From: Eunapius fragilis
Lineage: Eukaryota; Porifera; Demospongiae; Spongillida; Spongillidae
DNA: 64,000 nt
Assembly (NCBI GenBank): GCA_963681505.1
Contig: OY811981.1
Coordinates: forward strand, 186,001-250,000
Direction: 5' to 3'
The first letter of the stretch is position 1. Every line of letters begins with the position of its first letter. Shown here in pieces: positions 1 to 64,000 of the stretch. The position numbers were made by a program, and so were the translations under genes. The notes below the pieces were generated by a model that saw nothing but the letters and a program-made list of their open reading frames with translations, did not search any database and was not told the origin of the DNA.

Positions 1-336
1 TGGAGTCCATTAACAATCTACCAGTCCACTACTAACAACTACAAATGTTGCTTGCTAATATTCACACACCTCTTGGATAAGATGGCTTGGGCGATGGACC
101 TCGCCAAGGTAAGGTTCAACTAGCTGTAAAGGTCATGAATGACCTTGCTCCTCGTACATACCCTATTACAACATGAACATAGATTAAGTACCATTTAACA
201 TACGCTAACGTTAATCGCTGGGTAACTTTTTAAAAGCCTCCCCTCCAAAAAAAAAAAAAAAAAAAAAAAAACAACTGGCAGCTGAACAACAGTCGTTCGC
301 GCATGCGCACTCGACAGCAGACTCCTATGACTCGTC
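1..336. other. Left-edge non-coding stretch with a 25-nt A run
   Basis: No gene is supported here. A homopolymer of 25 A residues lies at 247-271. A good splice-donor match (AAG|GTAAGG) follows base 108 after a short open stretch containing ATG at 82. It could be an exon end of a gene beginning to the left, but nothing after it joins convincingly. The last bases probably hold the promoter of the sialidase-like gene that starts at 337. Confidence 0.5.
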
Positions 337-1517
337 ATGCACATCGCTTTGAAATGGTTGTCGCTTCTAGTTGTATGGTTCCTGACAGCACGTGCGCAGC
401 AGTTTGATGGTAGGAATAAACTATTGGGAAAATAAACAATACTTGTCCTGTATCTTCATTAGGAGTGGTTCGGCCGATGGAAGATGGGCGGTATGAGGCC
501 TACATGATACCGCCCAACGTCAGCAATCATGCCTCATTCTTGGAGATTATTCCTTCGGGAGATTTACTTCTGTCTTGGTTCAGTGGTGATGCAGAGGGCA
601 CTAGTAACTGCTCTATTGTCGTCACCAAACTGCTCGAGGGCACATACCAATGGCCAAAGGCTACACCTGTGTCATGGAGAGTAGGATTTTCTAATCAAAA
701 TCCTGTGCTCTTTTGGGATAGTAAAAGGGAAATTGTCTTTCTTTTCCATTCCCAGCAGCCAGCTAGTAGTGGTGAGGAAGTAGCACACATATGGCTGCTG
801 AATTCCACTGATGGAGGAGTGACTTGGTCCACTCCTACTATTCTGTTCAATGACAATGGAATATTTGATAGAAACCGCATCATTCTCTCTCTGACTGGTA
901 GCTGGGTGTACCCAGTGTATTATTCAGGTCAGTGAATTAACTGGCATTCTGCACTATTAATAGTGTGTGTTGTGTGCCTGTGTGTGGCTTCAAATACAGT
1001 GGATGATATAGCGAACCAATACTCAGCTATGCTAATCACCTCAGATCAAGTGAACTGGGATACATACCCTGTTCAAGGTTCAAATTACCTAGTCCAGCCT
1101 TCAGTGATTCGACCTCAGTTCAACCAACCTACACTGCTTGCCTTCTTTCGTGATAAACGACAGGAGTACATTTATAACTCAACTTCGTACGATGATGGGG
1201 ACTCGTGGACCACACCTGTGCCTTCACAATTCCCTAACAACGATGCAGCAATTCAAGCAGCTGTGCTCAAAAGTGGCAACATTGCACTTGTGTTCAACCC
1301 AACACAGGATGCACGCTACCCTATTCGTATTGCTCTATCATGTGACTTAGGGAAGACATGGCCTTACTACAGAGATTTAGACACAGGACCACCTGGCACA
1401 GAGCTGAGCTACCCTTCCATTCTGCAATCCCCAGATGGATACATCCATGTTTCATACACATACAACAGACAGACAATCAAATATGTCAAGTTTATGGAAG
1501 ATTGGATTGTAGGGTGA
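337..1517 (+). CDS. Secreted BNR-repeat / sialidase-like protein
   Basis: Three exons (337-409, 463-927, 1000-1517) join in frame to about 351 residues. The first exon encodes a hydrophobic signal peptide ending near ARAQQ, so the product should enter the secretory pathway. The body looks like a sialidase-type six-bladed propeller. Three Asp-box motifs are visible: STDGGVTW, SYDDGDSW and SCDLGKTW. Other family-like stretches are FFRDKR and SYPSILQSPDG. The Asp boxes place it in the BNR_2 sialidase-like superfamily. Whether it cleaves sialic acid cannot be read from the sequence, because I cannot assign the full arginine triad. It converges on IFT56, with 78 bp between stop codons. Both introns are very short (53 and 72 bp). 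Horizontal origin is possible, since such proteins are common in bacteria, but the gene has spliceosomal introns and a eukaryotic-type signal peptide. Confidence 0.8.
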
Positions 1518-1595
1518 TATCATTTTAATAGTCCAAGTGATAGATGTTGTACTATGGCAGCCTAATGTACATGTCTGGGAATGGGGTGGGGACAT

Positions 1596-2742
1596 TTACA
1601 GACCTGGAATGGGGACACGACTCTCTTTGCTCCATTTAGTAATTGCATGAAGTATAAATTTCGCTTGAGGTTGCTGTGAGGTTTCTTTTAAAATCTGTAC
1701 TATATCTTTGAGACTTTCCCTTGGTTCATGACCTGCTATCACCATCTGAAATATACCTACACACGCCCCTCTCTTCCCTTCCCAGTACTCTGGGTTGGGA
1801 TCCAACCTCTCCAATAGGTGAAATGCCTTTGCTGCATAGTAGAACTGACCCATCTGACAAACATTGAAGTGAATAGCCATGCAGTTCTCATAGCACATAC
1901 CTTGTAGCAATCATTGGCTAATAGCAGAAGGAGATTGAAGGAATCACCTGATGTCTCCAGCTTCAAGTACAGCTCCCAAGCATTCTTTGGCTTCCTGTTC
2001 ATAATGACTAAACGAAATAACAGATGTTTAAGTGGATATGAAATGGGCGGGGCTATGGGCGGGGCTTACAGCATTTTGCCAACCAGCTAAGGTAGGTATA
2101 ATCAGCCTTGATCTTGTCCGAGGTTATTAACAGGAATATCTATTTTATACAGATGGTCTAAATGTGGTATATGTATGTCCCTGTTTATATGCTCACCTCC
2201 TCAGCCTCCTGAAAATTACCAGTCACTGCCTTAGCCTGGGCATAGTTGAAATTGAAAGTGTCATCATTGAAGAAATAGCTCTTATGGGACCAAGGAGAGT
2301 ACACCAATGAAAGGGTAATAATTGCTGAATAAGTGGATAGCTAACATTAATAAGTGGATAGCTAACCTTAATAGAACTGAGGTATATCAGAACTTCATCA
2401 AACTGATGCAACAGGAAGAAACAAGAAGCCATTGATTGACGTCCCGGGATTGTATCTGTAAAAACAGCACTAACAGGATGTTGACATCTCTAGCTCCACC
2501 CCCCATACCACACTCGCTTCCTGAAGTCCCCACCAATTGGTAATATTGCTGTGATAACTTAATATTCTCTTGCTGTGGGACAGAGAAGTCATGTTAGCAG
2601 TACTGAGAGTACTGAGGGGTGTCATGGCTACTTACTAAACCTCGCTCCTGACCCATAACTGCATTGGCTACGGCCTTCAAGATGTACTCATGAGGGCTAC
2701 GTGGCTCCAAGTCACGTATGAGAGCATATGCTTCATCAATAT

Positions 2743-2793
<51 letters not shown>

Positions 2794-4811
2794 ACAAATA
2801 ATGGTCTGGGCACCAGGGCGGAGGGGCCTACCATGCTTGAGATGATAGATTGCCAGGTTCAGTCTGGCTTCAGGAACCACACCCACAAGCTGGGGAAATG
2901 TTTGCAATGCTCCTTCTCCATTGCGAAATATTACCTAACATAGATTAGATGACCACCCAGGTATGTGTAATAGAAAGATCATTGTAACAGTAACTCTATG
3001 AATGCCTCATACTCTCACATCTCCTCACCAAGTTGTGTCGCAACAGGTCTTTAGCGAATGTGAATGTAGGAGAAGCCATATCAGTAAACACTTTCAGCTC
3101 AGTCTGCACAATGTGGTGTATGAGTCATGAGTACACCCCTCTGCTTTCCTCCCCTCCCCCTCCCCCCACACCCCTCTGCTTTCCTCCCCTCCCCCACACC
3201 CCTCTGCTTTCCTCCCCTCCCCCCACACCCCTCTGCTTTCCTCCCCTCCCCCCACACCCCTCTGCTTTCCTCCCCTCCCCCCACACCCCTCTGCTTTCCT
3301 CCCCTCCCCCCACACCCCTCTGCTTTCCTCCCCTCCCCCTCCCCCACACCCCTCTGCTTTCCTCCCCTCCCCCCACACCCCTCTGCTTTCCTCCCCTCCC
3401 CCTCCCCCTCCCCCACACCTCTGCAGCTTTTCCATTGTATAGTTTGTACACGTTGCAAGACTTCAGGTTGATGGCTATGGCACTGTCAGGATGGGTCTGG
3501 ACATAGCTGGCTAGTACTTCCTGTGATACATCATAATAGTCCAACTTATGGTAGCACATGGCCAGATACACATTGACAGCCAGCATCTCTCTGTGGAGAA
3601 TACCATCTTCTCTTTAAACTCAAACAACCAAACTTGCTCGCATACTTTCATACCATCAGGCCCCATCCATACCGTCCAGTCCCATACCCATACTTCCATA
3701 CCATCAGGCCCCATACCCATACTTCCATGTACCTGTTCTCTAAAAGTATCTTCTTGTAAATATCAATGGCTTCCTGGTAATGTGTGCGCAGGTAGTGTAT
3801 GGCTGCTAAACTGAGCTGTAAGGGGAGGGGAGGAGGGAAGGGGAGGAGGGAAGGGGAGGGGAAGGGGAGGAGGGAAGGGGAGGGGAAGGGGAGGAGGGAA
3901 GGGGAGGAGGGAAGGGGAGGGGAAGGGGAGGAGGGAAGGGGAGGGGAAGGGGAGGAGGGAAGGGGAGGGGAAGGGGAGGAGGGAAGGGTAGGGGAGGGAG
4001 TTCAACATAGCACAGTTCTTAAAATCACCGTGCAGACTGCCATATGTACCCACCTGGTCTTCAATGCAGTTTTGAAGTTTCACATGATGGCTCATCAGCT
4101 GTGTTTCATCACCACACTGCCACATTTCATAAAGTATAAATGGCTTGCCACTCACACCCAAACATTTGCCTTGTCACACACCCACAACACTGACCTTGTG
4201 TGCAAGGTGAAATAACAATCTGTTCTGTAAGCCAGTTGCTGGCCCTAGTGGGCGGGAAAATAGATATCTAAGACAATATGTGTGCACAACATACCCATCT
4301 CAGCTGCCTTTTTTGCTTCATCGTACATGCCCAACATGAAGTAGCAACAAGCAAGGTTACAGGGTACATCTGGAGGACTGCTGGGATCTCTTGAGAGCCT
4401 CTCGTACTCCTGGTAGAACCGTTTTCAATACAATCTACAATAGTCGAACAGGCACACTCACGACTCGTGCTCTTTCGTAGTCCCCTCCGTGAAAGCTCGC
4501 GTACGCGATCCACAGATCATTATCAGCGGCGGCTTTTCCCGTACTCTTAATAAACTGTGATGCGTTGCCATGACAACTATACCATACTTCGCACGGCGCC
4601 TATACGTACCTCCAGAAGTGTCAATGCTCCTGTATAGTCTCTCTGCTGAAAGAAATCTTCTACTTTCGGTAGCTTTTTTTTCTTTTTCTCTTTGACACCT
4701 TCCACATTACCCGCGGAGGATGCTACCGGCTTTGAACGCGACAGATTCTAAAGATAGTGCACACGCGTTTTCATGCTATCGTTATAGCCTTTTATTTGCA
4801 CTGCTCACCAT
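1596..4811 (-). CDS. IFT56: Intraflagellar transport protein 56 (TTC26 / DYF-13)
   Basis: TPR-repeat subunit of the IFT-B complex, needed to carry a subset of motility proteins into cilia. Exons across the minus strand encode stretches closely matching the family: LSRSKP at the start, then [70 protein letters not shown], and [20 protein letters not shown] near the end. The protein stops after [13 protein letters not shown], where the family normally ends. The start is unusual: the first coding exon seems to be the ATG alone (4809-4811), followed directly by GTGAGC. The next exon (4610-4747) begins AAT CTG TCG, giving M-N-L-S-R-S-K-P. Introns hold a CA tract, a 29-bp minisatellite and a G/A-rich array. 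It is divergent from the NEURL2-like gene, with 70 bp between ATGs. Confidence 0.93.
2748..2799. repeat. (CA)n microsatellite
   Basis: About 25 dinucleotide units in an IFT56 intron, just upstream (in minus-strand terms) of the exon encoding [20 protein letters not shown]. The reverse complement is the GT-rich tract that fakes a poly-Cys/Val reading frame. Confidence 0.9.
3127..3419. repeat. C/T-rich minisatellite, unit about 29 bp, in an IFT56 intron
   Basis: About ten units of the form CTCTGCTTTCCTCCCCTCCC plus a CACACC spacer. On the IFT56 coding strand the array starts immediately after the exon end encoding NGKAAE. The unit GGAAAGCAGAGGGGTGTGGG resembles that exon end and donor (GGAAAAGCTGCAGAG|GTGTGG). 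It is intronic: the exon on the far side (about 3036-3108) continues with [13 protein letters not shown]. Open frames through it are artefacts of low complexity. Confidence 0.85.
3826..4001. repeat. Purine-rich GGGGAGGAGGGAA array in an IFT56 intron
   Basis: Tandem 10-25 bp units made only of G and A on the plus strand, which form a polypyrimidine tract on the transcribed IFT56 strand. It lies between exons encoding the TPR repeats and could form triplex or G-rich structures. No coding role. Confidence 0.85.
4564..4577. promoter_or_regulatory. X-box (RFX site) in IFT56 intron 2
   Basis: The 14-mer GTTGCCATGACAAC is a full match to the ciliary X-box pattern GTHNYY-AT-RRNAAC on either strand. 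It lies in the 55-bp second intron of IFT56, just before the 3' splice site, about 235 bp inside the start codon. RFX factors drive ciliary genes through such sites, and IFT56 is a classic X-box target family. The motif is seen directly; binding is inferred. Confidence 0.65.
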
Positions 4812-4881
4812 GCCAACCACTCTTTTTTACACTATCTAATTCTTTGCTCTTGCTTGTTATCTAATTTTCTGGCATATAAAT
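4812..4881. promoter_or_regulatory. Bidirectional promoter region, IFT56 / NEURL2-like
   Basis: Seventy bases separate the two divergent start codons. The segment is T/A rich and contains CATATAAAT close to the plus-strand ATG, which may act as a TATA-like element or lie in a very short leader. No other room for a promoter exists for either gene. Confidence 0.6.
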
Positions 4882-5727
4882 ATGGGCGTGTCTTGGCGAA
4901 ATGTTTTCTTGCGCATCGTTTCCTGTGTCAAGATGGCAGGGCGTAGGGAACGTATAAACGGAGATGACGAAACCTTCGTTCTAAAGGAAGAGATTCAGTT
5001 TGGATTTCACCCAGTATGTTCTAGCCAGATTCAGATATCCGAGAACGGCACAGAAGCAGACAAGAAGGACCCGTCATCGCATTACGCATATGGAGTGGCC
5101 TATGGAGCCCGCCCACTTCGAGGTACTACTGAATTTGAAGTGGAAGTGACCTCGTACGGTACTGGATGGTCGGGGACTTTAAAACTAGGGGTAATGAGAT
5201 GGAAGAAGGGTCGGGCATTAACTGCCAAAGACATACCCCGGTACTCACCTGAGGGGGCTGACTACTGTGTATGGAGCGCTAACAAGATCCACAACCGCCT
5301 AAGCGGGCAGTGGGGCCCTGTTGAAAAGATCTATGGCACCACAATGTTGGACAATCTGAGAGAGAAGGATCGTCTCGGCTTCAGGTTAACGCACGATGGA
5401 AGTCTTTTCTTCTTCGTGAATGGCGTCTCTAATGGTTTGGCAGCCAAAGAGGTCTACTTACCTGGATATGACGTGTATCCGGTTATTGACCATTATGCCA
5501 ACTGCAAGGCGACGAGAATTGTACGCGCAGGTAAGTTCATGTTCTACCCTCTCCTCTTTCCACTAAACTGTATCTTTGGTACGGTATTTACAGTGATCAG
5601 AGTGGACATCAATTTGCAAGATATATGTATTGAACTTATTGGCAAGTGGGTACCAAAGCCTGATATTGAGAGATTACCTTTGCCTCCAAAACTGAAGCAG
5701 GGAATAAAAGATTCCACCCATAATTGA
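4882..5727 (+). CDS. NEURL2: NEURL2-like protein: NHR (neuralized) domain plus SOCS box
   Basis: Two exons: 4882-5530 and 5594-5727. The first encodes a neuralized homology repeat, with GFHPVCSSQIQISENGTEA, FEVEVTSYGTGWSGTLKLGV, LGFRLTHDGSLFFFVNG and YPVIDHYANCKATRIVRA. The second encodes a short C-terminal tail with SOCS-box features: LQDICIELIGKWV, then LPLPPKLKQ. NHR plus SOCS box is the layout of NEURL2 (Ozz), a substrate receptor for Cullin-5 ubiquitin ligases, so a substrate-adaptor role is inferred. The annotated start is the first in-frame ATG; an internal ATG at 4933 (MAGRRERING) is also plausible. The 63-bp intron is a multiple of three with no stop, so retained transcripts stay in frame. 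The stop codon lies 2 bp from the DRC3 stop on the other strand. Confidence 0.75.
   Translation: MGVSWRNVFLRIVSCVKMAGRRERINGDDETFVLKEEIQFGFHPVCSSQIQISENGTEADKKDPSSHYAYGVAYGARPLRGTTEFEVEVTSYGTGWSGTLKLGVMRWKKGRALTAKDIPRYSPEGADYCVWSANKIHNRLSGQWGPVEKIYGTTMLDNLREKDRLGFRLTHDGSLFFFVNGVSNGLAAKEVYLPGYDVYPVIDHYANCKATRIVRAGKFMFYPLLFPLNCIFGTVFTVIRVDINLQDICIELIGKWVPKPDIERLPLPPKLKQGIKDSTHN
5703..5708 (+). terminator. AATAAA polyadenylation signal inside the NEURL2-like coding end
   Basis: A canonical hexamer sits about 20 bases before the stop codon of the NEURL2-like gene. Because DRC3 coding sequence begins immediately after the stop on the other strand, cleavage would have to occur within the antisense of DRC3. 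Use of this site is an inference. Confidence 0.4.
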
Positions 5728-5729
5728 TG

Positions 5730-5894
5730 TCAGTTCTGTTGCTCTGACATCCCTTCCTCATCTCTCTGCTGCTCAATGTACTGTTCTATTTCCACAATTT
5801 TCTGTCTGTTACGTCTCAGCTCAGAATTCTGTATTGTTTCAATCAAAGTATCTCTGTCCTTTTTGGCTCGTGAAACAATACTGTCCTCCTGTGT

Positions 5895-5940
<46 letters not shown>

Positions 5941-8281
5941 ATGTAGCATTATGTTGAAGGTATGTCCTACCTTATTGTCTATGGTCAGCAGATGGCAGTC
6001 ATGTGCTGCATTCAAAGCCCCTACTAGTGTGTCCTTATCTACAAACAGCTACAACAGATCACAGAGTATATGTATTTAAATGTAATGTAATAGTAACTGT
6101 TTCTTGTCACTTACCACTCGAAGTTCGTCAGGCAACTCGGTATCCAGCTGGTTCTTTATGAACTTCTCCAGTAGGGCCTGTGCCATTTCTGACACTGCTT
6201 CGTGGTGAGCATTTTCCATGTCTCGCAAACGTGTCATACTAAGATGTTTGGGTGTTAAGAGTGTATCATGTGAGGGTTGGGAATGGAGTGTGTGGAGGTG
6301 GGAGGATACTGTGAGGGTTGGGAGTGGGGTGTGTGGAGGTGGGAGGATACTGTGAGGGTTGGGAGTGGGGTGTGTGGAGGTGGGAGGATACTGTGAGGGT
6401 TGGGAGTGGGGTGTGTGGAGGTGGGAGGATACTGTGAGGGTTGGGAGTGGGGTGTGTGGAGGTGGGAGGATACTGTGAGGGTTGGGAGTGGGGTGTGTGG
6501 AGGTGGGAGGATACTGTGCTTGCACTTGCTCAAGGAAGTTAGATACTAGTTCAGAGTAATTGCGTTCAAAGTCTTTAGCCCCTTCCTGTAGTGTGGAGGT
6601 GAGAGAATCCATTCATTTCATGAATGACATTCATCATGAGGACTCATGCCTACCTCAATCTGTTCAACCAACAACATTTCTTGTTGCATTAAGTCATGGT
6701 GGAGATTATTTATAGCCTCACTAAGCTGCTTAATCGTGTCGACACTTGGGGGGAGGGGCATTGCTCCAAGAAGCTGGGGGAGTGGCCTTCATGTCATGTG
6801 GTTTTACTCAAAACTGTACTGCCCTTACCTTGTGTTTTAACTCCTCAAACTTCAGTACCATTTTTACAGATGCCTTCTGGTTGTTTGTGCATGTTTCTTT
6901 ATGAGATGTTTCAAACAAAGTCCTATCTTCTTTGCGACGCTGCAACTCGTACAGACCAACACCTTTCAGTTCCTCACATACAATCACAAACTTGCTAGCA
7001 TAGCTGAGAGATAAACAATGCATTTCAAAACAGCTTGAGGTGGGCTATGGAGCCTGCTAACCTTTCAAGAAGTTCAGGTACCCCAGGTATCAATTTAAAG
7101 CAGTGTGCATCCTTGTCATCCTGAAACATGGCATTAAATAGAGTCATCTCTGGTAGGCCATCCACATAAGCTTCCTACAAGGTGATGATGGTAATGATGT
7201 CCTTGTGTGTTATGCCATGTTAACTACATGTACCTTCAATGTTTTCTCCTTTTGTTCCACACCAATGAGCTCCTCCCTCTTTCTTGATTGTTCCCTTTCT
7301 TGTAGTGCAATCTCATCCATCATCTCTTGAAACATAGTGATTGCTGAGAGCCGCTATAAAGGAAGTCTGAATAAATTATTCTGCATTATGAGGGATTTTT
7401 ACTGCCAAAACTGTTGTATTCAAAAGCTGTACTTACAGTGTCTTCTTGTACCAGATGGTAATCCAGGTAGACCAGAGTGGGAATGTATGCCATCACGTAT
7501 TGAGGATAGCGGGAGTCTTCAGCCAGGGGGTTTTCCCTCAAAACAAGACATTGTAGTTGAGCAAATTGTCGAAGATAAGCTACCTAGCAACAGAGCACAC
7601 ACTAAGATAAGCTACCTAGCAACAGAGCACATGCTAAGATAAGCTACCTAGCAACAGAACACACACACTAAGATAAGCTACCTAGCAACAGAGCACACTA
7701 AGATAAATCCTGCAAGGGAATATATGAACATACGTTTTCAAGCTGGGCGATAATGTTACCAGCAAGGGACAACGTCTGGAGCTTTGTTAGACCTTCCAAC
7801 CTCTGTATTTTAGTGATGCGATTGTGTGCAAGGCTGAGATCCCTCAGGTTAACAAGGGCAGTCAGTCCACTGATCTCCTCAATGTTATTGAAAGACAGAT
7901 CTGAAGATGTACTGATGGTGATGTTCAATTGGCTGAAATAAGTCCTTACCCAACCACTCCAAGTTGACCAGCAGGTCCAGCCCCTCAATAGATTCAATTA
8001 TGTTATTGTCCAACTGCAGCTTACGAAGATTTCTGAACTGCCATAAGTGTTCTATACGAAGAATATCTGGAATATCTAAGCATTATTACGAGATACTGGG
8101 AACAAAACGTAATGATCTCACTCTTGAAGTCCAGGCGAAGAGCATGAACGTCAATAAACTCGATCCCTTCGCTGCGTGCAATTCTTCCCGCCTCCCCCTC
8201 CGGCCCCTGTTCCTGCACACATTGATGTAGGAGGCCTTCGCTAATTACACCAGGTTCCACTGTATAGTAAAGATGGCTCAT
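5730..8281 (-). CDS. DRC3: Dynein regulatory complex subunit 3 (LRRC48)
   Basis: Leucine-rich-repeat and coiled-coil subunit of the nexin-dynein regulatory complex in motile cilia. The start at 8281 gives MSHLYYTVEPGVISE, then the diagnostic QGPEGEAGRIARSEGI. LRR segments follow (LSFNNIEEISGLTALVNLRD, LSLAHNRITKIQRLEGLTKL), then a long helical part (FERNYSELVSNFLEQ, MTRLRDMENAHHEAV, LDTELPDELR). The end, RNRQKIVEIEQYIEQQRDEE, matches the family C-terminus. Two introns are notable. One carries tandem copies of its own acceptor (7571-7707). The other is, or is replaced by, a stopless 41-bp minisatellite (6269-6515). The gene is head-to-head with PKC (93 bp between ATGs) and an X-box lies 19 bp before the ATG, in keeping with ciliary regulation. 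Confidence 0.93.
5891..5934. repeat. (GT)n microsatellite in a DRC3 intron
   Basis: About 20 GT units on the plus strand, broken once by AT, between the last two DRC3 exons. Confidence 0.9.
6269..6515. repeat. 41-bp minisatellite, six units, inside DRC3
   Basis: The unit begins GTGAGGGTTGGGAGTGGGGT and ends GGTGGGAGGATACT on the plus strand, with six near-identical copies. On the DRC3 strand the frame stays open through all copies and is correct on both sides (6076-6612). It is therefore either an intron whose length is a multiple of three, probably using a GC donor (GT|GCAAGC), or a translated Pro/Thr/His/Ser-rich insert of about 90 residues. Family comparison favours removal, since EQ should be followed closely by MTRLRDMEN. 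Confidence 0.85.
7571..7707. repeat. Tandem copies of a DRC3 3' splice site, unit 32-34 bp
   Basis: On the minus strand the true exon starts at 7583 with GTAGCTTATCTTCGAC, preceded by CTGTTGCTAG. The same junction, GTTGCTAG|GTAGCTTATCTT, recurs with exon-like starts at 7615, 7647 and 7681. Each copy carries an acceptor AG plus the first 12 exon bases. Entry at the first of these reads V-A-Y-L and then meets TAG at the following acceptor. Confidence 0.85.
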
Positions 8282-8374
8282 GGGCTGTTTAGATAATCCG
8301 TTTCTATGGAAACAAGGGCACAGCCCTATTTCCTGTTTTTTTTTATTTTTTATTGTTGTTTGCGTATTTTAAAC
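8282..8374. promoter_or_regulatory. Bidirectional promoter region, DRC3 / PKC
   Basis: Ninety-three bases lie between divergent start codons and contain the X-box at 8300-8313. The PKC side has a T-rich stretch directly before its ATG. Confidence 0.6.
8300..8313. promoter_or_regulatory. X-box (RFX site) 19 bp from the DRC3 start codon
   Basis: The palindrome GTTTCTATGGAAAC fits GTHNYY-AT-RRNAAC in every position. It is upstream of the DRC3 ATG on the minus strand, where ciliary genes in animals normally carry RFX sites. Its closeness to the ATG implies a very short 5' leader. RFX binding is inferred from the motif and the gene's ciliary role. Confidence 0.7.
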
Positions 8375-11522
<3,148 letters not shown>

Positions 11523-11627
11523 ACAGATGTGACGATACGATCGTGTTTCACACGTAGTGTGCACGTTTGATATTTTTATTTTTAATTAGTGCGTTTTGTT
11601 TTTTTACCAGCACTTTTGTAGTACAAT

Positions 11628-14600
11628 ATGGAGTTGACCACGCCTCGCGTTATTCATGTCAGGTCCCCCACAAGTATGACAGAAGCGAGCGTCAATGAGT
11701 CGGAACTCTTCGGAGACTCTATCGCTACGAGGTTCGCAAGCGAACTCGACACAGTTGATATTCCCGCTGCTGACATTCTGAACGTGATCAACACACGACC
11801 CAGCATACGTCTTGGTAGACATATTTCTTCTCGTCAGCGTACGGGGTTAGGCGTATTGCGGGCCGAGGCAAGTGTGACGACCATAGATGGTCCCCAGTCG
11901 AACTGGGCTAGTCCCGGTCACCAGCTGAGCGACACTTTGGCTGATGGAAGGATTTCAATTGACCGCCTGGCCTCTCCGGAAGCAGGGTTGGACCGACAGG
12001 CCGAAAGTTCTTCCGACCTTCAGTACATAGCTTATGGCGAGCGGCTAGCAGGGAGGCGTGCCACTATGACACTGGAAAGAAGAATTAAAGAACAGTAAGC
12101 GGAGGGAATGGAGTGGGGGCAGGGGTGGGGGGGGGGGTGTGTGTATGTGTGGGATGGGGTTAGGGATGGAATGGAGTCGAGGAAGGGGTAAGACAGGTTT
12201 GAATCCAGGAGTCTAACCTTAACAGACAGAGTACTCTCAGGAGGAAGAGCACTGCAATGGACCATGGTGTGTGGGCAACATTTGCTTCAGTGGTAAATTC
12301 ATGTGCATACATATGTATTGGGTACAGGTGACCACTGTTTTCTTTATAGACATGGCCTAAACTGAAGAGCAAACTACAAGTAACCCTTTCATACAGGCTG
12401 TGGAAGGTTCACATGAAACAGGTGGAGGGGAACTTTGGTACAGCTGTGGCATCTTATTTCATTCTTCTTCGATGGTTGTTCCTTGTCAACATGGCCATTT
12501 TCACCTTCTGGTTTGGCTTTGTGTGTATCCCTCAGTTCATATGGGAGACATCTCCTGGTGTGACTATCAAGCCACACTACCAGTCCTCCTGTGTTTTCAA
12601 CAGCTCTGCAGCCTATAACTGCTCCAATGGTCCTCATTCAGTGGTCTACAGGGTGGAGAAAGATTGCACACTTGTCAATGATACAGCCCCAATAAGCATG
12701 TGCAGCATCCATGGGGGTGTGGCTGATGAAGAAGGATGTACCAGTGCCGTCAACGTTACTGACCTGAGGACCAACTGCAGCTATGAAGCCCTTTATGTTT
12801 GCAAGGATGTCCTCCCATGTACGCCATGGTACCAGTACATCGTTGGCTTCATAACAGGCCAGGGGACCTTCAATGAAACAGTTCTCTTCCTCGGCCATTA
12901 CACCAATACCACCACCATCCGCAGTAGGTCATACCACATGCCAGTGGTGATCTTGGTGATGACAGGAGTGGTGTATGTCATCTCGTTTGTCCTCCTTGTT
13001 TACAAGTGAGCGGGAGGAGGGGGAAGGAGAGGGGAGGAGGGGGAAGGAGAGGAGAGGGAGGAGGGGGAAGGAGAGGGGAGGAGGGGAAGGAGAAGGAGGG
13101 GGAAGGAGAGGGGAGGAGGGGAAGGAGAGAGGAGGAGGAGGAAAAAGAGGGGAGGAGGGGAAGGAGAAGGAGGGGGAAGGAGAGGGGAGGAGGGGATAGC
13201 CTGTCATGTTTACATCCTTGCAGGATGGGTGAAGCCTACAACGAAAGTTACATAGAATTTGGTGCCAATAGAAGGATAAATTTTTGCAACAAAGTATTCA
13301 CAGCTTGGGACTACAATATCACAGACTCTAAAGCAGCAATGGTAAAGAGAGCTCACATCAAGACTGACTTAGAGGTAAACCACACCCACTGTCCAGCTAT
13401 GATGGTGTGCACTCAAGTGTGTGTGTGTGTGTGTGTGCATGATACATATTGCATAACCATAGGTATTTACAGCCAAGGTTTCACCCCCTCCCCCACCTTC
13501 ATGTCACCCCACCTTCATGTCACCCCCCACCTTCATGTCACCCCCCACCTTCATGTCACTCCCCCACCTGCATGTCACTCCCCCACCGGCCACCTTCATG
13601 TCACCCCTCCCCCATCTTCATGTCACCCCTCCCCCACCTTCATGTCACCCCTCCCCCACCTTCATGTCACCCCTCCCACACCTTCATGTCACTCCTCCCA
13701 CTCCCACACCTTCATGTCACCTCCTCCCACCACCTTCATGTGACTATATACCTTGCTATGATTGGAATGAAATGTGAAATGGACCATGGTTTGGTTATAA
13801 ATGAACCATGGTTTAGTTATAATCTTCTTCTAACCATCTCTCTCACAGGAGGAAGTGGCGGACTATGACAAACGCTCGCTCAAGAGGACACCATCAGAGC
13901 TGGTATTCATCACCCTCCTGAGGCTGTTTACTAACAGTGTTGTCATAGTGATGCTATGTGGGGCTGGGGGCGTGATCTACCTGGCAGCTAATTGGAGTTT
14001 GACGGTGTGTGTATGTGTGAGAGGGTGTGTGAGAAGGGAGTGTGATGGGAGGTGTACATGGTGGGAAGGGTGTTGATGGTGTAATGGGGAGGGTGTTGAT
14101 GGTGTGATAGATGATATGTACCATGATTTAACTGTATGCTTCTCAATCCCCCAGCAATTAAGTCGTTCAGAATCCTTCTGGATTGGTTTGGTTGTACCAT
14201 CAGTCGTTAGTGTTCTTAACGTCATACTTCCATTCATTTTCGACATATTGGCCCGATTTGAGAAGTTCAAAACAAAAAGTGGAGAAATCAAGATGACCTT
14301 ACTAAGGTCCATCTTGGTCAGAGTGTCATCTCTTGTGGTGCTGATCATCACAGACTACATCCTGATCAAGTGCACCCAGCCAGGGGGAACAGGGGTGCAG
14401 GGGGAGGCTGACAAGTGTACCCTGAGTGACCTGAACATCCTAGGGGGTGTGGCTAATGCAAGCGGAACAGCCAGTACAAGTTGCAGGGTTGAGGTGTGTT
14501 CTCTTTTTGATGAGGTTGTCAGTCATGTGATGTCACCTGACCCCAGTGCTGGGAGACCTTCATAGGGCAAGATTTCTACAAACTCGCTCTGACCAATTGT

Positions 14601-15902
14601 GTGGTAACTATTGGTAGCACAATTGCATTTGAAACAGCCATGACGTGAGTGACCCCTCCCCCTGACATAGTGACCCCTCCCCTGGACATAGTGACCCCTC
14701 CCCTGACATAGTGACCCTCCCCCTGACTTAGTGACCCCTCCCCCTGACATAGAGTGACCCCTCCCCTGACATAGTGACGCCTCCCCCTGACTTAGTGACC
14801 CCTCCCCCTGACATACACTTCTGTATATATAACCTCTTGCCACACCTCTTAGGGTAGTCCACAAGCTATTGTACCACAGGATCAAGTGGCGGTACATTAA
14901 ACCACTTTTCACCAAAGCAGTTTTCAGCATACCTCAGAGTATCCTAGACCTGATCTACACACAACTGTTGCTATGGTAATCATATCAACACCTAGTAATG
15001 CCCTCCTCCCCTCACCTTCCCTTTCACTCTACAGGTTGGGGTTCCTCTTTTCCCCTCTGCAGCCAATCATCATTCTCCTCACCCTCTTCATCACTTTCTA
15101 TGTTAAGAAGGTATCTCAATGTTCTTTCAAGCGGCCATCTTTAAACAGATGATGTAATGTTCCAGTATAGCTTGATGTGGAACCTTGAACCAGAGAGGCG
15201 TGGCATTTTTAAGGCTGCACGGACCAACTTCCTTTTTTTGTTGTTGTTGCTGATAACTCTATTTGGAGCCCTGGTCCCTGTGGGGTTTGCTGTGGCCAAG
15301 TATGTCCATGGTTGCTATGGAAGCATTTAACTTGCAAGTGTTATCTCTTTAGGCTCCAACCAAGCCAGTCTTGTGGTCCGTTTAAGTGAGTCTGCTTCCA
15401 TTTGATAACGTTCTTGTTAATAAGCTTACATCATTGATATCAGAGGCTACTCAACAGCTGTTGCAGTTTTGACTGACCTGATAGATTCCATTCAGCAATG
15501 TGATGCTCGACTTGTTATTAACTTCTTTGGTTCCGCTGGCTTTGTTGTGCCAGTCATCATCTTTCACCTGTACGACCTTTGTGTATGGGTACTTAACCCC
15601 TGAGGTGTGTTACTGACCCTTTTTCTGTTTCCTACTTCCTCTCTCCCAGTTGCGTCATTTATGCTATGTTCATCATTTTAAGAGCTCGCAATGCTAAGTT
15701 TGAACTGATAAAGACCCAGCTGATTCTGGTAAGCAAGCTACACGGTGTGTTGTATGGCTTCCTTTGAACAACTCTTTCTATATAGGAAGGAGCAAATATG
15801 GCACATGTCAGCACCATGGTAACCAATCTGGTTCAACAGAAGCTTACAACACAGAGAGCCCCGCCCACTGGCACATCTACAGTTACTCCAATCAGAGATT
15901 AG
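11628..15902 (+). CDS. TMC: Transmembrane channel-like protein (TMC), copy A
   Basis: Multi-pass membrane protein of the TMC family, related to mechanotransduction channel pore proteins. The first exon gives a hydrophilic N-terminus (MELTTPRVIHVRSP) ending RRIKEQ. The TMC core follows with VEGNFGTAVASYFILLRWLF (TM1), an N-glycosylation-rich extracellular loop (12560-12840), RSRSYHMPVVILVMTGVVYV, FIFDILARFEKF, and the family signature CWETFIGQDFYKL. That signature is formed by splicing across a short intron whose acceptor is CCCCAG before TGCTGGGAG. Later helices include RRGIFKAARTNFLF and an ending FELIKTQLIL. The stop is at 15900-15902. Several exons and introns are almost identical to copy B at 16520-20334, while the N-terminus, first loop and C-terminus differ. 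Length is roughly 750-800 residues. Confidence 0.92.
13007..13198. repeat. Purine-rich GGGAGGAGGGGGAAGGAGAG tract filling a TMC-A intron
   Basis: The intron starts at the donor TACAA|GTGAGCGGGAGG and is almost wholly G and A. The equivalent intron of copy B (17660-17811) has the same purine tract in shorter form, so it predates the duplication or was copied by conversion. Confidence 0.85.
13483..13745. repeat. Minisatellite CCCCACCTTCATGTCAC in a TMC-A intron
   Basis: About a dozen 17-22 bp units. The matching intron of copy B lacks it, so the array arose after duplication or was lost there. Confidence 0.85.
14645..14815. repeat. Minisatellite GTGACCCCTCCCCCTGACATA next to a TMC-A donor
   Basis: Eight units of about 21-24 bp begin right at the 5' splice site ATGAC|GTGAGTGACCCC. 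The unit TGACATAGAGTGACCCCTCC resembles the junction itself, so it may have grown from it. The same array is at 18773-18928 in copy B. Confidence 0.85.
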
Positions 15903-16519
15903 ATTAACTGGAAAAAATCTGAACTATTCCGTGACTGCATATGTTGTGTTGTGTGTATCGTAGTATGAACATCAGGCTAATTATAGCCATTATTCACAGC
16001 CGACAAACTACTAACTATAGTAACGTAGTTCCTATTAGGAATTGACCCCCCCGGGTCGTGAAATCAAACGCGACCCGCGTATAACTCGCGTACCAATAAA
16101 CGGATAGTTTAGCTCTTTGTTGCTATCGAACCAGAAGGCCAAAGACAGTCATTATTATGTTTTGTTCCCGTCTTCTCTAACTGTTTGCTTCAAGAGAACA
16201 CAAAAAGCTCGTGTTGTTCTCGTTCCCAGACCAATTGTCTTGGGAAGAGGAAGAACATCAGATATGTAAATAAAGCTACGTAATCATTATGTAATGCAGA
16301 GTAGAAGCGTGAATTGCGCAGCGTTATGAACAATTATGCTCCGTAAATGCAAGACATTGCATTATCATGTCACAGCATGTGTGTGTGGGGGGGTAGCATG
16401 TTTAAGACGAGCCATCACAGAGGAATCCTGTCACGCTTTATTGAGTAGCTTTTATATAATACACACAGTAATTGAAAAACAGAAACGATTTTGCATTCGT
16501 GGCATAGCAAGCAGCCGCT
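15903..16519. other. Spacer between the two TMC genes
   Basis: Contains two AATAAA hexamers (16095-16100 and 16269-16274), either of which could end TMC-A. A short imperfect hairpin lies near 16052-16080 (CGGGTCG ... CGACCCG). No coding exon is supported. The promoter of TMC-B presumably lies in the last 200 bases. Confidence 0.5.
16095..16100 (+). terminator. AATAAA, candidate polyadenylation signal of TMC-A
   Basis: First canonical hexamer after the TMC-A stop, 193 bases downstream. A second copy is at 16269-16274. Confidence 0.45.
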
Positions 16520-19500
16520 ATGGCAGATGTCGACAAGGACGCTCCTCATCTGAAGGAGCTAGCAGTACCGGTGTCTGAGATCACCGATGCATTGGACACA
16601 CGACCTAGCCTCCTTCGGCGCCACACCTCCCTCACTGCTTCACAGTCCGCATTTTACGGACGACGGGGAAATTATCGCTTCACCTCTCTCCAATATGCGA
16701 GGGGTGGGACACTGCTGCATAGGCGCAGTACGGAAGGTACGATCAACGAAATGGCCGTGGAAATATCACCTTCGGAGCAATTCTCACGAAGCCGTCGTAC
16801 AGTGAGGCTAAAGGAAAGAATACGCCACGAGAAGTGAGTGTGCGTTGAATGCTTGTATAACAAACAGACTATCTCTCTACGGTACAGAAGTATTAAAAGA
16901 AAAGGAGTTAAGAACAGTTCGTGGGAAGACTTCAAACATGTGGTACGTGTGACATATATGTAGTATGCTCTCTACACCATTCATGATCATCAGAAATGGC
17001 CTAAACTGAAAAGTAAACTACAAGTAGCCCTGTCGTATGAACTGTGGAAGGTTCACATGAAACAGGTGGAGGGGAACTTCGGTACAGCTGTGGTATCTTA
17101 TTTCATTCTTCTTCGATGGTTGTTCCTTGTCAACATGGCCATTTTCACCTTCTGGTTTGGCTTTGTGTGTATCCCTCAGTTCATATGGGAGACATCTCCT
17201 GGTGTGACTATCAAGCCGCACTACCAACTGGCCTGTGTATCCAACACTTCTGCTGCTTATAACTGCTCCAACGGCCCACCTTCCCTGTACATGTACAGCA
17301 TGGACACCAGTGTACACAACTGCACACCTCCCTCCAACCACTCGTTCACCATCAGGACCTGTATTATAGACAAGCACATAGCCGTCAAAGAGAGTAGTGT
17401 TGCCATCACAGTGTGGCCATTGTCGTATTGCAGCAGCATGATGGCTTGGAAAGTGTGTAACACCAGCATAGCACCTTATGTTCCCTGGAATCAGTATGCA
17501 GTGGACTTCATAACAGGCCATGGCACCTTCAATGAAACAGTTCTCTTCCTCGGCCATTACACCAATACCACCACCATCCGCAGTAGGTCCTACCACATGC
17601 CACTGGTGATCTTGGTGATGACAGGAGTGGTGTATGTCATCTCGTTTGTCCTCCTTGTTTACAAGTGAGCGGGAGGAGGGGGAAGGAGAGGGAAGGGAGG
17701 AAGGAAAGGAGAGGGGAGGAGGGAAAGGAGGGGTGAGGAGAAGGGAGGAGGGTAAGGAGAGGGAGGAGGGGAAGGAGAGGGGAGGAGGGGAAGGAGAGGG
17801 GAGGAGGGTAACACTATCATCCATTTAATTCCTTACAGAATGGGTGAAGCATATAATGAGAGCTACATAGAATTTGGATCAAGTAAGAAGGTTAACTATA
17901 GCAACAAAATATTCTCTCTTTGGGACTACAACATCACTGATCCAAAGGTGGTTAAACTAAAGAAAGCTTACAACAGAACAGACCTTAAGGTTAGCTGCAT
18001 CTATATGTATTGCTGGAATATTCTAAATTCGCACCCAAATAGGAGGAACTGGCAAGTGATTTAAATAGACAAAGGAAGGAGACATGGACTCAGCAAGCAA
18101 AAGTCATTGTGTTACGAATATGTACAAACATACTTGTTGTGCTGGTACTATCAGGGGCAGCGGCAGCTATCATACAGGCAACCAAATGGAACTTAAACGT
18201 TTCGGTACATTAGTTTAGGTCATGCTTCATAACAGTGATGGAATTACATGACATAAAATGTTCCCCTCCTTAGCTTCAAAAGGCTGATGCCATCACACAG
18301 ACCTTGTATGGCCTTGTGGTGCCTGTGGTCATCACCACACTTAACATCGTACTTCCATTCATGTTTGACATATTGGCCCGATTTGAGAAGTTCAAAACAA
18401 GAAGTGGAGAAATCAAGATGACCTTGCTAAGGTCCATCTTTGTCAGAGTGTCATCTCTTGTGGTGCTGATCATCACAGACTACACCCTCATCAAGTGCAC
18501 CCAGCCAGGGGGAACAGGGGTGCAGGGAGAGGCTGACAAATGTACCCTGAGTGGCCTGGACATCCTAGGGGGTGTGGCTAATGCAAGCGGAACAGCCAGT
18601 ACAAGTTGCAGGGTTGAGGTGTGTTCTCTTTTTGATGAGGTTGTCAGTCATGTGATGTCACCTGACCCCAGTGCTGGGAGACCTTCATAGGGCAAGATTT
18701 CTACAAACTTGCTCTGACCAATTGCGTGGTTGGTGCAGTAACCACTCTTGCATCTGAAACAACCAAGTCGTGAGTGACCCCTCCCCCTGACATAGAGTGA
18801 CCCCTCCCCTGACATAGAGTGACCCCTCCCCCTGACTTAGTGACCCCTCCCTTTGACATAGAGTGACCCCTCCCCCTGACTTAGTGACCCCTCCCCCTGA
18901 CATAGAGTGACCCCTCCCCCTGACATACACCTCTGTATATATAACCTCTTGCCACACCTCTTAGGGTAGTCCACATGCTATTGTACCACAGGATCAAGTG
19001 GCGGTACATTAAACCACTTTTCATGAGGGGAACTTTCAACATACCTCAGAGTATCCTAGACCTGATCTACACACAGCTGTTGCTATGGTAATCATATCAA
19101 CACCTAGTAATGCCCTCCTCCCCTCACCTTCCCTTTCACTCTACAGGTTGGGGTTCCTCTTTTCCCCTCTGCAGCCAGTCATCATTCTCCTCACCCTCTT
19201 CATCACTTTCTATGTTAAGAAGGTATCTCAATGTTCTTTCAAGCGGCCATCTTTAAACAGATGATGTAATGTTCCAGTATAGCTTGATGTGGAACCTTGA
19301 ACCAGAGAGGCGTGGCATTTTTAAGGCTGCACGGACCAACTTGCTTTTCCTCTTCCTACTGCTAATAGCTCTATTTGGAGCTCTTGTCTTTGTGGGGATT
19401 GCTGTGGCTAAGTATAATAGCTCCTCTGGTACATTGCATACTGCTTACCAGTCATTTCTCAACACAGGTTTCTTCCTAGTAGTTCATGTGGGCCATTTAG

Positions 19501-20334
19501 GTGTGTATGCCTCCCTCTCCCCCTCCCCCTCCCTCTCCCTCTCCCTCTCCCCCTCCCCCTCCCTCTCCCTCTCCCCCTCCCTCTCCCCCTCCCCCTCCCC
19601 CTCCCCCTCTGTCTCCCTCTCCCTCTCCCCCTCCCTCTCCCCCTCCCCTCCCCTTCCCTCTCCCTCTCCCTCTCCCCTTCCCTCTCCCTCTCCCTCTCCC
19701 TCTCCCCTTCCTCTCCCTCTCCCCCTCCCTCTCCCCTCCCCCTCCCTCTCCCCCTCCCTCTCTCCTCTATCTCACTCAACTCTTGTTTCCCACAGATCTA
19801 AGATAACCATGTTGCAGACCATCACAGATCTGACTGACTCTATCAAGAACTGCAACGCTAGTCTGGTACTTAGCTTCATGCAGTCCACAGCTTTCTTCTC
19901 CTGCGTAATTCTGGCATTACTGTGTGTCAGGCCTCTCCCATTCACACTCAATCACTCTCTCTCTCTCTCACTCTAGCATCATTATATACGCACTGATAGT
20001 TGCACTGAGAGCTCGAAACAAGAAATTTGAACTGATAAAAAACCAACTGATTTTGGTACGGGTCATTTTTAGTAGTTACATCTGTAAGCAGACACACCTC
20101 CTCCCTCCTCCCCAGGAAGGTGGTGATATGGCCCATCTGGTGGGGAAGATGTCAGCAGCGGCAGAGAGGCTGATAGAGCAGCGCAACCAAGCCCTCATGG
20201 CTACACCTGACAGCAACATAACCCAACCATCTAAAAAGGGAGTAACTGCACCAGAAATAGGTAACCGAGGACGACAGAAACGACAGCAGTCCACACAGTC
20301 TGCTACCTCTGATGAGGTCACCACGTCACTGTAA
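16520..20334 (+). CDS. TMC: Transmembrane channel-like protein (TMC), copy B
   Basis: Tandem paralogue of the gene at 11628-15902. The N-terminus MADVDKDAPHLKELAVPVSE differs from copy A apart from a shared pattern around DTRPS. The core then matches: VEGNFGTAVVSYFILLRWLF, a divergent glycosylated loop (17230-17490), RSRSYHMPLVILVMTGVVYV, FMFDILARFEKF, and CWETFIGQDFYKL across a spliced junction. The exon near 18050-18206 encodes EELASDLNRQRKETWTQQ and a membrane helix. Later exons give RRGIFKAARTNLLFLFLLL. The C-terminal exon continues past FELIKNQLIL with a polar tail (EGGDMAHLVGKMSAAAERL) and ends SDEVTTSL at 20334. It converges on the TMEM186-like gene, with 90 bp between stops. Confidence 0.92.
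17660..17811. repeat. Purine-rich tract in a TMC-B intron
   Basis: Equivalent of the tract at 13007-13198, beginning at the same donor sequence and with the same GGAGGAGGG units in fewer copies. Confidence 0.8.
18773..18928. repeat. Minisatellite GTGACCCCTCCCCCTGACATA next to a TMC-B donor
   Basis: Seven units starting at the donor AAGTC|GTGAGTGACCCC. Same family and position as 14645-14815 in copy A but with a different order of unit variants. Confidence 0.85.
19511..19770. repeat. CT-rich CCCTCTCCCTCT tract in a TMC-B intron
   Basis: Long pyrimidine-only repeat between exons of TMC-B. Ser/Pro- or Arg/Gly/Glu-rich reading frames across it on both strands are low-complexity artefacts. Confidence 0.9.
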
Positions 20335-20424
20335 CTGCCCATCCTCCTCCCACCACCCACCCTCCTCCCCATTTTGAACTGCAATATGTTTGAATATAAA
20401 TACAGTGATGATACAGTGATGATA

Positions 20425-20988
20425 CTATTGTGGTGTTTTGCTTATGTGCTGTACGTTAGGGACGCCAGTAACATTTTTCATAACCTCAACGTCCAACACT
20501 TTACCATACCGAATGCTGTACCAGTACGTGTGAGGGGAACTGGTTAGTTCCAGCCTTTGTAGCGGACTGCTCATTCGGTTGGCCATGTCGCTAAATGGCA
20601 CTATGCAGTTGGCGGGAACCACGACATCATTTCTGTTCCCCATGAAAGTCAGAGTCGACATACGGACGTCACCGGAAGGAGTGAGAGCAAGTTCACCAAC
20701 ACATCTCGTGAACACTTTGCTCAGAGCCACGAAAACCCCTGTCGTGCCCGCTGCTGCAGCCCACGCAAATGTTAGCGTTGAAAGATCTACTGTTCCCACG
20801 TGATGCCAGAAAGTCATGGGCGCAAGTAATATTACCATTCCCGACACCTGGTATAATTTCATCCTGGAGATGAATCTGAAATGTTTCATTGTCGGCCATC
20901 TGTAGAATACAACAACTGGTTCGGCCTTGCTATAGCCACGAAGGGCACCCTTGCATTTCAATAATAGCTTCCGTCCATAGAGTGCCAT
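20425..20988 (-). CDS. TMEM186: TMEM186-like mitochondrial membrane protein
   Basis: Single-exon gene of 187 residues starting [18 protein letters not shown], close in size to the family (about 210). Features are the early motif [19 protein letters not shown], two hydrophobic segments ([19 protein letters not shown] and [14 protein letters not shown]), and a conserved C-terminal half with [18 protein letters not shown] and [20 protein letters not shown]186 proteins sit in the inner mitochondrial membrane and help complex I assembly, and that role is inferred. An in-frame TTG lies eight codons upstream, but the ATG at 20986-20988 is the sensible start. It is divergent from the KDEL receptor, with 85 bp between ATGs. 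Confidence 0.8.
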
Positions 20989-21073
20989 ATTCTGGCAGCG
21001 TATTACTGCCAAGTATCACGTGACCAGAGGATTTATTGTGCGCGTGTTCGAAACAAAAGAGACGATTGGGAGG
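20989..21073. promoter_or_regulatory. Bidirectional promoter region, TMEM186-like / KDEL receptor
   Basis: Eighty-five bases separate the divergent start codons. The segment contains ATCACGTGACC, an E-box (CACGTG) that could serve both genes. No TATA box is seen. Confidence 0.55.
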
Positions 21074-21870
21074 ATGAACATCTTCAGGCTAGCGGGGGAC
21101 CTTTCTCACTTGGTGGCGATAATAATATTGCTTATTAAAATATGGAAGACTCGCTCGTGTGCAGGTGGGTTATGTAATTCAGTCGGCTACAAAAGAAATA
21201 AACACATGTCTGTGTTCCAGGGATATCTGGCAAAAGCCAAGTTCTCTTCGCTCTGGTTTTCACCACACGCTACTTAGACCTGTTCACTAATTTTGTGTCG
21301 GTCTACAACACCGCGATGAAAATATTTTTCTTGGCATCAGCGTATGCCACGCTGTACCTGATGTTTGTCAAGTTCCGAGCTACTTACGACGCAAACCACG
21401 ACACGTTTCGCGCCGAGTTGCTAGTAATCCCCGTGACCGCCTTGGCTTTCCTGGTCAACCACGAGTTTTCAGTGGTCGAGGTGAGTAGTCGAATGTCGTC
21501 CACAGGTACATTAATAATTGCTCGTTCCCAGATCCTCTGGACCTTCTCTATCTATCTAGAAGCCGTTGCTATTATGCCTCAACTATACATGGTTTCCAAA
21601 ACTGGAGAGGCTGAAACCATCACTTCACATTACTTGTTTTGTTTAGGCCTCTACAGGTGTCTGTATATCTTCAACTGGGTGTGGCGATATTATACTGAGA
21701 GCTTTTATGACCTGATAGCAATTGTAGCCGGAATAGTGCAAACCATTCTCTATTGCGATTTCTTCTATCTCTACATCACTAAAGGTAATATTACGTCTGA
21801 TTCACCACCGTAAAGCTTGTTGACTCTCTCCACAGTTCTCAAGGGTAAACAACTGAAGCTCCCTGCTTAG
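21074..21870 (+). CDS. KDELR: ER lumen protein-retaining (KDEL) receptor
   Basis: Four exons (21074-21164, 21221-21480, 21532-21784, 21836-21870) give exactly 212 residues, the usual family length. The seven-helix protein is recognisable throughout: [117 protein letters not shown]. It binds C-terminal KDEL/HDEL signals in the Golgi and returns escaped ER proteins by COPI transport. The lysine-rich tail needed for COPI binding is present. An AATAAA at 22224-22229 probably ends the transcript. Confidence 0.97.
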
Positions 21871-22284
21871 TAGGAAGGGCTAGGGAATATTTCTTCAATT
21901 TGTTTTATATATCGGGGACAAGACTGTCATACCATCATGAGCATATGGACACTTCTAGTACATGTATTGCAATTACATATACATACTTTGCAATGTGTCA
22001 TGAGGTTATCAGGTGACTTGGTGAGTGTGGTCATGTGATGTGTGGACTGCATGTAGTATAGATACAAGTAGCTGTGTTTGGAGGTACGCTGTAGGTCCAT
22101 CTGAAGCATTAATAATGTTCAAATGACAAGGGCTACATCCAGATGGATTGCTCGCTGTGTTGCGTGTCGTACAAGTGTTGCTGGCATAATTTCGTTAACA
22201 ATGACCATTCATTAATTAGTGTTAATAAAACTTTCGGTGACGTAGTGAATCACATGACATCGAACTGACGCACTATTATAGGTA
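21871..22284. other. 3' region of KDELR and upstream region of the ankyrin gene
   Basis: No exon is supported. AATAAA at 22224-22229 fits as the KDELR polyadenylation signal. Only about 55 bases then remain before the next ATG, so the two plus-strand genes are closely spaced. Confidence 0.5.
22224..22229 (+). terminator. AATAAA, candidate polyadenylation signal of KDELR
   Basis: Canonical hexamer 354 bases after the KDELR stop and 55 bases before the ankyrin/SOCS gene's ATG. Confidence 0.5.
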
Positions 22285-23375
22285 ATGGGGATCAATATAT
22301 CGCACACTCGTTGTGTTCATTATGCTGCTCAGGACGGCAGGGCTAACGACCTGGTGTATCATTTGGAACAGGCGGGCAAACAGGCTTTGGATTCCACCCT
22401 TGAACGTCTGGACCAAAGGACTCCGCTTCATTTAGCAGCGGCTGGCGGTCATACGGCATGTATTGAGGTTCTGTTCAAAGAAGGTGAGTGTATGTTAACT
22501 TTGGAGTGAGCGAGGTATTAGTGCGTTAACGTCAGGAGGATCCTTGAGCCGGAAAGACAGAGATGGATTCACGCCTCTGCACCTTGCTATCTGTAGCGTG
22601 CACTTAGGCGCAGTGCGGACACTGATTCAGTTGGGTGCTGACGTCACAGCACGGACGAGGCAAGCTGTGTTCGTGTTCTGGCTGCGTTTGATTATCGCAC
22701 GTCCCCAGGTTTGGGATCACGCCTCTACACCTGGCCGCATCAATGGGACACACGCCCTCTGCCGAGGCGTTGATACGTGCGGGAGCAGATCCCAACGCGC
22801 AAGAGGCGTGGGGTCTTACCCCACTAATGGTGGCAGCCCAGAAGAGCCACATGGAAGTGATGAAGCTGCTGCTGATATCAGGTGCTGTCAAGGAGATAAA
22901 GGACCACCATCATGGCCAGACTGCCCTTCATGTGGCGTGTGCCGCGAGGGACGAGAAGTGTCTGCTGATGTTGCTGGACGCTGGATGTGACGTGCACACT
23001 GTGGATAAACAAGGCTGCAGCCCCCTGGGCACTGCAATGATCAGTCGGTTCTTCACTGCCCTGCCGTTGTTGCGTGAGTATGGGACCAGGCTGAACAGTA
23101 CAGACAGGAAGCATGTGCCCTATCCTGTTCTCTCCCAGTTTGACCAGCCAGAGAGTAAGCAAACTGCACTGGGGGAATTGTTCTGCCATGGCACGCTGTT
23201 CCCCCCTACAGATAACCCGCTTAGCCTGTTACGTTTGGCCAGGGTGGCCTATCGGAGGACAGTACAGGCTTGGAACGATGATTGGTTCACATCCACTGTG
23301 CTTCCTGAAAAGTTGAAGAACTTTGTTGCAGCCATACATAGTGTTTGTATGGAACAGTCTGGAGTAGAAATATAA
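22285..23375 (+). CDS. Ankyrin-repeat protein with SOCS-box-like tail (ASB type)
   Basis: Three exons (22285-22483, 22536-22659, 22709-23375) join in frame to 329 residues. At least five ankyrin repeats are visible: RTPLHLAAAGGHTACIEVLF, GFTPLHLAICSVHLGAVRTL, GITPLHLAASMGHTPSAEAL, GLTPLMVAAQKSHMEVMKLL, GQTALHVACAARDEKCLLML. The C-terminus, PLSLLRLARVAYRRTVQ followed by LPEKLKNFV, looks like a SOCS box (BC box and Cul5-box leucines). That makes it a probable substrate receptor of an Elongin-BC/Cullin-5 ubiquitin ligase. The second intron uses a GC donor (ACGAG|GCAAGC) with a normal CAG acceptor; only this join keeps the repeat frame. I cannot assign an individual ASB member. Confidence 0.85.
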
Positions 23376-23486
23376 TTAATATGGCTTGTTTTGTTTGTGT
23401 GCATGTGTGTGTGTGTGCTGTATGTGAAGTGGTTGAAAATGCATATGTATTATGCATATGAAGCATAAAACATACATACAGGGCAG

Positions 23487-24428
23487 TCACAAAGAAAGGA
23501 CTGGCATGTGAGTGCAGCTCTTCTTCTCAACAATGGTGACCATGGCCATCACACCTGTTCCCAGCAAGAGACACGCCCCCTTGGCGAGGTAGTCGTGTAC
23601 GGACACGCTCTCCAAGAGGTTCGGTAGAATCGTGACCAGGGCTATGTACAGAAACCCTCCTGCGGTGAAAGGCAACAACCAGTGTGTTGCGCTGCAAACA
23701 TGCTCCGCGGTAAGTCCAGCCACCACGCCGACAACTCCTCCAAACGAAGTGAACATTTGCGCCTTGGCAGCGCTGCGGCAGTCAAAGCCAGAGTTTAGAA
23801 GGATAGCAAAGTCACCTATCTCATGTGGAACTTCGTGACATAGGATGGCTAGTGTTGTGAGTAGACCCACTACAGGGCTGGCAGCATAACTAGCAGCTAT
23901 GGCCAAGCCGTGGGTCAAATTATCCGTACAGTTGGCAGCGAGGTTAAGGTATCCGGTTATGTCTTTACCCAGCCATTTGGATGAATGCTCGACGCGTGAG
24001 CCATTGACGCAGGAGTGTTCGGTACACTTTGCCACCTTTTCAACTATCATAAATGCCATAAGACCACACAGCGTCCACAGCCCGGTCCAGAGACTGTCTA
24101 TTTTCTGAGGTTTGCCCCAGACTTCAGGCAGCAGGTGGAGGAAAACATCGCCCAGCAGCCCGCCAACTGCGAAGCTCAGTATCGCCTTCATCCACTTCGA
24201 ATCGCCACTAACAGACCCCAACTTCATCCATCGATTTACGATCAGCGGGAATACGCCACACGCTCCTACGACGAGCGCTGAGGATAACGCACTTATCCAC
24301 GTTGTTAAGGTGACACGATCCTGCTCTATGTGAAGTATCTTTTGAGAGTGAATGTGTCCCTTTGTCTGACACAAGCACACGAGGATAAACCACAATGCCA
24401 CCACTCGTGTTGCCATTCCTGTTATCAT
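23487..24428 (-). CDS. SLC39A13: ZIP-family zinc transporter, ZIP13-like
   Basis: Intronless reading frame of 313 residues with an N-terminal signal-like segment and about eight membrane helices. Family signatures are FAVGGLLGDVFLHLLPEVWG in helix II, NCTDNLTHGLAIAASY in helix IV and HEVPHEIGDFAILLNSGFD in helix V, supplying the His/Asp/Glu metal ligands. PFTAGGFLYIALVTILPNLL follows. The closest recalled match is ZIP13 (SLC39A13), an ER/Golgi zinc exporter to the cytosol; ZIP7 is the alternative, but the His-rich loop of ZIP7 is absent. The start codon lies only 74 bp downstream of the TELO2 stop on the same strand, so its promoter must overlap the TELO2 3' end or it is expressed by another route. 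Confidence 0.88.
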   Translation of the reverse strand: MITGMATRVVALWFILVCLCQTKGHIHSQKILHIEQDRVTLTTWISALSSALVVGACGVFPLIVNRWMKLGSVSGDSKWMKAILSFAVGGLLGDVFLHLLPEVWGKPQKIDSLWTGLWTLCGLMAFMIVEKVAKCTEHSCVNGSRVEHSSKWLGKDITGYLNLAANCTDNLTHGLAIAASYAASPVVGLLTTLAILCHEVPHEIGDFAILLNSGFDCRSAAKAQMFTSFGGVVGVVAGLTAEHVCSATHWLLPFTAGGFLYIALVTILPNLLESVSVHDYLAKGACLLLGTGVMAMVTIVEKKSCTHMPVLSL

Positions 24429-24502
24429 GGAGCATCGCAGTCGCGTCGGTGCGATATATAAACACTTAATAACGACTAATTAAGTCCGCAATGGAACAAA
24501 AG

Positions 24503-25188
24503 TCATTGTGAGTTCAACTTCAGTTCTTGAAGCGACACTTTGAGAATAGATAAGCTTTGTCTAGCAAGTCCGCGGCAGTCATTGTCGCTATCATTGCTGG
24601 CGACGTCTTTAAAAAATCATAAAGTATTAAAGGTTAACACCACTGGCACAACACACATACCATTCAGCCATTGCACCACTTCTGTCAGCTCACTCTCCAG
24701 TTCACCAACGAAGGCAAAGGTGTGTGTAGCTTCCAACATCATCGCCATGGCAAAGAGGATACCCTGCCTCACATAGCTGTGCCCAGTGAAGCCACACGGT
24801 AACATAACGGTACACCTACATGTTTGGATGGTAGCGAAGAGCCCATAGAAAGTCCACCAGAGCAGCTGCCATTCTGGGAAGCAGTGGTGCGTGTGTGGCT
24901 GCATGGATGACCACACCCAACGTATGCAGTAGGCTTCCCAGTACGAGACTGTCTGCACCAAGGAGGTCCAGGCAGTTCAGTGGTTGGTCATAAGCTTGCA
25001 TCAGAGGGAAGAAGAAGAGTGGAGCCACTGGGGCAAACCTGTTAGGCACAGCAGTGGGAGGAGTCCTGACTGGGCCCTGGGATGGACATAAACAAAAGAT
25101 TACTGCAATTTAGCAAAAGAGATGCAATGTAACACATGTAAGGCTACCACACCACATATGTTGGTCACCATGGGTACACTACCCATGG

Positions 25189-25230
<42 letters not shown>

Positions 25231-28200
25231 CATGGCCACACACTGCACATGATCACATACACACACACCACAGGTAGCTCACCTTGGATATTACCCTTGT
25301 TTTGGCTTTCAGCCTCTCCCTGACTACACCCTCCCAAACTCTGCTTCCTGGACGTGATACCATCGCTGGTGCCTGAGTACTGGCCTGGGGACTTGATTGA
25401 GGTGTAGAAAGTTCTAGTGCTGCTGCTGAAATGACCTGTAGTGTAACCATGACAACCATTCAGAGGCATTCACTGATTTTCATGACCCCAGGACAACCAA
25501 CAATAAAGACTGCTACATAAGAACCATCAACCACAACCCACAGAGCTGCTTCTACTTCTTCCACCCCCCCCCCCCTTTGGTCCACCTCATCACCACCCTC
25601 CCTTGGTCCACCTCATCACCACCCTCCCTTGGTCCACCTCATCATGGTCCACCTCTCATATGATGTTAGGTGGTTTAAGGTAGAAGGTGTAATCTATACT
25701 GCATTTTGAGCTTTCTCCCTCTTCCCCCATCCCTCCCCCTCCCCCTCCCCCATCTGCTAATCCTAAGAAGCCTTAGAACATGAGAACAGTGTACAATCAC
25801 CATACAGCATTAAAGGGCTCACCTCCAGTATATCTATCCTCTGTCTGATACTGTAGTTAGGCCCATACAGTTGAGCAGTGAGGTAGGGAACACTCTGCTT
25901 GGGGCAGCTCACTGCCAGGGCAACCATAGCTCTGTGCCTCAGCCTTGCAAAGTCGCTCAGAGCATAGTTATCAGAGGTATGAAGCAACACTTTGGTGAGC
26001 TCTGTAGCCACCTCCCCCACGTCAGGGGGTAGGGCCCTCACCAATGACTCTGCTGCAGCCAATGCAGACTCAAAGTGGGAGGGGCTCTCAGGTGATACCA
26101 GTGCAGCTAGGCATGTCCTCAGGTATCGAGGAGGGAGCGGTTGATCCGAGGGAGGGTCTTCTCCCGAGGCATAGGGTATGAGGTCATCATCACTGAGGAG
26201 GACCAGGGACATGGGGTACAAGGTCATCATCACTGAGGAGGACCAGGGACATGATGGGGTACAGGGTCATCATCACTGAGGAGGACCAGGGACATGGGGT
26301 ACAAGGTCATCATCACTGAGGAGGACCAGGGACATGGGGTACAAGGTCATCATCACTGAGGAGAACCAGGGACATGGGGTATAGGGTCATCATCACTGAG
26401 GAGGACCAGGGACATGGGGTACAAGGTCATCATCACTGAGGAGAACCAGGGACATGGGGTATAGGGTCATCATCACTGAGGAGGACCAGGGACATGGGGT
26501 ACAAGGTCATCATCACTGAGGAGAACCAGGGACATGGGGTATAGGGTCATCATCACTGAGGAGGACCAGGGACATGGGGTACAAGGTCATCATCACTGAG
26601 GAGGACCAGGGACATGGGGTACAAGGTCATCATCACTGAGGAGGACCAGGGACATGGGGTACAAGGTCATCATCACTGAGGAGAACCAGGGACATGGGGT
26701 ACAAGGTCATCATCACTGAGGAGAACCAGGGACATGGGGTATAGGGTCATCATCACTGAGGAGGACCAGGGACATGGGGTACAAGGTCATCATCACTGAG
26801 GAGAACCAGGGACATGGGGTATAGGGTCATCATCACTGAGGAGGACCAGGGACATGGGGTACAAGGTCATCATCACTGAGGAGAACCAGGGACATGGGGT
26901 ATAGGGTCATCATCACTGAGGAGGACCAGGGACATGGGGTATAGGGTCATCATCACTGAGGAGGACCAGGGACATGGGGTATAGGGTCATCATCCCTGAG
27001 GAGGACCAGGGACATGGGGTATAGGGTCATCATCACTGAGGAGGACCAGGGACATGGGGTACAGGGTCATCATCACTGAGGAGGACCAGGGACATGGGGT
27101 ATAGGGTCATCATCACTGAGGAGGACCAGGGACATGGGGTACAGGGTCATCATCACTGAGGAGGACCAGGGACATGGGGTACAGGGTCATCATCACTGAG
27201 GAGGACCAGGGACATGGGGTACAGGGTCATCATCACTGAGGAGGACCAGGGACATGGGGTACAGGGTCATCATCACTGAGGAGGACCAGGGACATGGGGT
27301 ATAGGGTCATCATCACTGAGGAGGACCAGGGACATGGGTTACAGGGTCATCATCACTGAGGAGGACCAGGGACATGGGGTACAAGGTCATCATCACTGAG
27401 GAGGACCAGGGACATGGGGTACAGGGTCATCATCACTGAGGAGAACCAGGGACATGGGGTACAGGGTCATCATCACTGAGGAGGACCAGGGACATGATGG
27501 GGTATAGGGTCATCATCACTGAGGAGGACCAGGGACATGATGGGGTATAGGGTCATCATCACTGAGGAGGACCAGGGACATGGGGTACAGAGTCATCATC
27601 ACTGAGAAGGACCAGGGACATGGGGTACAGGGTCATCATCACTGAGGAGGACCAGGGACATGATGGGGTATAGGGTCATCATCACTGAGGAGGACCAGGG
27701 ACATGATGGGGTATAGGGTCATCATCACTGAGGAGGACCAGGGACATGGGGTACAGAGTCATCATCACTGAGAAGGACCAGGGACATGGGGTACAGGGTC
27801 ATCATCACTGAGGAGGACCAGGGACATGGGGTACAGGGTTATCATCACTGAGGAGGACCAGGGACATGGGGTACAGGGTCATCATCACTGAGGAGGACCA
27901 GGGACACTATACAATGTGCATGGAAGGTCATTGGGAGGACTTGTTGAGTCATGTGATTACTCATACCTATCAACATCAGTGTAGGAGGCAGTCCTGACAA
28001 GGCCCTCACCAAACCTGCCAGTCTGTGAAGAGGGTGGTGGAGGTGGAGGTGGAGGTGGAGGGACAGCTGCAGCTATAATGGCTTCCACCTCCTTCTGTAC
28101 AGCTGAAGGGCTACATGGAGAACTCATCCCCAGACCAAATCAACCAGCGCTCACAAACCTTGCCAATCTCTGCAGCTCTTCCACAGAAGCACTTGGTTCA

Positions 28201-30216
28201 TACTCAAATGTCAGCATATGTGTACCATCACCATCACCATCACCATCACCGCAGTCCTTGTGGTTTAGCCAGTTCATCAGGCGCTCACCTACAACCATGC
28301 CACACTGTCTGATTTCAGTAACAGGACTGTCGATGTGTGTCTGTATACCAGACATAACATAGCTCTGAAATTCTGCACACAAGAAACATATAATAATGTT
28401 CCTCATTGAGGTACAAGGTATGACGTACTTGATCTAACCAGAGTGATGTCACTTTCATCCAGATATTGGGGGGCTAGCATCAACAGCTGTGACAGCCACA
28501 TGTGCTGTCTATGGTCCATGTGTCGCAAGGCGGAGCTGTTGCCCCAGACATCCAGTAAAGCCAACAAGGCTTCAACAAGCATCGTTCGGGTCAGTTTGTC
28601 ACCTGACAAATAGCCAATCAGGTTGAAAAGAACCCGTCGTGTGTTTGGAACTTTGACTAGGAAGGCTTTGTGTGTGAGAAGAAACTTAACCTTGGGGTTA
28701 AGCAATATTAGATCACCCAGGAGCCTCCTCATGACAGTCGGTGGGTCAAGGGTCCTAAAAGGGTCAAACATTAGACATCTCCTTCCTTTCCAAGTATGGT
28801 TTAAGGTATGTTCTTTGCCTCATCACAATGTGCATCACTTGTTCCTAGGCCCCAGTCCCAACAGAGGACGTTGGCTGATCACTGATAGCAATTCATCCAT
28901 GAGGTGAGATCATATTCACAACATTATCTATACCACTTCATGTATGAATCACTAATGATCAGCCTCACTCCTGATTCAGACACATAAAGAACTGTCTGCA
29001 TACATCTGGAGCCTCTGGTTTAGCACTGCACAAAGTAAACCTGTTTGGCACACAACCAAACCTGTTTAGCACACAACCAAACCTGTTTAGCACACAACTG
29101 GCATGCCCGAAAACTGCACCTCATGTAAATGTGGGCAACACTTTGATGTATATGAGCAAGCTTTGGTGACTCACGGATTGGCATGTGTCATCACTGCATC
29201 CAGCACTGACTCCAGACTGCTGTCTGGTATATGACGGAACAAGGCCTGGGCTATTCTTTCCCACAAAGGGTCACCTTTGGTCTTATCTCCCAGGCCTGCT
29301 ATAACCACAGGCATCACCACATCTAAGCCAAAGGCACTGTTTATTAGAAATGTAACTGACAACATAATAGGGAGCCTCCCCCACCTTTCTGTCCAAGGAG
29401 TGCAAGCTTCCCTATCAGAGCTGCTGGAAATACAGTACTGCATGAAACACCATCTATGTTAAGAGAGATGGTGTGTTACCAATGTACATCAAAACATGAT
29501 TCCGTTCCATACCACCTGGTCCCCAGCCAATTACCACGCTTTTTTTTGTATAACTTGTCCCCAGCCCTACTCCTGCACCTGGTCCCCAGCCTTTCACCTC
29601 TAATGGCTCAGATCATCTGGTCCCCAGCCTTTCACCTCTAATAGCTTGATACAGCTGGTCCAGGGTCTTCATCAGTGTGTGGGCAAGTGCAGTGAAAAGA
29701 GGCGTTGGCAGAAGACTAGGTTCCAGGGAATGCCTGAGAGCATTTGAAATGAGGTCAGGAACACGACACATGCAGCCAATGATGTGCTCTTGTAGAGGCG
29801 TTAGCGTGGCGTTGACAGGTTGTCTACACTGCTCAAAAATGAGTCGAGTTGAGGAGAATAACAACTTGGCTCGTCTTGCAAGCCAGGCCGCGACGATGGT
29901 CCTATTGTGAAGTGCGATATTGTGTGGACGGTAACTAACGATCCAGTACTTACGGACATGTAGTGATATTCTCAACAATTATATTCAACTCATTATTTTC
30001 ACCAGCTGCCTGCAAAAGGTAGCCACATTGCTCACTTTCTACAGCACACGCTACTCGACACATAGAAGCACATAAGTTGGCGTGGAAACCCTCAAGCGAC
30101 TGCTTGTTCGAGTTCTGCAGAAAATGCACGCATTCCTTTGCAATATGATTCGCTTCTGTTGTGTCGGCACATTTATCAAAGGCTCCCACGAGTTCTCTTA
30201 CTCGGACGATAGCCAT
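24503..30216 (-). CDS. TELO2: Telomere length regulation protein TEL2
   Basis: Helical-repeat co-chaperone (TTT complex) that stabilises PIKK kinases such as mTOR, ATM and DNA-PK. Matching segments include GNSSALRHMDHRQHMWLSQL, CGMVVGERLMNWLNHKD, the acidic SDDDLIPYASGED, PPRYLRTCLAALVSPESP, ALSDFARLRHRAMVALAVS, YGPNYSIRQRIDILEV, PLFFFPLMQAYDQPLNCLDL, LGSLLHTLGVVIHAA and HSYVRQGILFAMAMML. The last exon (24503-24606) follows a 54-bp intron and encodes DVASNDSDNDCRGLARQSL, as at the family C-terminus. The intron at 26193-27966 consists mostly of 42 extra tandem copies of its own 3' splice site. The start (MAIVRVRELVGAFDK) diverges from SMURF by 220 bp. Confidence 0.93.
25193..25227. repeat. (CA)n microsatellite in a TELO2 intron
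   Basis: About 17 CA units, preceded and followed by related CCATGGTCAC and CCATGGCCAC words. Confidence 0.85.
26181..27905. repeat. 40-bp minisatellite, 43 copies, derived from a TELO2 intron-exon junction
   Basis: The unit core TCATCATCACTGAGGAGGAC repeats every 40 bp (43 bp in a few units), with two main point-variant types. I count 43 cores, including the authentic exon copy at 26184-26196. On the TELO2 strand each unit reads CCTGGTCCTCCTCAG|TGATGATGACC, that is polypyrimidine tract, acceptor AG and the start of the exon encoding SDDDL. The exon really used begins at 26192; the preceding exon ends at 27967 (DVD plus AG). All other copies lie within that intron. Confidence 0.95.
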
Positions 30217-30436
30217 TTTAACCCTCGGCTCAAGGAATTAATTTTAATTATGTTTACGTGAGTTGGACTGCATCACGCGATCTTCTGAACGGCTGCTCCA
30301 ACACAAGGGGGGGAGGGGGGGCCGCGAAACGTATATTGTCAGAAGGGATGCGACTATTTCTACGAGTGCAGCACCAGTATTGGACCTGACCAGACAGCAC
30401 AGCCTAGGGCGCAATAAAAAATCGAAAAAATCTGTC
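30217..30436. promoter_or_regulatory. Bidirectional promoter region, TELO2 / SMURF
   Basis: 220 bp between divergent ATGs, the largest of the divergent gaps. It has a G-rich run (GGGGGGGAGGGGGGGCC near 30308). No TATA box is seen near either start. Confidence 0.5.
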
Positions 30437-35664
<5,228 letters not shown>

Positions 35665-36207
35665 CTGGACGTTGTGATTAGCATCAATTGTGAAACTGTC
35701 TGTATGTGATCTGTTCATCTCTCTGTTCAAGTCTCCTTGTATGTTAAAAAACATATGTACTATCACTAAAATGATTCCTTGTGTGTGGAGGAGGCTGGGG
35801 AATGGTATGCAACAGTATGTCTGGTTCTTGATGACTTTCATAACCACATATCATATTTGTGTGAATACCAGACAAGGAAAACCTTACAAATAAGTAAGCT
35901 GGCAAGAATTTGGAACACATTTTAAAAAGTTTTCAGATGTTTTTGATTCTGCATTGTATGCTACAAAGCTATTCTTACACAGTTCCAATTGCACGTTCCA
36001 TTTTAGCACAACTGAGCATTTAATTTATAATTAGCTATGGCAAGTACTCCTTGACCTGAAGGAATGCATGCACTCCCGTACATTTCGGACCACTCTGTCT
36101 AAAACAGCAACTGTATTCATAAAAAGTACTGCATTTTTTTTTTGACCAGGCTCAAAAGAATATTTAGGTTATAGGGTACGACTGATAAGGATAATATGTA
36201 AAACTGT

Positions 36208-36213
36208 AATAAA
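36208..36213 (+). terminator. AATAAA, candidate polyadenylation signal of SMURF
   Basis: Canonical hexamer about 545 bases after the SMURF stop. Confidence 0.55.
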
Positions 36214-36230
36214 ATTCTGAACAACTTATC

Positions 36231-36236
36231 TTTATT
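36231..36236 (-). terminator. AATAAA (minus strand), candidate polyadenylation signal of MPG
   Basis: TTTATT on the plus strand, about 355 bases past the MPG stop in minus orientation and 18 bases from the SMURF signal. Confidence 0.5.
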
Positions 36237-36590
36237 TCATGTTCTGTTATGCATATATAAGGCACACACACACACACTACCAGGCCAGCTGGATATGCCT
36301 AGGATACCCTAGGATACCCAAGTATTTCCTCTCATTAAGGTCACTACTTGGACATCTCCTGTAACTTCACTAGAGGCTGAGCTCCTGCAGTGCTTTTTAA
36401 CCCCAACTACCACAGCCAGGGGAATGCACGCACCCGCATCCATTCTTAACACCTTCCTTCTTTGGCTGCTGCAAAAAACCCCACAGTTGTGCTCGTTCCA
36501 AGACTCAACTTGGACCACCGGCTGTTATTATTACGTCAGCGAGTTAGAAGAGAACACGCAAATAATACATGATTCCAATATTTGCAAATT

Positions 36591-37331
36591 TTACTTTTTG
36601 CTAACGCATGCGTTGCCATTTATGTAGAACCTCAAAAGTTTGTCGGCCCATTCTCCTGCGTAGTCCACGCCTACTCTCTTGGCTGCGGTTATCTCCTTGT
36701 CACCCTCACCCTCTTCTACCCACATAGATGAACTCGTCATCAAATCCAGCTTATCACAGCTCTTGTCAATGCCCAAGGCTTCGCACAGTTTTGCAGGACC
36801 ATTGCACAACTCCCGTGACTTCTTTTTCCCGCCTTTCCTTCGAGCCGCCATTTCGTCCATTCCTTCGAAAGGCTCCAAAGCTCTCACCAACACGGCCGCA
36901 CCATCGCCATCACTGGAGATATTAAAACAATGATGCATGCCGTATACGGAGTAGACATAAGCAGTTCCCGGAGCCATGAACATTGCTGCATTACGCTCCG
37001 TCCTCTTCCCGCCGTAAGAGTGGGCTGCTTTATCTTCGCCACCAAGGTACGCTTCAGTTTCAACTATAATTCCCCTGCACACTTTCTCTTCGCTGCACTT
37101 TACAAGTACGCATCCCAACAGTGCTCTGGCTAGGTCGATGCAAGGTCGTGTGTAAAATTCTTTAGTGCATCGTACAGGGTGTGGCCGGTGGTTTTCTGGG
37201 ACTACTTGACACGAGGATACGAGGCACGTTTCATTAGGCACCTCGAGAGAATCCTTAAGCCTCTTTGTCTCCACTTCACTGTAAAATTGTTCCCTTTTTC
37301 TTTTAAGTCTTTCCGATCGCTTCACAGACAT
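36591..37331 (-). CDS. MPG: 3-methyladenine DNA glycosylase (AAG/MPG)
   Basis: Single-exon 246-residue base-excision repair enzyme that removes alkylated purines and hypoxanthine. A basic N-terminus (SERLKRKREQ) could serve as a nuclear signal. Conserved stretches are YTRPCIDLARALLGCVLVK, IIVETEAYLGGEDKAAHSYG (active-site Glu in ETEAYLG), FMAPGTAYVYSVYGMHHCFN (with the DNA-intercalating tyrosine region), LVRALEPFEGMDEM, ELCNGPAKLCEALGI, and RVGVDYAGEWADKLLRFYI. The end VSKK is near the family's catalytic-domain boundary. It is divergent from ATG12, with 68 bp between ATGs. Confidence 0.96.
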   Translation of the reverse strand: MSVKRSERLKRKREQFYSEVETKRLKDSLEVPNETCLVSSCQVVPENHRPHPVRCTKEFYTRPCIDLARALLGCVLVKCSEEKVCRGIIVETEAYLGGEDKAAHSYGGKRTERNAAMFMAPGTAYVYSVYGMHHCFNISSDGDGAAVLVRALEPFEGMDEMAARRKGGKKKSRELCNGPAKLCEALGIDKSCDKLDLMTSSSMWVEEGEGDKEITAAKRVGVDYAGEWADKLLRFYINGNACVSKK

Positions 37332-37399
37332 CTAGTGTGCAACGTTGATGGGCGGGGCAGACGTAAATACTTTTAATAATAGAATCGTGCAAAAACAAA
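37332..37399. promoter_or_regulatory. Bidirectional promoter region, MPG / ATG12
   Basis: Sixty-eight bases between divergent start codons, with a short T/A-rich middle (ACTTTTAATAATAG) and a GGGCGGGGC GC-box close to the MPG start. Confidence 0.6.
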
Positions 37400-37897
37400 A
37401 TGGCCGAAGATGAAGCACAAGCTCAGACGGATAAAGGTGTGTTTTTACAACGAGGACTAGAGCTGTTCGTATCTTTACCACACGCTTGCCGTTACAGTGA
37501 TCCTAAGCCTAAAGCCTTTGCCAAACACACCCATTATTAAGTCGAACAAGTTCTTAGTTGATAAGACACGTAAAATTAGCTGGCTCCTGCAATGGCTGAA
37601 GCAGAACCTCCAGTGTGAACCACAGGAATCAGTGGTAAGCGCGCCAAAAGCTATTCCGCCATTTGTAGAACGTGTGATGTAAAATGATACCTCTTCTTGT
37701 GTAGTTCGTGTACTTACAACAAGCGTTCTGTCCTGCTCCCGATCAGTCCTTGGAGACATTGTGTGAAGTAAGGATTCATATATCGTCGACGTGTATCAGG
37801 TTTAATTCTCCCCTTCTCCCTCTCCCACGACCATCAGTTGTATGGCTCGGCGAACAAACTGATAATTTCTTATTCAAAACAGCCGGCCTGGGGATGA
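37400..37897 (+). CDS. ATG12: Ubiquitin-like autophagy protein ATG12
   Basis: Four exons (37400-37436, 37498-37634, 37705-37767, 37838-37897) give 98 residues. The ubiquitin-like fold matches the family: VILSLKPLPNTPIIKSNKF, then SWLLQWLKQNLQ, FVYLQQAFCPAPDQSLETLC, and an ending KLIISYSKQPAWG. The terminal glycine, which is conjugated to ATG5 by ATG7 and ATG10, is the last residue before the stop, as expected, because ATG12 needs no processing. The N-terminal extension is short (about a dozen residues) compared with vertebrate ATG12. The intron positions are clean GT-AG. Confidence 0.95.
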
Positions 37898-38010
37898 GAG
37901 CTGTAGTTGTGTGTGCCTGTGTGTGTGATTATATATATATATCTTGTGTAGTTTGTGTTTTCTTATGACCGTTTTTGTTCAACTGTTATTAGATGGCTCC
38001 AAATGGGCAG

Positions 38011-40670
38011 CTATGTTGTACTATCCATGTTCTCCTCTGCTTTCTTGTGGGTGGGAAACTTCCACCGGAGGATGGCTCCATCCACACTAACACTCACTAT
38101 GTGTTGGCCATTTGGAGATATCTTCACCTTGGTTATTTCAGCACTGTGACCCACCCCTACGTGGGTGACTGTTCCTTCATTGTAACGCCACACCTAGGTA
38201 CAGAGTTATTGGTGAAGGAAGAGATGTTATGGATATGACCACCTCACCTTGACAAGCTTGTCACCACCTCCTGTGACAAAGTAGCTACCATTGATGTCCA
38301 TACCGTTTATAGAATCTGTCTGGCTTCCCTCCAACTCTCGAATCTGTGACCCATCGTATGTTTCCCAGTAGCCAATCTTTAATGGGGAAGGCCATTGAAA
38401 GGGTTTGTAGGGAAATTGCCAACCATACCTTTCTATCTGTGCCCCCTGTAATAATCTGACATTCATCTTGGTGGTAGCAGACAGACCGAAACATTGTATT
38501 GGCAAATACCACTTGACTCCGTACCAGATGTCTGATGTGTGCATTATTGTAGTTAATTCAAATGGGCTCTAAGTTAACTAGTCACCTTAGATCCCAAATA
38601 ATGCACGTGCCATCATTGCTGGCAGAAACACACTGCAAGAGAAAATCAACCGTAATCGCATGCATTTAGTATCTTAAAAGTTACCGTAGGTATCTTAGGT
38701 TACCTTAGGTTATCTTAGGTTACCTTAGGTAGTTATCCTAGGCTCCTTAGGTGACCTTAATTAGTTAAGGTCATCTTCCGTACTTACCTCGGAATCATCT
38801 CTGCGTACTTTGATGCATGTGATGGCACCTTTGTGTTCCTTGAGGGCTTCCTTCAGGTACTGAGCACTGTCCCTTATCTCCCACACCCTCACCTCCCCCT
38901 CTCCACCACCACTGATCAGACTATGGCTGTCAGAAGTGCAGGCCACTGCAGTTGCCCCCTGAGGTAGCAAGGTCGTACAGATATGCATGGTTAGAAGGCA
39001 CCTGTGCAAACCTTGTGATGGGCGTCATGTATGGTATACATTGGCCTGGCACTCTCGGGGTAAAACGCTCTTATCTTCCCATCACTCCAGGCTGAGGACG
39101 CATGAGGAGGTGAGTTGGATCAGTACTGGTACAGATGCGTACCAGTGATGATGGCCTTCCCATCAGGAGTGAAGGTCACAGCGTGACATGTCATGTTGGG
39201 TACCACCAGCCGCAGCAGTTCTTTCCCTGTGCCTGCGTGCCACACCCTGACGTCATTTGTACTGCTGGTGGCAAACAGTTCTGAGGATTCCCTGTAGTCA
39301 AGGGAAGACTCCATTTTAGTGAGGGGGGAGGTGGGATGGGGGGGGGGGGGAGAGAGGGAAGTCCTACAATGGGAATGCAATGTCGTTCACAGGAGTGTTG
39401 TGACAGGCTCTCATTAATGTTGGACTGAAGTCTTGGAAGGAAGACTGATACAGCTGGGAAGTGTCTGTTCCCACAAAGAACTAGAGGGGACATTTGATAA
39501 CCAGTGGAGCCCCTACCTTCGGTCTAATGCCCAGTCCTTACCTGGTTGCCACTGCCCCTGAGAGCAACTGAAGTCACCTCCCCGATGACCTTTGCACTCT
39601 TCAATAACTTGAAGCTTGGAGCTCCACGCACCACTCCTATGGTTCCATCCCCTCCCCCCATCAATAGATCGTCCGAGGGGAGCAGTTGGAGGGAGGTCAC
39701 TCCAAGACTGAACTTCTCTTTCTGGGGTCCAAAATGTCTGAGCAGTTTTGTGTTAATGTTAACCTTGAAGGACAGGAGGAGGTGGTGCAAATATCATGTG
39801 ACACATTTGGGGCTGTCTCTCTTACCTGGAGTATGTCTCCTGTAGTAGTACCACAATACACATGCTCATCGTCAGCTGCCATCTGAAGGCAGTTAACTAC
39901 ACGTTTCATCTGGCCTAGGTTACAATCTGTTGCAATTATCTTGTGTGTGTCAGCTTTTATTTCCCATACACGCAACGTGTGCCTGTGTGGAAAGAAAAGG
40001 ATAGATTAAATCAGGTGGGTTAGTTGTGCACACCTTACTTTCCTGCAGTCACCAACACGTCGTCCTGCTGCCTGCTAAACGCTAATGCGTACACCGGTCC
40101 AACGCTGTTTAAGCATGCCTGACTGCCACAAAGAGCATCTTTAGTAGCAATGTTCCAAATCACCACGCTGCCACGACAGCAGCATATATCATATTGGGAG
40201 GTATTTAAATTAATTTAAAAAAACATGCCTGTTATCATCTTGGCCTCCCAGTGTGGCAAGGTACTTGTCATTTGGAGAAAATGCCAGTGCTTGCACTCTG
40301 ACCTTGTGCAAAGTCAGTCTGCAGTAAAGAGCTCTCTCCGAGAACTGCCACACGATAACATCTGCCTTAAAACCCATGAAGGTGACCTGGCCAGACGCCA
40401 GGAACTGTCCCGAAGGCGAGCACGCAAGGCAGGACACATTATTCGAGTGTCCTTCCAGGAACGCTTGCTTTTGTGTTGCCAAGTTCTGCACGACTATTGT
40501 ACATCCAAGCGGGTAGACAACATGTTGCCCGTCAGGGTGCGCTAACAGGCCTCCTCTCACTCCTCCTGCACCACGCAAGGACTGCACTGAATGTGCTATG
40601 GCAACTAATATTGCATACCTGCAAAACCGATGGTAGATACCAGGTCTAATGCGTTGGTTTCGTCGCCCAT
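38011..40670 (-). CDS. CFAP52: Cilia- and flagella-associated protein 52 (WDR16)
   Basis: WD40 double-propeller protein of ciliary doublet microtubules. The start MGDETNALDLVSTIGFAG is followed, across an intron, by VYPLGCTIVVQNLATQKQ. Family matches include SNNVSCLACSPSGQFLASGQ, VTFMGFKADVIVWQFSERA, FSPNDKYLATLGGQDD, CGTTTGDILQ, VVPNMTCHAVTFTPDGKA, LISGGGEGEVRVWEIRDSAQ, EALKEHKGAITCIKVRRDDS and NEGTVTHVGVGHSAEITKV. The end, SVSVDGAILRWKFP, matches the last blade. Introns are short; one (38684-38760) holds ACCTTAGGTTATCTTAGGTT repeats. The gene converges on ATG12 (113 bp between stops) and diverges from CLEC16A (81 bp). Confidence 0.95.
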
Positions 40671-40751
40671 GTTTAAATTCTAAACTACTGTTTCCATGAC
40701 AGCAACGAAGCAGATGAATATATTTTTAATAATTGCAATGTTAACTTTTAA
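40671..40751. promoter_or_regulatory. Bidirectional promoter region, CFAP52 / CLEC16A, with a split X-box-like site
   Basis: Eighty-one bases between divergent ATGs. At 40690-40706 is GTTTCCATGACAGCAAC: RFX half-sites GTTTCC and AGCAAC separated by five bases instead of the usual 0-3. It lies 20 bp from the CFAP52 start, the same distance as the DRC3 X-box from its own start. Function is uncertain because of the spacing. Confidence 0.5.
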
Positions 40752-43700
40752 ATGTCGAACGCACAGAAACAAAGGAGCTGGCTGAGTGAGATACTGTGGA
40801 AACCAAAAAACGTGCATTCACTAGAGCAGTTAAAGTGAGTTTTCTAACATCGCAGAGTGAGTATTAATTGGAATAAGAGTGCGGCCTACGCATGTGGACC
40901 CATCCCCCAGGAGTCTCCATCAGCAGCTCGAGCGTAACTCAGTGGTCACTGAAAGCAACAGGAATACGGTTGTGGAAATATTTAGAGGAATTGCAGAGAT
41001 CCTGATATGGGGAGACCAGAATGACTCGAGAGTATTTGAGTGAGTTTATTAATATGTAGATTGTCTATTCGTGAAGCAAACTTATCCACTTGGTTGTTGA
41101 CGTATCCAGCTTCTTTCTGGAGAAAAACATGCAGAGCTACTTTCTAAAAACTCTCACACAGAAGTGTGGCCGTTATGTGTGTGTTCAGCTTCTTCAGACC
41201 CTGAACATAATGTTTGAAAATATTCGCAATGAAACATCCATCTGTAAGTGGTGTGTGTGTGTGTTTGTGTGTGTGTGTGCCAGTGAAATACCAGTTTGCC
41301 TGCAGACTATCTCCTTTCCAATAATCATGTCAACTCACTAATTGTATTGAAATTGGACTTCTCTGATGAGGAGGTTCTGGCATACTACATCTCTTTCCTT
41401 AAGACTCTCTCCTTCAAGCTTAACAAGCATACAATACACTTCTTCTGTAATGAGGTGTGTGTCCATTGGTCCCACGTATTTTGGGCTCTCTCTGTGTGTA
41501 TTGAACTGCTGGTGGGTTCCTTGCAGCATCTGAGAGGCTTTCCTCTGTATACTGAAGCTGTCAAATTCTTTAGTCACAGTGAAAGCATGGTCAGAATAGC
41601 TGTTCGTACCCTGACCTTGAACGTGTTCAAAGGTTGGCCCAGAGGTGACTAGCTGTCTTGCTAACCAGTCCTCTTTTTGCCAGTTGAAAACGCGGCAGCC
41701 ATACAGTTCATCTGCAATAAGGGCGCCTCCCCTTACTTCTCAAATCTCACCTGGCTGATAGGGTGCCATGCCATAAGCATGGACGAGTGGCTTATATCAC
41801 CAGCACAGTACGAACACACACACCACACACATCACTTGACACTAAATCTCTTTTCCATCCACCTTTGCAAGGCATCACCATAGAAACAAGCTGGAGTGCA
41901 TGGTTGCAGAACACTTGGACCACCTGCATTATCTCAACGACATCCTTTCCCTCCAAGTACAAAGTCTGAGTGATATCCTGGTTGACCACCTCCTCAACCG
42001 TCTGCTCATTCCTCTGTATGCCTTCTCCTTATCAGACCAAAGGTCCTCCAAGGTAGTTAGGGGGTGAGGGTGAGGGGAGGGGGACATGAGGGAGGTCTGG
42101 TGTGTGTATGTGTGTGTGTATGTGTGTGTGTCCTGACCTACCTGATGAGGATATTACCTTTACTTTCATATTATACACCTCCCAACCACACTTCCACACC
42201 ACAAACCATACATCCACACATGCGTATACATCCTCATACTCCACACACGTACACTCACACCCACATGTTAGGAGACCAGTCCTCACATCAGTACCACAAT
42301 GGCTGCCTTCCTTCTCTCACAGGTATGGCTGCCTTTTATTCCCCCTGTCCTTACCATATGCCTCTAGGTGTTCAGCACACTGTCCCATCCCACACTTGTC
42401 ACCATGTTGGCATACTTCATATTGAGTGGAGATGGGTCACTATCTTTACCCAGCAATTTCACCCAGGTGTCCCTTGTGAGTCCCTCCTGGTATATCTCTT
42501 CTCCCATCTTTCCCCTTCCCACATATCTCACTCCCTCCCTTCCCACATCTCCCTCTCCCTCCCTCCCTTCCCATATCTCCTCCCTCCCTCCCTTCCCACA
42601 TCTCCCTCCCTCCCTCCCTTCCCACATCTCCCTCCCTCCCCTTCCCACATCTCCTCCCTCCCTCCTTTCCCACATCTCCTCCCTCCCTCCCTTCCCACCT
42701 CTCCCTCTCCCTCCCTTCCCACCTCTCCCTCCCTCCCTCCCTCCCTTCCCACCTCTCCCTCCCTCCCTCCCTCCCTTCCCACATCTCCCTCTCCCTCCAT
42801 CTTTCCCCTTCCCTACTTAAGCATTAATCATTAATCATTTATGTTACAGGTCCACAGAACTGCTCGAGGATTTCTGCCACCTGACACTGGCTTAGAACCC
42901 ACCACCGGCTATGTCCCAGCTCGTCCTGTGAAGATTCATTGGAGGAAGAGAAGTGTGGATGAGATGGAGATGAATGAGGAGGGTAGAGTGGTGGGGGTGG
43001 GGCCAAGGGCGGGGCCAGACCACTCCTATGTCAATAGTACCAGCAGTACTGGAACGCCTTCCTCAGATGGAACAAGAGATTCATTGGTTACAGGGGCTGG
43101 CCTCAGTGATGTTGGTGAGAGTGGAAGTCCTATAAAGGTAAGGTGGTTACAATGTCTGCCAGCCTGCAGCCACCTTCTCTACCCATCAGACGTCCATCAG
43201 TCCATGCCACACCACCACTATATCAGATCCCTCCCTGAGAGATGCTGTGTTCAAGGCTCATGGCATCACTATATCAGATCCCTCCTTGAGAGATGCTGTG
43301 TTCAAGGCTCTGGTCATTCACTCTGCTGACTCTCGATGTTTCTTCTCTTTGTCTCTCTTGTTGAGTATGATAATGAATCCAGGTGAGGCAAGGGGAGGGA
43401 GGGAGGGGAAAGAGAGGGAGGGGAGGGGAAGGTTTGGAGGTGAGGAGAGGGGTTTGGAGGTGAGGGGAGGGGTTTGGAGGTAAAGGGAGGGGTTTGGAGG
43501 GGACGGGAGGTTTGGAGGTGAGGGGAGGGGTTTGGAGGTGAGGGGAGGGGTTTGGAGGTGATCAATAACTTAGGGAAAGGGATAGGAAGTAAGGAAGATG
43601 GAGAGGATAGAAATGTTGTTAAGAGGGATGGGGTAGTCCTCAGAGAAGGTATGCAGGATAAGAGGGATGGGGTAACCCTCAGCAGGACAACTTCATTGCT

Positions 43701-45868
43701 TACATTGTAATTATTCATTCGCATACATATGCAGGTATTAATCCAATGCTACTTGAAGCATTTCAATTGAAGCCCACTCCCTCTGTAAGCTTTTATTAGA
43801 GCCCACCTATTTCATTTGCTCACTCTGGTATCGGCACAGGGGGGAGTGCCCAAATACAACGGAGAACTGGTCACACTTCTGATCAACATTCTGTATAGGG
43901 CTACACAGAATGGTATGGCCAACTAGATACTTGGTGAGATAAGCTGCTCAATTAATTGCGCCTCTCCCTAGGCAACCCTGTTAGGCTTATCACACTACAC
44001 CTGGCAATCCAACTGTTGAATAAGTTGGTGGATCAGTCTGATTCTGTTCCATTGAAGGATGAACACTTTGCAGCAATAGAAAATGCATATGAAGCCAGCA
44101 TAATGCAGCTACGGCTATTCTACACAGTATGTATGTGTGTGAGCATGTGTGTATGTGTGTGATGTGTGAGTATGTGTCTGTGTGAGCATGTGTGTAAGCA
44201 TATGTGTTGTGTATACACAATCCTTTTATGGGCATAAAGAGATACAATTACGTATTGTATTATCACTTGCAGATGTGTAAACAAACATTTATGTAAATAA
44301 TTGTAACAAGTAGCTACTAATTCAATATATAGTGGTGGTTTTATCAATCACTGTACTGTCATTGTATCACAGGGGTCTGGGGATGAGGTGTAGCTATGGT
44401 CATTGTGTGCACACTACCACAGGGGCCTGGGGATGAGGTGTAGCTATGGTCATTGTACCACAGGGGCCTGGGGATGAGGTGTAGCTATGGTCATTGTGTG
44501 CACACTACCACAGGGGCCTGGGGATGAGGTGTTTTTGGACATGTTTGAAGAGGAGTACCGAAATGAGATGGCCTTTAATGTCAAGCTTAATTCTCTGGCC
44601 ATGGATGGGTGTATGCTCCTTCCACCAATTGACACGCCCACTACTGGGGTAGACTTCACTAAGCGACTTCCTAATGGAGATACAGAAAAATCTAGAAAGG
44701 TATGTTATTTTGTGGGTCACAAGTGATGACCTCACAAGTGATGACCTCTCTTCTTCAAAAGGCCATGAGAGTGTTCCTTGCCATATTCAACCTTCATCAT
44801 GAGGTCTATAAGCTGCCGAAGGACTCAGAGCTACCATTTTGGCCATCTGAGTACTCGGCTCATGTTGGAGAATCTATTAACCTGAGTAAGGTTAAGCCAC
44901 ACCTTAAACCACACCCACTTCCTGATGCATAAGCCACACCTTAAACCACACCTACTTCCTTCCCTCCACATACAGGCAACTGTAACCTGTTTGCCTGCAA
45001 AGGCGTCTCTGATAACAAGTAAGTCAACATGCATGCAGGCCACACCCACCATCCAGTGCATGCAGGCCACACCCACCATCCGTGCATCATGACCAACTAA
45101 TGCAGGATCAGTGAACATTTCATGGTTGTCACGGATACAGAAGTAATGTTGGTCAGCCCAGTTCTTTCACCAGTTCCACGAGCAGGTTGGGGTGTGGTCC
45201 AAAACATAGTGTTCCTACAGGTAAGTATGTGGCAGTGTATGCAGTTTGAACACAGTGCTCCACCCATACAGGATGTGGATTTTGCATCAGATCCAGCTGA
45301 CAGGTCTTGTCTCTTCCTCACCATCCAACAAAGCTTGTCAAGAAAGCGGCCTGCATTGCCTCCAAAGTTTCAGTTTCAGGACCAAATTTCCTGCATGGCA
45401 GCAAAGAAGTGCTTGCTGAACCACAAAGAGAAGCTTAGGGTAGCCAAGATGTCACGTATCAACAGGCTGTTCAAATTTCCTGATCCCATGGTACCTACCA
45501 TACCTGTTAATGCTGCAGCTGAAGATGATACCTCCTCCAACTCTCCTGTGTCCATATACTCAATAGATGACTCGGACACTAACCAGGCAGCCATACACAG
45601 CACGTTCATGTCTGATCAACGCTTGGCCGCACCCCCCCACAGCCACTACATAGAGTTAGCTACTCTTTCATCACCCCCTCACCACCCATCCATACACACC
45701 AACAGCAGGTCTGATGACGACGCAGATGTACATCTAGATTCAAGCAGTCTCCAGGCCATTATTCGAATACACAAGTCAAAAACACAACAGGACAATGAGA
45801 AGATAGGCAATGTGCCACAGGAGGGTAGTCATGGTGGTGACAAAGAAGAAACAGAACAGCAGTTGTGA
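40752..45868 (+). CDS. CLEC16A: CLEC16A / Gop-1 (FPL-domain) endosomal-mitophagy regulator
   Basis: Despite its name this is not a lectin; it is an endosome/lysosome-associated regulator of autophagy and mitophagy. The N-terminus ([20 protein letters not shown]) leads into the FPL domain: [119 protein letters not shown] and [17 protein letters not shown]. Later conserved parts are [33 protein letters not shown] and the PH-like segment before [19 protein letters not shown]. The C-terminus is Ser-rich and disordered. The intron before the DEVFLDMF exon carries duplicated acceptors (44371-44533). It converges on POLR3E (72 bp between stops). Confidence 0.95.
42482..42815. repeat. CT-rich CCCTCCCTTCCCACATCT array in a CLEC16A intron
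   Basis: About 15 pyrimidine-rich units, starting close after the donor of the exon encoding SNFTQVSL. Proline/serine-rich frames through it are not real exons. Confidence 0.9.
43381..43560. repeat. Purine-rich GAGGGGAGGGGTTTGGAGGT array in a CLEC16A intron
   Basis: About seven units of 18-22 bp beginning at the donor ATCCAG|GTGAGGC. Confidence 0.85.
44371..44533 (+). repeat. Four tandem copies of a CLEC16A 3' splice site
   Basis: Exon-like starts reading GGGCCTGGGGATGAGGTGT occur at 44373, 44423, 44464 and 44514, each preceded by CACAG. Only the last continues as TTTTTGGACATG and encodes [10 protein letters not shown]. The three upstream copies read G-(P/S)-G-D-E-V and then TAG. Spacing is 50, 41 and 50 bp. 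Confidence 0.9.
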
Positions 45869-45940
45869 ATTGTGCATGTATTGTGTGTGTGTGTGTGTAT
45901 GTGTGTTTCCATGAGTTCTCTGCCATAAGTTGTGATACTG

Positions 45941-47904
45941 TTATGTTCCCTGGAGATACCACAGAGAGCCTCTGCTGTGACAAAGGTCCTGCCATGGAAG
46001 TGGGGTGATCCGTCAATCTATCACATACATGACACCAACCTTGAGAACTGCTCCAAGCACTTTCTGGTCTGGTGAAAGGCCTTGTTTGGTCATTTCATCC
46101 AACACTTGCTTTTTCCGAATACTTTTAGATGTCTGAAATAACTCCAGTATAATTTTCCGATACTGTTGGGGTCAGTTATTGAAAAGATGTGATCACTTTC
46201 TGCGTACTTACTTGATCAGAAGGCGTGGCCCCAGTACTGCGAAGGGCAAAGAGAGGACGACCTGCAGACTGGCCAACTGCAATGGCACCAATATCCATCA
46301 TGGTGGATTCCAAGAGGCTATCTGGCACTCCTTGACCTCTGGCCAGCACAAGACCATGAGTTCAGTTAGCATCATCACACACTGACCAACCTCAAGGGAT
46401 CTTGGTCTGAGGCTGTGGTCTGTCGCAATAGTAGCTTATCTTTGATCTCTGACAACGCAATTACTCCATTCCCTACTTGAGACTTGCAGAAGCTCTTCAA
46501 AGCATCAACAAGTGCTGCACTTGGCACTCCAATGGTTAAGTTTTCCACAGGCAGCGTCCTGACTTTCTTTTCTGCTTGTCTCACAACCTCGTCACCACTA
46601 ACTGCCTGTACCACTATTGCTATTTGGGGAAAATCCCTTACAACATTGTTGCTAATGACTTCAAAATTTACAGTGGGAGGGTTTGCCCCCGTCCTGAAGT
46701 GGACTGAATTCCTTGGTCAGCCTGGAACAAACAGAGCAGAGATATGATGCTGCAACATTCAGTGATAATCAACTAACTCCTTCTCTCTGAGCCTCCATTT
46801 GTGCTCCTGGTGCAATACCACTGCAGGGAAGCTGTGCACAGGTAAATCCAAAACTGAATCACTGGAGCTGCAACATACCTTTGAATGAAGCTGTCATCTG
46901 TAGAAAGCTTAAATTCCCATCCAACGGAAATCCTCTGAATAGCAATAGACTGGAGAAGTTCTATCAGTTCATCATGTGGAATCTGTGAGGCAAGAGTGTG
47001 CCATAGTGTCACAAGGGTATGCAGTAGTGTCACAAGGGTGTGCCATAGTGTCACAAGGGTATGCAGTAGTGTCACAAGGGTGTGCCATAGCGTCGCAAGG
47101 GTGTGCAGTAGTGTCACAAGAGTGGCACACAAACCTTTACAACACTTCTGATGTCTTTGCGCAACAGTATACGATCTTGGGCAAATTTCATCAGCTAATC
47201 AGGAAAGAGGTTAGTTTTCCTTACTTACACATCTTCACCTCTTACTATGTAGTCACGACTGCTTCTGCGCGACACGTTGGCTTCATCAGGGAACACCACC
47301 TCACTACTCACCACCCAACACCCCTGCACCATGACACAGCACTTCTGAACAATGTCCAAAAGGGCGTCCGAGTGTGCACCCCCCGTGAGGAGGGAGCAGA
47401 TGCGACTGTACTGCACCACAACAGAATTCTTCAGAAGTTCTTTGACTTGCTGGGGCAGTGGGAGGGTCTTCAACTGGGCAAGAGTGGGCACACCCCCAGA
47501 AATTAGGGGTGCGGCCATGACATCAGCGGTGGGCATAGGACACAACACGTCCAGGTACTGCTGCTTGCTGAGCTCAAAGGTACCAGTCTGGTCATCTTCA
47601 GAGGCAAAGAGATGGACACGTTCCTCTGTGGCTTCATTGGAGTCTAGACTGCAGAAGCTGAGTCCAACCCACGGCTCCTCCACCTTGGGTGCCTCTTGGT
47701 GGCTAGCCTTTCCTCCGCGCTTGAGCTTAACCTGTACAAGACGTGCCTCCTCCTCCTCCCCATCCTCCTCATTCTCATTCTCTGTCTCGCCCCCACTTAT
47801 CATTCCTCCAGTGTTTGCACTCTTCTCATCACACCGGTCAAGGTGTGATAATGATGGTTTTAACTTCAACACTGCATGCACAGGGGCCAAGTGAAGTTCT
47901 CCTG

Positions 47905-47946
<42 letters not shown>

Positions 47947-48575
47947 TCTGTAAGTGCTGGTGGATGATGTGGGCTCACCATCCTTAAATACGCCCGCAGC
48001 ATATCGACCCAAGCTGGTGACTGCTGGTTCGGATGTTAGTGTGTGCTTGTCAAAACGTCCACTGGAGTGTGCAAAGACGTGTAAGGGTGTGCAAAGATGT
48101 GTAAGGGTGCATGCAAGGTGGTGCGCAAAGGTGTGCAAAGGTGTTGCAAGGTGGGATGCTCAAACTTAGCGTGTCCTCACCTTCTGTAGTACGGCTCGCC
48201 CTCAGGTCCCTTGCTGTCTCCAGACTTTGCGTACATCTCACCCCGACTCTCGCTGTAGTTCTCTCCGCGTGGCTGGATGGATATATCTAACTCCATTTCC
48301 CGCTTTTGCATCCTAACTCTCGCACCCGCAATATCGCCAATTGGATACGGCATGTGTGCAGGTCGCAAGGGATACTGGGAGGTAGAGCACCTGTATAGCG
48401 TAAGCCAACACAAGGACACACGACTAAGGTGTTGTCTCAGTACCTGCAAAATGATTAGCTGCTGGGCTAACGCATGGGATAGAAACACGTTTGCCTGCAA
48501 CAAAATACATTTCCATAACAACTGATGCTTCAAGTATACAGCAAGTACCTCATTCACTACAGGATCGTCTTCCAT
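45941..48575 (-). CDS. POLR3E: RNA polymerase III subunit RPC5
   Basis: Nuclear subunit of RNA polymerase III, partner of RPC4 in the TFIIF-like subcomplex. The start MEDDPVVNEV matches the family's EEDDPVV opening. Then come YPLRPAHMPYPIGDIAGARV and MQKREMELDISIQPRGENY, followed by SGRFDKHTLTSEPAVTSLGR, YAAGVFKDGE, ELHLAPVHAVLKLKPSLSHL, an acidic stretch (EDGEEEEARLVQVKL), EEPWVGLSFCSLDSNEA, LAQLKTLPLPQQVKELLKNS, MVQGCWVVSSEVVFPDEANV and AIQRISVGWEFKLSTDDSFI. The last exon joins VLK to DLCHSRGSLWYLQGT, as at the family's end. A long (CA)n run lies just before one acceptor (47905-47945). It is divergent from the ARL6IP1-like gene by 49 bp. Confidence 0.94.
47905..47945. repeat. (GT)n microsatellite in a POLR3E intron
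   Basis: About 20 GT units (CA on the coding strand), placed directly before the acceptor CAACAG of the exon encoding ELHLAPVHAVL, so it stands in for a normal pyrimidine tract. Confidence 0.9.
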
Positions 48576-48624
48576 CTTCCCTCGTGCTCTAACTTGTAAT
48601 TATTAATAGTAGTTATTTATAATA
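48576..48624. promoter_or_regulatory. Bidirectional promoter region, POLR3E / ARL6IP1-like
   Basis: Only 49 bases separate the divergent ATGs. The segment is A/T rich (TAATTATTAATAGTAGTTAT), the shortest such gap in the window. Confidence 0.6.
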
Positions 48625-49507
48625 ATGGAAACGTCGCAGCAACAGGAAAGCGTGTGTTCTGTCAAATGGAAGGAGAGTCTCGCTTCAAATAGAAACCTGG
48701 CCGTGTTTTTCTGGCGAGCACTTACATTTCAACAAAATATCATAGCTGGACTGGCCGTATGGTTTGTTGTTCACATCTCATTATGGTGAGAAGGTACTAG
48801 CTACCTTACCAACGTTCAATTAAAAGCATATTTTGTAGGTTACTGCTGTCACAGGATGCGTCTGTACTCTACGTAGCTGGTAATTTTCTACTGCTAATAT
48901 CTTTGGCCGTCGTGTTATGCAGTGTAGCGGCTTCTTACGGGAACTTAACCTGCACTGAATGGTACAATTGTACGTGGCCCGTTGAGACAATGAGAATCAA
49001 TTGTGCTTCGTTTAGGACGGAGCGAGACGAGCACACCTTTAATGGCATGTGTGTAAAGCTAGCGGAACTTGAACATTCACTTCGCGTGCTCTGGAACGTG
49101 GTAGTACTAAGCAGACAGACCAAACCCTTGAAGGTGAGCACTAAATGAATAATACATTTTCCCTCGTCACAAACGAATGGTCGTAGTTCTACGCGTGTGG
49201 CATGGTCGTGGCGGGCCTAGTCATCACACTTGATCACGTGGTCTCCTTGGCCATTGTCTTGCAGTGTTTAGGTTAGACCATTTGCTTGCCCAGCTGCCGG
49301 CAAGCTTTACTTAAGCCAACCTTACCATCACTCACAGTCTTTTGTCTGCTGTTGCTCCCTCTGGGGCTCCATAAAGGATTACTGTGGAGATTCTCAGATG
49401 AGGATGTGAACATTCTGGTCAGCAGGGTTGAGCAGTGGATGTTAGCTTTGGTCACAAGAGCAAAGCAATCTGTGCTGCAACTGCACAGGTCTATAAGAAA
49501 GCACTGA
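48625..49507 (+). CDS. ARL6IP1: ARL6IP1-like ER membrane-shaping protein
   Basis: Four exons (48625-48785, 48839-49133, 49187-49271, 49338-49507) give 236 residues, near the family's about 203. Two hydrophobic hairpins are seen: the pair around NIIAGLAVWFVVHISLWLLL plus VAGNFLLLISLAVVLCSVAA, and FYACGMVVAGLVITLDHVVS followed by VFCLLLLPLGLHKGLLWRF. Between them FNGMCVKLAELEHSLRVLW and SRQTKPLKFY align with the family's FHEICSNLV and EEKPKMYF segments. ARL6IP1 uses such reticulon-like hairpins to bend ER tubules. Overall similarity is modest, so the assignment rests on hairpin layout and these motifs. Confidence 0.65.
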
Positions 49508-49930
49508 TACAGAGAGTGAGCATGTGTACCATCACTTTACTAACACTGAGAATTGACAGATTTTAACATTTGATTTTTAATTAATTATTTTATAACTATT
49601 ATGTCCTGAATACTTAGCTGGCAGTTTGCACACAAGTGCTGTGTAGTAGCTCCAGACATTTGTGGAGACGGAGTGGATCGATGTATAAGATGTATAAGGA
49701 CCTCTGGTTTGGGGGCACATAACTGCAAAGTGATACAAACAGCTTGAACTCCTGAATCAAATCATGTTGACACATCGCAGTGGTAGTGTTGCCATGGTTA
49801 TTGAGTTTTGATGCACAGCTGCCTCCAAACCAGAGAGCTCTTGGTGAGAAAAGCAGTAATCTATCCAGGGGATTTTCTCTGATTCTGACCTACAGATTCA
49901 GTTATCAGCAACATTTTAATGACAGCCAGT

Positions 49931-50187
49931 ATAGACCTTCTGCAACTCGCGTCCTACGTAATTGTTTATTGCTAGTCACGTACTTACGTCATATGTATGT
50001 TGCTATAAATATACCCCGCGTGGGTACGAGATAAGCAATAACCGGACGGGAACGAACGATGGAGGAAACAATATGCTCACGTGTAGTTATTTATAGCAAC
50101 TGTATACATAAAATAGCAACATACATATGACGTAAGTACGTGACCAGCAATAAACAATTACGTAGATGCGAGTTGCAGAAGGTCTAT
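49931..50187. mobile_element. Foldback / MITE-like element with 75-bp inverted arms
   Basis: The arm 49931-50006 (ATAGACCTTCTGCAACTCGC ... GTATGTTGCTAT) is matched by its reverse complement at 50113-50187 with only a few differences. The arms enclose 106 bp with no coding potential. Long terminal inverted repeats without a gene are typical of non-autonomous DNA transposons. I could not see a clear target-site duplication. Confidence 0.7.
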
Positions 50188-50189
50188 AT

Positions 50190-50260
50190 ATATCGGGATA
50201 TGTAGAAGTCTATGATATCGCGATAACCGCGATATCGTAGACTTCTACATATCGCGATAT
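50190..50260. repeat. Near-perfect 33-bp palindrome abutting the foldback element
   Basis: Arms 50190-50222 and 50228-50260 (ATATGTAGAAGTCTATGATA and its complement) have two mismatches and a 5-base loop. CGCG and GATATC words give further internal symmetry. It could be an independent hairpin or the end of the same element. Confidence 0.75.
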
Positions 50261-50380
50261 GTATCGCGGCAACACTGATGACAGCGTATACATGTGACAG
50301 ATGTGTTAACGCAAATTGATAACGCCGGCTTGCATGGGTACGAGGTTTCAAGGTGTGGCACTCCAATTTTAGAACACAAA

Positions 50381-50828
50381 ATGCCCCGAAGAAAACTTAT
50401 CTCCACTCTTCAAAAGGTTCAAAACGCCCAAGACGTGTCCGACGTTGTCGGGAGATGGAAGGTATATATTTTTACTGTTACGAATTAATTAAACGGCGAA
50501 TACAGGTGGCGAAGGCAGTGTGTCATGAGGCGGGAACGACGAACAAGGAAATTGTCTTGCAGCTGGACGGGTAGGTCGCTGTTTCATCGTGTTTAGTTTT
50601 CATAATCATATAACCTGGAAGTGTGGAGGTGACGTTGGATGAACAGATGGACGTTATGTGGCAAGTTCCGGCAGAGGTCGAACAGTTACAACTGCCTATG
50701 TTTCAGGCCACATCTTACATGCTAGAGGAGGACCGAATAACATTTCTAGCCGGATCGGATGGTAACTCTTTTCCTTTTGAGGTGCCCTTGCAATTACTGT
50801 GTGAAAAGTGATACTGACATAGCCAATC

Positions 50829-50861
<33 letters not shown>

Positions 50862-53800
50862 TTCAGATCAGAGAACGAGATGGAAGTCGTCTGTTGCTTC
50901 AGTCGGATACAGTGGAACAGCAGGTTATCACCATAAGCATCACCAGGGTGAGTGGGGGTGTGTGACCAAATTGAGGGGTGTGGCCAAAGGTAAGGTTTGA
51001 AGATTCCTTCTTAGATAACGGAAGGTGTAAAAACCAGTGTGGTGTTCACACTGGTAAATGCCTTGGAAGAGGGATACTTCTCTGACCTCAAAGTCCGGTC
51101 GTCTGAAGGCACTGAGGTTAGTGCACAAGCTGATACATGGTGGGTGTGGTTACACAGGGTGGGTGTGGCTAGAGGATGGTCCATAAGGCGGTGATGTCAG
51201 CAAGCTGTCCAGGGATGGCGTACCGTGACTGGGAGATATTCTTAGGATCCTTGAGTACCGGAGCATTTGAAGCTGTGTTAAGGTATGTGGTGATGCCAAG
51301 TGTGCACCATCACATATGTATTTACACACCCGCACACCTCCACACACAATGCATACACCTCCACACACACCACACACACCTACACACACAATGTATACAC
51401 CTCCACACATTCATATACACACCTCCACACACCACACACAATGCATTCACCTCCACACACACCACACACACCTACACACACAATGCATACACCTCCACAC
51501 ATTCATATACACACCTCCACACACACCTACACACACACAATGCGTACACCTCCACACATTCATATACACACCTCCACACACACAATGCATACACCTCCAC
51601 ACACACGATGCATACACCTCCACACACACCTCCACACACACGATGCATACACCTCCACACATTCATATACACACCTCCACACACACAATGCATACATTTC
51701 CACACACACCTCCACACACACGATGCATACACCTCCACACACACCTCCACACACACGATGCATACACCTCCACACATTCATATACACACCTCCACACACA
51801 CAATGCATACATTTCCACACACACCTCCACACACACGATGCATACACCTCCACACACACCTCCACACACACAATGCATACACCTCCACACACACAATGCA
51901 TACACTTCCACACACACCTCCACACACACGATGCATACACCTCCACACACACAATGCATACACCTCCACACACACCACACACACAATGCATACACCTTCA
52001 CACACATACACAGCTATATTTATGACAGCTGTCTCCCACGCTCTCTGACATTGGAGATTGCAGAGGAAGTGTTGAGTGGTACAGCATTAAACCCAAAGCT
52101 GGCTAGCTTACATGAGCTAAGCAAAGCCTTCATTGAAAGCCAAAGTCTGAAACTATGTATGTCAAACCACAAGGTCCTATACTCATGTAGCCATACACAT
52201 GGTTCTGTATACTCATGTAGCCATACACATGGTTCTGTATACTCATGTAGCCATACACATGGTTCCATGCGCACACACTCTCAGATATCATTCAGGTGGT
52301 TGAGGGCCTTCAGTCTTCTGTGGAGACAGCCTACAAGATGGTAGAGCCTTTGGATGTAAGTGACCTTGCTAAGGTGCACTATACCATCAAGCAGTTGGTC
52401 CGAGAGGCAGCAGTAGGTGAGTGGGGGCGTGGCAATGTGGGCGGGGACGCACAGTTGAGTAGATGTGTTCTGTTCTGGTAGTTGCTACCAAGTTTGTTTT
52501 GTTGTGTGAGCTTTACAGCCGGAACAAGAAGGCTATGAGCAAGCCTGAGAGGAAAGAGATATTGCAATATGTTAAGGACAGGTAATGTACAGATGTGTGG
52601 TTAGTCACTGGGTTTTGGACACAACCTTTTCTGATAAATATTCAATGTACCATACTTAGTAGGTACCTTATATAAACTTAGTAGACACCTTACTTAGTAG
52701 GTACCTTACTTAGTAGGTACCTTACTTAGTAGGTACCTTACTTAGTAGGTACCTTACTTAGTAGGCACCTTACTTAGTAGGTACCTTACTTAGTAGGTAC
52801 CTTACTTAGTAGGTACCTTACTTAGTAGGTACTCGATCGTGTATCTAAAGAGCTGATGGTTGAATGAGCTCCAAAGCGAATTAAAAACGAAGCCCTATGC
52901 TTAAGTGTTACTTTATTCGAGTTCAAAGTCTTATACGGCATTGAATGTGAGGACCATACGTTGCAATAGAACGCCTACACGTAGGCTAAAACAGCACTTT
53001 CCTCTACATGTAGGCGTTTGTTCCATCTATCATTAAAATTGTTAGTTTGTATGCCGTTGAACTTTGACCTTTAAGCCACCAGCCACTTGTACATCACACT
53101 TCTCTATGGCTAAGGTAGTTAAGAAATTTGTTCAAATAATTTTGCACTGACCTTTTGGGGATAATTAGTATTATTTGGGGTGGGCGTTTCACATGTTGTA
53201 CAGGTGTTACAAGTTAACATGCCCCAATCCACAAAGCTGTGGGATGAAGTACAGTTTGCCCATTGCACAACAGCTTACCAGTCACCATCTCCTCATTTTG
53301 TGAGATGATAGAGAGCCATCCAGCTGGTGTGATCTTCATCAATATATCTGTGCTATTGACAACTTCATCTTTGTAGTGAGATAGTGTAATGATGGATATG
53401 GATGTAGACCCGCTCTCTTCTTGATGAGAAAAAGGTCTTGACATCATCACATGTTCAATTCACAGATGAAATAGCATGCTTAGCCCACACACACACACAC
53501 ATAGCACACATAGCACCTGTGAATATGTGGAAACTAATAGATTATGAAAGAGCTACAGTATTGTGGCAGAACAAAAACCTTTCATACCTGTCTTGTGGAC
53601 AACATCCTATGGAGTACTCTGAGTACAAACAGCTGTGGTGGGCATTACCATATAGGGAGCTACCAAGAGGTGATATAAAAGACGTCTGTACAACCGTAAA
53701 ATATAAGTTATTGCTATAGACGATGTAAGTATGGTTGTAAAATGAGCTCTAAAGAGGTTGGAGTTATAAGAGACTTATCAGTCATGAAACATACAACTAA

Positions 53801-56419
53801 CAGATTTGATAATTTGGATTTTCCATAATCTTATCACTAGTTATCAGATACTGTTCATGTGCATTGCATATATATCAGAAAAGGCAGTGTTCAAAGTTAA
53901 CCACATCGCACCAGCACATCACATCAGCACCCTCATCACATCAGCACCCTCATCACATCAACACCCTCATCACATCAACACCCGCATCACATCAGCACCC
54001 TCATCACATCAGCACCCTCATCACATCAACACCCCCATCACATCAGCACCCTCATCACATCAACACCCTCATCACATCAGCACCCCCATCACATCAGCAC
54101 CCTCTTCACATCAACACCCTCATCACATCAGCACCTAGCACCCTCATCACATCAGCACCTAGCACCCTCATCCATCAGCACCCAGCACCCTCATCACATC
54201 AACATCCTCATCACATCAGCACTCCCATCACATCAGCACCCTCATTACATCAACACTCTCATCACATCAGCACCCAGCACCCTCATCACATCAGCACCTA
54301 GCACCCTCATTACATCAGCACCCTCATCACATCAGCACTCAAATTTGTCTTTGGCAGGCTTGCACCTATGGTGGACAGTGTGGAGAGACTTCTCAGTGTG
54401 GTTCTGCAAAAATGGGGCAGTCTTTCTGATGACCAGAAAACAGAAACAGTTCAATACTTCATCCCTGAGGTAAGAGAGTGTTGCTATGGTGACAGTTGCT
54501 GTTAACAGAGCATCATAGTTGGAACACATCTGGGACCTCTTCAATGAGAATATCACACCTATTGAAGACGTCCTCTCCTCCAAGTTCAGTACAGTGAACA
54601 CACCTCAGAAGGATAAAAAGCTTTCTACCATCATTCAGTTCATTAACCGAGCTCATGAAATAAGAAAGTTACGTGTTATTTTGAAGAACTTGAAGGATAT
54701 TGTCAAACAGTCAAAAGAAAGGAGGTATGAGGAAGATACATGCCAGTGCATGCAGCCTAAGGCCAACACCTTTACTTACACCAGGGAGGCGTTCCGCGAG
54801 TTGAGTAATGAAGAGAGAGTGGCCCGAATATCAAACATTGTAGCTGAACTATCTGATGAGGTAAGGAAGTGTGTAAGGAGGTGTCCTTTGATTACCATGG
54901 AATAACAGGGTGAGCGGGCGTTGAACAAGCTTGGTGAACTAAAGACTAAGACAGGGAGCACATTGGAGTGGTGGAAGTACAAACTATCTGTGGATATCAT
55001 CCGTTCCCAAGTGGTAAGTCACACCGCTATCTCCCCTCCTCTCTCCCTTCCCTCCTCTCTCCCTTCCCTCCTCTCTCCCTTCCCTCCTCTCTCCCTTCCC
55101 TCCTCTCTCCCTTCCCTCCTCTCCCTCCTCCTCTCCTCTTCTCTCCTCCTCATCTCTGGCATCCATTGGCACAGGCTTGGGGTGTGAGCAAGGTGGTTAC
55201 ACTAAAGACTGCTCTTAAACCTACCCTGATGCGTCTGTGCAAGTTTGTCAAGAGACAAGACTTAAACGAATCTTTAGTCTTGCTCAATGTTCTGGAAACA
55301 TCTGACTTATCTGGTATTGAAACTGAAGAGGAAAGCCATCAGATGTCCCAGCTTCCTAGCCACACCTCCTCAGGGGCCCTTGCCTCCGAGAACAGTGCTC
55401 TGGCGATGGGATGTTCCAAGTTACTTGGGTCGCAGCAGTACACAGACCTATGCTTTGTGTTACCTCCAGGGTCCCCAGGAGCTGAGCCTGTCGTCATACA
55501 GGCACATCGTGTGATAGTGGCTGCACGGTGTGAGTGGTTCAAGCGTGCTCTACAGTCTGGAATGAAGGAAGCCATTGACAAGTAAGCTTCATTGGGTGGG
55601 AAGGAGTGACCCTCCCATGCTTGCCCGCAGGAGGATTGAGGTTTCTGACACCGAAGAAGACACGTTCAGAAAATTTCTGAATTTCTTGTATGGTGGCAAT
55701 ATTGCACTTGAAGCTCTTGAGGTAGATGAGGTCACTGAGCTGTTGGTGGTAGCTGACCGCTATGAGGTGGAGACTTTGAGATCTTTGTGCGAAACGGAGC
55801 TGCTGAATCGATTGGGCAGTACTAATGTATTCACACTTCTAGTAATGGCTGATCAGTATTCTGTTACATCACTAAGGGTAAGCTGTACCCATTGGATTAT
55901 TGTATTTAATTAACCCCTTGTGTATGACATTAACAGGAGGCGTGTTTCCATTACATTGTTTGTAATCCTAATGTGATATTCACGGAGGTTGAAGGCTATG
56001 CTACCATTTCAGAGGAACTTAAAGAAACACTGCGTGAACACTTGATGGCCAATGACCCTAGGTAAACCACACCCCCTGTGGGGGGAGCCTCCATTATGTC
56101 ACACCTTTCTTTCTGTAGCATGTTACTCCAGTACTCCACAGTCCCTGTAGAGCAAACTCCGCCCCCAACCCCACCCCTGGTTGATATGCACCCAGTAACG
56201 CCAATGCTGGAGTGGGGTCAGGTAGATGAGGGAGAAGGGGAGGAAGAAGGGGAAGAAGAAGGGGAAGGGGAGGAGGAGGACGGAATAAGTGCTGCATTGT
56301 TGCAGATGAAGGATATTGTAGGTACCGATGCAACAGATGATGTATTGAAGAGCCTTCTGCTTGCTGCTGACATGGACATTAATAGAGCTGTTAACTTTTA
56401 CTTCAGTAGTATGTCTTAG
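50381..56419 (+). CDS. Large protein with two BTB domains and a UBA-like C-terminus
   Basis: Not assigned to a named family. Start MPRRKLISTLQKVQNAQDVS. After about 130 residues comes a first BTB-like region: LEEGYFSDLKVRSSEGTE, then VHKAVMSASCPGMAYRDWEI, then FEAVLSYIYDSCLP. A long helical middle follows (VHYTIKQLVREAA, KFVLLCELYSRNKKAMSKPE, VERLLSVVLQKWGSLSDDQK, EHIWDLFNENITPIEDVLS, EEWW-like STLEWWKYKLSVDI). A clear second BTB domain then has YTDLCFVLPPG, IQAHRVIVAARCEWFKRALQ, EDTFRKFLNFLYGGNIALEA and VVADRYEVETLRSLCETELL. The tail is Pro-rich then acidic (EGEEEGEEEGEGEEED) and ends in a UBA-like helix set (DDVLKSLLLAADMDINRAVN). BTB proteins often recruit Cullin-3, so a ubiquitin-ligase adaptor role is inferred. 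Length is roughly 740 residues. Confidence 0.8.
50830..50859 (+). repeat. 30-nt C homopolymer as polypyrimidine tract
   Basis: An unbroken run of about 30 C sits just before the acceptor TCTTCAG of the exon encoding IRERDGSRLLLQSD in the double-BTB gene. It replaces the usual mixed C/T tract. Confidence 0.9.
51330..52010. repeat. Complex CA-rich minisatellite CACACCTCCACACACACAAT
   Basis: Nested units (CACACCTCCACACAC, AATGCATACACCTCC, ATTCATATACACAC) fill almost the whole intron between the exon ending in FEAVL and the exon beginning YIYDSCLP of the double-BTB gene. Thr/His-rich frames on the plus strand and Cys/Val-rich frames on the minus strand are artefacts. Confidence 0.95.
52674..52831. 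repeat. 16-bp minisatellite CTTACTTAGTAGGTAC
   Basis: About ten units near the 5' end of the 1.78-kb intron 52582-54357 of the double-BTB gene. Each contains AG|GTAC, a weak donor-like word. Confidence 0.9.
52919..53069. mobile_element. Small imperfect inverted-repeat element in a BTB-gene intron
   Basis: Inner arms AACGCCTACACGTAGG (near 52970) and CCTCTACATGTAGGCGTT (near 53011) pair, and outer arms around TCAAAGTCTTATACGGCAT and ATGCCGTTGAACTTTGACC also pair imperfectly. This is a foldback shape of about 150 bp. It may be a degraded MITE. No coding capacity. Confidence 0.45.
53905..54345. repeat. 17-bp minisatellite CATCACATCAGCACCCT
   Basis: About 25 units fill the 3' part of the same BTB-gene intron and end some 10 bases before the acceptor TTTGTCTTTGGCAG. 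Confidence 0.95.
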
Positions 56420-56572
56420 AGCAATGAGTTGTGTTTGGTGTGTGTATGTTAGTGTGTATATTTTATTTCAGAATTGTGCTGCACTTGAGTATAAATACCT
56501 GCTTTCACCAAGTTAATGAACACACACACACACAAAATGATGGGAAGAAGGAAGAAGAGGTTGGTTGTTCTG

Positions 56573-59500
56573 TTACAGACTGAGTGGTCTAGGAGGTTCT
56601 GCCTTGTGCGACATCTGTGCCAGTGTCTGGTCACTGTCCACGACCTTCAGCTCTCTGTTAAGGAAGAAGGGATGTACTAGCCACACCCACACGCGGTAGT
56701 AGCCGCACCCACCTTATATAGAACTGGAGAGATGGGGTTTTGTTGGCATGTGTTTTGAGCTCTTGCGACATTGCTCCCTGCCGAAATGCACACAATCCAC
56801 GAACCTTCTCTGCCACTAACCTCTGCAGTGAGGGGGAGGGAACGTGAGGGGAGGGTGGGGGTGGGAGGGAACGTGAAGAAAGGGTGGGGTGTGAGGGAAC
56901 ATGAAGGGAGGGTGGGGTGGGAGGGGAAGGTGGGGACTTGCCATTTTCTCGAAGTTGACTAGACCATCTGACATAGAAGCATTGCCTTCATGCAGAAAAA
57001 ATGAATCTGGATGCAAAAATTACAGAGCACAATCTAATGAGAGAGTGTATTTCACACAGCAACTAACCTTTAATAATTAGAGGCATGAATGGGATGACAG
57101 GTGGCTGTAGCTTGCTCTGGTATGCTCGCAATACCTTATGGTTCCTTGATGGATCCTGAAAGATAAGGACACGTATGACAAACTGCTGCAGCAGGATGGG
57201 CCATAACACATGTACCATTAAAGACTCAAAGCTTTCAAATTTCCTTCTGTACTTTGGAGGTAAGTCCTGTATGGGTGTGGTCATGCACAGCCAACTGAAT
57301 CACACTAATTACATATCCACCCAGACCAACCTTCCAAGTTTGGTGAAGTCTTGATACTGCACCATTGATTAGGCCAACAACAATAGCAAAAAAGGAATTA
57401 AGGTTATTGTTGTTCTTACAGCTGTAATGGATGAGAACAATGGATAGCAGCAATGTTATAAATCACATTGGTAAATTTATGTTCATCCCAGTAAATTCAT
57501 GCTTACACCAGTAAATTTTACTAAACCAATGTTGAATGCAAAAACTAAAACTCAACACTTTCTTACACAAGTAAGTAGTATATATTGTTCATATTGGTAA
57601 ACAATTGCCTCAAGTTACCACTACATAGTCACACTCACTACCACACCCTTCCAAACCAGTTGAAGTGCCCTTCCCATGACGCACTGTTCAGCTATCTTGA
57701 TGAACTTCCTCAGAACTATCCCTCTCTTCTGGAGGTCCATCTCTCTACACAGCTCTGTGATGACCCAGTATTGAATCTGCAAGACTGCATGTATCAAACC
57801 ACACCCAATCATTCCCAACAATGGTACCTGATTGAACCTCTGAAGGAGATGGTCCAAGTTGGTTGTTATCTTTCCGAACTTATGCCTGCCAAAGATCTGG
57901 TATATGAACTCCATCTGCTGGACATTACTGAAGAGGTTCCAGTCGTATATTGTAAGATGTGCGGCTATTTCCCTAGAACTTTCATGTTCTGGAAACTCTG
58001 GAATGGAAGTGGGCGTTTGGTCTTGAAGAGGAGGCTGTAGGGAAGGGGAGGAGTTAGAAGAGGCTGTAGTGAAGGGGACATGGGCAGAAGCTAAGGACAG
58101 ATGACTAGATGGCTTACTAGGATCTTATCAGGGTGGTCCTGAGGTATGACATACAGCCGACCATTCACACTCATCTCACTGTGCACAGAAACGTCTGTCA
58201 TCTTAAAAACAACTTTCTCTAGACCAAGAGAGCACACGTGTTGACATTTTCCACCATCACCATGGCAGCAATGTACACACACCACACACCTCCAGATGAC
58301 TTGATCTCACACAATTCATAGTTCCCTGCTGGTAGATGGAGCTTATCGCATGCTTCCTCCATGATGGATTTGGCAGTGGCATCAAGTCTGACTTGAAGGC
58401 GACAGCAAGTGTGGTCAAGTGTGTGCACTCTTATGGGACACTTGTCCTGGGGCTGACAGGGGGGTAACATGCAAATGCCCATCTTGATCTCAGGTTCCAT
58501 TGCTGTACTTGATTTCTTCATCTTCAGCAACTGCATATAAGGAGTGGTGGATTAAAGTGGGTGGGGTCATGTTGGGGGAGGGGTCACAGTGGAAGTGTGC
58601 GACACCTTTGATGGGAGGCTACTGCCCATAGAAGAAGCAGCTGGTCGACGCATGCTCTCAGATAAGGCTTCTGTGAGGACTCTGATGCCTGTCTCCAGCT
58701 TATCAGCACTCATGTGATCCTGTAAGGCCTTCAGAAGTTTGAGGAACACTTGGTCTTTGACTAGCTCTGCCCCCGCTGTCCGTATCCATAGCGACACAGC
58801 TTTGGCAACCCTATAAATTTTAGGATGAGGATTAACTCCTCCCACATCAATGACTACACCCTCCCACATCAATGAATATGACCATACCCCCACGTATATG
58901 ACTACACCCTTATGCCCCTCCCATACATATGACCACACCCCCATGACCTACTTTTCCTTTCTCTCTGCTTGTTGCTCAGGTGAGAGTTGACTTGCTCCCC
59001 CAGATGTACTGTTATAATGGGACAGCAATCCTTCACACACTGCAGCTGTACTCATGAAGGCGGGGCATGTCAACAGGAAGTCATGGGCAAATGTATCTAC
59101 AGCGACACACACACAGTGAGTAGGTCGCAGAATGCAGAGTTGACATACCTGATTCAGTAATGCAGAGTTGACTTACCTGATTCAATAATGTTGATTTCTT
59201 CATCTAACAGATGTTCCAACATCTTCTCTGGTGTTCCCTTCACCACCAGGTACCTTGGTATAGAGAACCAATATGATGTCTGCAGCATGCCACTCCCACA
59301 TGCCACGCCCACCTGCCCAGTCCTGTCTTCTCCAAGATAAGCACCTCTTTACCGTGTTCCTTCAGTTTGACGGTGGACGACTCAATGGACAACAGTATTC
59401 TCTTGAAGTCTTGCCGTTCAATCCTCAGGAACCGACAATTATCTTCCCTCAGTTGGACAGAAGCACTGCGAACACTCTCATTAATGAGGGCCAACTTCCC

Positions 59501-60122
59501 AAACTCATCTCCCTCATGTAGTGTGCACACAACGCCCTACATAAGAGTCATGTGCTGGTCACATGACTATCACAATTTCTGCAATACAAACCTTTCCTCC
59601 AATCATAACATTGACAGATCCTTTCAGGATGATGTACCAGGAATCTCCCTTGTCCCCTTGCTGAAACACTTCAAAAACAGCTATGAATCACCTGTGCACC
59701 AGAGGGGATGTACACTTACAATACTTCCCAGCCTTGGGGTGGCACTCCAACTTGACACATGCAGCCAACGCCTTTTTAACCTGTTCCAAATAAGGGAAAG
59801 CCCCACCATACCTCCATTACATATCTCCACAATGATGGCTTCACTTACAGCATTTGAGAGGTGCCCAAACGCTCTGACATTCTGCAGCTCTTCATAAATG
59901 AACTCCAAGTCCTCATCACTTCGCTCTTGTGGGCTATAAGAAAGTATCACATGACATCCCATTGTCACATGACATCATCCCATCATCACGTGACATCATC
60001 CCCATCACATGACATCATCCTATCTAGATCACGAGTCACTCAATCATATCACAGCCTCACCATACATGCAACATGCATCCCTATGCACTCAACAAACATA
60101 CACACACATATGCACACACACA

Positions 60123-60161
<39 letters not shown>

Positions 60162-62246
60162 TAGATTACCTCTTTGCCAGGACAGCATACAGCAATGCCT
60201 CTGGACCAAGATGAGCAATGGTGTCAAAGCACTCGTCCAACAGTGAGGATACAGAGCTTCGTGACCCCCTGTCTGCAGAGGATCCAGAGCGTACCCTCTT
60301 CATGGCTGCCATGTCTTGGGACAATGATGACGATGACGATGGCTTTGTTGTGGCTGCCCGCTTCCTTCGCGGCTCAAAGAACTGGTAGTATATCTGTGGG
60401 TCATCTTTGAACTGATGTTCCTTTAGAACTGCAGTGAGAAAGAGACATGTCTTCATCACACACCAAAATGAAGGACACAGCTTACCATGTTGTAGGACTC
60501 CCTCAGTAAGCAATGCCTGCCACATTCCTACCACAAGTGATCGGCTCCTGGTGGTAGACGACTGAGATATGACCCAGTCTACAAGATGTTTGCCACTACA
60601 GCAGTTCTTGTATGTGAACATGTTAACCCTCTGGTCCGTCATTAAGTCTGAAAAGTGTTCTTTAATAATTTGAACCAAAGTGGCTCCTGCTGCGGTTAGC
60701 TCAGACTCCTCCCCCTCAGGGGGTGTGTCTGAAACCTCTTCAGCCTTTGCTGCATCTGGTGTATCTGGTGTATTGTGAAATAACCTGTTCATCACATCCC
60801 TGTGGGTCTGTTCAGGCAAGATGTGAAAGTGATGGGGACATGTGGAAGTCACACCTGCTACCTCATATATCCTCTTCATCTGGTGAGCTTCAACACATAG
60901 CAGCTCAGTGAAGTCACATGTCATTATCATGGTATGCCTGCAGAGGGTATAACAGCACCACATGACCTCATGTGTCCCTCCCTCCTCCCCTCCTCCCTCC
61001 ACAGTGCATGTGTCCCTCCCTCCTCCCTCCACAGTACATGTGTCCCCCCCTCCTCCCTCCACAGTACATGTGTCCCCCCCCTCCCTCCATAGTACATGTG
61101 TCTCTCCCTCCTCCCTCTTCAGTACGTGTCTCCCCCCCCCTCCCTCCACAGTACATGTGTCCCTCCCTCCTCCCTCCACAGTACATGTGTCCCCCCCTCC
61201 TCCCTCCACAGTACATGTGTCCCCCCCCCCTCCCTCCATAGTACATGTGTCCCTCCCTCCTCCCTCCTCAGTACGTGTCTCCCCCCCTCCCTCCACAGTA
61301 CATGTGTCCCTCCCTCCTCCCTCCACAGTACATGTGTCCCTCCCTCCTCCCTCCACAGTACATGTGTCCCTCCCCCCCTCCCTCCACAGTACATGTGTCC
61401 CTCCCTCCTCCCTCCACAGTACATGTGTCCCTCCCTCCTCCCTCCACAGTACATGTGTCCCTCCCCCCCTCCCTCCACAGTACATGGGTCCCTCCCCCCC
61501 TCCCTCCACAGCAAATCACACAATAGAATATCTTGCCTTGATTTTCCAAATATAGCACTCTCACCAAATGAGTCACCTTCTTTTAAAAAGCAAATGCTGG
61601 ATGTCTTTGGAAAGAAGTTATAACAGACAGCTCCTCATCAAGGGTATGCGGGTAATTTGATATACCTTCTCATTGTCATTAGGGTCAACATCCAGCATCT
61701 CCAAGCTACCTGAGATAACAGCGTACCAGTAATATCCTTCATCACCAGGACGGTAGACTGCAAATGATATCGTGACGTGTCTTGCATTCGACACGGAACT
61801 CGACAAATTCTGTACCATCACAACTCCCTCCCTCCCTCCCTCCCTCCCTCCCTGCGCTCTAACTTACGCGTCACTTTCCCCAGAAAGGAGGTATACACCG
61901 CATAGCGACTCAGTTCCAGCAACACCTCGTCTGGGTAGTTTCCAAACAGTTTTAGTGACTGCGAAGGATACATTAGAACTTGCAGCACGCATACACTGAA
62001 CAACTTTTACCTTAAGCTTCGTAAATATCGTGTCCACGTCTTCTGCATTTCTCGCCGACGGTCTGCAAACCAACAAACCCTTTTACATGTACTGTACTAT
62101 ACCATAGTTTAACAATACCCCGTTTACAGACCACATCAAAACGAGCGACATATTCATGAATTTTGTCTCGTGTGTCGTGGCGTTTAGAGTTACGTTTCTT
62201 CGACTTACCGCTTCTCCAAGCACGATATCCAATGCCACGTCGCCAT
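56573..62246 (-). CDS. RAPGEF4: EPAC: cAMP-activated Rap guanine-nucleotide exchange factor
   Basis: Opens [20 protein letters not shown], matching the EPAC2 N-terminus. In order come cyclic-nucleotide domain A ([35 protein letters not shown]), a DEP domain ([20 protein letters not shown]), and cyclic-nucleotide domain B ([20 protein letters not shown]). REM, RA-like and RasGEF domains follow ([11 protein letters not shown] side missing in sense; sense DLVYQIYGRH-type CDC25 motifs), then [30 protein letters not shown] and [12 protein letters not shown]. The tail is [17 protein letters not shown], ending [15 protein letters not shown]. Two cAMP domains suggest EPAC2 (RAPGEF4) rather than EPAC1. 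cAMP binding releases autoinhibition and activates Rap1/Rap2. At least two introns use GC donors (56941 and 61536). A 30-bp minisatellite fills the intron 60960-61510. Confidence 0.93.
60087..60158. repeat. (CA)n microsatellite in an EPAC intron
   Basis: Interrupted CA tract between the DEP-flanking exon and the next exon on the minus strand. Confidence 0.85.
60968..61512. repeat. Minisatellite CTCCCTCCACAGTACATGTG in an EPAC intron
   Basis: About 17 units of 28-35 bp. On the plus strand each carries CTCCCTCCACAG|TACATG, which looks like a splice acceptor, but the host gene is on the minus strand, so this is fortuitous. The flanking minus-strand exons join AAATCAAG to GCATACC across it. Confidence 0.92.
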
Positions 62247-62435
62247 TACTCAGGCCGTAATTACACGACGAATTGAACGTGGACTTCCGAGTCTTTATTC
62301 AAGCGGTTCGTTTGGTTACGCTACTTTGCGCACTCTCTATCGTTAATAACAGTCCGACGATCATAATTTAATTTTGACAAAACCATTACGTCACACAAGT
62401 GGGAGCGGTCAGTCGACAAAAGGACACACATACAA
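62247..62435. other. Spacer between the EPAC start and the upstream gene's stop
   Basis: 189 bp on which both genes are minus strand. It must hold the EPAC promoter and the 3' UTR of the upstream gene. No motif stands out. Confidence 0.4.
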
Positions 62436-63764
62436 TCAATGGGCAGCGGATTCGGAATCATCTGCCAACTCGTGGAATAGTTCCAACACAATCACATCGA
62501 GGAGACTGAAGAGCAGCTGTAAGCATAAACATGACTTGGCAGCAGCACTACCTCATGCCCCCAGGTCACTCACTTGCTTGTTGACCTCATTACACTGAAG
62601 GGCTTCAAACAGTATGGACGTTCCATCCTTGAACCTGTCCACACCGACAAGCTCAACAAATATCTCAGGAGGGAACCTGAGAAGGGCAGTTAGTGCGTCA
62701 GTCTTTCTCTTCTGAACCTCAGAAGATGATCTAGGAGGGGGGAGGGAGGGGGAGGAAAAGGGGAGGGGAGAGTGAGAATGAAGTTCTCTCAAAATATACA
62801 CACACACACACATGGCTATGATACCTTGCAGGCCGCGGTTTTTCAGGAAAGAGTTGATCTGGGTGTGTATGCATCATCAGTAGACCCATACCATGGGACA
62901 CACACCCTGGACACACCCCCACATACCTCTCAGCAGGCAAATTAAATTGATCACTTCTGCTTCACTCTTCATCAAAGAAACTTTGTACTCTACAAAACTG
63001 TAAAAATAAATGAAATCGCTAGGAGGCACCCAGACCCAAACACCAAGAGGGTACCCAGACCATCCCAACAAGAGGTACCCAGACCATCATGGCAAAGATC
63101 CCACATACTGGTGCACATATGACTGCAGTGTGTTCTGGAAGAGGTACTTGAAACAGAAGAGAGATAGGAGTTGCCATCTCGTGACATTGTAGACATGAGC
63201 AGCTATTGTATCAGGGGAGAGGCGTAGTGGGAGGGACCGGGAGGAGGGGAGGAGAAGGAGGGGAGGAGAAGGAGGGGAGGAGGAGGAGGGGAGGAGGAGG
63301 GGAGGAGGAGGGGAGGAGGAGGAGGAGGAGGGGAGGAGGGAGGGAAGGAGGAGTGAGGAGGAGGAGGGGAGAATGAGCTAACTACAATGTTCATTAACAA
63401 TTAGTGAACTAACCCATGTAGACAATGAAATCCATGACACCACCCAAGATAAGTGAGTCTGGAAGATAATATCATTCACATTTCAACATAATGATAATCA
63501 ACTACCTTGAGGTCCAGCTGTGCAGAGGCTGAGCAAGAAGGGGCAAGAGGTGGGGGTAAGGAGGGGGGGGGGGAGTAAAGAGAGACATAACCACCATGGA
63601 TCCATGCGCATGTATACACACACACCTATTACCATCACCCTGCTGTTGGGGGCGTACCAGGAGGTCATTACTGATAGCCTGTGAAGAGGAGGAAACAACG
63701 TCATGACCGACCACACCCACCACAAAAAATGAGCGCTCGCACACACACGCACACACACACACAT

Positions 63765-63796
<32 letters not shown>

Positions 63797-64000
63797 CACC
63801 TGCTGATATTCTTGCACTCTGTTTGCATTCTCTTCAGCGCGTTTGGTGACCTTGGCTATATCCTGGGCACTGCATACCATGGGGTATATAAGGAAGCAGA
63901 CCTGTAACAACACATACCAAGACTGGCGAGGAGGGAATGCCGTGGTCCCTTGAAAGGAACGTAAGAAGTCTTCTATGTACACAGGTTTCTGATGGGAGGA
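62436..64000 (-). CDS. Unrecognised helical protein, C-terminal part only
   Basis: The gene continues past the right edge, so its 5' end is missing. Minus-strand exons with consistent GT-AG junctions give, in order: YIEDFLRSFQGTTAFPPRQ, VCFLIYPMVCSAQDIAKVTK, RAEENANRVQEYQQ, AISNDLLVRPQQQ, GGVMDFIVYM, then IAAHVYNVTRWQLLSLFCFK, YLFQNTLQSYVHQ, VEYKVSLMKSEAEVINLICL, INSFLKNRGLQ, SSSEVQKRKTDALTALLRFP, VELVGVDRFKDGTSILFEAL, QCNEVNKQ, and finally LLFSLLDVIVLELFHELADD, stopping after SESAAH. The pattern of amphipathic helices suggests an alpha-helical solenoid (HEAT/ARM-like). I do not recognise the family and assign no function. EPAC lies 189 bp downstream on the same strand. Confidence 0.6.
63232..63374. 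repeat. Purine-rich GGAGGAGGAGGGG array
   Basis: G/A-only array in an intron of the unrecognised minus-strand gene. A (CA)n tract lies at 63738-63795 in another intron of the same gene. Confidence 0.85.

Follow-up and report, generated by a model that had tools for sequence, protein, structure and literature searches.

The window, that is, the whole stretch of 64,000 nucleotides of Eunapius fragilis DNA that was analysed (GenBank assembly GCA_963681505.1, contig OY811981.1, positions 186,001 to 250,000), sits on contig 11 of a 219-Mb genome of 24 contigs. Its minus strand carries the coding extent of TELO2 (24503..30216), which reads as one open frame of 808 amino acids in 11 exons, separated by GT-AG introns of, in order, 52, 247, 420, 56, 48, 1774, 387, 206, 43 and 54 nt. 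The stretch corresponding to exon 7 carries the only match to the Telomere_reg-2 domain in the genome (PF10193, E = 4.2e-30), and TELO2 is apparently single-copy. Both this domain and the linker's SDD motif, which mark membership of the TELO2 family, are present, and S-D-D is invariant in a nine-sequence TELO2 alignment. The sponge peptide aligns across intron 6 to residues 485-615 of the human TELO2 chain 7f4u_A (E = 4.1e-26), the junction peptide VD-S-DDDLIPY does so without gaps, and the DSDD motif falls on the exon 6/7 junction. Since the exon 6/7 peptide aligns to human TELO2 through DSDD, the gene model is sound. In a relative, P0004, whose 809 aa come from a contig of 2526 nt, the sequence is contiguous across the place of intron 6, with FVRTATAESDSDDDLVPY against LVRTASYTDVDSDDDLIPY in the sponge gene; this contig probably reflects a transcript, because 2526 nt are too short for introns of such size. 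No near-identical protein of the same animal was found among 57 TELO2 matches from the 7994 best candidates scored, the best being 55% identical over the searched region.

Exon 6 (27967..28110, minus strand) ends in ..T-D-V-D-AG in phase 2, so that intron 6 falls within the Ser codon of DSDDD (AG|T). Exon 7 (25823..26192, minus strand) begins with SDDDLIPY, has its donor at 25822 and is entered in the gene model through the exon-proximal acceptor AG at 26193-26194. The end of exon 6 at 27967 and the donor at 27966 agree with an earlier note on this DNA, as does its main claim that intron 6 carries 43 copies of its own acceptor together with the exon head, which is borne out by a table of the units and by the human TELO2 alignment. 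The stretch of intron 6 that is not covered by the array delimited by TRF, including the donor GTATGAG, occupies 27907..27966 (minus strand). The array itself, defined with TRF and the unit table, is a minisatellite at 26182..27906 (minus strand) with a 40-bp period, 42.8 copies and 95% matches. The acceptor TCAG|TGATGATGA, made up of TCAG and the exon head, occurs 43 times on the minus strand, with first exonic bases running from 27887 to 26192. The exact core pattern finds 41 of these copies in the window and none in 100 dinucleotide shuffles; the two that it missed each differ by a single substitution within the exon head. All 43 keep the AG. The 42 upstream copies (first exonic bases 26232..27887, minus strand), hereafter decoys, start 79 nt from the intron 6 donor, and successive acceptors are spaced by 40 nt in 37/42 cases and by 43 nt in 5/42. 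Each unit includes TGAC as a possible branch point, which fits TNAY (the stricter pattern YTNAY has no match in the unit), a pyrimidine tract and a single AG; each would look, as sequence, like a complete 3' splice site. A quasi-palindrome, GGTCCTCCTCA.TGATGATGACC, recurs in every unit across 26182-27906, centred on the acceptor, and is predicted to pair between units.

When exon 6 is conceptually joined to each acceptor, the copy at 26192 is the only one of the 43 that stays open into exon 7, and the stop met at the decoys overlaps the next acceptor, both as the earlier note had claimed. Its figure of 14 codons before the stop holds for 36 decoys and gives way to 15 codons in the remaining 6 of 42. 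The uniform peptide that it had proposed (S-D-D-D-L-V-P..) does not stand as such: L-V-P is encoded by 12/42 decoys, but the peptides are a mixture of SDDDL, SDDDP and SDDDS forms with one SDDN and one RDDD. The motif DSDDD is nevertheless kept ahead of the stop in 40/42. The last copy alone would run into the rest of exon 7 and yield TELO2, and any other choice would keep the remaining array and meet a stop at once.

Several other accounts of the array were rejected. A coding array was discarded because the period of 40 cannot be divided by 3 and every decoy reading hits a stop. A DNA search of the 219-Mb genome that skipped very common words found the unit at the TELO2 array alone, which argues against a dispersed repeat. 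Recursive splicing through a zero-length exon needs AG|GT, in which the GT after the acceptor restores a donor; the acceptors here are AG|TG in 42/43 and AG|GG in one, and the weak GTGATG that, by reading of the sequence, would be formed at a decoy junction would shift the frame.

The origin of the unit can be traced to the junction that it adjoins. It is composed of 30 nt resembling positions +1..+30 of exon 7 (24/30 positions), followed by positions -10..-1 of the intron; past +30, it matches 0 of the next 5 exonic positions. The local alignment of the unit to exon 7 scores 36, and none of 2000 shuffles exceeds 28. This homology and the presence of the last 10 nt of the intron indicate that the array is a duplicated junction, spanning about -10..+30. 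The 30 nt next to the exon differ from the unit at 6/30 positions, while the 42 units have a mean pairwise identity of 96%: the array is homogenised inside and the boundary copy is left out. The segment -10..+30 around the acceptor would thus have been duplicated in tandem and the array would have grown to 43 copies by minisatellite turnover. Many units alternate as 80-bp pairs near the exon and, given this pairing and the identity of the units, the array looks recently turned over. Exon 7 has L-I-P where P0004 has L-V-P, and the L-V-P of some decoys fits the capture of an older state of the exon, of which a single site proves little.

Two further scenarios may be considered at this point. One of them is that the copy number, or the whole array, is an error of assembly. 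Arrays can be mis-assembled, and one amphioxus mirage is reported to have been aberrantly assembled in the draft (PMC3087553). Yet the units carry several variants in irregular order, and large arrays are common in other sampled stretches of the same assembly, which makes this explanation highly improbable. The other is that intron 6 itself is of new origin, both of its splice sites having come from a tandem duplication, as in published models that derive introns from tandem duplications of boundaries (including PMC3087553). Against it stand the exon 6 donor, whose junction 24-mer has 0 further copies in the 2 kb searched on the intron side (at 20/24 identity), and the first 60 nt of the intron, which lie outside the TRF array; the gapped alignment of these 60 nt to the unit is too weak to speak for or against a decayed copy. 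We give it very little credence. Human introns born from tandem arrays, lying inside direct repeats and defined by matching 5' and 3' boundaries, were reportedly described by Zhuo et al. in 2007; matching boundaries of this kind are absent from TELO2 intron 6, where the exon 6 donor junction has no further copy.

The closest parallels to the TELO2 array are the mirage minisatellites of amphioxus, found in the globins BflGb6 and BflGb9, in Adh3, in TnC and in PGBD5 (PMC3087553, PMC3902484). The name was given to such repeats in Adh3, and the amphioxus authors cite PMC117041 for it (PMC3087553). The array, which the earlier note had treated as singular, is therefore of a kind already known, and other junction repeats exist in the same genome (see below). 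In both cases, a tandem repeat spans an intron/exon boundary, the authentic boundary adjoins the exon and AG or GT signals are present in many copies. The BflGb6 unit combines an intron end with an exon start, as in TELO2, whereas that of BflGb9 comprises a 3' exon boundary. The scale differs: the sponge array has 43 copies of 40 bp, while the two BflGb6 haplotypes have 3 and 6 units, each of 150-160 bp; units of the Adh3 mirage measure 10-72 bp (PMC3087553 and PMC3902484). Unlike in the amphioxus mirages, every decoy of the TELO2 array leads, by conceptual joining, to a stop. By its junction-spanning unit, its splice signals and its internal homogenisation, the array would qualify as a mirage. 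Human segmental duplications provide another comparison, with tandem repeats at exon-intron boundaries made up on average of four 30-bp units (PMC2812944). There too, boundary units of minisatellite size change the structure of genes, but they gave rise to repeat-retaining transcripts and new introns, whereas in TELO2 the donor lies outside the array and no decoy leads to a full-length frame.

Positions -20..+3 are identical to those of the productive site in 30/42 decoys, so the same 23-nt site is common to 31 of the 43 acceptors, and identity extends over at least -40..+12 in 3/42. Many decoys are thus indistinguishable from the productive site by nearby sequence. With 13 pyrimidines out of 17, the productive site ties for the highest count among the ten acceptors of the gene. 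The productive use of the last acceptor is suggested by what the copies encode. The gene is conserved against relatives and its frame is intact downstream of the array; since it is intact, conserved and the sole PF10193 match, we infer that this acceptor must be used enough to matter. We consider it probable that intron 6 is a 3' mirage minisatellite derived from the duplicated junction, that most productive transcripts use the exon-proximal site and that the array is a likely neutral or mildly costly by-product. This choice may be aided by the recognition of exon 7 with its donor at 25822 and by exonic sequence beyond +30, and some transcripts probably enter at decoys and would then be removed by nonsense-mediated decay (NMD), which is plausible since a UPF1 gene is present in the genome. 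The amphioxus mirages lend support to this proposal: from the Adh3 data and globin RT-PCR, their authors suggest no interference with regular splicing (PMC3087553), and the Adh and TnC mirages are said not to generate aberrant mRNAs, PGBD5 being added to the list (PMC3902484).

The architecture of the gene pulls in opposite directions. Five of the ten TELO2 introns measure 43-56 nt, which suggests short-intron recognition, while the introns flanking exon 7 measure 1774 and 387 nt. In transcriptome data, where two acceptors compete the upstream one tends to win, with a bias that is strong in short introns and weaker under exon definition, and alternative acceptors more than 12-20 nt apart usually have their own tracts and branch points (PMC9225289). 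Upstream preference combined with short-intron recognition would favour the decoys, against the proposal; weighed against the long flanking introns, mostly productive splicing with a real fraction of decoy use would be expected. RNA structure is of no help here. Predicted folding gives no advantage to the real acceptor, the A of the AG having a mean unpaired probability of 0.03 in decoys and 0.01 at the real site, and a structure exposing the latter alone is not supported, as this A is predicted to be paired in both. The folding of a 300-nt piece is somewhat more favourable than that of its shuffled versions (z = -2.17), of which 8 in 200 do as well.

The strength of the decoys could also be read in terms of regulated unproductive splicing: decoys would be used often, the ratio of decoy to productive use, set by splicing factors, would set the level of TELO2 through NMD, and the number of copies would serve as a gain control. 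The identity of most decoys to the real site over -20..+3, the pyrimidine count that the real site shares with the best of the gene and the tendency to prefer the upstream of two acceptors (PMC9225289) would all speak for it, as would the early stops of 42/42 decoys, each with four exon junctions downstream. Upstream acceptors that add sequence with an early stop are what the array would share with NMD-coupled alternative acceptors. The known cases of the latter have few sites and are backed by RNA evidence, against 42 putative sites deduced from DNA in TELO2. Nevertheless, a 40-nt unit yields early stops without any selection, and the decoys bear no sign of it. The 42 units differ at eight positions and by one insertion, none of them in the AG; these independent changes are too few to weigh much either way and, by our own estimate, such sparing of the AG would be expected often by chance. 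The absence of aberrant mRNAs reported for the amphioxus mirages (PMC3087553, PMC3902484) also weighs against regulation, which seems rather unlikely. Most likely, the array is no device but something that a minisatellite-rich genome produces incidentally, at a mild cost or none.

The decoy product, as conceptually joined, would comprise the N-terminal half of TELO2 and the motif without the C-terminal domain. In the human TTT complex, the N-terminal domain of TELO2 binds TTI1 and the CK2 site of the linker is held to bind PIH1D1; according to the same paper, TTT also binds RUVBL1-RUVBL2 without PIH1D1. A stable short TELO2 made up of the N-terminal domain and the DSDDD motif could accordingly be imagined to have a function of its own, as the motif precedes the stop in all but two decoys. 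Yet the stop is followed by four exon junctions, which should make the mRNA a target of NMD, and the binding of RUVBL1-RUVBL2 without PIH1D1 means that the motif is not the sole link; this product is very unlikely to have such a role. A more elaborate scheme takes into account that TELO2 with R2TP stabilises SMG1, a kinase of NMD. In it, the array would be a self-sensing device: when NMD is weak, short TELO2 would accumulate, compete with or support full TELO2 and feed back on SMG1. If this were true, TELO2 and UPF1, two NMD-linked genes, would be wired alike (see below), but UPF1 was looked at because of NMD and the pairing is no evidence of enrichment. This scheme is likewise very unlikely.

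Repeats spanning splice junctions were found at other sites in this genome. In UPF1, an exon that ends ..KLEELWR, with GGAGG|GTGAGAGG at its donor, is adjoined by a 19-bp donor array (locus L037:1945-2262, minus strand). It has a PF09416 match and aligns to the UPF1 chain 2iyk_A (E = 1.1e-16). The array contains GGGTGAGAGG 16 times, 15 of them with the full GGAGG, and among the seven donors examined, retention up to copies 3-7 leads to an in-frame stop. A second donor repeat of the same gene, with four copies of CATCTGGGAG|GTGAG counted by eye, lies at the exon ..NTSG, which also has a PF09416 match (L037:5766-5953, minus strand). In TELO2 itself, the exon 2 donor AGAG|GTGAAAGG is duplicated (29579..29661, minus strand; 38 bp x 2.2 according to TRF), with one extra copy of the junction 24-mer, and reading on to the second donor meets an in-frame TGA. 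In all, repeats span 2 of the 20 TELO2 junctions, all of which were checked, and 2 of about 9 UPF1 junctions checked by eye. TELO2 intron 6 is the sole acceptor array established here, and the other examples are at donors.

A scan of 273 kb for arrays with a junction beside a coding-like open exon returned 8 rows, namely the TELO2 acceptor, one UPF1 donor and six other candidates (three in locus L009, two in L014 and one in L021), and it missed the TELO2 exon 2 repeat and the second UPF1 repeat. The L014 rows look like a repeat inside a coding frame. Myosin genes were also checked at 70 approximate exon ends, from 35 Pfam pieces in 4 loci drawn from 87 genome matches. A repeated junction 24-mer was found at 8/70 of these ends against 46/698 donor- or acceptor-like sites in the same loci, which is no clear excess. 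One myosin donor (locus L041, near the Pfam piece 6901325-6901594) has 12 further copies of the tested 24-mer and may be a real donor array, the other myosin repeats seeming to lie inside the intron.

With these repeats, mirages, previously described in lancelets, are extended to a sponge, where they involve donors and one acceptor; they bear on the lengthening of introns and on the origin of new splice sites. A search of open-licence literature, aimed in part at sponges, turned up no sponge mirage. As far as could be seen, the novelty lies in the animal concerned, in the unusually high copy number and in the immediate stop that any wrong choice would meet. The choice of the spliceosome among equal acceptors has mostly been studied with few competing sites. 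One donor facing 43 acceptors in an apparently single-copy gene provides a natural experiment on this choice: the copy used could be identified from how much of the array a long read retains, and junction counts would measure the effects of distance and order. TELO2 is moreover a gene needed for cell growth in which, by conceptual joining, the last of 43 near-identical cut points alone gives the full protein.

Minisatellites are frequent in this genome. In a non-random background sample of 257 kb (the window, 20 stretches around kinase genes and 5 further ones), 139 arrays of period at least 10 cover 9% of the sequence. An acceptor-like unit is present in 11 of 106 arrays of period at least 20, against 8.3 (sd 2.5) with shuffled units, so such units were rejected as a rarity and the homology to the adjoining exon is the special part of the TELO2 array. 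The window also contains, at 60982-61511 (plus strand), an array of about 17 acceptor-like units CCTCCCTCCACAG|TACATGTGTCC with no exon recognised beside it and, at 32799-32840 (plus strand), a 12-bp repeat that encodes QEAV, in an open frame that has a WW match and is flanked by exons with HECT matches. At a locus with a PIH1 domain (L038:2445-2786 and 1629-1807, minus strand), 39-bp and 24-bp arrays lie in long open frames (ELPSRDDTQCGSH and EPTETEPR repeats) and may be in-frame minisatellites kept as coding. Contig 9 of this genome (G000) carries COX1 fragments with stops at about 9.625 and 9.675 Mb; this is a large contig other than the mitochondrial one, and the fragments are probably nuclear copies of mitochondrial DNA. 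The mitochondrial COX1, which was read with code 4 and has as its best match among the 120 listed (of 7999) a Demospongiae cluster at 94% identity, is on contig 24.
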